Source: Arthrobacter sp. Bi26
Lineage (GTDB): Bacteria; Actinomycetota; Actinomycetes; Actinomycetales; Micrococcaceae
Direction: 5' to 3'
DNA length: 64,000 bases
Assembly: GCF_918697925.1 (NCBI RefSeq)
Contig: NZ_CAKKMF010000006.1
Location: 26,240 to 90,239, forward strand
A program made the position numbers and the translations under genes. Below, in pieces: positions 1 to 64,000 of the stretch. The notes under the pieces are model-generated. The model worked only from the letters and a program-made list of their open reading frames with translations. It was not told the DNA's origin and did no database searches. Within the stretch, counting starts at the first letter, position 1. The number at the start of each line of letters is the position of its first letter.

Positions 1-1005
1 GGCAGCCCGGACCCCCGCCAGATCGACGGCGTCGGCGGGGCGACATCGACGACCAGCAAGGCCGTGATCCTGCACCGGCCCGTCAGCGACGACGTTGACG
101 TTGAGTACACCTTTGCCCAGGTGGGTATCGAAGAGGCCTCGGTGGACTGGGGCAGCAATTGCGGGAACGGTTCGGCAGTGGTGGGACTGTACGCCATCGA
201 GAGGGGATGGGTGATCCCCACCGCAGACGTCACCCGGATCGTCACCCGCAACACCAACACCAACCAAATCATCGTCCAGCGGGTGGCCACCCCGGCCGGA
301 GCCCTGGCATCGGTTCCGGAGGCCCAGATGCCCGGCGTGCCCTTCCCTGGCTACGCGGTGGGGCTCGGCTTCCAAGACCCTGCCGGCAAGACCACCGGTG
401 CGCTGTTGCCCACGGGCGCGGCCACCGACACCATCACGGCAGGCGGAACCCGTTGGACCGTGTCAATGGTCGACGCCGGAGCCCCCGTGGTGATGGTCCG
501 CGCCGAGGAGCTGGGCCTGGACCCGGCCAGGTACGACAGCTGGCGCGCCGGGGTGGAGCTGCAGCTGGATACGCTGGAGCAGATCCGGAGGCAGGCAGCG
601 GTGCGGATGGGGCTGGTCCCCACGGCAGCCGAAGCGGCCCGGGCCATCCCGAAGCTCGCCATCGTAGCCGCGCCAGCGTTGGCCGGCCCCGGTGCCGACG
701 CCAGCGTCATGATGCTCTCCATGGGCAAGCTCCATCCGGCGCTGGCCATCACAGGCAGCATTGCCCTGACCTTGGCCGCCCGCACCGCCGGCACCGTGCT
801 GCACACCATCACGGGCGACACCTTGGGGAGGACGCTCCGGCTCCGCACCCCCGCCGGGGTGATCGAGACGTGGAGCGAGGAGCACGACGCGACGCTCCTC
901 GTAGGCGTCGACCGCACCGCCCGCACCATCGCCACAACCATCATCCATCTCCCCGAGGTTCCCGGCAGCGCCGTCGCTGCCTCCCTCGCGGGAGCCACCC
1001 GCTGA
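1..1005 (+). CDS. PrpF-family isomerase/tautomerase, 5' end missing
   Basis: The frame is open from base 1, so the gene begins upstream and only 334 residues are visible. The first residues read GSPDPRQIDGVGGATSTTSK, a hallmark of the PrpF family (2-methylaconitate isomerase, 4-oxalomesaconate tautomerase). The family's conserved cysteine segment follows as SNCGNGSAVVG, about residues 51-61 of the visible part. These enzymes move a double bond in unsaturated di- or tricarboxylates without a cofactor. A carboxylate transporter starts 10 bases downstream, so the pair probably imports and isomerises an unsaturated carboxylate. The exact substrate cannot be told from sequence. Confidence 0.85.
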   Translation, partial: GSPDPRQIDGVGGATSTTSKAVILHRPVSDDVDVEYTFAQVGIEEASVDWGSNCGNGSAVVGLYAIERGWVIPTADVTRIVTRNTNTNQIIVQRVATPAGALASVPEAQMPGVPFPGYAVGLGFQDPAGKTTGALLPTGAATDTITAGGTRWTVSMVDAGAPVVMVRAEELGLDPARYDSWRAGVELQLDTLEQIRRQAAVRMGLVPTAAEAARAIPKLAIVAAPALAGPGADASVMMLSMGKLHPALAITGSIALTLAARTAGTVLHTITGDTLGRTLRLRTPAGVIETWSEEHDATLLVGVDRTARTIATTIIHLPEVPGSAVAASLAGATR

Positions 1006-1015
1006 GGAGGCCATC

Positions 1016-2464
1016 ATGACCAAGACTGAGCACCGCACCGCTGTCGCTGCGGACGAGACCCGGGGCAAAGAGGCCCCGAGTCCAACCCGTCGCCGCCGTA
1101 TCCTACTGGTGGCGGTGGGCGCCGGTTTCGCGATCCTGGCTTTGATTGCCCTCGTGCTGGGGGGTGATATCTTCAACCCCTCGGCCACCCCGCAACCGGA
1201 GCACTCCATGACCGCTGTCCAAATCATCCCGCTCGTCATCCTCGTCATAATGTTCATCGTCGCCACGAAATGGCCGCTGAACATCGGCGTGATGGGGCTG
1301 GTCGCCTCCTTCGGCGTCGGCTATTTCATGCTCGGAATGACGGACAAACAGATCCTCGAAGAGTTCCCGGCCAGCATCGTCCTGACGATCATCGGAGTCA
1401 CCTACTTCTTCAGCATGGCCCAGAGGAACGGCACCATCGACATCATTGTCCAGACCTGCGTGCGCCTCGTCAGGGGCAAGACGATGCTGCTGCCCTGGGT
1501 GTTCTTCCTGATCGCTGCTGCGCTCACGTCACTGGGCACGTTCTCGCCGGCCGCCGTCGCGCTGCTGGCGCCTGCTGCCATCGGATTCGCCTACGAGTCC
1601 CGGATCCATCCTGTACTGATGGGCGCGTTCATCATCAACGGAGCCCACGCCGGCGGCTTTTCCCCGCTGTCCGTGGCCGGCGTGCTGGTGCACGACATCG
1701 CCCTCAAGAACGGATTTCCCATTTCCCAGGGCGCACTCTTCATTGCAAGCTTCGCCCTGAATCTCATTCTCTCTGTGCTCACCATCGTCCTGTTCGCCCT
1801 CCTGGGCAGGCTGCGCGACGGCGAAGGCGGCCAGCATGCCGACGTCGACACCGCCCGCACCAGCCGCCCCCGCGGGCAGCAGATCCTCACGCTGGCACTG
1901 ATCGCGGTGATGCTCGTGTGCACCCTGGGCTTCCACATGCCGATCGGATTTGTCGCACTCTCCGCCGGACTTCTGCTGGCCCTGGTCAACATCAAGGAAC
2001 ACCAAACGTTCATCGGTGGCGTCTCTTGGTCCACGGTCCTGCTGGTGGCGGGCATGATCACGTATGTCTCCCTGCTCCAGCACGTTGGCGTCATCGACAC
2101 CCTCGCCGAGCAGGCGCTGGCACTGGGTGCACCACTGCTGGTGGCACTGGTCCTCTGCTACGTCATTGGCGTCGGCTCAGCCTTCGCCTCCTCCACGGCG
2201 TTGCTGACCGCGTTCATTCCCTTGGCCGGTCCGCTCCTGGCTACCAGTTCGCTGAGCGCCTCCGGCACGGTCGCGGCGCTGGCGATCGCTGCCACAGTGG
2301 TGGATGTCTCGCCCTTCTCCACCGACGGTGCGCTGGTGGTCGCCAACGCCCGCGGGAACGACCGGCAGCGCGTCTACCGGCAGCTGATGGCCTATGCAGG
2401 CGGCGTGGTTCTGGTGGCTCCCGCCCTCGCCTGGGTCCTGCTTGTACCCACCGGCGTCATGTAA
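1016..2464 (+). CDS. MatC-like/SLC13-type carboxylate permease
   Basis: This 482-residue integral membrane protein has a basic cytoplasmic N-terminus (about 35 residues, ending in TRRRR) and roughly twelve hydrophobic segments. The stretch around residues 70-260 resembles the MatC N-terminal domain of dicarboxylate carriers, including the Gly/Ser-rich loop NGAHAGGFSPLSVAG. The ATG follows a good AGGAGG ribosome site and sits 10 bases after the PrpF-family gene, so the two are one operon. Role by inference: uptake of the di- or tricarboxylate used by the isomerase. Direction and substrate are not shown. Confidence 0.75.
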   Translation: MTKTEHRTAVAADETRGKEAPSPTRRRRILLVAVGAGFAILALIALVLGGDIFNPSATPQPEHSMTAVQIIPLVILVIMFIVATKWPLNIGVMGLVASFGVGYFMLGMTDKQILEEFPASIVLTIIGVTYFFSMAQRNGTIDIIVQTCVRLVRGKTMLLPWVFFLIAAALTSLGTFSPAAVALLAPAAIGFAYESRIHPVLMGAFIINGAHAGGFSPLSVAGVLVHDIALKNGFPISQGALFIASFALNLILSVLTIVLFALLGRLRDGEGGQHADVDTARTSRPRGQQILTLALIAVMLVCTLGFHMPIGFVALSAGLLLALVNIKEHQTFIGGVSWSTVLLVAGMITYVSLLQHVGVIDTLAEQALALGAPLLVALVLCYVIGVGSAFASSTALLTAFIPLAGPLLATSSLSASGTVAALAIAATVVDVSPFSTDGALVVANARGNDRQRVYRQLMAYAGGVVLVAPALAWVLLVPTGVM

Positions 2465-2572
2465 CCGGTCCCGCCACGGCGATTCCGCATGGCTAACAGC
2501 GAGGCAGCTACCTCAAGGACCACGCTGAATTGAATAAACGGCCCGGACATATTGAGTCCGCCGGCACCAGAC

Positions 2573-2640
2573 CGCAGTGGGGCGGCGAATGATGATCACC
2601 GGGATCATCGCCTATTCGCAACGCGCGCCGCCCCACTGCG
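2573..2640. repeat. 68-bp nested palindrome
   Basis: Outer arms CGCAGTGGGGCGGCG (2573-2587) and CGCCGCCCCACTGCG (2626-2640) are perfect 15-base inverted repeats. Inside them GCGAAT/ATTCGC (2585-2590 and 2614-2619) and GATGATC/GATCATC (2591-2597 and 2603-2609) form further arms around a 5-base loop. The whole element could fold into one long hairpin. It lies about 110 bases after the transporter stop and has no T-run, so it is more than a plain terminator. A REP-like or miniature mobile element is possible. Confidence 0.7.
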
Positions 2641-2884
2641 CTGACCCCAGAAGAGCAACCGCAGGACCTGGGCCCAGACCGTTCAGCCCGGCTCGCAGAG
2701 CCTTTTAGCTTTCGCTTCCTGGCGAGGAACAAAATCCAACTGCAGAAGCCCTGCCGGGCCCAAGCAGGCAGAGTTCGGCGGTGTGAATCGCAGTGGTCAG
2801 TGGCGGTGTTGTTGCAGCGCTACATGGCAGCCCCGGCGCCCGTAAGCCGATGCGCTTGTGGGGGTACCTTCGATCCAATCGCCC

Positions 2885-2931
2885 CCGCCTAGCCGGTACC
2901 CGGTGCCGGGTGCCGGGTGCCGGCTAGGCGG
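2885..2931. repeat. Inverted repeat enclosing three GGTGCCG heptamers
   Basis: Arms CCGCCTAGCCGG (2885-2896) and CCGGCTAGGCGG (2920-2931) are perfect 12-base complements. The loop region carries three exact tandem copies of GGTGCCG (2902-2922), the last running into the right arm. No T-run follows. It may be a structured or repetitive extragenic element. Confidence 0.6.
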
Positions 2932-3093
2932 CCGAACGTCCGAAGGCGCTGCGTCCAGGCCTGAAGGGAAGGCCCGCGCTGGGATTCTAGGGAACTCGGC
3001 CGTGATGTCGCATGAGGCGGTTCGCGAGAACGGCTCATCAGAAAGGCGCCGCTGGCGGGTGCAAATCAGTGCACTTGCAATACTGTGTAGCGA

Positions 3094-4044
3094 GTGACGG
3101 ACGAGCCAACAAATAGCGGCTGGGTGAACGTTCCCCATGCCAGAATCTACTGGGAATCGACCGGTGAGCCCTCCGGCGTTCCGGTCCTCTACCTTCATGG
3201 CGGCCCCGGCGGTTCCCTCGGTAAGGGCGGGTACCGCAAACGACACGACCACACCCGCTTTAGGATCATCGGGCTGGATCAACGAGGGTGCGGCAAGAGC
3301 ACTCCGACGGTCCAGGAGGATCTCGACCACCTATCCGAGAACACCACGCAGGCCTTGATCGAAGACATTGAGGCGGTGCGCGAGTTCCTCGGTATCGAAA
3401 GGTGGATCGTCACCGGTGTTTCCTGGGGCAGCACGCTCGCTCTCGCTTATTCCCTCAGTTACCCCGGCCGGGTCCTCGGCATCGCTCTCGTAGCCGTGAC
3501 ATCAACTAGCCGCGACGAGGTCCGATGGATCACTGAAGACGTCGGACGCGTCTTCCCTGAAGCGTGGAACGAGTTCTCCGAGGCATCCAGCGCAAACCCG
3601 GGCGAGCGGGTGGTCGAGGCTTACGCCCGGCGGCTGGCTGGGGAAGACCGCGACGACGCCAGACGAGCCGCCTTATCCTGGGAGCGCTGGGAATCCACGC
3701 ATGTATCCTTGGACCCCAACTGGGTGCCCGGCGCGTTGTTCGAGAATGAGCGAGAGCGGATGACGTTCGCCCTTCTGGTTTCGCACTACTGGGCCAACGA
3801 CGGATTCCTGACCAACGGGCAGAAAATCATCCCCCGGATTCACGAGCTCAACGGCATCCCCGGTTACCTCATCCACGGCCGGCGAGACATTAGTGGACCT
3901 GCTGCAACCGCATGGCAGCTGCAACGGAGATGGCAATCAAGCCAGCTTGTCATTATCGAAGACGAGGGACACGGCGGCCCTGCATCCATGGCGGCATTGT
4001 CAGAAGCAGTCGAAGAAATTGCTGCCATGATAACCACCGCCTAG
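3094..4044 (+). CDS. Proline iminopeptidase-type alpha/beta hydrolase
   Basis: This 316-residue protein fits the family length of about 310-320 residues. It has the oxyanion-hole motif HGGPGG (residues 35-40), DQRGCGKS (62-69), and the nucleophile elbow GVSWGS with Ser110. A late Asp in GRRDISGP and a His in EDEGHGG complete the probable triad. Proline iminopeptidases (MEROPS S33) remove N-terminal proline from peptides in the cytoplasm. GTG at 3094 is chosen because the family N-terminus (GWVNVPHARIYW) follows directly. The gene stands alone. Other S33 hydrolases are possible. Confidence 0.82.
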   Translation: MTDEPTNSGWVNVPHARIYWESTGEPSGVPVLYLHGGPGGSLGKGGYRKRHDHTRFRIIGLDQRGCGKSTPTVQEDLDHLSENTTQALIEDIEAVREFLGIERWIVTGVSWGSTLALAYSLSYPGRVLGIALVAVTSTSRDEVRWITEDVGRVFPEAWNEFSEASSANPGERVVEAYARRLAGEDRDDARRAALSWERWESTHVSLDPNWVPGALFENERERMTFALLVSHYWANDGFLTNGQKIIPRIHELNGIPGYLIHGRRDISGPAATAWQLQRRWQSSQLVIIEDEGHGGPASMAALSEAVEEIAAMITTA

Positions 4045-4400
4045 GGAATGAGCGCTTCGTCGTCGGAAAGTTGTTGGACTTCGATCCGCGCGTCTCTGAA
4101 CCTGGAGAACAGAAGCACGAGGGAGGCCAGGAGGAGGAAGGCGGCGGCGGACCAGAGCGCGGAATCGGTACCCGCGACGGTGGCTATGACGCCGCCCAAG
4201 GGGGCTCCGATGACGATCATTCCGCGGTTCACCGAACGCCACTGATGAGCTGATGGGTGTTTGCCGCTCGCTCAGCGGGTTGGCGAGGGTGCGCATGAGG
4301 GTGACGTCCCCGGTCCTCGCGGCACGCCGGACGAGCGAGACCGCCATGATCGGGGCGAAGTTGCAGCACCAAAGCCACTGCCGGTCGGCGTTCAGGAGCA
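4041..4400 (-). pseudogene. Decayed MFS transporter, C-terminal remnant
   Basis: Two minus-strand reading frames together resemble the end of a major facilitator protein. One reads QWLWCCNFAPIMAVSL and then ANPLSERQ; the other, after a frameshift near 4240, reads VNRGMIVIGAPLGGVIAT followed by one hydrophobic segment and a short tail. The N-terminal two thirds are absent. The stop shares a CTAG palindrome with the stop of the iminopeptidase gene. Read as a truncated, frameshifted relic. Confidence 0.55.
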
Positions 4401-4688
4401 AGTTCTTAGGAAGCTCGTGGCACCAGGCCGTTCATGGAAGGTCACGGTGTGGCCGCTGTCGTCACGGAAGACCGCGCTTTGGCCCGCCACGGTGATGGTG
4501 CCTGACTGGTAGGGGTTGCCCCAGCCTGTAGGGGGATTGCCGTGGCTGCCGTCCAGCGGCCGCGCGGCGGCGAAGAATGTGTCCTGCACTCTCGCCTCAT
4601 AGATGCCGCCGGGAGCGCAACATTCGGCCACATCCCCAGGAAATCTTTCGTCCCATGTACGACGGCGGCGCGATGCCGGCTCCGTCAC
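4392..4688 (-). CDS. Small hypothetical protein
   Basis: This 98-residue frame encodes a polar protein with no signal peptide or membrane segment. It contains a coherent-looking stretch, YEARVQDTFFAAARPLDGSH, then GWGNPYQSGTITVAG and DDSGHTVTFHERPG, suggesting small beta-rich folds rather than random translation. It abuts the MFS relic on the same strand. I do not recognise the family. It may itself be a fragment. Confidence 0.4.
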   Translation of the reverse strand: MTEPASRRRRTWDERFPGDVAECCAPGGIYEARVQDTFFAAARPLDGSHGNPPTGWGNPYQSGTITVAGQSAVFRDDSGHTVTFHERPGATSFLRTCS

Positions 4689-4962
4689 GCGCGGTCGCCG
4701 GGCGTCACCGAGACTTCACAGCGCGGGGTCCGGCGGGGCGCGGAGGCGTCCCGGGATGGCCTCTGATGACCGCGTGAGTCTGCCCTGTTACGGACTGCGT
4801 CCGATTGGGTAGCGAGTGGCGTCCGTGGCTGTTTTCGTCGCCGGATTACGCGCGGTTTCGTCGGGTGTCGCGGCACCTGCCGGCTCGGATTCAACTCTGT
4901 TCTGATGGTGGACACGGTCCGGTAACCCCGGTCCGCACCATCGAATCCAGAAAGAATCCGCT

Positions 4963-6018
4963 ATGAAAAACCGACTCTTACCCGCAGGACTTTTCCCCAC
5001 CTTGGGCGTTGCTGCCGCCCTGGCGGTCTCGCTGGTGGTATCCGGTTGCGGCGGCCCTGCGAGCGCCCAGTCCTCGGCCGGAAATGCCCCTGGGACGCCC
5101 GAGGTGACCGAACTCCGCTACGAGGGCTGGGCCAACAGCGTCACGTTGCCGGAGCTGGCCGAGGACCTCGGTTACCTAGGCGATGTGAAGCTGAACTGGG
5201 TAGGCAACACCATCAGCGGGCCGGCGAGCATCCAATCAGCCGCGACAGGAGCCACCGACTTTGGCGGCGCCTTCTCGGGTGCCGTGGTGAAGCTCATCGA
5301 AGCCGGCGCACCGGTGACTGCGGTGATCAATTACTACGGCGAGGACGAGAAGACGTTCAACGGCTTCTATGTCACCCAGGAGAGCCCCATCCGGTCGCCA
5401 CGGGATCTGATCGGCAAGAAGGTTGCGGTCAACACCTTGGGCGCCCATGCGGACGCCGTGATCAATAGCTACCTGAAGAAGAACGGTCTGTCGCAGGAGG
5501 AGATCAAGCAGGTTCAACTCGTCGTCGTTCCGCCCAATGACACCGAGGAGGCCATCCGCCGCGGACAGGTCGACGTCGGGTCGCTCGGCGGAGTGCTGCA
5601 GGATAACGCTGTCGCCAATGGCGGCCTGCGGTCCCTGTTCAACGACTTCGAGCTCTTTGGAACCTTCGCTGGAGGCCAATACGTTCTGCGCAAGGACTTC
5701 GTCGAAAAGAACCCGGAAACCGCGAGGATCTTTACCACCGGTGTGGCCAAGGCCATCGAATGGGAACGCAGTACGCCCCGCGACGAGGTGATCGCACGGT
5801 TTACGAGCATCATCAACAAGCGCCAGCGTTCTGAAAGTACCGCGGCCCTGAAGTACTGGAAGAGCGTCGGTGTCCCGTCCAAGGGCGCCATCAGCGATCA
5901 GGACTTCACCCGCTGGTCAGCGTGGCTGAACGACACCGGAATCGTGTCCGGCGACATCACCCCCTCCAAGTACTACACCAACGACTTCAACGACCTGCTG
6001 AAGGGGGCGGCATCGTGA
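4963..6018 (+). CDS. ABC sulfonate-type substrate-binding lipoprotein (SsuA/NMT1 family)
   Basis: The 351-residue product begins with a lipoprotein signal peptide: charged MKNR, a hydrophobic core, and a lipobox VSGC with Cys at about residue 29. It is therefore exported and lipid-anchored. The mature part is a periplasmic-binding-protein fold of the SsuA/TauA/NMT1 type, with LRYEGWANSVTLPELAEDLG at the start and the family pattern DLIGKKVAVNTLGAHAD in the middle. The ATPase start codon overlaps its stop (GTGA). With the TauD-type dioxygenase and flavin monooxygenase downstream, it most likely captures an organosulfonate or sulfate ester. Confidence 0.85.
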   Translation: MKNRLLPAGLFPTLGVAAALAVSLVVSGCGGPASAQSSAGNAPGTPEVTELRYEGWANSVTLPELAEDLGYLGDVKLNWVGNTISGPASIQSAATGATDFGGAFSGAVVKLIEAGAPVTAVINYYGEDEKTFNGFYVTQESPIRSPRDLIGKKVAVNTLGAHADAVINSYLKKNGLSQEEIKQVQLVVVPPNDTEEAIRRGQVDVGSLGGVLQDNAVANGGLRSLFNDFELFGTFAGGQYVLRKDFVEKNPETARIFTTGVAKAIEWERSTPRDEVIARFTSIINKRQRSESTAALKYWKSVGVPSKGAISDQDFTRWSAWLNDTGIVSGDITPSKYYTNDFNDLLKGAAS

Positions 6019-6938
6019 CCCGTGCTACCGGCCAGGCGCCGAAAATCAGCCTCCGGGACGTCGGGAAACAGTTCACTGTCCGGCCCAGCAAGGACCAGCC
6101 GGAGGGCACCACCCTGACGGCGCTGGAGGGCATCACCCTGGACGTCGCCGCGGGCGAGTTCATCACTCTGGTCGGTCCGAGCGGATCCGGCAAGACCACC
6201 CTCCTGGACCTCCTTGCCGGGCTCACCCGGCCGGACACCGGCCAGGTGCTGGTGGACGGCAAGGAGGTGACCGGACCCGGCCGCGACCGTGCCGTCGTGT
6301 TCCAGCAGTACGCACTCTTTCCGTGGCGCACCGCGGCCGCCAACGTCGCCTTCGGCCTCGAAGGGCCCGGCAGCGACGGGCGCCGGCTCAGCCGCAAGGA
6401 ACGTACCGACAAGGCCCGCCACTATCTGGAGCTCGTTGGCCTGTCCGGCTTCGAGGACCGGTATCCCCATGAGCTCTCCGGGGGCATGAAGCAGCGCGTT
6501 GCCATCGCCCGGAGCCTCGCGTACGAACCCGACGTCCTGCTCATGGATGAACCGTTCGCGGCGCTGGATGCCCAGACCCGGGAACAGCTCCAGGAGGAAC
6601 TCCTGCGCATCTGGCGGTCCACGGGCAAGACCATCATCTTCATCACGCACGGCATCGACGAAGCCGTATACCTGGGCCAGCGGGTGGCCGTGCTCAGTTC
6701 CCGCCCCGGCCGGCTCAAGCAGATTGTCGACATTGACCTGGGGGAGCGGAGCGGTGACGGCGACGTCCGTTCCGACGCCGTCTTCGTCGAACACCGCCAC
6801 CAAGTCTGGTCCCTGCTGCACGACGAAGTCCGGAAGGCCCAGGAAGCCGGGCACGCCAAAATCCGGCCCGACGGGTCAGCACCCGACGAGGCACCCCAAC
6901 TCAGCAAGGGACAGCTCAGCAAGGGAAGGGCAGCCTGA
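6015..6938 (+). CDS. ABC transporter ATP-binding protein (SsuB/TauB-like)
   Basis: Start is set at GTG 6015, which overlaps the upstream stop; an earlier in-frame start at 5922 would lie inside the binding-protein gene. The 307-residue protein has Walker A GPSGSGKTT, a Q-loop FQQYALFPW, the signature LSGGMKQR, Walker B VLLMDEP and the His-loop ITHGIDEA. These match the nitrate/sulfonate/taurine import ATPases. It energises uptake together with the adjacent lipoprotein and permease. The C-terminal tail after about residue 270 is polar and longer than usual. Confidence 0.9.
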   Translation: MTRATGQAPKISLRDVGKQFTVRPSKDQPEGTTLTALEGITLDVAAGEFITLVGPSGSGKTTLLDLLAGLTRPDTGQVLVDGKEVTGPGRDRAVVFQQYALFPWRTAAANVAFGLEGPGSDGRRLSRKERTDKARHYLELVGLSGFEDRYPHELSGGMKQRVAIARSLAYEPDVLLMDEPFAALDAQTREQLQEELLRIWRSTGKTIIFITHGIDEAVYLGQRVAVLSSRPGRLKQIVDIDLGERSGDGDVRSDAVFVEHRHQVWSLLHDEVRKAQEAGHAKIRPDGSAPDEAPQLSKGQLSKGRAA

Positions 6939-7843
6939 TGACCGCACCAACACTGACCAAAGACGCCGCCGCGCCTGCCGCCCCTGCCGCACGCGCGGCC
7001 GACGCCGGGCGGACCGCGCAGCCCGCGGGAGCCCGACACCTCCCCTCCCTGGTCCGGTCCAGCGCCCGCAGGGCCGGACGCGGGATCTGGGCCTCCGGCG
7101 CCATCCTGCTGTTCCTTCTGCTCTGGGAACTGGGGCCCACGTACCTTGCCTCGCCATCCACCAGGGTGTTCCTCCCGCCGCTGCACGAGGTCCTGCGTGC
7201 CCTGGGGTCCCTCCTCGCCAAGGGTCAGCTGCAGAACCATTTGGCGGCAAGCCTCACCCGCTCCGCCAGCGGCTTCGGCATCGCCGTCGTCTCCGCCGTC
7301 GCCCTGGGCCTGCTGGTCGCCTGGTACCGGTCCCTTGACCGGTTCTTGAATCCGCTGCTGGAGGTCTTCCGGAACACGGCGGCGCTTGCCCTGCTCCCGG
7401 TCTTCACCCTCCTGCTGGGGATCGGGGAGACGTCCAAGATCAGCATCGTGGCCTACGCCGCGTTCTTCCCCGTCCTGCTGAACACCATCGCCGGCGTCCG
7501 GACCGTTGACCCGCTCCTGATCCGTGCCGCCCGCTCCCTGGGGCTGTCCAACTTCCGGCTGTTCCAGAAGGTCATCCTGCCCTCGGCGGTACCGACCATT
7601 TTCACGGGAATCCGGATGGCCGGAACGTCCTCGATCCTGGTGCTCATCGCCGCGGAAATGGTCGGGGCCAAGGCGGGCCTCGGGTACCTGATCGTCAATT
7701 CCCAGATGAGCTTCCTGATCCCGGACATGTACGCAGGGATTCTGACCGTCTCGCTGCTCGGCCTGCTGGTCAACTACCTGCTGGTCGCCGTCGAACGGCA
7801 CTTCTCCCGGTGGCGGACCGCCGTCGGATCCCAATCGAACTAG
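6938..7843 (+). CDS. ABC transporter permease (SsuC/TauC-like)
   Basis: This 301-residue inner-membrane permease starts by ATGA overlap with the ATPase gene. An Ala/Pro-rich N-terminal extension of about 40 residues precedes the first membrane segment; five or six segments follow. The cytoplasmic coupling loop is seen as IRAARSLGLSNFRLFQKVILPSAVPTI, positions about 190-216 (EAA-type motif of BPD_transp_1 permeases). It forms the channel of the sulfonate-type importer. Confidence 0.9.
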   Translation: MTAPTLTKDAAAPAAPAARAADAGRTAQPAGARHLPSLVRSSARRAGRGIWASGAILLFLLLWELGPTYLASPSTRVFLPPLHEVLRALGSLLAKGQLQNHLAASLTRSASGFGIAVVSAVALGLLVAWYRSLDRFLNPLLEVFRNTAALALLPVFTLLLGIGETSKISIVAYAAFFPVLLNTIAGVRTVDPLLIRAARSLGLSNFRLFQKVILPSAVPTIFTGIRMAGTSSILVLIAAEMVGAKAGLGYLIVNSQMSFLIPDMYAGILTVSLLGLLVNYLLVAVERHFSRWRTAVGSQSN

Positions 7844-7888
7844 ACCAGCCAACCTCACCACCCCCCACAGATCAAGGAGACCACCACC

Positions 7889-8836
7889 ATGTCGATAGCT
7901 ACCGAAACCCGCCTCAAATTCCGCAAACTCAGCGCGCGCATCGGCGCCGAGATCCGCGGCCTGGACCTCAACAGCGAGCTCAGCGACGCCACGATCGCCC
8001 AGATCCGTGAAGCCTTGAACACGCACAAGGCCCTGGTCTTCCGGGACGCCAACATTCGCGACGACGAAGCCCAGGTGCGCTTCGCCAGCCGCTTCGGCCC
8101 GCTCACCCAGGCACACCCCACGGTGGCCTCCGTAGAGGGCAAACCGGCGGTCCTGCCGGTAGACAGCGAAAACGGCAGCGCGAACAACTGGCACACCGAC
8201 GTCACCTTTGTCGTGAACCCGCCGCAGGCCTCCACCCTGCGCAGCATCACCCTGCCGGCCTACGGCGGGGAGACCCTGATCGCCTCCTCGGCAGGTGCCT
8301 ACCAGGACCTGCCGGAGGAACTGCGGAACTTCGCCGACACGTTGTGGGCCGTCCACACCAATGACTACGACTACTCCGTGCCGAAGAACCTCGAGCACGC
8401 CAACGCCGATGAGCGGCGGAAGGAATTTACCCGGATCCACTTCGAGACCGCCCACCCCGTGGTCCGGGTCCACCCACTGACAGGGGAGCGCGGCCTCTTC
8501 ATCGGCGGCTTCGCCCAAAGGTTGCGGATCGTGGGATTGTCCAACACCGAATCCAAGGACATCCTGCGGCTGCTCCAGGCCTACGTCACCCGCCCGGAGA
8601 ACGTGGTCCGCGTCAACTGGGAACCGGACCAGCTGGTGCTCTTCGACAACCGCATCACCCAGCATTACGCCCCGGACAACTACGACGGCCAGCCCCGCCA
8701 GCTGAACCGGGTCACGGTGGCCGGCGATGTTCCCGTAGGCATCGACGGACGCAGCAGCTCGTCCATCCAGGGCGATTCCTCCGTCTATTCCGAGACGGTT
8801 GTTCTGCCCGCAGACTTGCCCGGAGACGGGCTGTGA
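7889..8836 (+). CDS. TauD/TfdA-family Fe(II)/2-oxoglutarate dioxygenase
   Basis: The 315-residue protein carries the 2-His-1-carboxylate iron site: H102 and D104 in NNWHTDVTF and H259 in DNRITQHYAPDNY. Arginine for 2-oxoglutarate follows at R270 or R274. Family members such as TauD and alkylsulfatase AtsK hydroxylate the carbon bearing a sulfonate or sulfate, releasing sulfite or sulfate. It sits 45 bases behind the ABC permease and overlaps the next gene by GTGA, so it is part of the same sulfur operon. Whether the substrate is a sulfonate or a sulfate ester cannot be settled here. Confidence 0.87.
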   Translation: MSIATETRLKFRKLSARIGAEIRGLDLNSELSDATIAQIREALNTHKALVFRDANIRDDEAQVRFASRFGPLTQAHPTVASVEGKPAVLPVDSENGSANNWHTDVTFVVNPPQASTLRSITLPAYGGETLIASSAGAYQDLPEELRNFADTLWAVHTNDYDYSVPKNLEHANADERRKEFTRIHFETAHPVVRVHPLTGERGLFIGGFAQRLRIVGLSNTESKDILRLLQAYVTRPENVVRVNWEPDQLVLFDNRITQHYAPDNYDGQPRQLNRVTVAGDVPVGIDGRSSSSIQGDSSVYSETVVLPADLPGDGL

Positions 8837-10224
8837 GCGGCGCACGGCAGCTGCACCTGAACGCGTTCCTCATGAGCACCGGGCACCACGAAGCCTCGTG
8901 GCGGCTGCCGGAAAGCGACAGCTTCGCCGGGACCGACGTCGCCCACTTCCAGCGGCTTGCCCGGACCGCGGAACGCGGAACGTTCGACTCGATCTTCTTC
9001 GCGGACTCGCCAGTACTGCACGGCGACGTCGGACAGCGCCCCTACGGCAGCCTCGAGCCGACCGTGCTGCTTGCGGCCATCGCCGCCGTCACCGAACGCA
9101 TCGGGCTCATAGCGACGGCTTCCACCACCTACAACGACCCCTATAACCTGGCCCGGCGGTTTGCCTCCGTGGATCACATCAGCGGCGGCCGGACCGGGTG
9201 GAACGTCGTCACCACCGCCGGGGACGCGGCGGCAAGGAACTTCTCGCTGCAGGACCAGCCGGCCCACGCGCTGCGGTACGAGCGGGCCGCGGAATTCCTG
9301 GACGTTGCCCGCAAGCTCTGGGACAGCTGGGAGGACGGCGCCGCCGTCGGGGACAAGGACGCCGGGATTTGGGGGGACAACACCCGCGTCCATCCGGTCA
9401 ACCACGCCGGCACGTATTTCAGCGTCCTGGGCCCCCTGGATGTGCCGCGCTCCGTCCAGGGCCACCCGGTGATTGTCCAGGCGGGCTCCTCGGAAGACGG
9501 CAAGGACTTCGCCGCCCGCTACGCCGAAGCGGTTTTCACCGCCCAGCAGACGCTGCCAGAGGCACAGCGCTTCTATGCGGACCTGAAGCAGCGAACGGCC
9601 GCAGCCGGCCGGGACCCGGAGACGATCAAGATTCTTCCGGGCATTGTTCCGGTCATCGGGTCCACGGAGGCCGAAGCCCGGCGCCTGGAACAGCAACTCG
9701 ACGAGCTCATCCACCCCGACCACGCTAGACGGCAACTCGCCGGGGTCCTGAAGGTCTCGCCGGAGTCGCTGGCCCTGGACGCCGAACTGCCGGAGGACCT
9801 GCCCTCCGAGGACGAGATTGAGGGCGCCAAGAGCAGATACACGCTGATTGTGGACCTCGCCCGGCGGGAACGCCTGACCGTGCGCCAACTCATCGGCCGT
9901 CTCGGCGGCGGCCGCGGACACCGCACCTTCTCCGGGACCCCCGAGCAGGTGGCCGACGCCATCCAGGAATGGTTCCTGGCCGGGGCGGCGGACGGCTTCA
10001 ACATCATGCCGCCCGTGCTCCCGTCCGGCCTCGACGCCTTCGTGGACCACGTCATCCCGATCCTGCGGGACCGCGGACTCTTCCGGCGTGAATACACCGG
10101 ACGGACCCTCCGCGAGCACTACGGGCTGCCCCGGCCGGCCAACACTTTCGCTGCCGCCGGACGGTCCAGCCATGTGGACAACGTCGGTGCGCAGAGAGGC
10201 GGACTGCTGGTCTCGGAACGATGA
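8833..10224 (+). CDS. LLM-class flavin-dependent monooxygenase (NtaA/SnaA/DszA type)
   Basis: At 463 residues this has the length of the NtaA/SnaA/DszA subgroup of bacterial luciferase-like monooxygenases, longer than SsuD. Diagnostic stretches are LNAFLMSTGHHEASWRLP at the N-terminus, the flavin-site segment SGGRTGWNVVTT near residue 117, and FSGTPEQVADAIQEWF near the C-terminus. These enzymes use reduced FMN and oxygen to cleave C-S or C-N bonds. GTG 8833 overlaps the dioxygenase stop. No flavin reductase gene is next to it, so reduced FMN must come from elsewhere. Confidence 0.87.
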   Translation: MSGARQLHLNAFLMSTGHHEASWRLPESDSFAGTDVAHFQRLARTAERGTFDSIFFADSPVLHGDVGQRPYGSLEPTVLLAAIAAVTERIGLIATASTTYNDPYNLARRFASVDHISGGRTGWNVVTTAGDAAARNFSLQDQPAHALRYERAAEFLDVARKLWDSWEDGAAVGDKDAGIWGDNTRVHPVNHAGTYFSVLGPLDVPRSVQGHPVIVQAGSSEDGKDFAARYAEAVFTAQQTLPEAQRFYADLKQRTAAAGRDPETIKILPGIVPVIGSTEAEARRLEQQLDELIHPDHARRQLAGVLKVSPESLALDAELPEDLPSEDEIEGAKSRYTLIVDLARRERLTVRQLIGRLGGGRGHRTFSGTPEQVADAIQEWFLAGAADGFNIMPPVLPSGLDAFVDHVIPILRDRGLFRREYTGRTLREHYGLPRPANTFAAAGRSSHVDNVGAQRGGLLVSER

Positions 10225-10263
10225 CCTGAGTGGGTCCAGGGTTCGGCTCACGACCCGATGGAA

Positions 10264-10291
10264 GCCCCGGGCAGCAACAGCTGTCCGGGGC
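10264..10291 (+). terminator. Hairpin after the sulfur operon
   Basis: GCCCCGGGCAGC (10264-10275) and GCTGTCCGGGGC (10280-10291) form a 12-bp stem with one wobble pair and a 4-base loop, 40 bases after the monooxygenase stop. There is no T-run, but position and stability suit transcription termination. Confidence 0.55.
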
Positions 10292-10479
10292 CTCCTCACT
10301 TCAGGGGCGTGACTGTCAGCGGAAAGTGGTGTGCAAATCACTGCTCTGTTTGGCGTTGCCACGTCCCGTTAAGGGACCCTAAACGGCAGTGCGGTAGCTC
10401 TTCGCGGGCTGAAAATAATCGGTCACGTCCGCCTCTTCCTCTTGGGGAACTGCTTCGCGTACTCCTCGGCCGTGCCGAA

Positions 10480-10683
10480 ATCGGCTTCCGCCGCAGTCCC
10501 TGCAACGGCCCCGGCCCTTGGCCTTGGCCTTGGCAACCTTCATCCCTTCCCGGGTGCGGGCTCGGAAGAGGCCCCTTCGAACTCTGCGACCAGCGCCTGG
10601 ACGTTGAAGAGCAGGGTATCCCCGATTCCATGGTTCTCGGACCGGTTGAGCGGGAACCGGCAGCCCAGGGACCTGAACGGATC
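10480..10683 (-). pseudogene. Serine recombinase (resolvase) C-terminal remnant
   Basis: The minus strand reads FRSLG, then LLFNVQALVAEFE (10614-10576), then after a frame change RARTREGMKVAKAKAKGR starting at 10564. This order matches the conserved core end of Tn3-type resolvases/invertases in actinobacteria. The catalytic N-terminus and the C-terminal DNA-binding domain are not readable in one frame. It is a footprint of a lost mobile element, lying between the sulfur operon and the VOC gene. Confidence 0.65.
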
Positions 10684-10708
10684 GCCCCGACGCGCTAGCA
10701 TGTGACTC

Positions 10709-11164
10709 ATGCCCATCAAACTCGAGAACGTAGGCATAGCCGTCCGAGACCTCGAAGCAACGATCGACTTCTTCACCGACCTCGGTCTGACCGTCGTCGG
10801 CCGTGACACCGTCAGTGGCGAGTGGACCGACACCGCCGTCGGCCTCGACGGCAACCACGCCAACATCGCCATGCTCCAGACGCCAGACGGCCACGGTCGC
10901 CTTGAGCTCTTCGAGTACATACACCCCGACGCAATCGAGACGAAGCCAACCCGTCCCAACGAGATCGGCATGCACCGTGTCGCCTTCTCTGTCGACAACA
11001 TCGACGAGGCCCTCGAGATCGCCGCGAGGCACGGCTGCCACCCGCTGCGCGGCGTGGCGACCTACGGGGACGTCTACAAGCTCACCTATGTCCGCGGACC
11101 AAGCGGCATCATCGTGATGTTCGCCGAGGAGCTGAAGAAGACCCACGTAGCGTCGACGAGATGA
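10709..11164 (+). CDS. VOC-family protein (glyoxalase/bleomycin-resistance fold)
   Basis: The 151-residue protein begins LENVGIAVRDLEATIDFFTD, the typical first beta-alpha-beta unit of vicinal-oxygen-chelate proteins. The second unit begins at about residue 88 with IGMHRVAFSVDNIDEAL and ends in a family-like ...GPSGIIVMFAEEL. Candidate metal ligands are His and Glu at the domain edges. Such proteins act as lyases, dioxygenases or drug binders; nothing in the context fixes the substrate. The gene stands alone just downstream of the resolvase remnant. Confidence 0.75.
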   Translation: MPIKLENVGIAVRDLEATIDFFTDLGLTVVGRDTVSGEWTDTAVGLDGNHANIAMLQTPDGHGRLELFEYIHPDAIETKPTRPNEIGMHRVAFSVDNIDEALEIAARHGCHPLRGVATYGDVYKLTYVRGPSGIIVMFAEELKKTHVASTR

Positions 11165-11178
11165 ACGGTTAAAAGCCC

Positions 11179-11391
11179 ATGTCGGAGTCGAACGGCCGAG
11201 CGAAGAGAAGCCGGGGCGCGGCATTCCTGCCGATCGGGATCGTTTTCCTGGCCGTTGCGATCGCAATGATATTTCTAGGAACCACGGCCTGGATTGCGTT
11301 CTTCACTATGGGTATCACGTTCCTCATCCTCGGGATGCAGAAGCCCGCAGGCAAAGATGTGCGTCCCCCCGGCGAGGCTTCGCAGGGCTGA
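11179..11391 (+). CDS. Small two-segment membrane protein
   Basis: A 70-residue product with a basic N-terminus (NGRAKRSRG) and two adjacent hydrophobic segments, about residues 14-34 and 37-52, then a polar tail. The start lies 15 bases after the VOC gene, so co-transcription is likely. No family was recognised. Confidence 0.5.
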   Translation: MSESNGRAKRSRGAAFLPIGIVFLAVAIAMIFLGTTAWIAFFTMGITFLILGMQKPAGKDVRPPGEASQG

Positions 11392-11546
11392 CCTCGACCG
11401 GCATCATCCCCGCCGAATGCTTTTGTGCCGCTTCTGGAGAAAAGGGACATGCTTCCCACTTTGACACTCTCACGCCCGAAACCGTTGACGCAGCCTGAGG
11501 AACCAAGCGCTGCTAATTCACTGCCAGCTCTGCGGTTTTCATAACC

Positions 11547-12458
11547 TCAGGGGCGTGATGCGCCCGGCTTGATGCTGGCCAGCAGGATGGCTGCCGCGTT
11601 GGTGGCGACAATGATGCCGATACCCAGCAATTCATGAACGGCGAGGATCTGCCCCAGCACGATCATCCCCGAGAGGGCCGCAAGAAGGGGATTGATGCTC
11701 ATATATACGCCGAAGAATGCCGGACGCACGTGGCGGAGCGCCACCAGGTCCGCGGCGTACGGGATGACAGAGCAAAGCACTCCGGCGATCACCGAATACA
11801 ACAGCGCCGGACCCGTCAGAGACCCCGCCGAGATCAGATAACCGACCACCGGCAGGTAGAACACCATGGAGACCAGGGTTGCGGCTGCCGGGCCCTGCAG
11901 CCCAGGCAGCCGCTGACCCACGACTCCATTCAGAATGATGTAGGCCGCCCAGCAGGCGGCCCCGGCCGCGGCGATTCCAATGCCAAGGAAGTCGCTCGAA
12001 GGTCCCGGCATCACCAGGACGTAGACGCCGGCACCGGCGCACAGCGCACACAGCAGGTCGAGTTTGGACCTGGACCGCATGAGGGCGATTGCAAGCGGGC
12101 CAAGAAATTCCAAGGTGACGGCCAACCCCAGCCCGATGCGCTGGATGGCGACATAGAGGCAAATGTTCATGAGGGCGATCGTTCCGCCCAGCAGGAGCGC
12201 CGGCCACCACTGTTTCCACGTGAACCGATGGAGGGGCGGCCGGGCGGCCGACAGGAGGACGGTCGCGGCCACGAGTTGCCGGACGGCGACCACACCGGCG
12301 GGTCCGAGCACCGGAAACGCGTGGGCTCCAATGCCCGCCCCGATTTGATTGCTGACCCCGCTGCCCGTCATGGTCAGCAGGCCACCGAATATCCGGGGCT
12401 GGGTTTGAGCTGACGGACGGCGGTCTTGGCCCGAGCCGTCCTCTGTGTATGCCTCCAT
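11547..12458 (-). CDS. EamA-family (DMT) exporter
   Basis: The 303-residue protein has about ten hydrophobic segments in two similar halves, the layout of EamA/RhtA drug-metabolite transporters. RhtA-like features include the early segment GAGIGAHAFPVLGPAGVVAVRQ and LGPLAIAL near residue 135. Relatives export amino acids such as homoserine and threonine or other metabolites. A LysR regulator is divergently encoded 69 bases away and probably controls it. Confidence 0.8.
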   Translation of the reverse strand: MEAYTEDGSGQDRRPSAQTQPRIFGGLLTMTGSGVSNQIGAGIGAHAFPVLGPAGVVAVRQLVAATVLLSAARPPLHRFTWKQWWPALLLGGTIALMNICLYVAIQRIGLGLAVTLEFLGPLAIALMRSRSKLDLLCALCAGAGVYVLVMPGPSSDFLGIGIAAAGAACWAAYIILNGVVGQRLPGLQGPAAATLVSMVFYLPVVGYLISAGSLTGPALLYSVIAGVLCSVIPYAADLVALRHVRPAFFGVYMSINPLLAALSGMIVLGQILAVHELLGIGIIVATNAAAILLASIKPGASRP

Positions 12459-12527
12459 AACCCAAAGTGTGGGGCGAAATCTTCAAACCAATAAATGCTT
12501 GCGGTGACCGTTCTATACGATGACCGT

Positions 12528-13412
12528 ATGAATCTTGAGCTGCGCCATCTTAGGGCACTCGTGGCTGTCGACGACGCCCGGACCTTCACCGACGCGGCCA
12601 TCAGTTTGGGAACGTCCCAGGCAAGCGTCTCCCGGTCGGTCGCGACCCTGGAACGCACCCTTGGAGTCCGTGTTTTCCAGCGAACGACGCGCAGCGTGAC
12701 CCCGACCGCCGCCGGGCAGCGGATCATAGAACACGCACGGCGGGTCCTGGACGAAGCCCGGCTGCTGGAAGAGGCCGCGAGGGATCACGCGGGCGAGCTC
12801 AGGGTCGGCTACGCCTGGTCCGCGCTGGGCAGCCGGACCATAACCGTGCAGCGCCGCTGGGAAGAGGCGAACCCGGGAGTGCAACTTATCTGGGTCCAGT
12901 CGAACTCGGCGACGGCCGGCCTGGCCGGCGGATCCGTGGATCTGGCCGTTGTCCGCCGCGGGCTCAATGACCCGCGCTTCACTGAGACGCTGATCGGAAC
13001 AGAGTTACGCTATGCCGCGGTGGCCACGACTGATCCGCTGGCCCGCAAACGGTTCCTCCGCATGGCGGACTTTGCCGGGCGGACAGTCGCCGTCGATAGC
13101 CGGACCGGAACCACGGTCGAGGATCTTTGGGAACCGGAGGCCCGGCCTTCATCCCTGCGCCCCATCCAGGGAGTAGACGATTGGCTGACACTGATTTCGA
13201 CGGGTAAGGCCATGGGCATGTCCTCGGAAGCGACCGCCACGCAGTACCAACGTCCCGGGGTTGCGTACAAACCGGTCCGTGACGCCCCTCCCATACCGGT
13301 CTTCCTTGCATCTTGGAAGGATGACCCGTCAGTTCTCCTTGCCGCCTTCACGAGCCTGGTCCGACAGGTGTTTACGGAAAACCGTGGGACCGGGTCCGGC
13401 GGGAACGATTAG
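12528..13412 (+). CDS. LysR-family transcriptional regulator
   Basis: Start is placed at ATG 12528 because the family N-terminus, MNLELRHLRALVAVDDARTF, begins there; an upstream in-frame start would add eleven atypical residues. The 294-residue product has an N-terminal winged helix (TDAAISLGTSQASVSRSVATLER) and a C-terminal substrate-binding domain from about residue 85. It is divergent from the EamA exporter, the usual LysR arrangement, so that gene is the likely target. The inducer is unknown. Confidence 0.88.
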   Translation: MNLELRHLRALVAVDDARTFTDAAISLGTSQASVSRSVATLERTLGVRVFQRTTRSVTPTAAGQRIIEHARRVLDEARLLEEAARDHAGELRVGYAWSALGSRTITVQRRWEEANPGVQLIWVQSNSATAGLAGGSVDLAVVRRGLNDPRFTETLIGTELRYAAVATTDPLARKRFLRMADFAGRTVAVDSRTGTTVEDLWEPEARPSSLRPIQGVDDWLTLISTGKAMGMSSEATATQYQRPGVAYKPVRDAPPIPVFLASWKDDPSVLLAAFTSLVRQVFTENRGTGSGGND

Positions 13413-13546
13413 GCAAAATCGCGGAATTTGGCACAGCGGGAACGACGAGCTTGTGGCCTGTCCCTCGTTCACATGAGGCAGGGAAGCGTGGAATGGTGTA
13501 CGTTGGCTTCCCGTCAGAACTAAACATAGGAATGAGAGTCACCCCC

Positions 13547-13849
13547 GTGGCAACCGATTACGACGAAGTCCGATCCGACGTCAAGGAATCGCAGGATAGT
13601 TCCCTGCAGGCGCTGCAATCCGCCAACGCCCCGGATGCCCGCAGTGTTGTCCGCGAGATGGATGAGACTGACGCATTTGACGATGCGATCAGCCCCGGCG
13701 GGGAATTCGTCGCCGAGGAACTCGTCGTGCAGGTCATCCCGCAGGCGCAGGACGAATTCACCTGCTACTCCTGTTTCCTGGTCCGGCACCGGTCCCAAGT
13801 GGCACGCGAAAAGAACGGCCACACTTACTGCATCGACTGTGAAGGCTAG
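13547..13849 (+). CDS. DUF4193 family protein
   Basis: Family members start MATDYD..., so GTG 13547 (VATDYDEVRSDV) is chosen over upstream in-frame starts. The 100-residue acidic protein ends in the conserved block DEFTCYSCFLVRHRSQVA followed by CIDCEG. The two CxxC pairs are a likely zinc-binding knuckle. The family is widespread in actinobacteria and its function is not known to me. Confidence 0.85.
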   Translation: MATDYDEVRSDVKESQDSSLQALQSANAPDARSVVREMDETDAFDDAISPGGEFVAEELVVQVIPQAQDEFTCYSCFLVRHRSQVAREKNGHTYCIDCEG

Positions 13850-13857
13850 GACAATGG

Positions 13858-13888
13858 CCCCGCGTGTGTGCGGCGCGGGGGCGGTTTT
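13858..13888 (+). terminator. Terminator after the DUF4193 gene
   Basis: CCCCGCG (13858-13864) pairs with CGCGGGG (13874-13880) across a 9-base loop, and TTTT follows at 13885-13888. It lies directly after the DUF4193 stop. Confidence 0.5.
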
Positions 13889-13943
13889 CCGCACCGCTCC
13901 GGGTCAGCGGACCAGCATCGTCCACGGCAGGTCCAACTAGTCC

Positions 13944-14696
13944 ATGCTCCGCCTGAAACGCCTGGCAGTGCTCGGCCTGTTCGCGTTTTGCGTCATCACC
14001 GCGTTCTTGTTTTGGGCACTCCGCTACACCGGCGCGGAGACCCGCGCCGCCCTGCCACCACCGCCCCGGGCGGAGGCGAAACTCGAAACGCTGTCCACCG
14101 GAATCACCTCCGCCGTGAACATAACCCGGAGCACGGACGCCCAATGGCTCATCGATGCCGCCGCGCAGACGGACATCCCAGCCCGTGCGCTCCAGGCCTA
14201 CGTGGCCGCTGCCGGCGCGGCCAACGAGTCGGCTCCGGCGTGCGGCATCGGCTGGAATACGGTGGCAGGGGTCGGCTTCGTCGAATCCGGCCACGGAACC
14301 TACGGCGGCGGGAGCCTGACCAGCGCCGGCCAGGCGAGCGGGCCAATTGTCGGTCCGAGCCTCAATGGCGACGGTTTTGCCGCGATCCCTGATACGGACG
14401 CCGGCGCCCTGGACGGCGACGCCCAGTGGGACCACGCAGTCGGACCCATGCAGTTCATTCCCTCCACCTGGCAACTGGCAGGGCGGGACGGGAACGGTGA
14501 CGGAAAAGCCGACCCGCTCAACATCGACGACGCCGCCCTAAGTGCCGCCTCGTACCTGTGCGCCCGAGGCGGTGACCTCACGACCGCCGGGGGCTGGGCG
14601 GATGCCATCTACTCCTACAACCAGTCGGATACGTACGTGGCCAACGTACGCGACCGGGCCACTGCCTACGCCGCGCGGGCGGGCACTACCGGATAA
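13944..14696 (+). CDS. Membrane-anchored lytic transglycosylase (MltB/SLT2-like)
   Basis: The 250-residue protein has one N-terminal membrane segment (about residues 8-27) acting as an uncleaved signal or anchor. The outer domain contains VGFVESGHG (Glu at about residue 114, the likely catalytic acid), then VGPMQFIPSTWQ and NIDDAALSAASYLCARG, hallmarks of MltB-type lytic transglycosylases. These enzymes cleave peptidoglycan glycan strands. The AxYSYNQSDTYV motif near the end also fits. It stands alone between two probable terminators. Confidence 0.85.
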   Translation: MLRLKRLAVLGLFAFCVITAFLFWALRYTGAETRAALPPPPRAEAKLETLSTGITSAVNITRSTDAQWLIDAAAQTDIPARALQAYVAAAGAANESAPACGIGWNTVAGVGFVESGHGTYGGGSLTSAGQASGPIVGPSLNGDGFAAIPDTDAGALDGDAQWDHAVGPMQFIPSTWQLAGRDGNGDGKADPLNIDDAALSAASYLCARGGDLTTAGGWADAIYSYNQSDTYVANVRDRATAYAARAGTTG

Positions 14697-14747
14697 GTCC
14701 GCGGCGTTGACGCGCTGATTAAGGCGCCCGTCCGCCCGCAGGGCAGA

Positions 14748-15335
14748 ATGGGAGCCATGACCTTTACGACGTTTGCCCTCGTCCGCCACGGCCAGACGGA
14801 CTGGAACGCGGAGCGCCGGCTGCAGGGATCCACCGACATTCCGCTGAACGCCGTCGGCCGCGGCCAGGCGCGCAACGCCGTCGCCGCCCTGTCCGGCTAT
14901 GGGTGGGACGCGATCGTGTCCTCGCCGCTGAGCCGTGCCGCGGAAACAGCCGACCTCATTGCCGCCGGGCTGGGGCTCAGCGTGGCCCGGCGCGTGCCGG
15001 AGCTCGCCGAGCGCAGCTTCGGACCCGCGGAGGGCCTGCAGGCCGGCCCGGAACTGGACGCACTGCGCATCCCCGATGGTTTCCGCGGCGCGGAAAGCGA
15101 GGACGAGGCGGCCCGCCGCGGGTTGGCCGCGCTGGAATTGCTGGCCGAGGAGTTCCGCGGCCGCCGCGTCCTGGCCGTCGCCCACGGGACGCTCCTGCGC
15201 GTGAGCCTCAGCCGCGCGATCGGCCGCACCCTGGAAAGCATCGACAATGCCGTGCTGAACCTGGCCCACCACCATGCCGTCGACGGCTGGCAGCTCGAAT
15301 ACTTCAACGGCGAGCGCGTCATGGCTGCCGTTTAG
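14748..15335 (+). CDS. Histidine phosphatase family protein
   Basis: The 195-residue protein has the phosphohistidine signature LVRHGQTDWNAE near its start, a second catalytic Arg in the SSPLSRAAETADLI segment, and the second His in VAHGTLLRV. This is the cofactor-independent phosphoglycerate-mutase-like phosphatase fold. Substrate cannot be told from sequence. Starts at 14748 and 14757 are both in frame; 14748 is kept. Confidence 0.87.
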   Translation: MGAMTFTTFALVRHGQTDWNAERRLQGSTDIPLNAVGRGQARNAVAALSGYGWDAIVSSPLSRAAETADLIAAGLGLSVARRVPELAERSFGPAEGLQAGPELDALRIPDGFRGAESEDEAARRGLAALELLAEEFRGRRVLAVAHGTLLRVSLSRAIGRTLESIDNAVLNLAHHHAVDGWQLEYFNGERVMAAV

Positions 15336-15376
15336 GGCTGCAGCCCACTCGACGGAGTGACGACAGGGGAGCAGGG

Positions 15377-15403
15377 GGCCGGCAGTAGTGTCCCCTGCCG
15401 GCC
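15377..15403. terminator. Bidirectional terminator between convergent genes
   Basis: GGCCGGCAG (15377-15385) and CTGCCGGCC (15395-15403) form a perfect 9-bp stem with a 9-base loop. It lies between the histidine phosphatase (+) and the flavin amino-acid monooxygenase (-), whose stops face it. Confidence 0.6.
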
Positions 15404-15418
15404 GCCCACGCCTGGTGA

Positions 15419-17119
15419 CTAGGGGAGCCGCATCGGTTTGAGTTCGTCGAAACGGTCGCCGGGTCCCGGGTTCTCCGGATGGGTCTTGCCGCCGAGCTGC
15501 GTCATGACGCCCCACACTGCGTTCAGGCCTGTGGTCACTGCGCCGTCGGCCCAGCCGCCGGTCCAGGAGACGCCGTCCCCGGCCAGGTAGATCCCGCGGT
15601 GGGCCGCATCCATTCCGTCCTGCATGAAGTGCGTGTACAGCCGTTCCTGGTAGCGGTAGTGGCCGGGCAGGTTGTCGCTGAACGCTCCCATGAAGTTGGG
15701 GTCATCCTCCCAGGAGACAGTGATGGGGTCGCCGACGATGTGCGAGGCGATGTCCACGGTGGGGTAGATCTGCTTCAGGGAGTGCAGCATGAGCCGGACG
15801 CGTTCGTCGGCGTCCAGCGGCAGCCACTTCAGGGCATCATCGTTCCAGGTGTAGGACAGGCAAATCAGGGCAGGCTGGTCCGGGCCGTTGTCCAGCAGGT
15901 AGGTCCCGCGGGTGAGCCGGTCCGTGAGCGTGGTGCTCATGACCTGACGGCCGGTCTGCGGGTCGAGGTCCTTCCAGAACGGCCGGTCGACGACGACGAA
16001 CGTCTTGGAGGACTGCATGTAGTGGCTGCGCTCGATCGCGGTCCAGAGCTTGTGGCTGAAGAGCGATTCGCCGACGTCGATCCGTGCCGAGAGCAGCCAG
16101 CTCTGGCACGTCGCAATGACGGCCGCGTACTGGCGCGTCTGTCCCCATTTGTCGGTGACGGCGATGGGTCCCTGGCTGGCTGCCGTTCCGTCCTCACTGC
16201 CGGGAACCCGCCGGATGGCGGCGACGCCGGGCCGCGGGTGCCCGCCGTGCAAGGAAGCAAGGCTGGTACCCTCCGGCCAGTACGCCAGGCCCGACGGGGC
16301 ATGGTTCCAGAGCCGTTCGGGCAGGAGCTGGGCGCCGCCGATGATCCGGTGCTGGTCGGCGTCGGCGTCCACGTAGACGACCCGGAGGATCTCCAGGATG
16401 CTGTCCGGGAAATTGGTGTCCCAGCCGCCCGTGCCGAACCCCACCTGGCCGAAGGCCTCCCGGTATTCAAACGGCAAGGAGGAGAACGCCTTCGACGTGG
16501 CCAGATAGCCCGAGAAGGAGATGTCATCGAAGCGCGGAACAAGGTCGTTCCAGAGCTTCTTGATGGTGGCCAGGTCGCGGGTGCGGATGGCTTCCTGCAT
16601 GGCGCTGAAGTGGGCGCGTTCCTCCAGACAGTCGTTCCAGGCATTGGAGACTTCCCCGAAGAAGCCGGGAAGGTCGGCGGCTGTCTCGGCGTAGTGGGCC
16701 TGGCCTCCGAGCTCGATCACCGTGCTGCCCGCTGCGGGGGTCAGCGGGTTGGGGAACGGCTGGGTTTCGATGCCCACGAGGTCCGCGTAGTGGAAGAACG
16801 AGGCACCGGACTTCGGGAAACGCATCCCGCCGAGGTCAGCGACGGGGCCGGACTGGCCCGGCTGGGTTCCGCCGCGAAGCCGTCCGCCGATCCGGGAGGA
16901 CTCGTACACAACGGGCTTGAGCCCCATTTTCATGAGTTCGTAGGCTGCGACGAGCCCGGACATCCCGGCGCCCACCACGGCCACTTCCGTGCCGTGCATG
17001 TCGGCGGGGACGCTGCCGATTCCCGCGGTGTGGGTGATGTAGTCGTCATAGGGGAACGGGAAGTCGGGGATGAGCATGCTCAGGTTTGCAGTCGGCGTGC
17101 TGGTGGCTGCGATGGTCAC
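15419..17119 (-). CDS. Flavin amino-acid 2-monooxygenase, lysine 2-monooxygenase (DavB)-like
   Basis: At 566 residues this matches the flavoprotein 2-monooxygenases (lysine, tryptophan or phenylalanine) in length. It has the FAD dinucleotide motif GAGMSG (50-55), YESSRIGGRLRGG (72-84) and a C-terminal FAD segment around GIYLAGDGVSWTGGW. From memory it resembles Pseudomonas DavB especially closely in the stretches MKMGLKPVVYES, PFPNPLTPAAGSTVI, FGQVGFGTGGWD and MQSSKTFVVVDRPFWKD. DavB oxidatively decarboxylates L-lysine to 5-aminovaleramide. The gene follows a nitrilase-type amidase by 9 bases, the partner expected for the amide product. Tryptophan or phenylalanine as substrate remains possible. 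Confidence 0.82.
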   Translation of the reverse strand: MTIAATSTPTANLSMLIPDFPFPYDDYITHTAGIGSVPADMHGTEVAVVGAGMSGLVAAYELMKMGLKPVVYESSRIGGRLRGGTQPGQSGPVADLGGMRFPKSGASFFHYADLVGIETQPFPNPLTPAAGSTVIELGGQAHYAETAADLPGFFGEVSNAWNDCLEERAHFSAMQEAIRTRDLATIKKLWNDLVPRFDDISFSGYLATSKAFSSLPFEYREAFGQVGFGTGGWDTNFPDSILEILRVVYVDADADQHRIIGGAQLLPERLWNHAPSGLAYWPEGTSLASLHGGHPRPGVAAIRRVPGSEDGTAASQGPIAVTDKWGQTRQYAAVIATCQSWLLSARIDVGESLFSHKLWTAIERSHYMQSSKTFVVVDRPFWKDLDPQTGRQVMSTTLTDRLTRGTYLLDNGPDQPALICLSYTWNDDALKWLPLDADERVRLMLHSLKQIYPTVDIASHIVGDPITVSWEDDPNFMGAFSDNLPGHYRYQERLYTHFMQDGMDAAHRGIYLAGDGVSWTGGWADGAVTTGLNAVWGVMTQLGGKTHPENPGPGDRFDELKPMRLP

Positions 17120-17128
17120 GGAGGTCCT

Positions 17129-17959
17129 TTACTGGGGGTGGGCGCTGGCTGCGCTGTGCTTGAACGGGGAACTGTGAACGAAGGTGGAAAGGTAGCCGGT
17201 GTCCCGCCGGGCCTGGCGCACGGTGGCAACCGCAATGTCCGCGACGATGAGTGCCGCGTCGTCGCCGGCCGCCGCGAGGCGGCGGCCGTACGGATCAGCG
17301 ACCGTACTCAGGCCGGCGAAGTCCGGGCCGGCGTGGTTGGCGTACGCGATGAACAGTTGGCTTTCCAACGCGCGGGTGGGCACCACCATCGCCGGGACCA
17401 GCCGGGTGTCGAAGGGGTGCGCGTCGGTCTGGCCGCCCGCGCGCAGCGGGACCGCCGTCGGAACGCAGAGCAGTTCCGCGCCCGCGAGGGCCGCGGCGCG
17501 GACAAATTCGGGAAACTCGATGTCGAAGCAGATCCCGAGGGCAACGTTGACTCCGTTGAAGGGGACGACGGCGGGTGCCTCCTCCCCGGCGTCGAAGGCG
17601 CCCTTCTCCGCGGCCCCGAAGAGGTGCTGCTTGCGGTAGCGGGTCAGTTCGCCGCCATCGCGGTCGAAGAAGGACGCCGAAATGTAGTGCCGGTCCCGGT
17701 CGTGTTCGACAGTGGAGCCCACGATCGCCAGGCCCGCGGATACAGCAATGTCCGCGAGCTGCCTCCGCTGGGCTGCGCCGTCGGTGGTGTGGACCAGGCT
17801 GGGCGCATAGCCGCTGACGTACAGTTCGGGCGTCACCAGCAGATCCGCGCCCTGCGCCCGGGCTTCCTGCGCGCGGGAGGCAAGCCGGTCCAGGTTCTGT
17901 TGCGGGGAGTTGACCAGCCCGGTGCCCTGCACGACGGCCACCCTGATTCGGCCGGTCAC
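17129..17959 (-). CDS. Nitrilase-superfamily amidase (DavA-like)
   Basis: The 276-residue protein carries the complete Glu-Lys-Cys triad of carbon-nitrogen hydrolases: E45 in TPELYVSGY, K110 in YRKQHLFG, and C144 in GICFDIEFPEF. Length and motif spacing match small aliphatic amidases such as 5-aminovaleramidase. It would hydrolyse the amide made by the adjacent monooxygenase to the acid plus ammonia. It starts by a GTGA overlap with the M20 gene upstream in the operon. If the first step uses tryptophan, the product would be indole-3-acetate instead. Confidence 0.82.
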   Translation of the reverse strand: MTGRIRVAVVQGTGLVNSPQQNLDRLASRAQEARAQGADLLVTPELYVSGYAPSLVHTTDGAAQRRQLADIAVSAGLAIVGSTVEHDRDRHYISASFFDRDGGELTRYRKQHLFGAAEKGAFDAGEEAPAVVPFNGVNVALGICFDIEFPEFVRAAALAGAELLCVPTAVPLRAGGQTDAHPFDTRLVPAMVVPTRALESQLFIAYANHAGPDFAGLSTVADPYGRRLAAAGDDAALIVADIAVATVRQARRDTGYLSTFVHSSPFKHSAASAHPQ

Positions 17960-19347
17960 TGGACGCCCTCAGGCCGGGCGCCGGACCCGGGAGCCGCGGT
18001 GCCGGACCCGGGGGCCGCGGCGCCGTCGAGGTCCCCGTTGCACAGCCGTTCCACCACGCGGGTGAGCATGTCCACGCCGGCGCAGGCGTCGCCGTCGTTC
18101 GTGTACTCACGTTCGTTGTGGGAGATGCCGTCCACGCTGGGAACGAACAGCATGACCGTCGGGACGACGTCCTTCATGTTGATGGAGTCGTGTCCGGCCA
18201 GCGTGAACACCTGGCGGTGGCTGAGGCCCAGTTCGGCTGCGCACTCGGCGGCCAGGGCCACACCGGCGGGCTGGTAGGGGTTGATGCCCCAGGCATGGGA
18301 CTCCGCGACTTCAATGCTGACGTTCGTCTCCGCCTCGATACTGGCGATGCCGGCGCGGAGCAGGGCCTTGGCTGAGGCCAGGATCTCCTCGTCGGCTGTC
18401 CGCAGGTCCATGACCAGTTCCACCCGGGACGGTACCACCACGGGCGAGTTCGGGTAGACGGTCAGCTGGCCCACGGAGGTGTGCAGCACGGCGCCGCTGA
18501 AGTGGTCCGCGATTTCGCGCAGGAGCACCACCAGTCGGGATGCACCCAACAGCGCGTCCCTGCGGTCGGCAATGACCGTTGAACCCGTGTGCGCCTGTTC
18601 GCCGTGGACGGTCACGCTGTATTTCGCGGCGGCCCAGCAGGCGTGGACCAGACCGATGGTGGTGCCGGAATCCTCCATCGAGCGGCCCTGTTCGATGTGG
18701 ATCTCTGCGTAGGCGGCGGCCGTGGGGCCCTCGCCGCTGCCGAGGTGCCCGATTTCGGAGAGGGCCTCGCTCACGCTGGTGCCGGCGGTGTCAGTGACGG
18801 CGAGCGCGACGTCGGCCGGGAGCTTTCCGGTGTAGACGGAGCTGCCCATCATGGACGGGGCGAAGCGGCAGCCTTCCTCGTTGAACCAGTCAACGACGGC
18901 GAGGTTGTATTTGGGCGCACCGGCCGCGCTGCCGCCGTCGGAGGGTGCGGAGGCTGACCGGTCCGCCAGCCGGCGGCCGGCGTGTAGGGCTGCGGCGACG
19001 CCGTAGGCGCCGTCGTACTTTCCGGCCGTCGGCTGGCTGTCCAGGTGCGATCCCACCAGCACGAAAGGCGCGCCGGGGTTCCATTCGATGAGTGCGAAGA
19101 GATTGCCGATCCTGTCCGTCTCGGTGCGGAATCCGTACTGCGAGGCGAGCGAGGTGAACCAGGCACGTGCCTGCGCGTCCGCCGCAGTGGCGGCCTGGCG
19201 GTCCACGCCGTGGCCGGGTGTTTCCCCGATGGCCGAGAGGCTGCGGAAGTCGCGGAGGAACGCCGCGGCCTCGTCAGATGTTTCCTGGCGGGTGCCGGCG
19301 GAGGGTCCGGCCAGCGTATGGGTGGGGCGTGTAGCTGCGGCAGTCAT
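17956..19347 (-). CDS. M20-family metallo-amidohydrolase (N-carbamoyl-amino acid hydrolase/allantoate type)
   Basis: The 463-residue protein has the M20 dizinc ligands in order: His in VGSHLDSQP, Asp in GKYDGAYG, Glu in NEEGCRF, His in EIHIEQG, and a C-terminal His in LAGHDSINM. The HIEQG motif points to the subgroup of N-carbamoyl-L-amino acid hydrolases, beta-ureidopropionases and allantoate amidohydrolases, about 410-460 residues long. It lies between the permease and the amidase with 4-base overlaps on both sides. Its role in the pathway is unclear; it may release the amino acid from an N-acyl or N-carbamoyl form. Confidence 0.83.
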
Positions 19348-20867
19348 GGTGTGTGCTCCTCGTTGTTGAACCGCGTGGATGAATGCTGGGTGGATGAATG
19401 CTGGGTTGCTGGTACTTGTACCGGGATGGCGCCGGTGAGCGGATGGGTCGTGGCGAGCTCGTTGACGCGTTTCCGCACCGAATACCAGCCGGCAACCAGG
19501 GCCGGGATGATGATCGCCAGGGAAGCGACCGTGTAGGTTCCGATCGGGAAATCAAACAGCATCAGGACCAGCACCGCGGCCAGGAAGGCCAGCGTGAGGT
19601 AGGAGGTCCAGGGCGCACCGAAGAGCCGGAAGGCGGGCCGGGGCATGAGCCCCGCCTTGGACAGTTTGTACAGTTTGAGCTGGCACAAAATGATGGTGGC
19701 CCAGGTACAGAGGATGGCGAGGGCGGTGGCGTTGATGGTGATTTCGAAGGCCATCTTGGGAACAACGGCGTTCAGGCCCACGCCGAGCAGTGTGAACGCG
19801 GCGGTGAAGAGGATTCCGCCGTAGGGCACACCGCCGCGGCTCATGCGTTCCATGAACTTCGGCGCTGTCCCGGTCTGGGCCATGGAGCGGTAGATCCGCC
19901 CGGTGGAGTAGAGCCCGGCATTGAGGCTGGACAGGGCGGCGGTCAGGACCACGAAGTTCATCACGTCACCGGCGCCCGGCACCCCGATGCTGGCGAAAAA
20001 GGTCACGAAGGGTGACTCACCGGCCTTATAGGAGCTGTACGGAAGCAGCATCGCCAGCAGCGCCGTGGAACCGACATAGAAGATGGCGATCCGGAAGATG
20101 ACGGCATTGACCGCCTTCGGCATGATCTTCCGGGGGTCCTTGGTTTCGCCCGCGGCGACGCCGATCATGTCGATGCCTGCGTAGGCGAACACGATGCCCT
20201 GCACAATGACGATGGCAGGCAGGAGCCCGTTGGGCAGCAGGCCACCGTGGTCAGTGATCAGGGAGAGCCCGGGCTGGTGCCCCGCGACCGGGAAGTTGCC
20301 TGCGAGGAAGATGCCGCCCACCAGGAGGAACGCCACGAGGGCGCCCACCTTGATGACGGCGAACCAGAATTCCAGCTCGCCGAACAGCTTCACGGAGATG
20401 AGGTTGACGCCGGTGACCACGATCAGGGCTGCCAGCGCGAGGATCCATTGCGGCACGCTGCTGAACGCCGTCCAGTAGTTCAGGTAGACCGCGACGGCGG
20501 TGATGTCCACGATCGCCGTGAGCGCCCAGGACAGCGAGTAGACCCACCCGGAAATGTAGGCGGCCTTTTCGCCGTAGAACTCCCGAGCGTAGGAGACGAA
20601 CGAGCCCGACGACGGGCGGTGCAAGACCAGTTCGCCGAGGGCGCGAAGAATGAAGAACGCGAACACTCCGCAGATCGCGTACACAACAGGGAGTACGGGC
20701 CCGGCTGAGGCCAGGCGTCCGCCGGCACCCAGGAACAAGCCGGTACCGATTGCGCCTCCGATGCCGATCATCTGGACCTGGCGGTTGGAAAGGCCCTTCT
20801 TGTAGCCGGACTGTTCGTCGGGGCGGACGGCCGTTGTCCGCTCCTCGACTGGGTCAATGATGGTCAT
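19344..20867 (-). CDS. APC-family amino acid permease
   Basis: Start is set at ATG 20867, preceded by an AGGAGA site; longer in-frame extensions upstream look non-coding. The 507-residue protein has about twelve membrane segments and the amino-acid-transporter signature [24 protein letters not shown] in its first segment (about residues 30-53). It resembles GabP/AnsP/aromatic amino acid importers. It is the first gene of a four-gene overlapping operon with two amidohydrolases and an amino-acid monooxygenase, so it probably imports the substrate. Confidence 0.87.
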
Positions 20868-20980
20868 GGAATCTCCTGGCCGGTGAAAGTCTGCTTGCCG
20901 CCACGATGCGGCTGACTTCGATCGTCCCAAGGCGCGGGGCCATTGCCCATGACGGCGGAAGACAGAAGAGCGGGCAAAAA

Positions 20981-20996
20981 ATGTACGAACATACAT
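20981..20996. promoter_or_regulatory. Candidate operator in the permease/PucR divergent region
   Basis: ATGTA (20981-20985) and TACAT (20992-20996) form a perfect inverted repeat with a 6-base spacer in an AT-rich patch. It lies between the divergent starts at 20867 and 21052, about 55 bases before the PucR start. A regulator site is inferred; no binding data. Confidence 0.4.
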
Positions 20997-21051
20997 CCCT
21001 GTGGTGGTCCGCTTCGGGGATGATAGGAGCGGCGAGTCTGGGAGGACTGAT

Positions 21052-22200
21052 ATGACCGAGGACGAACGATGGCGTGGTCTGATTGCCGCCGTCGGCACGC
21101 AGCTGCCCGAACTCGTGGAAAAGTTCCTGACCCGGATCCTTCCCGACCCGGCCTACGCAGACTCGGGTCTCACCCTTGAAGATCTGCGCCGCAGCAGCTT
21201 CCGTTCCTTCGCTGCCATGCTCGCGGCCCTCGGCGGGAAGGCCTCGGAAATTGACGCGCTAGCCGACATTGCCTCCGAACTTGGTGCCCGCAGAGCCCGG
21301 CAGGGAGTGCCTTTGGACAGCCTGGTGCGGGCTATCAGGCTGGATTTCTCGGTGCTGTGGGATGCCCTGGCCGCCCCTGCGCTCGGCGCAGACCCGGCGC
21401 TGCTGGTAGAGAAGGCAGAAGTCGTCTGGGCGACGGTGGACCGGTTCGCAGCCAGCGTCCAGGAACGGTACCTGAGGGAGCTGCAGGAAATTGAGGGCGC
21501 CGATGCCGATCTTCAACAGCAGTACCTGACGCAGCTGTTGGCGCCGGCCGAGCCGTCCCCAACGGATCTGTCACGGATAGCCGGCGCCCTGCGGATTAGC
21601 CCGCACGCAGTGTTCCTGGTGGCGGCCATCGACCGGAACGACGGTCTGCTGGTCCGGCGGCGGATCCGGGCGCGCCCACCCCGGGACGTTCCCGTGCTGA
21701 CCTATGACCAGGGCCACCACACCTTGGTCATCCGGCCCCGGACGGCATCTTCCGACGAAAAGTTGAGTTTCCAGGAGGCCGCATTGTTCGACGGCGTGGC
21801 CGTTGCAGTGGCACCGCACGCCGCCGGGATCGCAGGAGTGCGCACAGCCGTCAGCGCTGCCAGGGAAATCATGAAGGACCTGCCCATGGGCAGCAGGGGA
21901 GTGTTCACGTTGCGGGACCGCTGGTTGTCCATCACGGCCCACCGGCTCTCGCAAGTGGGCTGCAACCCTGAAAGCCTCATACTTTCGGCGCTTGGTCGGT
22001 GCAGCGAGGCGGAGCGGGAACGCCTCTTGGAAGCAGCACGGACGTTCCTGGAACTCGGCAGCCTCGTGGCAACGGCCGACCGGCTCGCCTGCCACCGGAA
22101 CACCGTTGTTAATCGGCTGGCGGCGTTCGAGGGCTACACCGGCCTGGACCTTCAAAAACCACGCGATAGCGCGCTGGCCCTGCTTGCCATCGGAGGCTAA
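21052..22200 (+). CDS. PucR-family transcriptional regulator
   Basis: ATG 21052 follows GGGAGGA and begins [11 protein letters not shown]; an upstream GTG frame adds 17 residues without family character. The 382-residue protein has an N-terminal helical sensor part (residues about 1-170) and the PucR C-terminal helix-turn-helix, seen as [23 protein letters not shown] then [16 protein letters not shown]. PucR-type regulators often control amino acid and purine catabolism. It is divergent from the permease operon and is its probable regulator. Confidence 0.85.
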
Positions 22201-22274
22201 GCAGCCTTGAACCGCAGCATGAGCGATGGGGGAGGCGTGCGCCAGGGCGCGTCCTTCGTTCACGAGCTCGGATC

Positions 22275-23192
22275 TCAAGGATAGGTCGGTATCGCGATGT
22301 ACTGGTTGATGTTCGTGGACTGGAAAGTCTCAAATGTCAGCCTATCTTGGCCGCCTTGCGGATCTCCGACCACGACGGTTTGGTTGGACGAATCCACGCC
22401 CAGCAATGCGTAGGAATGATCGGATACCAACTTGCCGTCGTCGTTGGAGGTCCCAAGCGTTATGAGGCCGTTCGTGAAATCCTGCTCGATTTGCGCGAAG
22501 CTTACTCCCGTCATGGGGCCGCCGGGATTGCGGTCGACGCCCTCCATGCCGGTGATCGCATAAAGGGCATTATGCACATCGTGATCCTCGGCGTTGCTGA
22601 GATCGGTGCCATCGATGCCGGCATAGCGGTTGCCGTTCGCGGCCGCCCACCCTTTCTCGATAATGGCGGCCCATGAAACGTTCTTGCCGTCGATATATTC
22701 GATGCCATTTTCAAAGGGTTTGCCGTGGCGATACGGAAGGTCACCATTAACCGTCACTGTCACCGGATTGGGCGCGCCGTCATACTTGCTGTGGAATGAA
22801 ATGGTGTAGGTGCCGTCAGCATTATCGTGAACCATGTTCAAAACGGTCTCCGGCGAGCGCGCTGCCACTGTCATCAAGGCTGCCAGGAAATAGCAATCGC
22901 CGGCATCACCCTGCTTGATATTGTCCAGGTCTTCGGAGATGTCAGGTTGGCCGGCACTATCAAGCGCGAACAACACCCGGTTCGGGACTTTTTGGAACGT
23001 TGCGCGCCCAGTCGCGGCAGGATTACTCACTGGTCGGCCGGATTGTCCCGGAATCGGCGCAGGGCCGGAAAACGGCGCAACTGTCGACCGGGAAATAGAA
23101 ACAAACGCAATTCCAAAAATTACCACCACTGCAATCAGTGAAGAAATGATAAGTGCGCGAAATTTGGCCGGCCTGGATACTGCACGTTGCAT
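22275..23192 (-). CDS. Membrane-anchored or secreted C2 (calpain-like) cysteine protease
   Basis: The 305-residue protein has one N-terminal hydrophobic segment (about residues 12-31) that could anchor it outside the membrane, then a proline-rich linker to residue 60. The catalytic core contains GDAGDCYFLAAL with Cys100, DHSYALLGVD with His259, and VVGDPQGG, where calpains usually have an Asn and here Asp277 stands. No calcium-binding or other regulatory domains are present. Codon third positions are visibly less GC-biased than in its neighbours, suggesting horizontal acquisition. It stands alone. Confidence 0.8.
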   Translation of the reverse strand: MQRAVSRPAKFRALIISSLIAVVVIFGIAFVSISRSTVAPFSGPAPIPGQSGRPVSNPAATGRATFQKVPNRVLFALDSAGQPDISEDLDNIKQGDAGDCYFLAALMTVAARSPETVLNMVHDNADGTYTISFHSKYDGAPNPVTVTVNGDLPYRHGKPFENGIEYIDGKNVSWAAIIEKGWAAANGNRYAGIDGTDLSNAEDHDVHNALYAITGMEGVDRNPGGPMTGVSFAQIEQDFTNGLITLGTSNDDGKLVSDHSYALLGVDSSNQTVVVGDPQGGQDRLTFETFQSTNINQYIAIPTYP

Positions 23193-23441
23193 GCTGCGTG
23201 CCCTCCCGTTCTGCGGGCTCCTGCCCGACGGCGGACTCGCTGCGGCAGGGGTCCAACGGCACCCCCGCCGTCGGACACTTCTCAGTTGCTTAATTCACCA
23301 CCTGACCAACAGCTTGCCCCAGGCAACCAGAGTCATGAAAGGGCCGGCAAACGATTCACAGGCAAGTCCATCGAAGTCACTGCTGTGTCGCGGCATTCCT
23401 TGGCGCTACACGGAATTGCATGGCCGTCTTCCGCCCGGGAG

Positions 23442-24173
23442 CTAGCCCTCCGACTGGACCGGGAGGCCGGCGTGTGCCGGGGTTGGCAGGGGCAGCTTGA
23501 GTTTCGAGGTCGCGATGGCGCTGTCCATGACGACGCGGGTCAGGACACCAAGGTCAAATTGGCCCTTTGCCATCGCGAACAGGTTCTGGACGGCAAGGCC
23601 ATAGGCCACCGGCCACTGCTCCGGCCGGGGCGCAGCCTGCCGGACGGGTGCCTGCAGGGGTTCCCACATGGCCAGATAGCTCCGAGGCGTGCCACCGGCA
23701 TTGGTTCCCGGAGCGAAGCGCGGCAGGCCGAACTCCGCTCCGCCAAGGGTGCTCGCGCTGTGGTGGAAGAGCTCGTTGAGGTCCGGCACCTGGGCGCCGT
23801 GCTGCTGGGCTGCCCCAGCCACCAGACTCCAGACGGAGTGCGTGGACTCCGCGAGCGGACGGTTGATGGCATCGCCAACGAAGTATTCATCGCCGTTGGC
23901 GCCACCGACTGTCAGCAGTGACAACCCCCGGTACTGTGCCGCGCCCGAGTTGAGCCCTTCCAGTGCTGCGATCTGGCACGCCCGGCCGGCCAGCGCACCC
24001 AGGGCGGTCGCCAAAGACTCGACATGGACGCCACGCTCATCGCGCATTGCTCCGAGCAGCCGTTCCAGGACGATCCGGCCCGCCAGTTGCGCTCCCGGAA
24101 GGGGATCGAATGCCGGGGATGGCGCTGCCGCATCGCGGGGCAGGCCGTTCTTGCGGTTGGACTTACCGAACAT
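23442..24173 (-). CDS. Conserved-looking hypothetical protein
   Basis: Start is set at ATG 24173 (MFGKSNRKNG), preceded by GGGGGAC; upstream in-frame codons run through low-complexity sequence. The 243-residue product has no signal peptide or membrane segment. It holds coherent alpha/beta-like stretches (LLTVGGANGDEYFVGDAINRP, about residues 77-97) and a Pro-rich C-terminus. Codon usage looks genuine. I do not recognise the family. Confidence 0.6.
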   Translation of the reverse strand: MFGKSNRKNGLPRDAAAPSPAFDPLPGAQLAGRIVLERLLGAMRDERGVHVESLATALGALAGRACQIAALEGLNSGAAQYRGLSLLTVGGANGDEYFVGDAINRPLAESTHSVWSLVAGAAQQHGAQVPDLNELFHHSASTLGGAEFGLPRFAPGTNAGGTPRSYLAMWEPLQAPVRQAAPRPEQWPVAYGLAVQNLFAMAKGQFDLGVLTRVVMDSAIATSKLKLPLPTPAHAGLPVQSEG

Positions 24174-24766
24174 GTTGTCCCCCAAAGTGAAGTCGTGCCG
24201 GACAGTTTGTAGTTGACGCCCGGCAAAGAACCGTGAATCGGGACAGCATATGCGCTCTGGAGGAGATCTCCTAGGCCCTGCGCACATCGCCCGCCAACGG
24301 TGCCGGTTGGGCCGGATCACCTCAAGCGCCTGCTGCAGCGGGGGAGCGCGGTCTGCCGGCGAGGACGGAAGGGGGCCGGCGTCGGCGGCTTTTTTGTGGA
24401 TGACCTCATGCCGCGTTGAGGCAGCGGGGTGCCGGGGCATTGCTGGGGACCATGGACAGCGGCCGCGGGCGGGCCGGGCGGTGTACTTGTCAATGCAGGC
24501 GCTCCATCTCTTGTTCAGTGGTCTGGTTTGGTCTGTGCTGTGGTTCCCCGCCGTCGTAAATGTTGGTATCTACATCAAGGGATTCGCCGGTCCCGTACTC
24601 GTGGCACTGTTCTGCATCGCAGGTTCTGCTCTGCGACTTCTACGCCCAAGGTCCCTGAGCAGCGCATAGTCCCCGCTGTGCACCACGCGACGCTAGGCCG
24701 TTGATAAGCAACTGCAAGTGTGCTTGTTTAGCAAGTAGCGCAGATCCAGAAGGGGTGTCACTCGAC
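24174..24766. other. Intergenic region without a convincing gene
   Basis: Between the hypothetical gene (-) and the reductase (+) I see no gene. One plus-strand frame (24250-24669) has a hydrophobic end but a Cys/Arg-rich start and no ribosome site. No clear terminator or operator was found. Confidence 0.4.
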
Positions 24767-25399
24767 ATGAGATTGACGACGACGACCAACGTCTCGGTGG
24801 ACGGCGTGATGCAGGGGTTGGGCGGACCTGACGAAGACCGCAGCGGGGGCTTCAACCGCGGGGGATGGGCCATACCTCTTCTCGATTCCGAAACCGGGGA
24901 CTATCTCAACCAGGTCTACGGCGGTGCGGCCGCGTTCCTCTTCGGCCGCCGGACGTACGAGATCTTCGCCGGCTACTGGGGAACGATGATCGATCCGACC
25001 ACGAACCCGATCGCCGCCGCACTGAACAGCCGGCCCAAGTACGTGGTATCGACCAGCCTCACCGACCCTCAGTGGGCGGGCACGAGTGTCCTGAGCGGCG
25101 ACGTCGCCGCGGCCGTCCGTGATCTGAAGGCGCAGCAAGACGGCGAACTGCTGGTGCCCGGCAGCGGTGCCCTCGTCCGATGGCTGCTCGCCAACGACCT
25201 GGTCGACCAGCTCGACCTGCTCACCTACCCCGTCGTCGTCGGCCAGGGCACACGGCTGTTCCCCGATTCCGGCCCCGACATCGCGCTCGAACTGGTCAAC
25301 ACGCGGACCACTTCCCGCGGCATAACCATCCAGACCTATCGGCCTCTCGGGCGTCCGGAGTACGCAACGTCCACTGTGGACCCCGAACACGTGTTCTAG
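24767..25399 (+). CDS. RibD C-terminal domain/dihydrofolate-reductase-like protein
   Basis: ATG 24767 begins the family N-terminus MRLTTTTNVSVDGVMQG; 22 upstream in-frame residues look unrelated. The 210-residue protein follows the RibD_C pattern: an early Ser-Val-Asp-Gly motif, FGRRTYEIFAGYW near residue 67, LLVPGSGALVRWLL near 127, and LTYPVVVGQGTRLF near 154. Such proteins bind NADPH and reduce an unknown small molecule. The gene stands alone. Confidence 0.82.
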   Translation: MRLTTTTNVSVDGVMQGLGGPDEDRSGGFNRGGWAIPLLDSETGDYLNQVYGGAAAFLFGRRTYEIFAGYWGTMIDPTTNPIAAALNSRPKYVVSTSLTDPQWAGTSVLSGDVAAAVRDLKAQQDGELLVPGSGALVRWLLANDLVDQLDLLTYPVVVGQGTRLFPDSGPDIALELVNTRTTSRGITIQTYRPLGRPEYATSTVDPEHVF

Positions 25400-26127
25400 C
25401 TGCGCCAACCCGACATCGCGGTGACCCGGAAGCTCAGGGTGTCGTCATTGGCGAGGCAGGCCTTGAGCATGGCTAGCCGTTGGTCCTTCTCAGTACTGGC
25501 ACGTTCTTGCATTGGCCGTGCCCGGCGCTCAAGAACCGCATCACCGATCGCGGGACTCCAGGAAACTTTGAGGGGAGCGGATGGGCCTTCCTATGGCGGG
25601 GCGTGATTGTGATGGCAGGAAGGACTAACCAGCGCTCGGAGCCGCTGGCGCGAGAGTAAAATGTTCCTTCAGATTTTGTTCGTTCAATTTTTGGTCGCGT
25701 TTGTAACCCTCGAACGATCGATCGCAAAGACATCGTTGTCGTGGAGCCATCTCTCACATTTCGGCTTCAAGCGACGTGATACTGGGTGGCAATGGGCGGA
25801 GGAGGAGTGATCGTGCATCGGATACAACAATCACTGTTCTACTTGACATAATGTTGATTATCGGCGTTGTATAATCAGTCGATAGGGGCTGAATTTCTAC
25901 CTAAACTAGTTGGTGGCAATCACCATGCAGCAGCGACGCTGACCTGGTTACCAACGCGAGCTTAGATCGGAGCCGCTGACAGAGATCTGGGCGCGTATGG
26001 CCGCCTGCTTCTGGATGGACTGCTCCGACACTGCAGAATTCGCCAAGTTTCCGCTCGTGCATCGGACGAATATGTCCGACACTAAGAGGCGCGCCTGCTC
26101 GTCTCCACCTGACTGCCTGCGCATGAT
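25400..26127. other. Long AT-richer intergenic region
   Basis: About 730 bases contain no convincing gene. The middle (roughly 25630-25920) is clearly AT-richer than the surroundings. It holds an inverted repeat with a TATAAT box, listed separately. This could be a remnant promoter region of deleted or foreign DNA. Confidence 0.5.
25843..25877 (+). promoter_or_regulatory. Promoter-like site with TGATTAT inverted repeat
   Basis: TTGACA (25843-25848) and TATAAT (25870-25875) are perfect consensus boxes but 21 bases apart, longer than ideal. TGATTAT (25855-25861) and ATAATCA (25871-25877) form a perfect 7-bp inverted repeat overlapping the -10 box, as expected for a repressor site. No gene follows until 26128. 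Confidence 0.4.
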
Positions 26128-26850
26128 ATGGGTATGACCGAAAAATCCCTGCGCGTGCTTTACTCGATCGGCCTGGGCATCATCCTTGTGCTCTTCGTTG
26201 GCCTCGGCATCGCCACCTTCTATCCGGCCCCTGAACTGCTATCGCTGGCTAGTCTCGACGCGGCGGCCAGGCAGTCAGCCATCGACGCCCACCAGTCCGC
26301 GATGCGCGACTACAACCGCAACGTCACCATTGCGGCGCTCGTCTCGGCTCTCGTGATCCTGGGGGCCAGTATCTGGACCGAATCGAGGAAGCCACTGTTC
26401 GCCGGCGGGTTCCTTATCGGCGGCCTGCTGACGCTCGTCTACGGCCTCATGCGTGGCCTGACGTCCGGAGTGACGGCAGTTGCGTTCTTCTCCGTCGCCG
26501 TCGGCCTCTTCGTGGTCGTATATCTCGGACACCAGAGGTTCTTCTCCGCCCGGGCCGTTGAGGCCCGGGCAAAGGCGCGGGCGGAGAATGCGCAGGCCGC
26601 CTACGCTCGGATGCCCATGCAGCCGCCGTACGTCCCGGTACATCAGCCCCAGGGGCCGGCTCCGTCCCCGTACGCCCAGGGCCAGACCTACCAGCCGACG
26701 CAAGCCCAGCCGGGTCAGCAGCAGGGCCAGCCCTACCAGCCCCAGCAGGGTCAGTATCCGCAGCAGGGTCAGTACCCGCCCCAGGAGCAGCCAATGCAGC
26801 AGCCGTACCCGCCGTACCCGCCATCGCCGGGAGATCCCGGACGGCGTTAA
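26128..26850 (+). CDS. Membrane protein with Pro/Gln/Tyr-rich tail
   Basis: The 240-residue product has four hydrophobic segments in the first 135 residues (about 8-30, 67-83, 90-107, 113-132). A basic stretch RAVEARAKARAENA follows, then a low-complexity tail of about 80 residues built from repeated QGQYPQ-like units. The tail is likely disordered. Such tails occur on actinobacterial envelope proteins, but no function can be assigned. In-frame ATGs at 26128 and 26134 are both possible. Confidence 0.65.
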   Translation: MGMTEKSLRVLYSIGLGIILVLFVGLGIATFYPAPELLSLASLDAAARQSAIDAHQSAMRDYNRNVTIAALVSALVILGASIWTESRKPLFAGGFLIGGLLTLVYGLMRGLTSGVTAVAFFSVAVGLFVVVYLGHQRFFSARAVEARAKARAENAQAAYARMPMQPPYVPVHQPQGPAPSPYAQGQTYQPTQAQPGQQQGQPYQPQQGQYPQQGQYPPQEQPMQQPYPPYPPSPGDPGRR

Positions 26851-26998
26851 CGCTCACCATTTACAGAGGCCCGTCGACCCCCATGGTCGCCGGGCCTCTA
26901 CCGTTCCCTGCTGCTTCTTGACTGTGCGCTTGCTGCTCCCCCGGTTGAGCGCGCTTCCCCAGTAGGCTGAATCCCACAAGTGTGGACAGGAGGCTGAT

Positions 26999-27067
26999 GT
27001 GGCAGAGACGACGATGGCAGAGACGACGATGGCAGAGACGACGATGGCCGAGACGACGATGGCCGAG
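26999..27067 (+). repeat. 15-bp in-frame tandem repeat with repeated start codons
   Basis: Four copies of a 15-base unit (GTG/ATGGCAGAGACGACG, the fourth with GCC for GCA) run from 26999 to 27058, and a fifth begins as ATGGCCGAG. Each unit encodes MAETT and offers its own start codon in the same frame. Confidence 0.85.
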
Positions 27068-27715
27068 GTGATGGCCGAGCTGGCCGGGCTCGAGGACCCG
27101 AGGGCGCGGGAGGTGAACGAGAAACACGGCGACGATCACGGTGTGAACCTCAGCAAACTGCGCGCGCTCGCGAAGCGGCTGAAGACGCAGCAGGAACTCG
27201 CCCGCCAGCTTTGGGAGACGGGTGACGCCGCGGCGAGACTGCTGGCGATCCTGATCTGCCGCCCGAAGGCGTTCGAGCGTGACGAGTTGGACGTCATGTT
27301 GCGCGAGGCGCGCACCCCCAAGGTGCACGACTGGCTCGTGAACTACGTGGTGAAGAAGAACCCGCACGCCGAAGAACTGCGCTTGGCCTGGTCCGCCGAT
27401 CCGGACCCAGTGGTCGCGAGTGCCGGCTGGGCGCTGACCACGGAGCGGGTGGCGAAGAATCCCGAGGACCTCGACCTCGCAGGACTGCTCGACGTCATCG
27501 AGACGGAGATGAAAAACGCCCCGGATCGCCTGCAGTGGGCGATGAACCACTGCCTGGCTCAGATCGGGATCGAGCACGCCGAGCACCGGGCCCGTGCACT
27601 CGACATCGGTGAGCGCCTAGAGGTGCTCAAGGACTACCCGACTCCCCCGAACTGCACGTCTCCGTTCGCGCCTATCTGGATCACCGAGGTGGTTCGCCGA
27701 CAGCACGACAAGTAG
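26999..27715 (+). CDS. DNA alkylation repair (AlkD-like HEAT-repeat) protein with repeated N-terminus
   Basis: The 238-residue product begins with four MAETT pentapeptides and a fifth partial MAE; the conserved part starts near residue 21 with MAEVMAELAGLEDPRA. The body is all helical with features of the DNA_alkylation (AlkD/AlkC) family: short helix pairs such as DAAARLLAILICRP, HDWLVNYVVKKNP and ASAGWALTTERVA. AlkD excises alkylated bases without flipping them, but this small subgroup is poorly characterised. GTG 26999 is the first possible start; each downstream repeat ATG could also serve. Confidence 0.7.
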   Translation: MAETTMAETTMAETTMAETTMAEVMAELAGLEDPRAREVNEKHGDDHGVNLSKLRALAKRLKTQQELARQLWETGDAAARLLAILICRPKAFERDELDVMLREARTPKVHDWLVNYVVKKNPHAEELRLAWSADPDPVVASAGWALTTERVAKNPEDLDLAGLLDVIETEMKNAPDRLQWAMNHCLAQIGIEHAEHRARALDIGERLEVLKDYPTPPNCTSPFAPIWITEVVRRQHDK

Positions 27716-27785
27716 CACGGTTCGCGCACTGCTACTCCCCAGGACGCGGCGCCCGATACGAACCGGCTGCGAGGGGCCTCGCCGC

Positions 27786-29789
27786 CTATGGAACCCAGTC
27801 GGCGTCGTCGTAGGGGCGGCCGCGGAAGTGAGCGCGGAGGTACTCCCCCACAACGGCAGCCCCCAGGTCCCCGGCTTCGGGCGCGACCACCCGGCCGCCA
27901 ACCCGGCGGACCATCTGCTGGACGAACTGCTCGAGCCCAGGGTCGTCGCCAAGCCGGAAGAACGTTGCCTGGGCGCCCGCACGCCCCAGCCGGTCAAGTT
28001 CGGCGACCGTGACGCGGATGGTTTCCCGGTCCGGCGGCCAGCAGAACCACGACTCGCCGTCGGCCAGCAGGTGCGCGGTGGGTTCGCCGTCGGTCACCAC
28101 GAGGAGGACGGGTTGCATCGACGGGTGCTGGCGGAAGAAGCGGCCGGCCAGCAGCAGACCGTGATGCAGGTTGGTTCCCTGCTCCCGCAGGGCCGGCAGG
28201 GCCGTGAGCTCGCCGATGTCCATGGACTGCGCGTAGCGGCCGAACGTGATCAGCTGCAGCCGGTCCCCGCGGAACCGGGTGGAGACCAGGTGGTGCAAAG
28301 CGAGCGCGGTGCGCTTCATCGGCACCCACCGTCCCTCGGCGGCCATCGAGAACGACACATCGACCAGCAGGACGACGGCGGCCTGCGTGCGCGCCTCCGT
28401 CTCCGTCACCTCGATGTCGCCCACGGCGAGGCGCAAGCCGCGGCCCGGATCGCCGCCGTCGGCCATGGTGCGGCGGATCGCATTGGTCATGGTGCGGGTG
28501 ACGTCCCACGGCTCGGCATCGCCGAACTCCCACTGCCGGCTGGAGCCGGTCTGCTCGCCGGCCGCCCCGGCGACGCGTGTGTCCCGGCGCCCCTGACGCC
28601 CGGAGAGCTGCTTGGCGGTATCCCGCAACAGTGACCTGCCGAGCCGCCGCATGGCGGCCGGCGACAACCGGAGGTCTCCGTCGGCCCCGCGCCGCAGGTA
28701 ACCGCCGTCCTGCATCGCCCGCTCGATGTCCGTGAGCGTACGTGCGGTCACGGCGGCATTCTGCCCGAGCTGGCGGGCGAGGGCGTCCAAGTCCAGGTCG
28801 TCGAGGCGTGAGCCGTTATAGGACTGGGAGAGCTGTTCGGCCAGCTCATCGAGTTCGGCCACATCTTGCAGCACGCCGGTGCCATCGCCCAGCCCGAGCC
28901 CCTCCTGGCCCTCGAAGCGTTCGGAGCCGGCCCAGTCCTCGCCTGGCCGGAGGGCGCGCAGGCTGGCGTCGAGTTGGTCGAGTTGGGCCATGAGTTCAGG
29001 CGAGCCAAACGCCTGGGCGGACAGCCGCATCAGATCATCTCGCTGCGCCGGAGACATGGATTGCAGGAGCCGCTGGGCGGCGGCCGCGCGCTGGGCGAGG
29101 GCGTCCACCAGCTCCTCGACTGATTGCGGGTTCTCCGGGAAGAAGTGGCCGTGCCGGGCCATGAACTCCTGGAAGTCCGCGTCGGTGTCTTCGCCGCGCC
29201 GGTGTTTTCCGAGGAGCTCGTTGAGGTTTCGCAGCATCTCGTTCACCGCTGCGCGGTCCTCGTCAGTGGCGTCCTCCAGCGCTTGTTTCATGCCGGCGAA
29301 ACGCTGGTCCAGGATCTCGCGGCCCAGCAGATCCTTGATCCGCTCATAGGCAACACGCGCGGCGCTGGACTGCCAGTCATAGGAGGCGAGTTCGTTGACA
29401 GCTGCTGCGGTGGACCGGGGCAGATTCTGCAGCTGCATCTCCCGGAAGGCGCGGTCGGTGTTGTCCATCATGGCGTCACGGGCGAGCTGCTTGCGCTCCT
29501 CCAGCACCGCGGTATCGAGCAGCTTCTGGACTTCGGTGAGGGTGCCGTCCAGCCGGTGGCGGCCCAGCAGTTCACTGCGGCGCTGTTGCACGCGCCGGGC
29601 AAGATCGTCGAGCCCTTCCCGGTTCCGGCCACCGCGGCGCAGGAACTCCTGCAGGGCGTGCCGGGGCGAGTAGCCCGCCATGACGTCCTCGGCGATCGCG
29701 TCAAGCGCCTCCGCCAGGTCAACCGGCGGGGCGAGCGGATCGGGTCCACCCGTGTACCGGCCATATTTTGACCTGTTGTGTGCGGTCAT
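27786..29789 (-). CDS. VWA-domain protein, partner of the upstream AAA+ ATPase
   Basis: The 667-residue cytoplasmic protein is mostly charged and helical up to about residue 450. A von Willebrand A domain follows, with the metal-ion-dependent adhesion site DVSFSM near residue 475 and the later segments TFGRYAQSMD and LLVVTDGEPTAHL. This is the layout of VWA partners of MoxR/magnesium-chelatase-like ATPases. It begins 14 bases after the ATPase gene. Such pairs are thought to act as chaperones or to insert metals; the client is unknown. Confidence 0.82.
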   Translation of the reverse strand: MTAHNRSKYGRYTGGPDPLAPPVDLAEALDAIAEDVMAGYSPRHALQEFLRRGGRNREGLDDLARRVQQRRSELLGRHRLDGTLTEVQKLLDTAVLEERKQLARDAMMDNTDRAFREMQLQNLPRSTAAAVNELASYDWQSSAARVAYERIKDLLGREILDQRFAGMKQALEDATDEDRAAVNEMLRNLNELLGKHRRGEDTDADFQEFMARHGHFFPENPQSVEELVDALAQRAAAAQRLLQSMSPAQRDDLMRLSAQAFGSPELMAQLDQLDASLRALRPGEDWAGSERFEGQEGLGLGDGTGVLQDVAELDELAEQLSQSYNGSRLDDLDLDALARQLGQNAAVTARTLTDIERAMQDGGYLRRGADGDLRLSPAAMRRLGRSLLRDTAKQLSGRQGRRDTRVAGAAGEQTGSSRQWEFGDAEPWDVTRTMTNAIRRTMADGGDPGRGLRLAVGDIEVTETEARTQAAVVLLVDVSFSMAAEGRWVPMKRTALALHHLVSTRFRGDRLQLITFGRYAQSMDIGELTALPALREQGTNLHHGLLLAGRFFRQHPSMQPVLLVVTDGEPTAHLLADGESWFCWPPDRETIRVTVAELDRLGRAGAQATFFRLGDDPGLEQFVQQMVRRVGGRVVAPEAGDLGAAVVGEYLRAHFRGRPYDDADWVP

Positions 29790-29803
29790 GAGGCCTCCTG
29801 TAG

Positions 29804-31192
29804 TCAGCCGTAGATCGTCGCCTCGTCGTCGGACTCCTTGGCGATCCGCCGGGCGAGGTAGAGACCTTCCAAGGCGAGTTCGACGGCGGCGGCGCGCTGC
29901 CCGTCGTTTTTCGCGCCCAGGCGCTCACTGATGTCGTCGTAGAGGCGGGAGCCGTTGAGCGCCGGAAGGTTGTGGAGGAACTCCCGCGCCGTGACCTGTT
30001 CCCCGGTGGTCACTGTGGTGTGGCCGTCGAGCGCAGCCACGAGGGGACCCATGTCGATGCCCTGAAAATGCGCCCGCGCAGCTTCGGCCGTGGCCGTGCG
30101 CAAGAGGTGGTCGAGGACGGCTTCCTCACGCCCTTCCTCACCGGACTCGAACTCAACTTTCCCGGTGAGGACTTCTGCTGCGGCTGCCAGGTCGACGATC
30201 CGTGCGACGGCCTCGCCCTCCCCGCGCACGCTCGCCCGGCGCAGCGCCGCCGCAGCGACGGTCTCGGCGCCCGCGATGGCGAACCGTGCTGAAACGCCGG
30301 AGGTCTGGTTGATGGCCGGGGACTGGCGCAGCGCCCGGGTGTAACGGGCCAGGATCTCGAGGATGACGGGCGGGACGTCCGCCACCAGCTGCCCTTCCTG
30401 CCGGATGACGGCGACCTCGTCGTCCAGCTCTATCGGGTAGTGGGTACGGATCTCGGCGCCGAAGCGGTCCTTCAGGGGCGTGATGATCCGGCCGCGGTTG
30501 GTGTAGTCCTCCGGGTTGGCGGACGCGACGACGAGCACGTCGAGCGGCAGCCGCAGCACGTAGCCACGGATCTGGATATCACGCTCTTCCATCACGTTGA
30601 GCATCGAGACCTGGATGCGCTCGGCGAGGTCGGGCAGTTCGTTGATGGCGATGATCCCGCGGTTGGAGCGCGGGACAAGACCGTAGTGGATGGTTTCCGG
30701 GTCGCCGAGCCGGCGGCCCTCGGCCACCCGCATTGGGTCGACGTCGCCGATGAGGTCGGCGACGGAGGTGTCCGGCGTCGCGAGCTTCTCCACATAGCGT
30801 TCCGAGCGGTGACGCCACGCCACCCGCAGCCGGTCCCCTTCGGTGAGGGCACGGGCGCGGGAGTGCTCCGTAATGGGTTCGTACGGGTGTTCGTTCAGTT
30901 CCGAATCCTCGATCACCGGCGACCACTCGTCCAGCAGCCCGGACAGGGTGCGCAGGAGCCGTGTCTTGCCCTGTCCCCGTTCGCCGAGCAGGACGACGTC
31001 GTGGCCGGCGATCAGTGCACGCTCGAGCTGGGGCAGGACGGTCCGGCCGAAACCGTACAACCCGGGCCACGGATCGCGGCCCGCGGCAAGGGCGGCGAGC
31101 AGGTTGTCGCGGATTTCGCGGCGCAGGTCCTTGTGAACGTGGCCGGCTGCACGCAATTCGCCAACAGTGAAGATATCGGGACGATCACTCAC
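29804..31192 (-). CDS. MoxR/magnesium-chelatase-like AAA+ ATPase
   Basis: The 462-residue protein has Walker A GERGQGKT (70-77) and a Walker B-like GIIAINELPDL, with Asn where many relatives have Asp. A sensor region IRGYVLRLPLDVLVVASANPED and arginine-finger segments follow. This pattern matches the actinobacterial subgroup of MoxR/BchI-like ATPases encoded beside VWA proteins. It probably forms a ring that remodels a client together with the VWA protein. Confidence 0.83.
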   Translation of the reverse strand: MSDRPDIFTVGELRAAGHVHKDLRREIRDNLLAALAAGRDPWPGLYGFGRTVLPQLERALIAGHDVVLLGERGQGKTRLLRTLSGLLDEWSPVIEDSELNEHPYEPITEHSRARALTEGDRLRVAWRHRSERYVEKLATPDTSVADLIGDVDPMRVAEGRRLGDPETIHYGLVPRSNRGIIAINELPDLAERIQVSMLNVMEERDIQIRGYVLRLPLDVLVVASANPEDYTNRGRIITPLKDRFGAEIRTHYPIELDDEVAVIRQEGQLVADVPPVILEILARYTRALRQSPAINQTSGVSARFAIAGAETVAAAALRRASVRGEGEAVARIVDLAAAAEVLTGKVEFESGEEGREEAVLDHLLRTATAEAARAHFQGIDMGPLVAALDGHTTVTTGEQVTAREFLHNLPALNGSRLYDDISERLGAKNDGQRAAAVELALEGLYLARRIAKESDDEATIYG

Positions 31193-31284
31193 CCCTCCAC
31201 GGTAGTCCTCGAACGGGCGGGTAATCGAGGGATTTGTTCAGATTCCCTGCTCACGGGCTGCAGTGCGGCTTACGCTGGATTCTG

Positions 31285-31962
31285 ATGACTGCAGCACCGC
31301 CGCCGGCCTCGCCGGCACCCGCTACCCCACCCGAGCGGCAGGGCACGCTCCTGCTTCTGGTGCGCCATGGGGAGACGCCCACTACGGGCAGGGTGCTGCC
31401 GGGGCGGGCACAGGGGCTGCACCTGTCCGCCCGTGGCAGGGACCAGGCGTACCGGGTCGCGGAGCGCCTCGCGGGACTTCGGGTCGACGGTATCTACTCC
31501 TCCCCCCTGGAGCGCACGTGCGAGACGGCGGAGCCCACGGCAGCCCGCGCCGGACTTGAGGTGAATGAGGACGCCGGCCTGATCGAATGCGACTTCGGCG
31601 AGTGGACCGGCGCCGCGTTGGCCGAACTGGCGGGTATGCCGCAGTGGCAGACCGTACAGCGCAGCCCCTCGACCTTCCGTTTCCCGAATGGCGAGAGCTT
31701 CACGGAAATGCAGGCGCGGATCGTCGAATCTCTTGAGGTCCTGCGCACAGCCCACGCCGGGGGCGTCGTCGTGTGCTTCTCCCACGCCGACCCCATCAAG
31801 GCCGCCGTCGCTCACGCCCTGGGCACGCCCCTGGACCTTTTCCAGCGGATCGTCATCAGCCCGGCGTCGGTTTCGGCCATCTCATACGTGGACGGTCAGG
31901 GACCTGCGGTGCTCATGGTGAATTCGACCTCGGAACCCCTCAGTGGGCTGAGGGTGCCGTGA
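31285..31962 (+). CDS. Histidine phosphatase, MSMEG_4193 type
   Basis: ATG 31285 (MTAAPPPASPAP) is preferred over an upstream frame that lacks family character. The 225-residue protein has LLLVRHGETPTTG with the catalytic His, SSPLERTCETAEPT, ECDFGEWTG and the second His in VVCFSHADPIKAAVAHALG. In actinobacteria this subtype is encoded beside a SCO1664-family gene, as here 28 bases downstream. Biological substrate unknown. Confidence 0.87.
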   Translation: MTAAPPPASPAPATPPERQGTLLLLVRHGETPTTGRVLPGRAQGLHLSARGRDQAYRVAERLAGLRVDGIYSSPLERTCETAEPTAARAGLEVNEDAGLIECDFGEWTGAALAELAGMPQWQTVQRSPSTFRFPNGESFTEMQARIVESLEVLRTAHAGGVVVCFSHADPIKAAVAHALGTPLDLFQRIVISPASVSAISYVDGQGPAVLMVNSTSEPLSGLRVP

Positions 31963-31990
31963 GAGCGGACAGAGTAAAAGGGGGCAGACG

Positions 31991-32692
31991 GTGGCCGGAC
32001 GGGAGCTGACGCTGCTCACCGAAGGCCGCGTCGAGCTGCTCGGACGCATCCTGCGCAGCAGCAACGAGACGTACCTCGCCCGGGTCTCCTGCGGGGACGA
32101 CTCTGCCTGCGCGGTCTACAAGCCGGAGGCGGGGGAACGGCCGCTGTCCGATTTTGAGCCGGGGCTCTACCGGCGCGAACGCGCGGCCTATCTGCTTAGC
32201 GAGTCCCTCGAGTGGGGACTCGTGCCGCCAACGGTGATTCGTGAGGAAGCCCCGGCAGGTGTGGGTTCGCTTCAGTGGTTCATCGAGTGCGACTTCCGTG
32301 AGCATTACTTCACTTTGTACGCTGACGCGCCCGGGACCCATCGCCGGTTGTTGCAGATCGCCCTGTTCGACTGCGTCGCCAACAACACCGACCGCAAGAG
32401 CGGGCACGTGCTCCGCGGCCATGACGGAAGGGTGTGGGGCATCGATCATGGACTGTGCTTCTCTGCAGGTTTCAAACTGCGGACCGTGATCTGGGACTTC
32501 GCCGGTGTTCCCATCCCCGGGACCCTTCTCGAAGGCATTGCCCCGCTCGCCGAGACCGTGCCGCGAGACGTGGCGGAGCTTCTCGACGATGCAGAGGTAA
32601 AGGCCCTGCAGCGCCGGGTGCGGCGCTTGCTGCACGACGGGGTGCTGCCGGTTGACCGCACCGGCATGCGTTACCCGTGGCCGCTGGTATAG
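31991..32692 (+). CDS. SCO1664-family kinase-like protein
   Basis: The 233-residue GTG-started protein matches the actinobacterial SCO1664 family: VYKPEAGERPLSDFEPGLYRR near residue 43, DCVANNTDRKSGH near 124 (catalytic-loop-like Asp/Asn) and GIDHGLCF near 149 (DxG-like metal site). These motifs recall PI3/4-kinase-like folds. It follows the histidine phosphatase closely, a linkage kept across many actinobacteria and often near mycothiol biosynthesis genes. Actual activity is unknown. Confidence 0.82.
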   Translation: MAGRELTLLTEGRVELLGRILRSSNETYLARVSCGDDSACAVYKPEAGERPLSDFEPGLYRRERAAYLLSESLEWGLVPPTVIREEAPAGVGSLQWFIECDFREHYFTLYADAPGTHRRLLQIALFDCVANNTDRKSGHVLRGHDGRVWGIDHGLCFSAGFKLRTVIWDFAGVPIPGTLLEGIAPLAETVPRDVAELLDDAEVKALQRRVRRLLHDGVLPVDRTGMRYPWPLV

Positions 32693-32699
32693 GAACGCA

Positions 32700-32734
32700 C
32701 TGCGGACCGGCTCCTAAGTGGAGCCGGTCCGCAG
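32700..32734. terminator. Strong bidirectional terminator
   Basis: CTGCGGACCGGCTCC (32700-32714) and GGAGCCGGTCCGCAG (32720-32734) form a perfect 15-bp stem with a 5-base loop between the convergent stops at 32692 (+) and 32780 (-). Confidence 0.75.
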
Positions 32735-32779
32735 CACGTGATGGGTCAGCCGATGAGCCGGCCGGGGACCCGTTCCAGG

Positions 32780-34036
32780 TCAGGCAGGAATCCGGTCCGC
32801 CAGAGTGGAGCGGGCAGCGCGGGCTGCGGGCGCGCCGTCGGCGTCCTGGCCGTACAGCCAGTCGTTGTACTGGAAGTCGTCGTCCTTCCGGCTCTTGAAC
32901 AGCAGGTTGCGCAGCGTACGGGCCAGCCCGGAGACGTGCCAGGATTCGCCCCAGACGCGGGCGGTGCGCTGGACCCGGGCGGTGCGGCCGGCGCGGACGT
33001 TGTTGAATTCCTTGATCGCCCCGTCCCAGGCTCCCGGGTTGACGCCGGCTGCGGTGAAGACGGTGCCGTTGCTGACGTCCTGCAGCACGGCCGCGTCCTC
33101 AAGCGCCTGGCAGGCACCCTGGGCGAGGTACTGCAGCATCGGGTGCGCGGCGTCGCCCATCAGCACCATCCGGCCGGCGACCCAGTTCTCGATCGGGTCG
33201 CGGTCGTACATGGGCCAGCGCATGCTGGTGCCCAGGTTCTTCAGCGCATCCTGGACGGCCGGAACACAATCCTTGTACGCAGCCTCAAGCTCGTCCAATC
33301 CCCCGTACTGCTCTTCACCGCGCTCAAAGGAAGCGGACTTGAACACAGCCACGGTGTTCAGCAGTTCGCCCTTGCGCAGCGGGTACTGCACCAGGTGGCA
33401 GTCCGGTCCGAGGTAGACGATGACGTCCTCGAGGTCAGCCTTGGGCGTGTTTTCGGTGATCGGCACGGTGCCGCGGTAGGCCACGTACGCCGAGGGAACC
33501 GGCTCGTCGCTGGCGACCAGCGGGCGGAGAGTGGACTTGAGCCCGTCGGCGCCGATCACGACGTCGGCAGAGTAGTCCACACCGGCGGCGGTGTGGGCTA
33601 CACCCCGGCCGTTCACGGTCTCAACACTTTCGACCATGACGTCGTTGACGAGCGTCACGCCCGCCGCTTCACAGCCTTCGAGCAGGACCCGGTGCAGGTC
33701 GCTGCGGTGGATCACGACGTACGGCGCGCCGTAGCGTTCCTCGAATTCCCCGCCGAGGCTCTGGCGGGTGAGCTCCTCGCCGGTGACGGCGTCGCGGAAG
33801 ACCAGGTGCTTGGGCTGGACGCCGATTTCCAGTGCCTTTTCCAGCAGGCCCCAGCGCTTCAGGACGCGGGAAGCGTTGGGGGCCATCTGCAGGCCGGCGC
33901 CGACCTCGCCGAATTCGGGGGCACGTTCCACGAGGGTGACGTTGGCACCGTTTTCCCGCAGCGCGAGGGCTCCGGCCAGTCCGGCCATTCCCCCTCCGAT
34001 GACGAGGACATCGGTGGACGTGGCGTGCTCAGACAT
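32780..34036 (-). CDS. FAD monooxygenase, probable 3-hydroxybenzoate 6-hydroxylase
   Basis: ATG 34036 follows a CAGGAG site and starts MSEHATSTDVLVIGGGMAGL. The 418-residue flavoprotein has the FAD motif GGGMAG, the DG motif VVIGADGLKSTLR and the GD motif GRMVLMGDAAHPMLQYLAQG. That last sequence is typical of 3-hydroxybenzoate 6-hydroxylases and salicylate hydroxylases. The gentisate ring-cleavage genes next door favour conversion of 3-hydroxybenzoate to gentisate with NADH and oxygen. The gene overlaps the transporter stop by 8 bases. Confidence 0.83.
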   Translation of the reverse strand: MSEHATSTDVLVIGGGMAGLAGALALRENGANVTLVERAPEFGEVGAGLQMAPNASRVLKRWGLLEKALEIGVQPKHLVFRDAVTGEELTRQSLGGEFEERYGAPYVVIHRSDLHRVLLEGCEAAGVTLVNDVMVESVETVNGRGVAHTAAGVDYSADVVIGADGLKSTLRPLVASDEPVPSAYVAYRGTVPITENTPKADLEDVIVYLGPDCHLVQYPLRKGELLNTVAVFKSASFERGEEQYGGLDELEAAYKDCVPAVQDALKNLGTSMRWPMYDRDPIENWVAGRMVLMGDAAHPMLQYLAQGACQALEDAAVLQDVSNGTVFTAAGVNPGAWDGAIKEFNNVRAGRTARVQRTARVWGESWHVSGLARTLRNLLFKSRKDDDFQYNDWLYGQDADGAPAARAARSTLADRIPA

Positions 34037-35360
34037 TGCTTGCTCCTGTTGTTGAGAGTGCGGGTGAGATTGAGGATTTTGACTTGAGTTTGAGGCCGAC
34101 GGCGGCCAGCAGGACCGCGGCGATGGCGGCGGCACCGGCGAAGGCGAGGAAATTGGAATTGACGCCGAGGCCGGCGGCCAGCAGGAGGCCGCCTATCTGG
34201 GGTGCGGCGACGGCGCCGATCCGGCCCGTCCCCAGCGCCCAGCCCAGCGCGGTCCCGCGCAGGTGCCCGGGATAGTGGCTCGCGACGGCGGCGATGATGA
34301 GGCACTGCGTGCCGTGGGTGCCGACGCCGGCGAGGACCAGCATGAGGTACACGACCGTGACCGGCGGTCCCGTAACCAGGACCACGAGCGCGCCGGCGGC
34401 GACGGCCGCCGCGGCGATCGCCGTCGGGATCGGACCGAACCGGGTCCCGGCCCAGGCGGTGATCACCGAGCCGGCCACCGCGCCCAGGTTCAGGGCCAGG
34501 GCGAAGGTCAGGGCGGAGCCCAGGTTGTAGCCGGCCAGCTGCATGAGGTTGGGCAGCCAGGTACCGAGCCCGTACCAGGCGAAGAGGGTGGCGATTGTCG
34601 CCAGGGCGAACAGCAGGCTGACCCCCAGGTACGGGGCGCGGAGCAGGGACTTGAAGCCGATCGGCTCCTTGAGGTTGCGCGTTCCCCTGTCCTCGGCATT
34701 GACCGGGGCCAGCGTCTCCGGCAGGTATTTCAGTCCGAGCGGCACCACGATCAGCAGGGCCAGCACGGCCACGAGGAACATGGACTCCCAACCGAAGGCG
34801 GGGATCAGCTGGATGCCGACCAGGGCGGCGATGGATCCGCCGATCGGGACGCCGGACATCATCAGGGTGGCGATCGTGGACCGCCACTTGGTGGGGACCA
34901 GTTCGGCGACGAGGGCGTTGGCCGAGGGCACCAGGCCCCCGAGTCCAATGCCGGCCAGAAGCCGCAGTCCGCCGAAGACGGCCGCGCTGGGGGCGAAGGC
35001 GCAGAGGATGGTGAAAACCGAGAAGACGACGGCACAGCCGAGGATGGTGCGGCGGCGCCCCCAGGAGTCGGCCATCCGGCCGGCGAAGATCGCCCCGAGC
35101 ATCATGCCGACGAAGGCCATGGAGCCAATGGTTCCGGCGGTGGCCTTGGTCAGCCCCCAGCCGGTCTCGGAGATCAGGGAGGACTGGACGGTGCCGTAGA
35201 CGATCAGGTCGTAGCCATCGAAGACCACCAGCAGCCAGCAGACCAGGACGGCGGCTGCCGAGCTTTTGGAGAACCGTGATGCGGGCCCATCAGCGGTAGA
35301 GGGGGCAGGGGCCCCCGGCGAGGACCGTTGCGGCGGTGCAGCGGAAGGTGTGTGATTCAT
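34029..35360 (-). CDS. MFS aromatic acid importer (AAHS family, BenK/PcaK-like)
   Basis: ATG 35360 gives 443 residues with about twelve membrane segments after a Pro/Ser-rich N-terminus of 40 residues. Family marks are DGYDLIVYGTVQSSL (first segment, with its paired Asp residues), GRMADSWGRRRT in the 2-3 loop, and LPETLAPV after segment six. AAHS members are proton symporters for benzoate-type acids. Its stop lies within the first codons of the hydroxylase gene, so import and hydroxylation are co-expressed. Confidence 0.87.
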   Translation of the reverse strand: MNHTPSAAPPQRSSPGAPAPSTADGPASRFSKSSAAAVLVCWLLVVFDGYDLIVYGTVQSSLISETGWGLTKATAGTIGSMAFVGMMLGAIFAGRMADSWGRRRTILGCAVVFSVFTILCAFAPSAAVFGGLRLLAGIGLGGLVPSANALVAELVPTKWRSTIATLMMSGVPIGGSIAALVGIQLIPAFGWESMFLVAVLALLIVVPLGLKYLPETLAPVNAEDRGTRNLKEPIGFKSLLRAPYLGVSLLFALATIATLFAWYGLGTWLPNLMQLAGYNLGSALTFALALNLGAVAGSVITAWAGTRFGPIPTAIAAAAVAAGALVVLVTGPPVTVVYLMLVLAGVGTHGTQCLIIAAVASHYPGHLRGTALGWALGTGRIGAVAAPQIGGLLLAAGLGVNSNFLAFAGAAAIAAVLLAAVGLKLKSKSSISPALSTTGASNV

Positions 35361-35401
35361 GCCACTTACTGTCCTAGCCGCCGCAGGTGAACCACAATAC
35401 A

Positions 35402-35418
35402 ATTCTGATGTGCAGAAC
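35402..35418. promoter_or_regulatory. Candidate IclR operator, divergent promoter
   Basis: ATTCTG (35402-35407), a 5-base spacer, then CAGAAC (35413-35418) make an inverted repeat with one mismatch. It sits between the transporter start (35360, -) and spans the proposed IclR start (35410, +). A perfect copy of the same pattern lies before the gentisate dioxygenase operon at 36270-36286. Confidence 0.6.
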
Positions 35419-36231
35419 AAACCGTTGGCCAGAGCAGCCCGCAAACCTGTCCAGAAGCGGCCCACCTACTCCATCGAGGCGGTCGACAACGCGCTGCAGC
35501 TCCTGCAGCTGCTCCGCGACAACGGTGCACTGCGGCTCAAGGACGCCGCCGAGGAGCTGGGCGTGGCGCCGTCCACCGCCCACCGCCTTCTGGCGATGCT
35601 GGTCTACCGGGGATTCGCCGTGCAGGATGAAACCCGCCGCTATGTCCCGGGCCCGGCAATGGGGGTCGGGCCGGCCGGGCTGAGCTGGACCCGGCTCCTC
35701 CGATCACTAGCCCAGCCGCACATGGAGCTTCTCTCTGCACGGCTCAACGAAACCGTGAATCTCATGGTCCGGGTGGGGACGAAGGTCCGGTTCCTGGCCA
35801 CCGTGGAGGGCGGCAATGTGTTGCGGGTGGGTGACCGGCAGGGCACGGTCATGCCAGCCAACAAAACCTCCGGCGGAAAGGCCATGCTCGCCGAGCTGGA
35901 CCCGCCGATGATCGAGCAGCTGTTCCGCAGCCACAACGCGGAAATCGGCGGCGACACGATTGCGGACAATGAATATCCGACGTTCCTGCGCGAGCTTGAG
36001 TCCATTCGCGGCAACGGCTTCGCGGCGAATTTCGAAGGCACGGAGGAGGGCGTGAGCGCGCTCGGCATGGCCGTGCACAACCGGCACGGGCACGTGGTCG
36101 GCGCGCTCAGCGTCGCCACTCCCGCGACCCGCTTCCGGCGGGTGTTCGACGCCGGACTCGTCCCAGCGCTGCGGGAAACCTGCCGGCAGCTGGAGATTGA
36201 TATCGTGGCCAACCCGGCCGACCCGGACTGA
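35410..36231 (+). CDS. IclR-family transcriptional regulator
   Basis: GTG 35410 is proposed because an earlier ATG at 35359 would overlap the divergent transporter start; both are possible. From GTG the protein has 273 residues: an N-terminal winged helix (VDNALQLLQLLRDNGALRLK then LGVAPSTAHRLLAML) and an IclR effector domain from about residue 90, with PANKTSGGKAMLAEL and ALSVATPATRF. IclR proteins commonly control aromatic acid pathways. Its position between the transporter/hydroxylase and gentisate operons, and the shared inverted repeats, make it their likely regulator. Confidence 0.87.
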   Translation: MQNKPLARAARKPVQKRPTYSIEAVDNALQLLQLLRDNGALRLKDAAEELGVAPSTAHRLLAMLVYRGFAVQDETRRYVPGPAMGVGPAGLSWTRLLRSLAQPHMELLSARLNETVNLMVRVGTKVRFLATVEGGNVLRVGDRQGTVMPANKTSGGKAMLAELDPPMIEQLFRSHNAEIGGDTIADNEYPTFLRELESIRGNGFAANFEGTEEGVSALGMAVHNRHGHVVGALSVATPATRFRRVFDAGLVPALRETCRQLEIDIVANPADPD

Positions 36232-36269
36232 GCACCCTGCATTTCAAACTAACAGCACCGGTTCAGGGA

Positions 36270-36286
36270 ATTCTGACCAGCAGAAT
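36270..36286. promoter_or_regulatory. Candidate IclR operator before the gentisate operon
   Basis: ATTCTG (36270-36275) and CAGAAT (36281-36286) form a perfect inverted repeat with a 5-base spacer, about 78 bases before the gentisate dioxygenase start. It shares sequence and spacing with the site at 35402-35418. Confidence 0.6.
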
Positions 36287-36363
36287 ATGTTGGGGATCAC
36301 ACATCGGCATCCGTAGAGTCGAAGCACGTCAAAGAACTGTTCTGACCTACCGAGGAGGCCCAC

Positions 36364-37497
36364 GTGTCCATCAGCGCCGAGAACACGACTCACGAATCAG
36401 TGGCCGCGGGGCACACTGCTCCGGAGCCGACGCCCGAAGAGGCTGCCCAGCTCAAAGAGCTGTACCGGGATTTTGACCGGGAGAACCTGATCCCGCTCTG
36501 GACCGAGATCGCGGATTTGATGCCGATGGTCCCGACCCCCAAGGCGGTCCCCCATGTCTGGCGGTGGAGCGACCTGTACCCGCTGGCGGCCCGTGCCGGG
36601 GATCTGGTCCCGGTGGGCCGGGGCGGGGAGCGCCGGGCCATTGCCCTGGCCAACCCGGGCCTGGCCGGCACCCCGTACGCCACGCCCACGCTGTGGGCAG
36701 CCATCCAGTACCTCGGTGCCCGTGAAACCGCGCCGGAACACCGGCACTCGCAGAACGCGTTCCGGTTCGTCGTCGAGGGCGAGGGCGTCTGGACTGTGGT
36801 GAACGGGGACCCGGTGCGGATGTCGCGCGGCGACTTCCTGCTGACCCCGGGCTGGAACTTCCACGGCCACCACAACGACACCGATGAGCCGATGGCCTGG
36901 ATCGACGGCCTGGATATCCCGTTCGTGCACTACGCCGACGCCGGCTTCTTCGAGTTCGGCACCGAGCGCGTCACCGATGAGGCCACCCCGGACATCTCCC
37001 GCTCCGAGCGGCTCTGGGCCCACCCGGGCCTGCGCCCGCTCTCCGGCCTGGACGACACCACGAGCTCCCCCATCGCGGCGTACCGCTGGGAATACACGGA
37101 CCGCGCACTGGCCGAGCAGCTGCTGCTGGAGGACGAGGGCCACCCGGCCACCGTGTCCCAGGGCCACGCCGCCGTCCGCTACACCAACCCCACCACGGGC
37201 GGGGATGTGATGCCGACCATCCGGGCCGAATTCCACCGCCTGCGTGCCGGCGCCGCGACCGAGAGCCTCCGCGAGGTCGGCTCCAGCGTCTGGCAGGTCT
37301 TCGAAGGGACCGGCTCCGTGGTCCTGAACGGCGAAACCAGGACCCTGGCGAAGGGCGACCTCTTCGTCGTCCCGTCCTGGGCCGCCTGGTCATTGCAGGC
37401 TGAGACCGAGTTCGATCTCTTCCGCTTCAGTGACGCCCCCATTTTCGAACGACTGAACTTCAACCGCACCTACCTCGAAGGACGCAAGAACGCATGA
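36364..37497 (+). CDS. gtdA: Gentisate 1,2-dioxygenase
   Basis: GTG 36364 follows an AGGAGG site. The 377-residue two-cupin protein matches gentisate dioxygenases in length. The N-terminal cupin has the Fe(II) ligands H126 and H128 (PEHRHSQNAFRF) and H167 (GWNFHGHHND). The second cupin (about residues 270-350) lacks an equivalent HxH. The enzyme opens the ring of gentisate to maleylpyruvate. Next to it, in overlapping order, are the hydrolase and isomerase for the following steps. Confidence 0.9.
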   Translation: MSISAENTTHESVAAGHTAPEPTPEEAAQLKELYRDFDRENLIPLWTEIADLMPMVPTPKAVPHVWRWSDLYPLAARAGDLVPVGRGGERRAIALANPGLAGTPYATPTLWAAIQYLGARETAPEHRHSQNAFRFVVEGEGVWTVVNGDPVRMSRGDFLLTPGWNFHGHHNDTDEPMAWIDGLDIPFVHYADAGFFEFGTERVTDEATPDISRSERLWAHPGLRPLSGLDDTTSSPIAAYRWEYTDRALAEQLLLEDEGHPATVSQGHAAVRYTNPTTGGDVMPTIRAEFHRLRAGAATESLREVGSSVWQVFEGTGSVVLNGETRTLAKGDLFVVPSWAAWSLQAETEFDLFRFSDAPIFERLNFNRTYLEGRKNA

Positions 37498-38315
37498 GAC
37501 TCCTCACCCTCCGCACCCAAACCGGCACCAAGGCCGTGCGCCAGGACGGCGATACCCTGACCGAGATCGACGGCTTCGCCGACGTCGGAGAGCTGCTCCG
37601 CTCAGCGGACTGGGAAGCCACCGCGAAGGCAGCCAAAGGCGCCACGCACCCGCTCGAGGGCGCCAACCTCGACGCCGTCGTGCCCTCCCCCGGCAAGATC
37701 ATCTGCGTGGGCCACAACTACCGCAACCACATCAAGGAAATGGGCCGGGAAGTCCCCGAGTTCCCCACCCTGTTCGCCAAGTACCAGGAATCCCTGATCG
37801 GCCCGAACGATGATCTGGCCCTGCCGCAGGAATCCGGCACCGTCGACTGGGAATCCGAACTCGCCGTCGTCATCGGCAAGAAGGGCCGCCGGATCAGCGA
37901 AGCCGACGCCGCGGAGCACATCGCCGGCTACGCCGTGCTCAACGACGTGTCCATGCGCGACTACCAGTTCCGCACCATCCAGTGGCTGCAGGGCAAGACC
38001 TGGGAAAAGTCCACCCCCTTCGGCCCCGCGCTGGTCACCAAGGACGAGTTCAGCGGCGGCCTCATGACCACCGCGGTCGACGGCGAAGTGCAGCAGCAGA
38101 CCCCGACCAACGACGTCGTCTTCACCCCCGAGTTCCTGGTCTCCTACATCTCCACCATCATCACGCTGAACCCGGGCGACGTCATCGCCACCGGCACCCC
38201 GGGAGGCGTGGGCCACGCCCAGGACCCCAAGCGCTACCTGCAGGAAGGCCAGATCCTCGTCACCACCATCGAGGGCCTGGGCCAGCTGAAGAACCGCGTG
38301 GTCAAGGAAGCCTGA
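37494..38315 (+). CDS. Fumarylacetoacetate hydrolase-family protein (fumarylpyruvate hydrolase)
   Basis: The 273-residue protein starts by ATGA overlap with the dioxygenase gene. It has the FAH-fold landmarks GHNYRNHIKEMG, FAKYQESLIGPND, the metal-binding Glu pair in DWESELAVVIGKKGR, and VLNDVSMRDYQ. In this pathway it should split fumarylpyruvate into fumarate and pyruvate; direct cleavage of maleylpyruvate is an alternative. The isomerase gene follows by another 4-base overlap. Confidence 0.88.
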   Translation: MRLLTLRTQTGTKAVRQDGDTLTEIDGFADVGELLRSADWEATAKAAKGATHPLEGANLDAVVPSPGKIICVGHNYRNHIKEMGREVPEFPTLFAKYQESLIGPNDDLALPQESGTVDWESELAVVIGKKGRRISEADAAEHIAGYAVLNDVSMRDYQFRTIQWLQGKTWEKSTPFGPALVTKDEFSGGLMTTAVDGEVQQQTPTNDVVFTPEFLVSYISTIITLNPGDVIATGTPGGVGHAQDPKRYLQEGQILVTTIEGLGQLKNRVVKEA

Positions 38316-39073
38316 TGGTTGCCCGCCAGGACCAGACGACGGACCCGGAGCTGCTTGCGGCCCTGCTGCAGGCACGCCGGGGCACGGCGTTCTTCGCCCG
38401 CAAGCTCAACGAGCTCTCCGACGCCGAGCTCGACGGCGATTCGCTGCTGCCGGGCTGGACCCGACGCCACATCACCGCGCACATCGGCTACAACGCCCGT
38501 GCCATCGCGCGGCTCATCGAGTGGGCGGCCACCGGCGTGGAAACCCCGATGTACGCCTCCACCGCGGTCCGCGACCACGAGATCGACTTCGGGGCAACCC
38601 TGAGCCCGATCGCGCTGCGGCACCTGTTCGACCACTCCGCCGTGCACCTGAACGTCGAATGGCGGGACCTGCCCGGGGACGCCTGGCGCCACTTAGTCCG
38701 CACCATCCAGGGCCGGGAAGTGCCTGCCACCGAAACCGTCTGGATGCGCAGCCGGGAAGTCTGGATGCACGCCGTGGACCTGGCCAACGGCGCCAGCTTC
38801 ACCGACATCCCGGTTCCCGTGCTGGAGCGGCTCCTGAACGACATCACCGGCGCCTGGAAGGCCCGCGGCACCGATGCGGACCTCGTGGTCAAGGTAACGG
38901 ACCGCGGCCTCACATTCGGGGACACGACGTCGGCGTCCCCTACCGTGGTCTCCGGACCGCTCGCGACCGTCGTCGAATGGGCCGCCGGCCGCGGCAACCG
39001 CGGCGTCACCGCCACCGGGCCCGGCACTGAAGCCGGCAACGGCAAGGTTCCGGCCGCGCCGAAGTGGATCTGA
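38315..39073 (+). CDS. Mycothiol-dependent maleylpyruvate isomerase
   Basis: ATG 38315 overlaps the preceding stop. The 252-residue protein has a DinB-like four-helix N-terminal domain with zinc ligands H52 (GWTRRHITAH), E148 and H152 (SREVWMHAVDL), then a C-terminal MDMPI domain. H52 falls at the same position as in the characterised corynebacterial enzyme. It isomerises maleylpyruvate to fumarylpyruvate using mycothiol, consistent with an actinobacterial host. Confidence 0.88.
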   Translation: MVARQDQTTDPELLAALLQARRGTAFFARKLNELSDAELDGDSLLPGWTRRHITAHIGYNARAIARLIEWAATGVETPMYASTAVRDHEIDFGATLSPIALRHLFDHSAVHLNVEWRDLPGDAWRHLVRTIQGREVPATETVWMRSREVWMHAVDLANGASFTDIPVPVLERLLNDITGAWKARGTDADLVVKVTDRGLTFGDTTSASPTVVSGPLATVVEWAAGRGNRGVTATGPGTEAGNGKVPAAPKWI

Positions 39074-39096
39074 GCCTCTCGGACTCCAGCAGCAGA

Positions 39097-39132
39097 CCGG
39101 AAAGGCCCCCTCACCCGAGGGGGCTTTTCCGG
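39097..39132 (+). terminator. Terminator of the gentisate operon
   Basis: CCGGAAAGGCCCCCTC (39097-39112) and GAGGGGGCTTTTCCGG (39117-39132) form a 16-bp stem with one wobble pair and a 4-base loop, 24 bases after the isomerase stop, followed by TTT. Confidence 0.75.
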
Positions 39133-39212
39133 TTTAAATATCGCAGGGACCGCCGGCAATTTTCCATCCCGGTAACCATCTGCATGTGCGATTACTCAGT
39201 GTGGTGACTATT

Positions 39213-39245
39213 GCGGAGCAGAGTGGTAAATATGAGCTGTTCCGC
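39213..39245. promoter_or_regulatory. Inverted repeat upstream of the MFS/SDR genes
   Basis: GCGGAGCAG (39213-39221) and CTGTTCCGC (39237-39245) are inverted repeats with one mismatch and a 15-base spacer, ending 43 bases before the MFS start. Spacing of about two helical turns between arm centres suits a dimeric regulator. It differs from the ATTCTG/CAGAAT sites. Confidence 0.4.
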
Positions 39246-39288
39246 TGAGGAACCCCGGCGGGGCTCGTTTCTCACAGCGAGGTGAACC

Positions 39289-40668
39289 ATGACTTCCATC
39301 AATCCTGCCAATCATCTCGACGAACTCGGCCAGCGCACGCTGCGCAGGGCGCGCCGCCGCATCATGCCACTGATCGTCCTGCTCTACTTCATTGCGTACC
39401 TGGACCGGAACAATGTCGGCTTCGCGAAGCTGACCATGAGCGAGGACATTGGCCTGAGCGCATCGGCATACGGCCTCGGCGCGGGCATCTTCTTCCTCGG
39501 CTACGCGCTGCTGGAAATCCCGAGCAACGCCGGCATGTACCGGTTCGGCGCCCGCAAATGGATCGCCCGGATCCTCATCTCATGGGGCATCTTTGCGACC
39601 GCCATGTGCCTGGTGAACGGCGAAACCAGCTTCTACATCGTCCGGTTCCTGCTCGGTGCCGCCGAGGCAGGGTTCTTCCCCGCCATCCTGTTCTACCTGA
39701 CGCTGTGGTTCCCGGCCGCCCAGCGCGTCACGGTGCTGGGCATCTTCATCCTGGCGCAGCCTGTGTCCAATGCCCTTGGTGCTCCGGTTTCGGGCCTGCT
39801 GCTGCAGATGGACGGCATTCTTGGCCTGCAGGGGTGGCAGTGGCTTTACATTGTTGAGGGCATCCCCGCCATCATCCTCGGGATTCTGACCCCGGTCCTG
39901 ATGACCGACCGCCCCAGCCAGGCGCATTGGCTGGCCGACGATGAGCGCGAATGGCTGACCAGGACCATGGACGATGAGCTGGCCCACAAGCAGAAGGGGC
40001 AGCCCCATCACTTCCTGGCCGGCCTCAAGGACCCCCGGACTATTGCCTACGCAGCGCTGTACTTCGGGCTGGTCTGCGGTATCTACGGCCTCGGACTGTG
40101 GATGCCGACGATCGTTGCCGCACTCGGGGACTTCAGCACCACGCAGGTCGGTTTCATCGTTGCCATCCCCTACACGATTGCGGCGATCTTTGTGTACTTC
40201 TGGGGCAAGCGCTCGGACCGTACCGGTAACCGGGTCTTGCACGCGACCCTGAGCATGATCATGGCGGCCATCGGCCTCTTGGCTGCCGGCTACCTGGTCG
40301 AGGTCAACGCGATCCTGGCACTGATGGCCCTGACGCTGGCGGCCATGGGCATTTACTCCGCTATTGCCCCGTTCCTGGCCATGCCCGCGACTGCCCTGGT
40401 CGGTGCTGCGGCAGCAGCCGGGCTGGCCATGGTGAATTCGCTCGGTAATCTGGGCGGGTTCGTGGCTCCCTACGCCGTGGGGCTGCTAAATGACGCCTCG
40501 GGCGATAACCGTTCCGGCCTCGTGTTCCTGTCGGCCTGCCTCGGCATCACGGCCGTCGCGACCTATCTCTACGCACGCAAGCGCCCGGAGGGACATGTGA
40601 AGCCCGGTACGCCCTCCACGGTCGGGGAAGAAGCTGTAGCTTCCGACGACTTCGACATCCAGAACTGA
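39289..40668 (+). CDS. MFS transporter, anion:cation symporter (ACS) family
   Basis: ATG 39289 follows GAGGTGA. The 459-residue protein has about twelve membrane segments and ACS features: YFIAYLDRNNVGFAKLTM in segment one and RFLLGAAEAGFFPAILFYL in segment four. ACS members import organic acids such as tartrate, 4-hydroxyphenylacetate and phthalate. The SDR gene follows 27 bases later. It probably imports the substrate of that dehydrogenase or another aromatic acid. Confidence 0.86.
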   Translation: MTSINPANHLDELGQRTLRRARRRIMPLIVLLYFIAYLDRNNVGFAKLTMSEDIGLSASAYGLGAGIFFLGYALLEIPSNAGMYRFGARKWIARILISWGIFATAMCLVNGETSFYIVRFLLGAAEAGFFPAILFYLTLWFPAAQRVTVLGIFILAQPVSNALGAPVSGLLLQMDGILGLQGWQWLYIVEGIPAIILGILTPVLMTDRPSQAHWLADDEREWLTRTMDDELAHKQKGQPHHFLAGLKDPRTIAYAALYFGLVCGIYGLGLWMPTIVAALGDFSTTQVGFIVAIPYTIAAIFVYFWGKRSDRTGNRVLHATLSMIMAAIGLLAAGYLVEVNAILALMALTLAAMGIYSAIAPFLAMPATALVGAAAAAGLAMVNSLGNLGGFVAPYAVGLLNDASGDNRSGLVFLSACLGITAVATYLYARKRPEGHVKPGTPSTVGEEAVASDDFDIQN

Positions 40669-40695
40669 CAATCAGGCGACGAAGGGCTAAGGGAC

Positions 40696-41472
40696 ATGAC
40701 TCAGCAAAAAGCGTTTCCGGTGAAGCGGACCGCCGTGCTGACCGGCGCGGCCTCTCCCCGCGGCATCGGACGGGCGACGGCGGAAATGCTCGCCAGCGGA
40801 GGCTGGGCGGTTGCGATCCTGGATGTCGACGGCGACGCAGCCCGGAACGCAGCGGAGGAAATCACCGCCGTTTACGGTGTCCAGGCGATTGGCGTGGGCG
40901 CGGACGTCTCCGACCCGGAGGCCGTCAACGCCGCCATTGACGAGGTTGAATCCACCCTGCCGCCGATCGTTGGCCTGGCCAACCTGGCAGGTATCAGCTC
41001 ACCCACGGAGTTCATGGACGAGACGCTCGGGGCGTGGGAGCGGGTGTTCAAAATCAACATGACCGGCACGTTCCTGGTATCCCAGCGGGTGCTCAAGGGC
41101 ATGATCGAGCGGAAGCTAGGAAGGATCGTGAGCGTCTCGTCCATCTCCGCCCAGCGCGGAGGCGGCACCTACTCCAAGGTGGCTTACAGTGCCTCGAAAG
41201 CTGCCATCATCGGTTTCACACGGGCTCTGGCCCGGGAAATGGGCCAGCACGGAATCACCGTCAACTGCGTGGCTCCCGGCCCCGTGGACACGGACATCAT
41301 GGGTGGAACACTCACGGATGAGCGAAAAGCCGCCATGGCTGCCGACATCCTGGTGGGCCGGGTGGGAACCGTACGGGACATCGCCGCGCTGATGGTGTTC
41401 CTGCTGGGCGAGGATGCCGGCTTCATCACGGCCGCGACGTATGACATTAACGGAGGACTGCAGATTTCCTGA
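40696..41472 (+). CDS. Short-chain dehydrogenase/reductase
   Basis: The 258-residue protein is a classical SDR: cofactor motif TGAASPRGIG (16-25), an NLAGISS segment (96-102), catalytic Ser in VSVSSISA (about 149), Y164 and K168 (YSASK), and a C-terminal NGGLQIS typical of beta-ketoacyl-reductase-like members. An Asp after beta-strand two (ILDVDG) suggests NAD(H). Substrate is unknown; co-transcription with the ACS transporter suggests an alcohol or dihydrodiol of an aromatic acid. Confidence 0.86.
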   Translation: MTQQKAFPVKRTAVLTGAASPRGIGRATAEMLASGGWAVAILDVDGDAARNAAEEITAVYGVQAIGVGADVSDPEAVNAAIDEVESTLPPIVGLANLAGISSPTEFMDETLGAWERVFKINMTGTFLVSQRVLKGMIERKLGRIVSVSSISAQRGGGTYSKVAYSASKAAIIGFTRALAREMGQHGITVNCVAPGPVDTDIMGGTLTDERKAAMAADILVGRVGTVRDIAALMVFLLGEDAGFITAATYDINGGLQIS

Positions 41473-41507
41473 CCCTTGCGAACTGAGTCATCTGCGCAAG
41501 ACGGGGC

Positions 41508-42959
41508 TCAGCCCAGGTGGACGATCGGGGCGTCGCCGTCGGTGCCTGTGAACTTCTTGCGGTCGATGTTGATGAGCAGCAGGGCAATCGGAGCGATCAG
41601 GATCGCAACACCTGCGGCCCAGAGGAACACCTTGGCGTAGCCGTCTGAGAGGGCCGCCAGTGAGACACCGCCGGCCGCGGCCGCGATGGTGCTGAAGAGA
41701 GCGATGCCGAGGGAGCCGCCGATCTGCTGCGAGGCGTTGACCAAGGCGCTGGCCACACCGGAATCATCCTTGTCCACGCCGAACAGCGCCAGGTTCTGCA
41801 TCGGCACGAACACCATGCCAAGCCCGACACCCAGGAGAAGGAGCGCGGGCAGCATGTTGACGAGGTAGAGGCCCTCGGCGCTGACCTGCGTGAGCCAGAG
41901 CATCGCCGCCGCCATGAAGACCGGACCCGCGGCCGTCGGGATCTTTGCACCCAGCTTCGGCAGGTTCTTCGCGACAACCCCCGCCGTGATGATCAGTGCC
42001 ACCGTCATGGGCAGGGAAGCAAGCCCGGCGAGGAACGGGGCGAAGCCAAGCACAATCTGGATGTAGAAGTTGATGAACAGAATGCCGCCGATCAGGACCG
42101 CGCCGGACAGGAACGAGGCCAGGAACGCCGCTCCGCGGTTGCGCTCGGTGGCCACGCGCAGCGGCAGGAGCGGGTGCTTGACGGTGGCCTCGACCAGGAC
42201 GAAGAGTGCCATGAGTACGACGCCGGCTGCAATGAATCCCCAGGCTTCGGGGGCATCCCAGCCGTGCTCCGCATTGGTGAAGCCGTAGACGAGGGACCCC
42301 AAACCCAGGGCGGCCAGGACGACGCCGGGCCAGTCATATTTGGTGGACCCCTGGGCCTTGCTTTCGCTGACCAGAGACCACACGCCGGCGAGGGCGATGG
42401 CGGCGATCGGCACGTTCACGAAGAAGCACCAGCGCCAGCTCGCGTGTTCGGTCAGGAAACCTCCCAGCAGGACGCCGACGGCGGCACCGACGCCAGTGAT
42501 GGAGCCGAAGATCGCGAACGCCGTGCCGCGGTCCTTTCCGCCCGGAAAGGCGACGTTCAGCAGCGCCAGGGCGGCGGGGGCCAGCAGCGCAGCGAACACG
42601 CCCTGCAGGGCGCGCGCACCGATCAGTTCCCAGGGCTGTTGCGCGATGCCGCCGAGCAGAGACGCGACCGCGAAACCTGCGGCGGCCACGAGGAAGGTCC
42701 GTTTCCGGCCCCAGAAGTCCGCGATCCGGCCTCCGAGCAGCAGGAAGGCGCCGAAGGCCAGTGCGTAGGCCGTGACCACCCAGGAACGCGCCGAGTCACT
42801 GATCCCCATCTCGATCTGGAGACGCGGCAGTGCCAGGTTCACGATCGTGCCGTCCAGGACCACCATGAACTGTGCGAGGGCCAGGAATACCAGCGCCCAC
42901 CAGCTGCTGCTGGGCCTGCTCCCCTGCTTTGTCCCTGCATCTGCTAGCTGTGTTGCCAT
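41508..42959 (-). CDS. MFS exporter, DHA2 (EmrB/QacA) family
   Basis: ATG 42959 follows GGTGGA; a GTG four codons earlier is also in frame. The 483-residue protein has about fourteen membrane segments, with the DHA2 motifs LAQFMVVLDGTIVNLALP (segment one), GRIADFWGRKRTF (loop 2-3) and the antiporter motif C-like GSITGVGAAVGVLLGG. It likely pumps a toxic substrate or intermediate out. The MarR gene upstream on the same strand and two palindromes in the gap point to local control. Confidence 0.87.
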   Translation of the reverse strand: MATQLADAGTKQGSRPSSSWWALVFLALAQFMVVLDGTIVNLALPRLQIEMGISDSARSWVVTAYALAFGAFLLLGGRIADFWGRKRTFLVAAAGFAVASLLGGIAQQPWELIGARALQGVFAALLAPAALALLNVAFPGGKDRGTAFAIFGSITGVGAAVGVLLGGFLTEHASWRWCFFVNVPIAAIALAGVWSLVSESKAQGSTKYDWPGVVLAALGLGSLVYGFTNAEHGWDAPEAWGFIAAGVVLMALFVLVEATVKHPLLPLRVATERNRGAAFLASFLSGAVLIGGILFINFYIQIVLGFAPFLAGLASLPMTVALIITAGVVAKNLPKLGAKIPTAAGPVFMAAAMLWLTQVSAEGLYLVNMLPALLLLGVGLGMVFVPMQNLALFGVDKDDSGVASALVNASQQIGGSLGIALFSTIAAAAGGVSLAALSDGYAKVFLWAAGVAILIAPIALLLINIDRKKFTGTDGDAPIVHLG

Positions 42960-42976
42960 ATCAAAATCCACCCTTC

Positions 42977-43008
42977 AAGTATTAATACTTACAAAAGTAT
43001 AACTACTT
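42977..43008. promoter_or_regulatory. Paired palindromic operators before the DHA2 exporter
   Basis: AAGTATTAATACTT (42977-42990) is a perfect 14-bp palindrome. AAGTATAACTACTT (42995-43008) is a second copy with the arms AAGTA/TACTT. Their centres are 18 bases apart in the short gap between the MarR stop (43047) and the exporter start. The sites look like MarR operators. Confidence 0.65.
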
Positions 43009-43046
43009 CGCATGAGTTCGTAGGCAGGGCGTGGAGGTGATGTGCG

Positions 43047-43520
43047 CTACTCGGGCTCGGCGATGATCGAGGCGAGGCGCTGCAGGGCCGGCAGGCTGGC
43101 GGCGATTTGCTCGCGCTCTTCGGGCAGCAGCCGGGAACTCGCCGACTCCAGCGCTTCCGCCCAGGCGCCCTCAAGGAGGGTCTTGATCCGCTGGGACTCC
43201 GCCGTGGGGTGGAGGGCGACGTACCGCTTGTCGGCTGCGTCGCGGGTGCGGGTGACAAGGCCCGCGGCGACCAGCTCCCGGAGCTGGACGCTGACGTTGC
43301 TGAACTGCCGCCCGAGACGCGAGGCAACGTCCGCAACGGTGATGCCGGGGTGGTTCTCGATGACCCGGAGGATTTCCAGCACGCCATTGGACAGCGGCCG
43401 GACGCCGGTGTCATTGTGCGATTTCCGGCGGATATCGGAGGAAATGTCGATCACCGAGACGGCCAGGGACCGGTGGTCCACAGCCTTCGCCGGTACTTCG
43501 GCTGCGCCCATACTTTCCAT
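43047..43520 (-). CDS. MarR-family transcriptional regulator
   Basis: The 157-residue protein has a winged-helix core: LSNGVLEILRVIENHPGITV, then ADVASRLGRQFSNVSVQLRELVAAGLV (recognition helix) and a wing TRDAADKRYVALHPT. It starts 5 bases after the TetR stop, so the two regulators are co-transcribed. The paired palindromes just downstream suggest it represses the DHA2 exporter in response to a phenolic ligand. Confidence 0.83.
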   Translation of the reverse strand: MESMGAAEVPAKAVDHRSLAVSVIDISSDIRRKSHNDTGVRPLSNGVLEILRVIENHPGITVADVASRLGRQFSNVSVQLRELVAAGLVTRTRDAADKRYVALHPTAESQRIKTLLEGAWAEALESASSRLLPEEREQIAASLPALQRLASIIAEPE

Positions 43521-43525
43521 CCGGT

Positions 43526-44140
43526 TCAGCCTTCGTCGCAGAGCAGGTGGTACCAGTTGTCGGCGAGCACCTCGAGTGCGTGGTCGCGGTTTGGTTCAAA
43601 CTTCCGTCGTGTCCAGAGCGTGGCGACGTAGTCGAGCGAGGTGAACGCGAGAGTGCCGCGAATGTGGCGCGTCTCCTCCGAGAAGCGACTTGCCAGCTCC
43701 ATTCCGCGCACGAGATCGGAGATGACCTCCTCATGCCATCCCTCGACCAGGGCGCGCACCTCGCGATCAACGGCGGCTGCCTCCTCGAGCACGTCGAGGT
43801 ACGGGCGGAAGACTGGCCAGAGCGCCGCCCGCGACTCCAGCCAGGCCAGGATGCCCGGCAGCTCGCCTGCGCGCACGACGTCGACGAGCTCGGCCGCGGT
43901 CGATCCCCGTTCGGGGCCGTCCGCGCGGTCCAGCACAGCGTTGACGCGCGCCATGAAGTCCCGCATCAGGTCGCTGCGCGAGGGGTAGTAGGCGTAAAAA
44001 GTCACCCGGGTGGTTCCTGCCGCAGCGGCAATCTCATCGATCGTCGTCGCGGCGTAGCCCTTCTCGGTGAAGAGTTCAAGTGCCCGTTCGACGATCACGT
44101 CGCGGGTCAGCTGCTTCTGGGCCTCTCGCAACGACGACAT
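43526..44140 (-). CDS. TetR-family regulator (paralogue 1 of the catabolic island)
   Basis: The 204-residue protein has an N-terminal TetR helix-turn-helix (ALELFTEKGYAATTIDEIAA then GTTRVTFYAYYPSRSDLM) and a variable helical ligand domain. It closely resembles the TetR at 55784-56371 over the first 70 residues, including the unusual start LREAQKQ. It lies 28 bases behind the ferredoxin reductase on the same strand. It probably controls the divergent promoter near 48.7 kb. Confidence 0.86.
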   Translation of the reverse strand: MSSLREAQKQLTRDVIVERALELFTEKGYAATTIDEIAAAAGTTRVTFYAYYPSRSDLMRDFMARVNAVLDRADGPERGSTAAELVDVVRAGELPGILAWLESRAALWPVFRPYLDVLEEAAAVDREVRALVEGWHEEVISDLVRGMELASRFSEETRHIRGTLAFTSLDYVATLWTRRKFEPNRDHALEVLADNWYHLLCDEG

Positions 44141-44168
44141 GGATCAATCCTAACGGTGTTGTGCGGCG

Positions 44169-45413
44169 TCAGACACGAGCTGGCGCCGCCGGACGCACCG
44201 CGGCCGGACCGACGTCGGCCAGCCGGCGCAGTTTGGGGATGGGGATCCGGTAGTTGATCGCGACGGCGGTGCCTGAACCGTCCATGTTGTCCCAGCGCAG
44301 CAGCATCGAATCCGCACTCTCGCCGGGCTCGCAGAAATCGGGAGTCCCGACAACCGGCGCGAAGCCCACCGACTTGAGCGACAGGCCGAAGCCCTCTGTC
44401 CAGAAGTACGGCTGGAAGTCGAACTCGGGCGCCGCGTCACCCTTGAGCAGGCCGACGGCGGCGATCTTGGCCTGGTCGATGGCGCTGGTCCAGAGGGGCA
44501 CCCGTTCCACCCCTCGACGGGTCGGGAAGAACGCCACGTCGCCGGCGGCGACGATGTCCGGCCGGAGCCTGCCGCGCGAGTCGACACGCAGCTGCCCGTC
44601 GACGAGGAGGTTCGAGCCAGCCAGCCAGCCGATGTTTGGCTCGTCGCCGATAGCGGTGACCACAAGGTCCGCCTCCAGTTCGGTGCCGTCGGCAAGGACG
44701 ACTTTTGCCCCGGTACCGTGATCGAGAAGACGGGCCTTCCCACCGCCAACCACCCGCAGTCCGCGCCGGACGGCGGCGGAGGTGAAGATGTCGGCCAGAT
44801 GGTCGCCAAGCTGACGCGAGAGCGGCTTGACGTCGGAGACGAGGGTGACCTCGCAGCCCACGTGCAGGCAACCGGACGCGACCTCAACGCCGAGCGGTCC
44901 GCCGCCGACCACAATAACTGACGGGCGCGATGCGGCCAGCTCTTTGAGCAGGATCGCATCCTCGATGGTGCGCAGGGTGAGCTCCCGGAGGGAGCCGTCC
45001 TGTCGCGGTCCAGCTGCTCCTTGCCCCGGGGCGAGGCGCTTCGCCCGGGAACCGGAAGCGATGACGAGGCCGTCATACGGCAGCTCATCGCCCCCGTCCA
45101 GGCGAACCAGCCGGGCGTCAACGTCCAGGCCCGTGGCGCTGACTCCGAGCAGCTCGGTTGCTTCGTGGGTCGGCTCGGGGAGCACATGGGCCTGGAGTAC
45201 ATCGTCGCTTTTCCCATCGACGCTGTTCCCATCAACACTGTCCCCATCAACACTGTGCAGCAGCGCCTTGGAGAGGGCTGGCCGGCTGTAGGGATGGTGG
45301 CGCTCGGCGCCCACAACAGTGAGCTCACCATCGAAGCCGGCCGAGCGCAGCGAGTCGCAGGCCGTGAGCCCGGCGATGCCGTTGCCAACCACCACTATCC
45401 TGCGCATCGTCAT
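44169..45413 (-). CDS. Ferredoxin reductase of a P450 system
   Basis: The 414-residue flavoprotein has an FAD motif VVGNGIAGL at the N-terminus, an NAD(P)H motif VVGGGPLGVEVA near residue 160 and ATGDVAFF-like FAD contact VAAGDVAFFP near 290. This is the layout of putidaredoxin-reductase-type enzymes. It starts by ATGA overlap with the ferredoxin gene. An in-frame triple repeat SVDG[D/N/K] lies at about residues 53-67, in a surface loop by inference. Confidence 0.87.
   Translation of the reverse strand: MTMRRIVVVGNGIAGLTACDSLRSAGFDGELTVVGAERHHPYSRPALSKALLHSVDGDSVDGNSVDGKSDDVLQAHVLPEPTHEATELLGVSATGLDVDARLVRLDGGDELPYDGLVIASGSRAKRLAPGQGAAGPRQDGSLRELTLRTIEDAILLKELAASRPSVIVVGGGPLGVEVASGCLHVGCEVTLVSDVKPLSRQLGDHLADIFTSAAVRRGLRVVGGGKARLLDHGTGAKVVLADGTELEADLVVTAIGDEPNIGWLAGSNLLVDGQLRVDSRGRLRPDIVAAGDVAFFPTRRGVERVPLWTSAIDQAKIAAVGLLKGDAAPEFDFQPYFWTEGFGLSLKSVGFAPVVGTPDFCEPGESADSMLLRWDNMDGSGTAVAINYRIPIPKLRRLADVGPAAVRPAAPARV
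45211..45255 (-). repeat. Three 15-bp tandem repeats inside the ferredoxin reductase gene
   Basis: Three 15-base units (45211-45225, 45226-45240, 45241-45255) differ at a few positions and read TTCCCATCAACACTG on the plus strand in the middle copy. On the coding strand they give SVDGD, SVDGN and SVDGK. Confidence 0.8.
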
Positions 45414-45604
45414 GCCGCGGCCAACCGCAGCGCGGCAACCGGGCAGACCCTTACCGCCGCCTTCGCGGCGTCCAGGTCAGCCCCTTCCGCGTCCGGAACG
45501 TCGATTACCAGCTCGCCGTCGTCGTCGAGGTGCATCAGCCGGGGAGCGGCCTCTTCGCAGAGGCCGTGTCCCTCGCAGCGCGGCCGGTCGAGTTGGATCC
45601 TCAT
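45410..45604 (-). CDS. [3Fe-4S]-type ferredoxin
   Basis: This 64-residue protein has the cysteine pattern C10-x2-H13-x2-C16 ... C54-P. A His replaces the cysteine that would bind the fourth iron, which marks the [3Fe-4S] ferredoxins that serve actinobacterial P450s. It overlaps both the P450 stop and the reductase start by 4 bases, so the three electron-transfer parts are made together. Confidence 0.88.
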   Translation of the reverse strand: MRIQLDRPRCEGHGLCEEAAPRLMHLDDDGELVIDVPDAEGADLDAAKAAVRVCPVAALRLAAA

Positions 45605-46773
45605 GCTGCCACCACCTTGGTGACCTGGAGCAACTCGAGGCTCCGCGTGATGTTGCTCGGCTCCCGGACTTCATCGGAAATCGTCAGCGTTTTCACCCTG
45701 CGGGCAAGGGCCTCAATGATCGCATGGGCTTCAAGTTTCGCCAGGCCTTGGCCGGCGCAGCCGTGCGGTCCATAGCCGAAGGACAGGTGGTCCACCGGGT
45801 TGCGCATCACGTCGAAGGTGTCGGGATTCTCGTAGTGCCGCGGGTCCCGGTTGCCGGCGCCGAAGAGGATGCCCACCTGCGCCCCGGCAGGAATCGTGGC
45901 TCCGTCGATTTCCACGTCGCGGGTTGCCCTGCGGCCCCAGATGTGGACCGGTGCCCAGTAGCGCAGCACTTCGGCGAACGCCGCGGGGACGAGTTCCGGG
46001 TTCTCCCGGACCAGCCCGAACTGCCCGGGGTGGTGGCCGAACAGCGCAATGATGTTCCCGATTGACGCGATTGTCGTGTCGACGCCCGCTCCCAGGTACT
46101 GGTGGATGATGTGCCCCGCAGAGCCTTGGGGAATGTCGCCGCGTGTCTCGGCGTCGAAGATTCCGCGGCCGATTGAGCCGGGTGTGAGGTCGTCGGCGGT
46201 GACCGACGAGCACCAGCCGTAGAGCTCGCCGGCGATCGGGAAGCTCTCCTGCGTGCGCTGGTTCAGCGGGCCGATGACCTGCATCGCGGCCTGGCCCCAG
46301 CGCAGCATGTTGTCCTTGACGTGTCCGCTGAAGCCAATGAGGTCGGCAACGATTTCGATCGGGAAGGCCCGGGCCAGGGAGTCGATGGCCTCAAAGCTGC
46401 CGCTGGCGGCGAGCTCGGCGACGAGCTGGTCCGCCTTTTCGTCGATGACGACCTTCAGGCCGCGGAGTGCGCGGGGGGTGAGGTTCTGTGACAGCGTGGC
46501 CCGGAGCTGCGTGTGAATGGGCGGGTCGGAGGCAAGCGAGGTGCCCTGCAGCGCCTCGTTCACCATCGGGTTGAAGCCGATGCTGGTCGACGAGAAGGTC
46601 TCCGGATCACCGAGTGCGTCACGGATAACGTCGTAGCGCGTTAGGACGTACAGCTCGTTCTTGGGAAGGTGCACCACTGCGGCCTGCTCGCGGAGCGAGG
46701 CATACGTGGGGTAGGGGTCGACCAGGACGTCGTCGGCCCAGATGTCGATGCCGGATTCGGTGGGTGCAGTCAC
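45601..46773 (-). CDS. Cytochrome P450
   Basis: GTG 46773 follows AAGGAGAA. The 390-residue soluble P450 has the I-helix motif AGVDTT (229-234), ExxR as E268-R271, and the haem-binding FGYGPHGCAGQGLA with Cys339. All key residues are intact. Class I electron transfer is supplied by the two following genes. Bacterial P450s of this size hydroxylate, epoxidise or O-dealkylate small molecules; the substrate here is unknown. The exporter gene lies 60 bases upstream on the same strand. Confidence 0.9.
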   Translation of the reverse strand: MTAPTESGIDIWADDVLVDPYPTYASLREQAAVVHLPKNELYVLTRYDVIRDALGDPETFSSTSIGFNPMVNEALQGTSLASDPPIHTQLRATLSQNLTPRALRGLKVVIDEKADQLVAELAASGSFEAIDSLARAFPIEIVADLIGFSGHVKDNMLRWGQAAMQVIGPLNQRTQESFPIAGELYGWCSSVTADDLTPGSIGRGIFDAETRGDIPQGSAGHIIHQYLGAGVDTTIASIGNIIALFGHHPGQFGLVRENPELVPAAFAEVLRYWAPVHIWGRRATRDVEIDGATIPAGAQVGILFGAGNRDPRHYENPDTFDVMRNPVDHLSFGYGPHGCAGQGLAKLEAHAIIEALARRVKTLTISDEVREPSNITRSLELLQVTKVVAA

Positions 46774-46833
46774 GGTGTTCTCCTTGCGGATTGTGGGTTG
46801 TGGGTAGTGGGTAGTGACGTGTAGCCGTCAGTC

Positions 46834-48555
46834 TCAGACGGCCACTTCAGCGGTGGCCTCTGTCGTCTCTGCGATGGCGTCGGGGGTGGGCGCCGAAGAA
46901 CGAGCGGAGATGAAGAGGGTGAGGAGGGCGGAGGCTGTTGCCGCGATGGCAGCGACGAGGTAGACCGTTTGGAAGCCCTGGCCGAGCGAGGCTCCGGCCA
47001 CGCCCTGTATCTGCTGCTGCGCGGCGGTGAGGGCCTGAACCATGCCGTCGACAGCAGGGGCGGGCGCGCCCCCGGCCAGTGCCTGGCCGGAGAACTGGGC
47101 GATGACGCCGTCCCAGCCCGAGAGATAGCCCAGGGGCGGCACGTGGGAGAGCCCGGCGACTGCGTTGGCGGGCAGCCCCGCCCCGCCGAGGATCCCGCCG
47201 AGGGGGCCCGCGAAGGCTGAGGCGCCGATGCTGAACGCGATGGCCGAGCCGATGACCGGGCCAAGGGCGAAGCCAAGGTCCCGCAGCAGGTTCGTCGTCG
47301 CCGACGCCATGCCGATGTGCTGCGGCGGGACGGTGTTGATCGCCACGGAAGTGATGGAGCCAACTGTGAGCGCGAATCCGATGCCCAGCAGCAGAAGTGG
47401 CGGAATGAAGGCCGTCCACGGGGTACCGCCGAAGGCCTCCGGCGCGCCCAGGGAGAACGTCGAGAGCCAAAAGCCGGAGATGGCCATGAAGGCGAAGCCC
47501 GAGGTGAGCACCCAGCGCGGCGCTATGTGGTGGATGAGCCACCCCACCACGGGGATGAAGGCGAACGCGGGGCCCTGGATGAAGACGAACAGCACCCCGA
47601 CCTTCCAGGTCTCGGCCAGGGCAAGGCCGCCGACGGCGACGCTGGTGCTGAAGCAGATCGCGAGGAAGGCAAACATGCCGGTGACCGCGACGACGCCTGT
47701 GATCGAGTAGGCGCTGTTCTTGAACAGGGAAAGGTGGATGAGCGGCTGTTTGGTCCGCGTCTCGATGACGAGGAAGAGGACCAAAAGGATGCCGCCGATG
47801 ACGTAGCTAACGACGACATCCGAAGCGCCGAAGCCCGCATCGACCGCCTGAACCGTCGCAAAAAGCACGGCGATGAGGCCGAGCGCGAGGGTGAACTGGC
47901 CGGGCAGGTCGAGTTTGCGTCCCTCCGCGGCCGCGGAGTCCTTCGCCCGGAGCGCGACGATGAGAACGCCCACGGCGACGGCGGCCGCAACGAAGTAGGC
48001 GACACGCCAGCCGCTGAACACGTTCGGCGTGCCAGCCGCAGCGCCTGGCACGGTGAAGAACTGGGCCGTGAGGCCGGCGAGCAGGGGGGAGATCACCGCG
48101 CCGAGCGACAGGAACCCGGCCCAGGTGGCAATGACCCGGGCCCGCGCCCGGTGGTCCGGGGTGATCGCCGCGATCATGGACAGCGAAATGGGGAAGAGGA
48201 TGCCCGCCCCGATGCCGCCGACGGCCTGCGCGGTGATCATCATCTCGGTTGTCGGCGCCAGCGCAGCAAGGACGGAGCCGACGATGCTGACCCCGGCGCC
48301 GATGTACAGAAGCTTCTTGCGTCCGAACAGGTCACCCAGGAGCCCCCAGCTGAGCTCGAACACGACGATACCCATCAAGAACATGCCCGCGATCCAGGTC
48401 AGGCCCGCGCCCGAGGTATGGAATTCCGCGGCGAAGGTGCCGCTGAGGGCACCCGGCAGGGCGTTGGTGATCTGCGCGAGTGTGACCGCGCTGTAGGCGG
48501 CCACGAACGTCGCTCGTACTGAGCCTCGGCTCGACACCGTGGTGGTCTGACTCAT
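46834..48555 (-). CDS. MFS transporter, 14-segment DHA2-like
   Basis: Start is at ATG 48555 (MSQTTTVSSRGS), preceded by an AAGGAG site; codons further upstream run into the control region. The 573-residue protein has about fourteen membrane segments, loop motif GDLFGRKKLLYIGAG, and an extra-long region between the last segments (about residues 450-530) with Gly/Ala-rich sequence. It could import the island's substrate or export an intermediate. It is the first gene of the leftward arm. Confidence 0.85.
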   Translation of the reverse strand: MSQTTTVSSRGSVRATFVAAYSAVTLAQITNALPGALSGTFAAEFHTSGAGLTWIAGMFLMGIVVFELSWGLLGDLFGRKKLLYIGAGVSIVGSVLAALAPTTEMMITAQAVGGIGAGILFPISLSMIAAITPDHRARARVIATWAGFLSLGAVISPLLAGLTAQFFTVPGAAAGTPNVFSGWRVAYFVAAAVAVGVLIVALRAKDSAAAEGRKLDLPGQFTLALGLIAVLFATVQAVDAGFGASDVVVSYVIGGILLVLFLVIETRTKQPLIHLSLFKNSAYSITGVVAVTGMFAFLAICFSTSVAVGGLALAETWKVGVLFVFIQGPAFAFIPVVGWLIHHIAPRWVLTSGFAFMAISGFWLSTFSLGAPEAFGGTPWTAFIPPLLLLGIGFALTVGSITSVAINTVPPQHIGMASATTNLLRDLGFALGPVIGSAIAFSIGASAFAGPLGGILGGAGLPANAVAGLSHVPPLGYLSGWDGVIAQFSGQALAGGAPAPAVDGMVQALTAAQQQIQGVAGASLGQGFQTVYLVAAIAATASALLTLFISARSSAPTPDAIAETTEATAEVAV

Positions 48556-48674
48556 CGATGAAACTCCTTTGTTTCCGGTCGATTCTCCGGTGGTGCGCCG
48601 TTGCTGGTGCCCTACCGGGTAAGTGCCGGTAGGCCGGAGGTAGATGTGGCGCTCCCCACAGTGTGGTGCCAAGG

Positions 48675-48772
48675 TTTACATGATGTCAAGAGCACTTACG
48701 CAACGTTGGTTTCATAAGCACGCCGATGCTCAGCTGCCGTACGGCCTGCAAATTTCCTTGACATCATGTAAA
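48675..48772. promoter_or_regulatory. Divergent control region with perfect 16-bp inverted repeat
   Basis: TTTACATGATGTCAAG (48675-48690) and CTTGACATCATGTAAA (48757-48772) are exact reverse complements, 66 bases apart. Each arm is itself an imperfect palindrome (TTKACATSATGTMAA) and each contains a TTGACA -35-like box directed outward. The region lies between the divergent starts at 48555 (-) and 48872 (+). It looks like twin operators over two outward promoters. Confidence 0.7.
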
Positions 48773-48871
48773 GAAATATGTGAGGCTGACTGCACCGCAA
48801 GGGAGCGACGGCACGGTCGAACTCCGCGGCACCCCTGCATTGCAGCACTCGATCCTCAAGGGAGAAGCCAA

Positions 48872-49882
48872 GTGAGCCACACCACACCCGCCGATACCGG
48901 TGACGCGTTCCACGCCCCCGCCGGGCAAACCGTCAACACGGTCTTGGGTCCCGTCCCTGCCTCGGAACTGGGCGTTGTGGCGCTCCATGAGGCTTTGTTG
49001 TCGGTGGTCCCGGGCGCCCAGTACGCACCGGAGATCTCCATGGACCGGGCGGAGATCTTCCAGGCCCTGGCCGCGAAACTCGAGGACTTCCGCGGGCACG
49101 GCGGGAAGACGATCGTGGACAGCACCGGCATGTTCCACGGCCGCGACCTCAAGCTCTACGAGGCACTGTCCCGCTCCACCGGCGTCCACATCGTCGCCTC
49201 CACGGGCCTGGGCCCGGAGGAAGAACTCGGCGGATACTTCCTGACGCCCCAGACCAACCCGCCCACCCCGTGGCCGGCCGAAAAGTTCAGTGATCTCTTC
49301 GGCAAGGAGGTCAAGGAGGGGATGGTGGTTCCCCGGGTCGAGCGCCGCGCCGCCGCTGGCATCATCGCCACCACCGCCGACCGCGCCGGTATGACGCCGA
49401 CCGAGGAAAGCCTGTTTCGCGGCTCCGCCCGCGCTGCCAGGGACACCGGCGTCCCGGTCTCCATCCGCTTCGGCGCCGACGCCCTGCACGATCTGGACAT
49501 CGTCCTGGACGAGCAGATCGGGGCCGACCGGGTGCTCGTCGGCGGCCTCGACCGCAAGGACGGCGCCGGCTCCGCCATGGAAGTGGCCGGCCGGGGAGCC
49601 TTCGTCGGCATCGACCACGTGGGCCTGAACGACCATGCGGACTACCTCACCGACCACGATCGCGCCGAACTGGTGCTCGAGCTCGTCAAGGCAGGCCATG
49701 CCGAAAGGATCATCCTTTCGGGCAACTCGATCGGCGTGGCCAAGGGTCTGCCGGAGTACAACCTGCCCTACAGCCACGTCCTGACCACCTTCATGCCTTT
49801 CCTCAAGGCCCACGGCCTGGGCGAGGAAGACGCCCGGCGCATCCTCGTGGACAACCCGCGCAACCTGCTGACCGTGCGCTAA
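48872..49882 (+). CDS. Phosphotriesterase-family protein lacking the metal site (putative pseudoenzyme)
   Basis: GTG 48872 follows AAGGGAGAAG; the conserved part starts at residue 21. The 336-residue protein aligns along its length with its neighbour at 49933 (VNTVLGPVPASELGVVALHE, then VHIVASTGL). Of the family's six metal ligands only the first His survives (H39). The others are A41 for His, A166 for the carboxylated Lys, R199 for His, G225 for His and N285 for Asp. Hydrolysis by the usual mechanism is therefore unlikely. The reading frame is intact and codon use is normal, so it is probably kept by selection, perhaps as a partner, regulator or binder. Confidence 0.78.
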   Translation: MSHTTPADTGDAFHAPAGQTVNTVLGPVPASELGVVALHEALLSVVPGAQYAPEISMDRAEIFQALAAKLEDFRGHGGKTIVDSTGMFHGRDLKLYEALSRSTGVHIVASTGLGPEEELGGYFLTPQTNPPTPWPAEKFSDLFGKEVKEGMVVPRVERRAAAGIIATTADRAGMTPTEESLFRGSARAARDTGVPVSIRFGADALHDLDIVLDEQIGADRVLVGGLDRKDGAGSAMEVAGRGAFVGIDHVGLNDHADYLTDHDRAELVLELVKAGHAERIILSGNSIGVAKGLPEYNLPYSHVLTTFMPFLKAHGLGEEDARRILVDNPRNLLTVR

Positions 49883-49932
49883 GCACGCGGCGGCCCACAC
49901 ACAACAAGCTTTCGAACCCCGAGGTGAACGAA

Positions 49933-50886
49933 ATGACCAAAGTCAACACCGTGCTGGGAACCATCCCGGCCGAAGAACTGGAAATCGTGGCGGTCCACGA
50001 ACACATCGGCTACGGCATGCCCGGGTCCGAACTGGACACCAAGTGGTGGAAGTCTCCGGAGCAGGCCTACGAGGAAACCGTGCCGAAACTGCGGAAATTC
50101 CGCGAATACGGCGGCGGCACCTTCGTGGACGCCACGGGCATTTGCAACGGCCGCGACGTCGACTACTACAAGTCACTGTCCCGGAAGACGGGCGTGCACA
50201 TCGTGGCCTGCACCGGCTTCGTCGGCGGCGACACCGCCCTGCCGCACTTCTCCCGTGCCACCGTGGAGTACCTCACGAAGGTGTTCATCCACGAGATCAC
50301 CGTCGGCATCGGCACTACAGGCGCCAAGGCCGGCGTCATCAAGGTCGGTGTGAGCCGCGGCGGACGCATGACGGACCTGGACCAGCGGATCTACCGGGCC
50401 GCGGCCCGCGCCGCCGTCGTCACCGGCGCACCGGTCCTGACCCACCTGGCCATCGACCCCGAACCGGCGGTGAACATTTTCAACGAAGAGGGCCTCCCGC
50501 TGGACCGCGTGCTCTTTGGCCACGCCGACGACGGCCTGAACGCTCCGATCACTCCCCACGATTGGATCTACGAGCAGGGCGGCCGCATCGGCTTCGACAC
50601 CTTCGGCTACGACCTCGAACTGCCCGATCCGCCGTTCTGGGGCCGCAAGCGCGCCGAACGCATGGAGCACTTCGTCCACCTCGTGAACAAGGGCTATGCG
50701 GACAAGCTCCTGGTCTCGGCCGACGCAAATTGCAGCCCACTGGGCTGGCCGGGAGTGAAGGGCCACACCATCAACTACATCTTCGAGGACATGATCCCCG
50801 ACATGCGCGCAGCCGGAATCGACGACGCCACCCTCAAACTCCTGCTCGAGGACAACCCGGCCGACTTCCTGTCGCTTCACGCCTGA
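49933..50886 (+). CDS. Phosphotriesterase-family metal hydrolase/lactonase
   Basis: ATG 49933 lies 6 bases after GAGGTG. The 317-residue TIM-barrel hydrolase keeps all six expected ligands: H22 and H24 (VHEHIGYG), K137 (AGVIKVGVS), H171 (LTHLAID), H197 (FGHADDG) and D264 (VSADANCS). Relatives hydrolyse lactones, aryl esters or organophosphates with a binuclear metal centre. It follows its metal-less homologue by 50 bases. In this context a lactone or ester of an oxidised intermediate is the likely substrate. Confidence 0.85.
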   Translation: MTKVNTVLGTIPAEELEIVAVHEHIGYGMPGSELDTKWWKSPEQAYEETVPKLRKFREYGGGTFVDATGICNGRDVDYYKSLSRKTGVHIVACTGFVGGDTALPHFSRATVEYLTKVFIHEITVGIGTTGAKAGVIKVGVSRGGRMTDLDQRIYRAAARAAVVTGAPVLTHLAIDPEPAVNIFNEEGLPLDRVLFGHADDGLNAPITPHDWIYEQGGRIGFDTFGYDLELPDPPFWGRKRAERMEHFVHLVNKGYADKLLVSADANCSPLGWPGVKGHTINYIFEDMIPDMRAAGIDDATLKLLLEDNPADFLSLHA

Positions 50887-50958
50887 CCCCGGACAATCCA
50901 CCACACTCACCGTTCCCCAACACTTGGCCCGGGCCAAGCGTCAAGAAAGAGATGAACC

Positions 50959-52086
50959 ATGAAGGCTGAAGACATCAAGAACCTCAACATCGCCATCGTC
51001 GGCGCGGGGTACGGCGGCGCCGCGGCGGCCAAAGCCCTGAGCCTGCTCGGTGCCGACGTCAACGTGTACGAACAGGCTTCCCAGATGCGGGAGGTCGGCG
51101 CCGGCATCGGGCTGCGTCCCGCCACCATGCACCGGTTCAGCCAATGGGGCATCTTTGACGCGATCGCGAAAGTAAGCTCGCCGAGCGACTACTTCGAAAT
51201 CCTCACCGCCACGGGTGAGCCGATCATGAAGGACACCTGGCCGGAGTTCGGCGAGCAGACACAGACCCACCTCATCCACCGCGGCGACTTCATCGAGGCC
51301 CTGCTGGGCGTGCTGCCCGAGGGCATGGTGCACCTTGGCCACAAGCTGGAAACCATCGAGGACAAGGGCGGCCGCCCCGTCCTGACGTTCACCAACGGCA
51401 AGAGCGTCGAGGCCGACCTGGTGGTGGGCGCCGACGGCATCAAGTCCGTGGTGCGTGAGCAGCTCTTCAGCGACAAGGGTCCGGTGTTCTCGGGCGAACA
51501 CGCCTACCGCGCTGTGATCTCCGCCGACGACGCCCACGGCATGGTGGTGGACGACAACCTGCGGATGTACATGGGCAGGGGCACGAAGGTCTACCTGCTG
51601 CCGCTGCGTCACCGCAACCAGATGTCGTTCGATATCACCGCACTGTGCCCGGACAGCACCTGGGCCCCCACGATCACGAAGGACGACCTCGTGGCGACAG
51701 TGGAGGGCTTCGACGAGCGGATTGTCAACATTGCCCGCGGCCTCGACATGGACACCGTGAACATCCGCGCCGTCTACGACATAGACCCGGTTAGCTCGTG
51801 GCACACGGACTCCGTCGTGGTCATGGGCGATGCGGCCCACTCGATGCTGCACCACCAGGGCCAGGGCGCGAACTCGGCCATCGAGGACGCCGGCGCGCTC
51901 GCCGATGCCCTTGCGGGGGCTGGCTCCGTCAAGGAGGCACTGGCCCTGTTCCAGGCAACCCGCAAGCCGGTAACGGACGAGCTGCAGCGTATCTCCCGCC
52001 AGGGCTGGTCCGAGGACGAGGTCAATGACGTCTTCCCGGGGCAAAAACCCACGTCCCAGAAGCCCGCCGCCGCATCGAAAGCGTGA
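50959..52086 (+). CDS. FAD-dependent aromatic hydroxylase-like monooxygenase
   Basis: The 375-residue protein has the FAD motif GAGYGG near residue 15, DG motif VVGADGIKSVVRE near 155, and GD motif VVVMGDAAHSMLHHQGQG near 285. This is the p-hydroxybenzoate/salicylate/6-hydroxynicotinate hydroxylase class, which uses NAD(P)H and oxygen. It is a little short at the C-terminus and ends in a Lys/Ala-rich tail. The next gene overlaps its stop by GTGA. Confidence 0.86.
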   Translation: MKAEDIKNLNIAIVGAGYGGAAAAKALSLLGADVNVYEQASQMREVGAGIGLRPATMHRFSQWGIFDAIAKVSSPSDYFEILTATGEPIMKDTWPEFGEQTQTHLIHRGDFIEALLGVLPEGMVHLGHKLETIEDKGGRPVLTFTNGKSVEADLVVGADGIKSVVREQLFSDKGPVFSGEHAYRAVISADDAHGMVVDDNLRMYMGRGTKVYLLPLRHRNQMSFDITALCPDSTWAPTITKDDLVATVEGFDERIVNIARGLDMDTVNIRAVYDIDPVSSWHTDSVVVMGDAAHSMLHHQGQGANSAIEDAGALADALAGAGSVKEALALFQATRKPVTDELQRISRQGWSEDEVNDVFPGQKPTSQKPAAASKA

Positions 52087-53024
52087 ACGCCATGACCATC
52101 CATCCCGAAATCGCCAAAATCCTCGGCACCCTGCCGGCACCGGACGGGTCGCCGCTCAACCCGGCGGCTATGCGCGCCAGGGAGGCTTCGCAGGTGCTCC
52201 CTCTCGAGGACCGGCTGCCGTTGTTCCTTGTCGAGGACGCCACGGCAGTGACGGCGTCGGGCGAGGTGCCCGTGCGGATCTACACGCCTGCCGAGGCGGA
52301 CGCCTACGGCCTGCTGGTGTACTTCCACGGCGGCGCATTCTTCCTGGGCAGCCTGGACACCCACGACCACGTGGCACGGTCGCTGGCGAGGGAGACCGGC
52401 CACAAGGTCATCTCGGTCGGCTATCGCCTCGCCCCGGAGGCCGCGTTCCCGGCCGGCCTCGACGACTGCTACGGGGTGGTCCGGTGGGCCGCCGAGCAGG
52501 GTGCGAGCCTGGGCTGGGACGGGAAGAACCTGGCCATCGCCGGTGACAGCTCGGGTGGCAACTTCGTCGCGGCCGTCGCCGCGCAAGCACACGACGACGG
52601 GTTTGATCTCATCACGCACCAGGTCCTCTTCTACCCGTCCCTGGACCTGGACTTCGACGTCGACCGCTACGCCTCACTGCGGGAGAACGCTGAGGGGTAC
52701 GGGCTGGAGACGGCGGGCCTTTTGCCGTTCAACTCCTTCTACCTCGGGAACGGGGCGGATCCGTCGGATCCCCTCGTCTCCCCCATCAAGCGCGAGGATC
52801 TCGCCGGCCTGCCACCGGCCCTGGTCATCACCGCCGAGTACGATCCCCTGCGCGATGAGGGCGAACTCTACGGCCAGCGACTGACGGAGGCCGGCGTGGA
52901 CGCGACGGTCAGCCGTTACGCGGGGGCAAACCACGGCTTCGTCGCAAACTTTTCCTGGCTCCCGGAGTTCTACCGGGCGTTCGGTGAGACGGCCGCCTTC
53001 CTGGACGGGAACGCCGGGCAATGA
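52083..53024 (+). CDS. Alpha/beta hydrolase, HSL-type esterase
   Basis: The 313-residue enzyme has the oxyanion-hole motif HGGAF (82-86), nucleophile elbow GDSSG with Ser156, an acid in EYDPLRDEGELYG and a His in GANHGFVANF. These mark the hormone-sensitive-lipase family of carboxylesterases. GTG 52083 overlaps the preceding stop; an ATG three codons later is also possible. It probably cleaves an ester in the pathway. Confidence 0.87.
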   Translation: MNAMTIHPEIAKILGTLPAPDGSPLNPAAMRAREASQVLPLEDRLPLFLVEDATAVTASGEVPVRIYTPAEADAYGLLVYFHGGAFFLGSLDTHDHVARSLARETGHKVISVGYRLAPEAAFPAGLDDCYGVVRWAAEQGASLGWDGKNLAIAGDSSGGNFVAAVAAQAHDDGFDLITHQVLFYPSLDLDFDVDRYASLRENAEGYGLETAGLLPFNSFYLGNGADPSDPLVSPIKREDLAGLPPALVITAEYDPLRDEGELYGQRLTEAGVDATVSRYAGANHGFVANFSWLPEFYRAFGETAAFLDGNAGQ

Positions 53025-53989
53025 CGCCGGCAGTCGCTGTTCATCCCATCGTCTCGCCGTGGGGCCGGTTCGGTCTCTACAGCTTCTTCATCGACGCCCC
53101 GGAGCCCGCCATCGTGGACACTGGGATCGCATCCTCGCCCGCGGAAGGACTGGCGCCCGCGCTGGCGGCGATCGGCCGCCGGATCGAGGACGTCCGCTGG
53201 ATCCTGCTGACTCACGGGCATATCGACCACGTCGGCGGTGCCCACGCCCTGTGGGAACTCACCGGACGGCGCGCGCAGGTCGTTATCCACGAGGCCGACG
53301 CGCCGCTGCTGCGCTCGCGAAGGGCGCACGTGGACGAATACGTCGCCGGCCGGGCGCAGTACCTGCACGACCCTGACGGTGAATCGAGGCTGTCGGCCGC
53401 CGCGGACGCGGTTATCTCCGGCGAGATGGAACCGACGTTGTTGGTGCGGGGCGGAGAGAGAATCTCCCTCGGTGGTGACGTCACCGTTTCCGTTCACTCA
53501 ATCCCGGGACATACCCCCGGGTCGGTCGCCTATGTCATCGACGGGCAGGACGACGTGTTCGTCGGCGACGCCGTCCAGGTCCACGGCGCGGCCAACGGGT
53601 TCCCCGGTTTCGTGGACCCGGCCGGCTATCGCGCAGGCCTTCAGTACCTGCGTGAGGAGATCCGTCCGCAGCATCTCTACCTCGGGCACCCGTACCGCCG
53701 CGCGGACGGCACGCCGTATGGCGTCGAGCTCGACGCGGAACAGGCCAGGGAAGCGCTCCAGGCGAGCCAAGAGATCGAGGCCCGTGTCGGTGACGCGGCC
53801 TGCCGCTGCCTGGACGCCGGGCTGCAGGACACGGACTCGCCATACTCGCCCTTCGCCCGCGTTGCTGAAGAACTCGGCTACGCGGGGGACCCCAGCCTGG
53901 AGCCGTCCCCGTTCTTCACGACGCTCCACGGCTACCGCACAACCTTTGACCAAATGACCAAGCATGAGGAGCTACGCACCCATGGATGA
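53021..53989 (+). CDS. Metallo-beta-lactamase-fold hydrolase
   Basis: The 322-residue protein has the zinc motif THGHIDH (H65, H67, D69, H70), then IPGHTPGSVAYV and FVGDAVQVHG, which supply the remaining ligands. A C-terminal helical extension of about 90 residues is present. The fold includes lactonases, glyoxalase II and arylsulfatase-like enzymes. It is translationally coupled to the esterase (ATGA) and to the CocE-type gene, suggesting sequential hydrolytic steps. Confidence 0.86.
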   Translation: MTPAVAVHPIVSPWGRFGLYSFFIDAPEPAIVDTGIASSPAEGLAPALAAIGRRIEDVRWILLTHGHIDHVGGAHALWELTGRRAQVVIHEADAPLLRSRRAHVDEYVAGRAQYLHDPDGESRLSAAADAVISGEMEPTLLVRGGERISLGGDVTVSVHSIPGHTPGSVAYVIDGQDDVFVGDAVQVHGAANGFPGFVDPAGYRAGLQYLREEIRPQHLYLGHPYRRADGTPYGVELDAEQAREALQASQEIEARVGDAACRCLDAGLQDTDSPYSPFARVAEELGYAGDPSLEPSPFFTTLHGYRTTFDQMTKHEELRTHG

Positions 53990-55721
53990 CCTAAAGATGC
54001 TGGATGCCGGCGGGGAAAAGATTGCTGTCCGCAAGGATCTCCGGGTCCCGATGCGGGACGGCGTCGAGCTCGCCGCGGACGCCTATCACGGTACTGAGGA
54101 CAAGCCGCGGCCCGCCCTGGTGGCACTGAGCCCCTACGGCAAGGAGCTGCAGGCGCTGGCCCTCACCACCCCGCCGCAGCGGCGCCCCAGCCCCATGTGG
54201 GACGGCTGCATCGAGGCCGGGGACATCGCCCGCATCGTCAAGGAGGACTACGTCCACGTCATCGGCGACCTGCGCGGCTCCGGCCACTCCGGCGGCGAGC
54301 ACATCGGCAATTACAACGCCGGCGGCGTCTCCCTGGGCCAGGACGCGTACGACTTCATCGAATGGGTCGCCGAGCAGCCGTGGTGCGACGGCAACGTCGG
54401 CATGGTCGGCATCTCCTACTTCGGCTCCATGCAGGTGCTGGCCGCGGCCGAGCGCCCGCCGCACCTGAAGGCGATCTTCGTCTCCGGCGGCCACTACGAC
54501 TTTTACGAGACCACCTACCACGGCGGCGTCATGTGGTTCATGCCGCGCGCCGCCCGCGAGGGCCGCGGCGGCGACTCCGGCTGGGCGTTCACCGACGGCG
54601 TGAAGTCCCGCATGATCGAGAAGTACTCCCCCGATGAACTGAAGAAGCTGGTCCAGGAGCGGCTGCAGGATCCGGACGTGGCCGCCTGGCCGAACCTGGT
54701 CCATGTCCTGAACTACCCGAAGAATCATGAGGTCTGGTTCGACATCGTGATGAACGAGCTGGACGGGGACTGGTACGAGGAGCGCAACCCCGTCTCGCTG
54801 GCCCCGAACATCGACATCCCGGTCTGGCTGCAGCTCGACCAGGGCCGCGGCTGGACCTTGGATGGCACGATCGAGCTGTTCAATAAGCTGAAGGGCCCCA
54901 AGAAGCTGGACATCGGTCCCTACCCGCCGATGCAGTCGCGTCCCTTTATCGAGGAGCACGACAAGATGTTCCGGTGGTACGACTACTGGATCAAGGGCAT
55001 CGACAACGGCGTCATGGACGAACCGGCCGTGAGCGTCTTTGTGGAGGGTTCCCGGGAGGTGGTGACCGCCGAGGCGTGGCCGCCGAAGGACATCGAGTAC
55101 AAGTCCCTCTATCTGCGCCCGCGCCACACGCTGTCCGAACAGCCCGAGCCGATGGGGGCGGAGTACGCCGCCCCGGACGGCTTCTACCAGGCGCCGCTGA
55201 CGGTGACGGACAAGGTGGAGATCATCAGCTGGTCCACCCCTGTCTTCGAGGAGGACACGGAGATGATCGGCGCCGGTGCCGCGCACATCTTCGCCGAGAT
55301 CGACCAGCCGGACACCAACTTCATCCTGCGCCTGTGGGACTACGCTCCCAACGGCCCGCGCCAGCTGATCACCAGCGGCTACCTGAAGGCCTCGCACCGC
55401 GAACTCGACGAGCGAACCACCGAGGGCAACCCGTACCACGCGCACACCCGTTCCGTGCCGGTGGAGCCGGGGACGATCGAGGAGTACGTGCTGCGCCTCT
55501 ATCCGTTCGCGAACACGTTCAAGCCGGGGCACAAGCTGACGGTGGAACTGTCCAACGGCGAGCCGCTGGCCGACGAGCACAATGCGCTGCTGCCGCCGGA
55601 TGCCTTCCACCTGCCCGTGGGCCGGCCCGTCACCCATAAGATCTACCGCGACGCCGCCCACCAGTCCAGGCTGGTCCTGCCGTTCACCACACGCAAGGCG
55701 GCGGAAGACCAGGGGCACTGA
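53982..55721 (+). CDS. CocE/NonD-family hydrolase (S15 type)
   Basis: ATG 53982 overlaps the preceding stop and lies 10 bases after GAGGAG; an in-frame ATG at 53964 is less well placed. The 579-residue enzyme begins with the family motif RVPMRDGVELAAD, has DLRGSGHSGG near residue 97 and the nucleophile GISYFGS with Ser145. A beta-rich galactose-binding-like C-terminal domain starts near residue 370. CocE-type enzymes hydrolyse esters such as cocaine and NonD a macrotetrolide. No signal peptide is present. Confidence 0.86.
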   Translation: MDDLKMLDAGGEKIAVRKDLRVPMRDGVELAADAYHGTEDKPRPALVALSPYGKELQALALTTPPQRRPSPMWDGCIEAGDIARIVKEDYVHVIGDLRGSGHSGGEHIGNYNAGGVSLGQDAYDFIEWVAEQPWCDGNVGMVGISYFGSMQVLAAAERPPHLKAIFVSGGHYDFYETTYHGGVMWFMPRAAREGRGGDSGWAFTDGVKSRMIEKYSPDELKKLVQERLQDPDVAAWPNLVHVLNYPKNHEVWFDIVMNELDGDWYEERNPVSLAPNIDIPVWLQLDQGRGWTLDGTIELFNKLKGPKKLDIGPYPPMQSRPFIEEHDKMFRWYDYWIKGIDNGVMDEPAVSVFVEGSREVVTAEAWPPKDIEYKSLYLRPRHTLSEQPEPMGAEYAAPDGFYQAPLTVTDKVEIISWSTPVFEEDTEMIGAGAAHIFAEIDQPDTNFILRLWDYAPNGPRQLITSGYLKASHRELDERTTEGNPYHAHTRSVPVEPGTIEEYVLRLYPFANTFKPGHKLTVELSNGEPLADEHNALLPPDAFHLPVGRPVTHKIYRDAAHQSRLVLPFTTRKAAEDQGH

Positions 55722-55743
55722 TGTCGTGGGGCACCTGAAAACG

Positions 55744-55773
55744 CCGGGGCGCAGTCAATAGACTGCGCCCCGG
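55744..55773. terminator. Bidirectional terminator at the island's right end
   Basis: CCGGGGCGCAGTC (55744-55756) and GACTGCGCCCCGG (55761-55773) form a perfect 13-bp stem with a 4-base loop between the convergent stops of the CocE-type gene and the TetR gene. Confidence 0.75.
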
Positions 55774-55783
55774 TGCTTCCTGC

Positions 55784-56371
55784 TCACTCAGCCAGCAGGA
55801 AGCACCAGTTCTCGACCATCAGATCCAGAGAAGTGTCGCGGTCTACGGTCCAACCGAGCCGCATCCAGCGCCGGGAAAAGAACTCCAGTTCTCCGAAGGC
55901 CAGCGTGCACCGGACACGGCGGCTGGGTGGGTCAAAACGCCCGGCCCGGTCCAGGCCGGCCTGCATGTCATCGATTGCCAGGTCGAACCACTGATCCAAA
56001 GCGGCCTGGATGTCCGGTTCGCTGGCCGCGGCCTGGTGCGCCGCCACCACATAGGGACGGATGTCGGCCCATTGGTCAAATTTCCGTGCAAGCCAGACCC
56101 TGATCAGCTTGCGGTCCCCGGATTCCACCACCGAATGCAGCGGCGGCACATCGGCATCGGTCAGTATCTCGTTGGACCGCTCGACGAGCGAGCGCATGAG
56201 CTGGGCCTTGGACGGAAAATGCGAATAGAAGGTTGCCCTGGTGGTGCCTACGGCAGCGGCAATGTCATCCACCGTGGTGGCGGCGAACCCCTTTTCCTCG
56301 AAAAGCTCCAGCCCCTTCTCGAGAAAAAGTCGGCGGGTCATCTGCTTTTGAGCTTCTCGAATGCTTGCCAC
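55784..56371 (-). CDS. TetR-family regulator (paralogue 2 of the catabolic island)
   Basis: The 195-residue protein opens IREAQKQMTRRLFLEKGLEL and has the helix-turn-helix GTTRATFYSHFPSKAQLM. It is clearly similar in its first 70 residues to the TetR at 43526-44140. The ligand domains are more different, so the two may sense different molecules yet bind related DNA. It converges on the rightward arm and is separated from it by a terminator. Confidence 0.86.
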   Translation of the reverse strand: MASIREAQKQMTRRLFLEKGLELFEEKGFAATTVDDIAAAVGTTRATFYSHFPSKAQLMRSLVERSNEILTDADVPPLHSVVESGDRKLIRVWLARKFDQWADIRPYVVAAHQAAASEPDIQAALDQWFDLAIDDMQAGLDRAGRFDPPSRRVRCTLAFGELEFFSRRWMRLGWTVDRDTSLDLMVENWCFLLAE

Positions 56372-56458
56372 GGCCCCAGATTAGTCCACATTCTCAGACC
56401 ACGCTGGAATCCGCCGATACCGAATCGGTTGAGCAGCAGCGGCGGGCTGCCCGCAGTT

Positions 56459-56492
56459 CCGGGTGCCATCGGAGCGATCCGGTGGCACCCGG
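56459..56492 (-). terminator. Hairpin after the UvrA-like gene
   Basis: CCGGGTGCCA (56459-56468) and TGGCACCCGG (56483-56492) are perfect arms; an inner CGGA/TCCG pair extends the stem around a GCGA loop. It lies 36 bases past the stop of the UvrA-like gene. Confidence 0.55.
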
Positions 56493-56527
56493 AGCCGCAA
56501 CCGCGGCCGCGGCAATGACCGGGCGGG

Positions 56528-58918
<2,391 letters not shown>

Positions 58919-59057
58919 GGTGTCTCCATCTGTTTGCGGGGCCGCCTGCGCGGACTCCCTCAGCGTCGCTTTGCTCTATCTAACCAGCTTCCGGCTCTGT
59001 GCCTTCTTGTCCCGCGTCCGCCTTGCCCGCGTCCGCCTTGCCGCGTCCGCGGACGGC

Positions 59058-59477
59058 TCAGAGCGGCTGCTGGATGCGGATCAGGTTGCCCGCGGGATCG
59101 CGGAAGGCACAGTCGCGGACTCCGTAGGGCTGCTCTGTCGGCTCCTGGACCACCTCGGCGCCGCTGGCCTGGAGCCGTTCGAAGGTAGCGTCGACGTCCT
59201 TGGTGGCCAGGAGGATGCGGGCGTAGGTGCCCTTGGCCATCATCTCGTCGATGATGCGGCGCTCGTCGTCGGTGATACCGGGGTCGGCGGCCGGCGGCTC
59301 CAGGACGATGGCCGTGCCCGGCTGGTCGGCCGGGCCGACCGTGATCCAGCGCATCCCGCCGTATCCGACGTCGTTGCGGACCTCGAAACCGAGTGTGTCG
59401 CGATAGAAGGCGACGGCGGCGTCGGGATCGTTGTGTGGGAGGAAACTCGCGTGAATGTTGATGTCCATGAAATTCAT
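59058..59477 (-). CDS. VOC-family protein
   Basis: The 139-residue protein begins MDINIHASFLPHNDPDAAVAFYRDTLGFEV, residues 4-33, the usual first VOC unit, and ends with GVRDCAFRDPAGNLIRIQQ, the usual second-unit end. It is translationally coupled by ATGA to the AraC-family regulator upstream. Such pairs often concern detoxification or antibiotic binding; the ligand is unknown. Confidence 0.83.
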   Translation of the reverse strand: MNFMDINIHASFLPHNDPDAAVAFYRDTLGFEVRNDVGYGGMRWITVGPADQPGTAIVLEPPAADPGITDDERRIIDEMMAKGTYARILLATKDVDATFERLQASGAEVVQEPTEQPYGVRDCAFRDPAGNLIRIQQPL

Positions 59478-59923
59478 GCTAGCTGCGCTTCGGGGGCCGG
59501 CACTTCTCGATTCCTGACCGGTCTGGTGACCTGTTTCGCCACGCAGGACGGCATCCCCGCGGTCGCGCGCGCCGCCTCGCGCCGGTAGACGCTGGGCGGT
59601 ACGCCGACCAGTTCGGTGAAACGGGTACTGAAGGTGCCCAGCGACGAGCAGCCGACCGTGAAGCAGACGTCGGTGACGCTCAGGTCGCCGCGGCGCAGCA
59701 ACGCCATGGCGCGCTCGATGCGCCGCGTCATCAGATAGCTGTACGGTGACTCGCCGTACGCGAGGCGGAACTCGCGGCTGAGGTGCCCGGCGGACATGTG
59801 CACACCGCGGGCGAGGGCCTCGACGTCGAGCGGTTGCGGGTACTCCCGGTCCATCCGGTCACGGACGCGGCGTAGCAGCGCGAGGTCGCGCAAGTGCTGC
59901 GCCGGGTCGGGTTTGCTGGTCAC
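59474..59923 (-). CDS. AraC-family regulator, minimal type
   Basis: GTG 59923 (VTSKPDPAQHL) is chosen; an upstream frame adds 18 residues without family character. The 149-residue protein consists almost only of the AraC DNA-binding domain: LDVEALARGVHMSAGHLSREF (first helix-turn-helix) and SVTDVCFTVGCSSLGTFSTRF (second). No sensor domain is present. It overlaps the VOC gene by 4 bases and probably regulates it. Confidence 0.83.
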   Translation of the reverse strand: MTSKPDPAQHLRDLALLRRVRDRMDREYPQPLDVEALARGVHMSAGHLSREFRLAYGESPYSYLMTRRIERAMALLRRGDLSVTDVCFTVGCSSLGTFSTRFTELVGVPPSVYRREAARATAGMPSCVAKQVTRPVRNREVPAPEAQLA

Positions 59924-60027
59924 ATGTGAGATGGTGCTACTTCGCGCCGAAGTTGTCCACCCCGGCCGTGGTCCCAAATCTCAAGTCGTTCCATTGTCTT
60001 TGGCGGCGGCCTCACTGAGAATGAACC

Positions 60028-61263
60028 ATGACGGTCTACCTGAGGTCCTTAGAAACTGCAGTCCCGCCAACCATCCTGGTCCAGTCCGAGGCCAGGGCGG
60101 TGTTCGCCGCCCAGCCGGGCCTCACTCGGCTCGGATCCCGGCTGGTCAACACCTGCTTTGACTCCGCCGCCATCGACACCCGGCATACGGCAGTCGAGGA
60201 ACTCACCAAGGACAGCCGGGCGGAAGATCCCCAGTTCTTCGACCCGGCCACCGGCTTGGTGCTCAGCCCCAGCACCAAGACCCGCAACGGCATTTTCGCC
60301 ACGGAAGCGACCAAGCTCTTCATTGAGGCCGCCCAAAAAGCCCTGGATGCCTGTCCGGGAGTCGATGCGCAGGACATCACCCACCTGATCACCGTCTCCT
60401 GCACCGGATTCTTCAATCCGGGCCCGGACTACAAGATTGTCCGGGCCCTCGGCCTGAACCCGGCCGTCCAGCGGTACCACCTCGGTTTCATGGGCTGCTA
60501 CGCCGCATTCCCGGCGCTGCGGGCCGCGAAGTCATTTTGTGAAGCGGACCCGGATGCGGCGGTGCTGGTGGTCTGCGCCGAACTCTGTTCCCTCCACGTC
60601 CGGACCTCCAATGACCCGGACACCATCATGGGATCGGCCTTGTTTGCCGACGGCGCCGCTGCGGCCATCATCACGGCGCGGGACATCCCTGGCGAACCAG
60701 CCCTGCTGCGGCTGGACCACTTCGAAACCGTTCTGACGCCCGTCGGGGAGGACTCGATGGCCTGGAACATCGGCGACGAAGGCTTCGAGATGGTGCTGGG
60801 AAACTATGTCCCGCACATCATCGATGACCACATCATCGGCGCCCTCGAACCTCTCCTGTCCCGCGACAGTTCGCTGCAGGGACTCCCCTACCGGGACATC
60901 CAGCACTGGGGCATCCACCCGGGCGGCCGGAGCATCCTGGACAAGGTCCAGTCCAGGCTGGACCTCAGCGACGAACAACTCGTCCCCGCCCGCGAAACCC
61001 TGCGGAACTTCGGCAACATGAGCAGCGCCACCGTCCTGTTCGTCATCAAGCACATCCTGGACCTGCCGGCGGCGGACGACGCCGGGACCAGCCCGGCCAG
61101 CCCCGGCGGCCCGGGCGTGGAACGGATCTGCTCCATGGCCTTCGGCCCGGGCCTGACGGTCGAAACGGCACTCTTCACCAGGCTGGCTGCCCCGCGACCT
61201 GCTGACAACCCGCGGCAGGAGTCCGCGGCGGAACCGGCGGAACCAGTAGCGGTACGGGTCTGA
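60028..61263 (+). CDS. Type III polyketide synthase
   Basis: The 411-residue thiolase-fold enzyme has the catalytic triad Cys157 (GFMGCYAAF), His297 (WGIHPGGRS) and Asn330 (FGNMSSAT), and the C-terminal MAFGPGLTVE. It uses malonyl-CoA extenders on an acyl starter to make pyrones, resorcinols or related aromatics. A methyltransferase and a FAD monooxygenase follow directly, so the product is probably methylated and hydroxylated to a quinone-like or phenolic lipid. The starter is unknown. Confidence 0.88.
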   Translation: MTVYLRSLETAVPPTILVQSEARAVFAAQPGLTRLGSRLVNTCFDSAAIDTRHTAVEELTKDSRAEDPQFFDPATGLVLSPSTKTRNGIFATEATKLFIEAAQKALDACPGVDAQDITHLITVSCTGFFNPGPDYKIVRALGLNPAVQRYHLGFMGCYAAFPALRAAKSFCEADPDAAVLVVCAELCSLHVRTSNDPDTIMGSALFADGAAAAIITARDIPGEPALLRLDHFETVLTPVGEDSMAWNIGDEGFEMVLGNYVPHIIDDHIIGALEPLLSRDSSLQGLPYRDIQHWGIHPGGRSILDKVQSRLDLSDEQLVPARETLRNFGNMSSATVLFVIKHILDLPAADDAGTSPASPGGPGVERICSMAFGPGLTVETALFTRLAAPRPADNPRQESAAEPAEPVAVRV

Positions 61264-61325
61264 AAGCGGCCACACTGAAACCGTTCAGCGCGAAGCAGAT
61301 CCCAGAACACCTCCGGGCGGCCCTC

Positions 61326-62036
61326 TTGCGGGACCGCGCGTCAGACGCCGTCGAGGAAATGGACCTGCCCGGCTGCGATCCCGGCCGGCTGGAGCGCACT
61401 TATGCCCAGTTTGCGCTCGTCAACCGCGCAGTGGCCGGTTGGCGCGGCATCTATCGGACCCGGATCCGGCCGCGGCTGTCCGCGGACTCCCCCACGTCCC
61501 TGCTGGACATCGGTTGCGGCGGGGGCGACGTTTCGGTGCTGCTTGCCCAATGGGCCGCCCGGGACGGGCTGCGCCTGGAAGTCACTGCCATTGACCCGGA
61601 TCCGCGGGCCATCCTGTTCGCCCGCGCCCGCCACGCTACGGCGGACGTGACGTTTCGCCAGGCGAGCTCTGCCGAGCTGCTCGCAGGGGGCCAGCGGTAC
61701 GAGGTCGTGGTGTCCAACCATGTGCTGCACCACCTCAGCGGGCTGGGAACGTTCCTTAGCGAGTGTGCCATGTTGTCCAATGGCACCGTCATCCACAACG
61801 ACATCCGCCGCAGCCCCGCCGCCTACGCGCTCTTCTTTGCCGGCTCCTGGGTGCTCACAGGCTCCTACATCCGGCGGGACGGGTTGACCTCAATCCGTCG
61901 AAGTTACACTGCCGCGGAGCTGGCCGCCGCCGCTCCCCCCGGCTGGACAGTGGCCCGCCACGCGCCATTCCGGAACCTGCTGCTGCTGGACACTCCCGAC
62001 GGCGACTATCCGGGGAGGCCCGCTGCCCGTGGCTGA
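61326..62036 (+). CDS. Class I SAM-dependent methyltransferase
   Basis: TTG 61326 gives 236 residues; the same frame runs open back to the polyketide synthase stop, and a CTG at 61260 overlapping it cannot be excluded. Motif I is LLDIGCGGGDVSVLL, then AIDPDPRAI, and motif IV-like VVVSNHVLHHL. It probably methylates the polyketide product. The FAD monooxygenase gene overlaps its end by 8 bases. Confidence 0.82.
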   Translation: MRDRASDAVEEMDLPGCDPGRLERTYAQFALVNRAVAGWRGIYRTRIRPRLSADSPTSLLDIGCGGGDVSVLLAQWAARDGLRLEVTAIDPDPRAILFARARHATADVTFRQASSAELLAGGQRYEVVVSNHVLHHLSGLGTFLSECAMLSNGTVIHNDIRRSPAAYALFFAGSWVLTGSYIRRDGLTSIRRSYTAAELAAAAPPGWTVARHAPFRNLLLLDTPDGDYPGRPAARG

Positions 62037-63210
62037 AGTGCTGATCATCGGTGCTGGTCCGGTGGGACTGTTCATGGCCGCGCTGCTGCTGCAGGAAGGC
62101 GTGGATGTGCAGATCCTGGAACAGCGGAGCGCACCGGAACCGCACTCGCGTGCCATCGGCATCCATCCGCCGGCGTTGGCTGCGCTCGCGGGAACCGGAG
62201 TTTCCGAGGCCCTGGTTGCCGAAGGCGTCCCGATCCGCCGCGGAGTCGCCCTCGCCGGCGGGAAATGCCTCGCCCAGATGTCCTTTGCCGGTGTCTCGGA
62301 CCGTTTTCCGTTCGTCCTGTCCCTGCCCCAGGGCCGCACGGAGGCGCTGCTGGAACGGCGGGTCAATGAGCTCAACGACGGCGCCCTGCACCGCGGCGTC
62401 CGCCTCATCCGGCTGTCCGACGACGGCGCCCGCGTCACCGTGGAAGCCGTATCCGGGCGCGGCACCTTGAGCTATGCGGCGCCGCTGGTCATTGCCGCCG
62501 ACGGCGTGCGTTCCACAGTGCGGGCGCTGCAGGGCGTCGCCTTGCGAGCCAAAGAGTACCCGGACAGCTACCTCATGGGTGACTTCGCGGACAACACCGG
62601 GTTCGGTCCGGACGCCGCGCTCTTCCTGGCCGGGGCCGGCATCGTGGAGTCGTTTCCCTTGCCCGGTCATCTCCGCCGCTGGGTGGTGCGGCTGGGCGCC
62701 GGCGACCCCCCTGCTGCCGGCGGCGCCACCGCGGGCGGCCAGTGCGGCGACAGTCAGGGCGGCGACGCCCTGTGGCTCATGCGCTGCGTACGCGAGCGGA
62801 CAGGACTCGACATCGACGCCGGAACCAACAGCATGCTGAGCAGCTTCGGCGTCCGCACGCGCCTGGCCCGCCGGATGGTGACCGGCCGGGTGGTGACGAT
62901 CGGGGATGCGGCCCATGAGGTCAGTCCCATCGGCGGGCAGGGCATGAACCTGGGCTGGCTCGACGCTGCGGCGCTGGTACCGATCGCAACGGCCGCCATG
63001 CGCCGCCAGCAGGTAGACGGCGCCTTGAAGAACTTCGAACGCACCCGGCTGCGGGCGGCGGCGAGGGCCGCACGCCAGGCCGAAATCAATATGGCCCTGG
63101 GCCGGCCCCTCACGGACGGCCTCTTGGGGTTGCGGAACCGGGCCATCGGAGGCGTCGCCGCAGTTCCGGCGGTGAATGCACTGATCGCCCGCCGCTTCAC
63201 GATGCAGTGA
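62029..63210 (+). CDS. FAD-dependent monooxygenase of the polyketide operon
   Basis: GTG 62029 starts VAEVLIIGAGPVGLFMAALL, an FAD-binding N-terminus. The 393-residue protein also has the DG motif VIAADGVRSTVR near residue 150 and the GD motif VVTIGDAAHEVSPIGGQGMN near 285, the UbiH/phenol-hydroxylase class. It probably hydroxylates the aromatic polyketide, as in other synthase-methyltransferase-hydroxylase sets such as the streptomycete srs genes. Confidence 0.86.
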   Translation: MAEVLIIGAGPVGLFMAALLLQEGVDVQILEQRSAPEPHSRAIGIHPPALAALAGTGVSEALVAEGVPIRRGVALAGGKCLAQMSFAGVSDRFPFVLSLPQGRTEALLERRVNELNDGALHRGVRLIRLSDDGARVTVEAVSGRGTLSYAAPLVIAADGVRSTVRALQGVALRAKEYPDSYLMGDFADNTGFGPDAALFLAGAGIVESFPLPGHLRRWVVRLGAGDPPAAGGATAGGQCGDSQGGDALWLMRCVRERTGLDIDAGTNSMLSSFGVRTRLARRMVTGRVVTIGDAAHEVSPIGGQGMNLGWLDAAALVPIATAAMRRQQVDGALKNFERTRLRAAARAARQAEINMALGRPLTDGLLGLRNRAIGGVAAVPAVNALIARRFTMQ

Positions 63211-63533
63211 GGATCCCGGTTGCTGCCCCGCGGCCTCCCGCCCGTCGCTGCTCATCGAAGACACCCGCCGACACCTTTTGAAATTCACCCGCACATGCGG
63301 GAGAATTTGGTGGGGTGCTCACGTTCGACGCGCCAGGGCATCCTGAGTTGCCGAGCCCAAACCGTGCATCGGAACCGCAGTCGGTCAGTTGTGGCCCCGA
63401 ACTCGATCCAGGTGCCGTAACTCGGAGTTTTTTGCAGAGTTCTTTTGATAGTCCAGCCTGACAACGGCGCGACATCGCTCAGCGCCAGTTCGAGCCCCTG
63501 GGGCCGCCCAGCAGGGTGGATCGGGGGTAAAGG
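63211..63533. other. Intergenic region after the polyketide operon
   Basis: Apart from the palindrome at 63281-63308 I see no gene or clear signal. A minus-strand frame (63285-63776) overlaps the partial gene below and is considered less likely. Confidence 0.4.
63281..63308. terminator. Palindrome after the polyketide operon
   Basis: AAATTCACCCGCA (63281-63293) and TGCGGGAGAATTT (63296-63308) are inverted repeats with one mismatch and a 2-base loop, 70 bases after the monooxygenase stop. It may terminate the operon or act as a binding site. Confidence 0.45.
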
Positions 63534-64000
63534 GTGTGTTGCGAACGCACTCCCGCCGCACAGGAAGGTTCCGGAATTCCACGACCAAATCGGCAGCTCA
63601 ATCCCTTCATCCGCAAATACCTCAAGACCGGCCGCCCCGCCCATGCAGATGCCAGAGGTCTCGGCGAAATCAAGCCGGTCGAGCCCGCCGCCCGGCAGGA
63701 GGGCGCGCCCCTCCTCGGCGATGATCAGGTCTACGTGATGAAGTACGGGAGCGAGTACCATACGGCGTGGTGCCACGTTGTGGCCGACAACTGGCGCAAC
63801 GCCCCCAGAGGGCTCCTCGTGACGTTGTTGGCCGATATCGGAGCGCGGACCCGCTGCGAGGAATGTGACCGACCCTTGAGCGCAGCCGGAGCGTCATCTG
63901 CGCAGGAGTACCAAAAACAACCCCGGCCCGCCCCGGCGACCCCGCCGCCGGACGGGGTGATCCCGTTGAAGGTCGTCGGGGTGGCCCATGGAATCCTGTT
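63534..64000 (+). CDS. Partial hypothetical protein with cysteine pair, 3' end missing
   Basis: A plus-strand frame opens at GTG 63534 and runs off the window. Codon third positions are strongly GC-biased from about 63700 on. The visible protein reads VYVMKYGSEYHTAWCHVVAD, then LLVTLLADIGARTRCEECDR, then a Pro-rich linker. The CxxC after a Trp-Cys-His suggests a small zinc site. Family not recognised; the true start could be further downstream. Confidence 0.45.
   Translation, partial: MCCERTPAAQEGSGIPRPNRQLNPFIRKYLKTGRPAHADARGLGEIKPVEPAARQEGAPLLGDDQVYVMKYGSEYHTAWCHVVADNWRNAPRGLLVTLLADIGARTRCEECDRPLSAAGASSAQEYQKQPRPAPATPPPDGVIPLKVVGVAHGIL

What the first reader, a model, noticed from the sequence alone, without database searches (positions are those of the whole stretch)
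48872..50886. Intact phosphotriesterase paired with a metal-less paralogue
Seen: the two neighbouring proteins align along their whole length, but the first has A41, A166, R199, G225 and N285 where the second has His, carboxylated Lys, His, His and Asp. Only one of six ligands (H39) remains. The dead copy is full length, in frame, first in the operon and has normal codon use. Known: phosphotriesterases are usually homodimers. Inference: a selected pseudoenzyme that may form a heterodimer with, regulate, or deliver substrate to the active copy.
Basis: partly seen in the sequence, partly recalled or inferred. Interest (0 to 1): 0.8.

Follow-up and report, generated by a model that had tools for sequence, protein, structure and literature searches.

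The report
Inseparable dead twin of a metal-enzyme
Soil bacteria such as Arthrobacter carry, next to an intact enzyme of the phosphotriesterase family, a full-length sister protein that has lost the metal-binding residues yet is kept by selection; it probably works as a non-catalytic partner subunit of that enzyme, which has not been tested.

Summary
The first gene (48872-49882) is a full-length phosphotriesterase-fold protein that keeps one of six metal ligands; its neighbour (ATG 49933-50886) keeps all six. Of 291 aligned relatives of the dead copy none keeps more than one ligand (170 keep one, 121 none); 169 of 169 partners keep six; of 50 other family rows 48 keep six, two keep five. Where I could look the pair is inseparable: 36 of 36 actinobacterial genomes with the partner have the dead copy directly upstream, and a Caballeronia plasmid carries both, overlapping by 4 bases, in a similar catabolic block. 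The dead copy is under purifying selection (median dN/dS 0.16; partner 0.06). Invariant positions sit in barrel-mouth loops 1-3 (34 of 52), not in loops 4-8 (10 of 49; p = 7e-6); the partner shows no such asymmetry (35 of 44, 34 of 46). In related lactonases the dimer-interface residues named in papers map to loops 1-3 and 8. Best reading: a dedicated non-catalytic subunit that docks loops 1-3 on the active partner. Complex and substrate are untested; a metal-free new enzyme or a binding protein remain possible.

The parts
48872..49882 (+). psPTE: metal-less phosphotriesterase-fold protein (P0001, 336 aa), first gene of the operon
48986..48994 (+). former beta-1 HxH ligand motif, now H39-E40-A41
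49367..49369 (+). former carboxylated Lys codon, now A166 (A, T, V, C, S or R in relatives)
49466..49468 (+). former beta-5 His codon, now R199 (R in 281 of 291 rows; 110 of 120 Caballeronia-type)
49544..49546 (+). former beta-6 His codon, now G225 (mostly D or G in relatives)
49724..49726 (+). former beta-8 Asp codon, now N285 (mostly N in Arthrobacter-type, mostly S in Caballeronia-type)
48992..49045 (+). psPTE barrel-mouth loop 1 (residues 41-58, PGAQYAP); 7 of 18 positions invariant
   Evidence: dN/dS 0.03 for residues 42-59
49121..49147 (+). psPTE loop 2 (residues 84-92, GMFHGRD); 7 of 9 invariant
   Evidence: dN/dS 0.01 for residues 84-101
49202..49276 (+). psPTE loop 3 (residues 111-135, TGxGPEEELGGYFLTPQTNPPTPWP); 20 of 25 invariant; likely docking loop
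   Evidence: dN/dS 0.03 for residues 112-139; low pLDDT 114-129
49319..49360 (+). psPTE alpha3-beta4 segment (residues 150-163, GMVVPRxERR) with residues the partner lacks; 10 of 14 invariant
49933..50886 (+). active-type partner PTE (P0002); all six metal ligands; start refined to ATG (open frame from GTG 49924)
   Evidence: dN/dS 0.06
50959..52086 (+). FAD-dependent monooxygenase; best solved relatives 6-hydroxynicotinate 3-monooxygenase, tropone 2-monooxygenase
52083..53024 (+). alpha/beta hydrolase (Abhydrolase_3)
53021..53989 (+). MBL-fold hydrolase
53964..55721 (+). CocE/NonD family hydrolase
55784..56371 (-). TetR-type regulator 2
46834..48555 (-). MFS transporter, first gene of the divergent operon
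   Evidence: conserved in relatives
45601..46773 (-). cytochrome P450, best solved relative CYP199 (264 bits)
45410..45604 (-). ferredoxin, 64 aa
44169..45413 (-). ferredoxin reductase
43526..44140 (-). TetR-type regulator 1
   Evidence: a relative also stands next to the P450 in Caballeronia
48675..48690 (+). operator-like site TTTACATGATGTCAAG in the divergent promoter region
48757..48772 (-). second, inverted copy of the operator-like site

Best explanation
The first gene encodes a phosphotriesterase-fold pseudoenzyme whose metal site is lost in every relative aligned and which likely serves as a dedicated non-catalytic subunit of the intact paralogue encoded just downstream. SHOWN: the two genes occur side by side in every genome where the partner was found, and selection holds the dead copy's barrel-mouth loops 1-3 almost fixed while the parts that carried most of the ligands drift. 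INFERRED: the two proteins form a heteromer through the surface that related lactonases use for homodimers. Loop 3 of the dead copy (GGYFLTPQTNPPTPWP) would pack against loop 8 of the active copy (ADANCSPLGWPGVKGH) beside its binuclear metal site, and so stabilise or shape that pocket. ALSO INFERRED: the enzyme hydrolyses an ester or lactone intermediate in an operator-controlled, probably aromatic, catabolic pathway.
For: Ligands: 170 of 291 psPTEs keep one and 121 of 291 keep none; 169 of 169 partners keep six (rows come from capped lists, see full report). Control: 48 of 50 other PTE-family rows keep six, two keep five. Pairing: 29 of 29 family genomes in both directions and 7 of 7 further genomes with a partner; 23 of 23 named loci found with the dead copy; Caballeronia plasmid with a 4-base overlap. 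Selection: median dN/dS 0.159 for psPTE, 0.064 for the partner, 210 comparisons each. Where it acts: loops 1-3 34/52 invariant against loops 4-8 10/49, p = 7e-6, also within each of the two psPTE types (40/52 and 18/49, p = 5e-5; 35/52 and 16/49, p = 7e-4); partner 35/44 against 34/46, p = 0.62; partner loop 8 16/19, psPTE loop 8 3/18. SsoPox and SisLac are homodimers; Q34 and W263 lie in the interface, W263 contacts F104 of the other chain, and an interface groove is lined by V27, L72, Y97, I98 and W263 (passages of PMC3468530, PMC3781021, PMC7084321). Mapped through the alignment, Y97, I98 and F104 fall on psPTE G114, P115 and G121, each 291 of 291. The conserved loops are modelled with low confidence alone, as would fit loops ordered by a partner. 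Tree: psPTE and partner are two clades (support 1.0 each), together separated from 50 other rows (0.96).
Against: No complex was predicted or measured; the structure tool takes one chain. Loops 1-3 also shape the pocket, so their conservation could equally mean a new binding or active site. Mapped landmarks are not uniformly conserved in psPTE: V27 -> S or Y and L72 -> H, Q, E or N vary. The partner's own loop 3 is also conserved (12 of 17), though in this model it would face the relaxed loop 8 of psPTE. The invariant alpha3-beta4 segment PRxERR lies, by TIM-barrel topology, towards the opposite face and is not explained by this dock. Low pLDDT can come from a shallow alignment (80 rows); it also covers the unconserved 1-17 and 287-291, and the partner too has low-confidence loops. 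Adjacency alone can reflect a shared pathway: neighbouring genes are conserved too.
Confidence: 0.47

Rival explanations
1. psPTE is a re-purposed, metal-independent enzyme that catalyses another step of the same pathway with a new set of residues in the barrel mouth; the pairing only reflects a shared pathway.
For: Loops 1-3 at the barrel mouth are nearly invariant and hold fixed polar residues (Q127, N129); more stand in the alpha3-beta4 segment (R155, E157, R158, R159). R199 replaces a ligand in 281 of 291 rows and H249 is dead-copy specific in 287 of 291. A metal-free lactonase exists in the amidohydrolase superfamily (LigI, recalled, no call).
Against: R199 becomes Q, K, S or A in 10 of 120 Caballeronia-type rows, unusual for a catalytic residue. 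The beta-8 acid that is the general base in this superfamily (recalled) is N, S, G or C in all 291 rows. Old ligand positions drift.
Confidence: 0.23
2. psPTE is a binding protein: it holds a pathway intermediate or docks to another protein (for example the monooxygenase, through the PRxERR patch) without being part of the partner enzyme.
For: The alpha3-beta4 segment, 10 of 14 positions invariant, includes residues the partner lacks and, by topology, lies away from the mapped dimer face. Loop regions are fixed while the catalytic positions drift.
Against: It occurs with the partner in 36 of 36 genomes and directly upstream of it. Other cluster genes vary more: the monooxygenase falls to 50-60% identity to the window's in 11 of the 28 family loci L004-L031, where the partner keeps 74% or more (loci hold only part of the monooxygenase).
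Confidence: 0.16
3. The dead copy is a decaying relic or a sequencing or assembly artefact.
For: It evolves faster than its partner (median dN 0.073 against 0.020); in G104 it lies in two frames; its first 20 residues are weakly constrained (dN/dS 0.74).
Against: Median dN/dS 0.159 and at most 0.29 in 210 comparisons; 289 distinct sequences; no row in two phyla with a restored site. In L053 the neighbouring genes are in pieces as well.
Confidence: 0.03

Closest known systems
Phosphotriesterase-like lactonases and phosphotriesterases (Pfam PTE PF02126)
   Different: Five of six metal ligands lost here, all six in 121 of 291 relatives; 27-29% identity to the solved members listed; pairing with an active paralogue in every genome found.
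Inactive dihydroorotase-like subunit of bacterial aspartate transcarbamoylase (recalled, no call)
   Same: A metal-less amidohydrolase-superfamily protein kept as a structural subunit beside an active enzyme.
   Different: There the partner is an unrelated transcarbamoylase; here it is a paralogue of the same fold.
Enzyme-pseudoenzyme paralogue pairs such as trypanosome AdoMet decarboxylase and its prozyme (recalled, no call)
   Same: A dead paralogue kept beside a live one; there it activates the enzyme by forming a heterodimer.
   Different: Different fold and kingdom; here complex and activation are untested.
LigI, metal-independent lactonase of the amidohydrolase superfamily (recalled, no call)
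   Same: No divalent metal site expected.
   Different: LigI keeps the beta-8 Asp as base (recalled); psPTE has N, S, G or C there in all 291 rows.

Membership tests
Pfam PTE family PF02126 (sequence family) | Profile match over the curated cut-off | tested here: met
   138.9 bits against 22.4, residues 30-333
Pfam PTE family PF02126 (sequence family) | (beta/alpha)8 barrel fold of the family | tested here: met
Phosphotriesterase / phosphotriesterase-like lactonase (active enzyme), psPTE | Six ligands of the binuclear metal site (HxH, carboxylated K, H, H, D) | tested here: not met
   1 of 6 in the window copy; 0 or 1 of 6 in 291 of 291 aligned relatives
Phosphotriesterase / phosphotriesterase-like lactonase (active enzyme), partner | Six ligands of the binuclear metal site | tested here: met
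   169 of 169 partner rows
NCBIfam organophosphate hydrolase OPH (partner) | Equivalog cut-off, 500 bits | tested here: not met
   111.5 bits
Phosphotriesterase-like homodimer | Dimer through the loop 1, 3 and 8 face | not testable with these tools
   only one chain per structure job; conservation pattern only
LigI-type metal-independent hydrolase | Beta-8 Asp as general base (recalled) | tested here: not met
   position 285 is N, S, G or C in all 291 rows
Pseudoenzyme subunit of a paralogous enzyme | Catalytic residues lost and the protein kept by selection | tested here: met
Pseudoenzyme subunit of a paralogous enzyme | Co-inherited with the active paralogue | tested here: met
   36 of 36 genomes adjacent
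Pseudoenzyme subunit of a paralogous enzyme | Physical complex that changes enzyme activity | not testable with these tools
   needs co-expression or a two-chain model

The most novel reading that the evidence does not exclude
An obligate alpha-beta phosphotriesterase-type enzyme: the dead subunit lends its invariant loop 3 to the live subunit's pocket, so the working site lies at a hetero-interface and the pseudoenzyme sets substrate specificity. This would be the first such enzyme-pseudoenzyme pair that I know of in this fold family, old enough to be shared by Actinomycetota and Pseudomonadota.
Probability: 0.28. Interest if true: 0.78.

Novelty: new variant of a known kind. Interest (0 to 1): 0.62.

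Why it matters
Phosphotriesterases and their lactonase relatives are much used in enzyme evolution and bioremediation and are described as homodimers whose dimer face touches the active site; PMC3468530 says that the biological importance of dimerization remains unclear (passage seen). A natural pair in which one half is catalytically dead would allow that question to be tested by removing or swapping the dead half. It also warns annotators: members of the dead family are listed under names such as phosphotriesterase, aryldialkylphosphatase and phosphotriesterase-related protein (one is a hypothetical protein), although the metal site is absent.

Tried and rejected
Rebuilt metal site: I listed every psPTE position that is at least 95% H, C, D or E (21 positions). 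Ten of the 21 hold the same main residue in the partner; only H249 is a new His and no Cys is conserved. Rejected as far as sequence shows; no geometry was checked.

Relic: rejected by dN/dS and by the absence of any restored site.

Substrate: Pfam, NCBIfam and PDB comparisons of the neighbours gave P450 (CYP199-like), flavin monooxygenase and three hydrolases. Paper searches for the cluster gave one and twelve listed papers, not opened, none with such a cluster in title or abstract start. The substrate stays unknown.

In-print check: 'phosphotriesterase' with 'pseudoenzyme' gave 0 papers; 'amidohydrolase' with 'pseudoenzyme' and 'metal-binding residues' gave 0; two searches listed four papers each. 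I saw titles and abstract starts only (and passages of PMC4323659), which show no such pair. The library holds open-licence PMC papers only. One search, for the dihydroorotase analogy, listed one review, not opened.

Inter-protein coevolution was not run: 53 loci with both genes are too few. I could not test Kluyvera or Paracoccus, where only the partner is named.

Mended on checking: my first count of partner loops used columns where the partner has gaps (loop 3 12 of 25); without gaps it is 12 of 17.

Full report
WHAT IS THERE. The window holds a GTG-started gene at 48872-49882 (336 codons) and a second at 49924/49933-50886. Both match Pfam PTE over most of their length (138.9 and 168.1 bits, cut-off 22.4) and align to each other at 34% identity. 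They are the only two PF02126 places found in the genome. The second protein has the six metal ligands of the family. The first has H39, A41, A166, R199, G225 and N285 there: one of six. I move the partner's start to ATG 49933: relatives L040 and L028 have a stop within the stretch aligned to the first three codons.

THE LOSS IS CLADE-WIDE, NOT AN ACCIDENT. I aligned 291 relatives of the dead copy: the query, the best 120 of 2145 hits (Arthrobacter-type), the best 120 of 2099 hits (Caballeronia-type), and 50 from genome and plasmid loci, some of which repeat genes of the lists; 289 sequences are distinct. The remaining hits of those two searches were not shown to me. 170 rows keep one canonical ligand, 121 keep none, no row keeps two. 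In the Caballeronia-type rows the first His is also gone (S, G, C, A or R; one gap). 169 of 169 partner rows (best 120 of 927 hits, the window's, and 48 loci) keep all six. As a control for the columns I took the other PTE-family genes from the phylum and class searches: of 53 loci three were dropped (L064, L078, L089; short or in pieces), and of the 50 rows left, three of which repeat a gene (G331, G654, G685), 48 read HHKHHD and two HHGHHD. L031 and L053 (both genes) and the partners of L040 and L028 were left out of the per-locus sets.

THE PAIR IS INSEPARABLE WHERE I COULD LOOK. In 295 genomes of the family, 29 have a partner (74% identity or more) and the same 29 have the dead copy (57% or more), adjacent and on the same strand; in G104 the dead copy lies in two frames. 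In 396 genomes of the phylum only G000 and G343 have the dead copy (567 and 525 bits; the next best match, 137 bits, is G343's partner), both with a partner. Searching 394 genomes of the class and 396 of the order with the partner profile added G748, G808, G892, G1210, G1265 and G1347, and each has the dead copy directly upstream. The four searches overlap in genomes. In total 36 of 36 partner-bearing genomes carry the pair. Most genomes, also within the genus, have neither. Those 23 were found with the dead copy as query, so they say nothing about partner-only genomes.

ACROSS PHYLA. Caballeronia insecticola plasmid p2 carries TetR, P450, ferredoxin, ferredoxin reductase, dead copy, partner, FAD monooxygenase, alpha/beta hydrolase, MBL hydrolase, CocE hydrolase and an MFS transporter; dead copy and partner overlap by 4 bases. 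The window holds the same kinds of gene around the pair, with the P450 half on the other strand. Identities to the window are 58% (dead copy) and 69% (partner); its MFS transporter showed no match to the window's. FastTree places 64 dead copies and 64 partners in two clades (support 1.0 each) which together are separated from the 50 other rows (0.96). The outgroup is actinobacterial only. I read this as one old duplication that travels as a unit.

SELECTION, AND WHERE IT ACTS. Among the window and 20 of the 23 named loci (L040, L053, L056 left out) the median dN/dS is 0.159 for the dead copy and 0.064 for the partner (210 comparisons each). Within the dead copy it is 0.01-0.03 in residues 42-59, 84-101, 112-139 and 150-160, 0.14-0.23 in residues 161-336 and 0.74 in the first 20; residues 21-41, 60-83, 102-111 and 140-149 were not computed apart. 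Of the barrel-mouth loops, 34 of 52 positions in loops 1-3 are invariant (97% or more) against 10 of 49 in loops 4-8 (Fisher p = 7e-6). The contrast holds inside each of the two types (H39 type, 170 rows: 40 of 52 and 18 of 49, p = 5e-5; the other, 121 rows: 35 of 52 and 16 of 49, p = 7e-4). For the partner, gap columns left out, the numbers are 35 of 44 and 34 of 46 (p = 0.62). Neighbouring positions and related sequences are not independent, so the p-values are a guide only. 52 positions are invariant in the dead copy and different in the partner.

MECHANISM. In a homodimer of this type loop 3 of one chain meets loop 8 of the other. The dead copy has loop 3 frozen (20 of 25) but loop 8 free (3 of 18), while the partner's loop 8 is frozen (16 of 19). 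The simplest reading is that the dead copy's loop 3 meets the partner's loop 8, not its own, so that the working unit is a heteromer with one metal site. This is inference: the partner's loop 8 would be conserved for catalysis in any case, its loop 3 is conserved too (12 of 17), and no complex was modelled or measured. The PRxERR segment is not explained by it.

CONTEXT. Two inverted copies of TTTACATGATGTCAAG lie between the MFS transporter and the dead copy (48675 and 48757). With up to 3 mismatches the window has 4 matches (0.04 expected): these two, the second one in its palindromic register, and one at 25842. Similar sites with up to 2 mismatches occur in 22 of the 23 named loci (none in L044) and, once, upstream of the Caballeronia P450. 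So the dead copy is likely the first gene of an induced operon under a TetR-type regulator (inferred). The neighbours suggest catabolism of an aromatic ester or lactone (inferred); the substrate is unknown.

VERDICT. Observation confirmed. Selected pseudoenzyme: strongly supported. Non-catalytic subunit of its paralogue: most likely, untested. No published account turned up in the searches, which cover open-licence papers only and of which I saw listings.

Noticed in passing
48675-48690 (+) and 48757-48772 (-): Two inverted copies of TTTACATGATGTCAAG, 82 bases apart, in the divergent promoter region between the MFS transporter and psPTE; similar sites (up to 2 mismatches) in 22 of 23 related loci (not L044) and before the Caballeronia P450: likely operators of the TetR-type regulator.
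   Followed up: partly
49319-49360: Dead-copy-specific PRxERR segment between helix 3 and strand 4, nearly invariant and basic, with no counterpart for part of it in the partner; not explained by the dimer-face hypothesis.
   Followed up: partly
43526-55721: A catabolic island (TetR, ferredoxin reductase, ferredoxin, P450, MFS, psPTE, PTE, flavin monooxygenase, alpha/beta hydrolase, MBL, CocE) largely shared with a Caballeronia plasmid (58-74% identity for psPTE, PTE, flavin monooxygenase, alpha/beta hydrolase, MBL, CocE and P450; 48-52% for TetR and ferredoxin reductase; ferredoxin not compared, no match for the MFS); substrate unknown.
   Followed up: partly
56528-58918 (-): UvrA-like ABC ATPase without obvious pathway link, next to the cluster and also there in L034, L036, L039, L041 and L055.
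   Followed up: no
L053 4455-16785: In Arthrobacter sp. Hiyo8 several genes of the cluster are split over frames, which looks like sequence error rather than decay.
   Followed up: no
L031 1471-2459: In genome G104 the dead copy lies in two frames while the partner is whole; the one candidate for a broken psPTE among the 29 family genomes.
   Followed up: no
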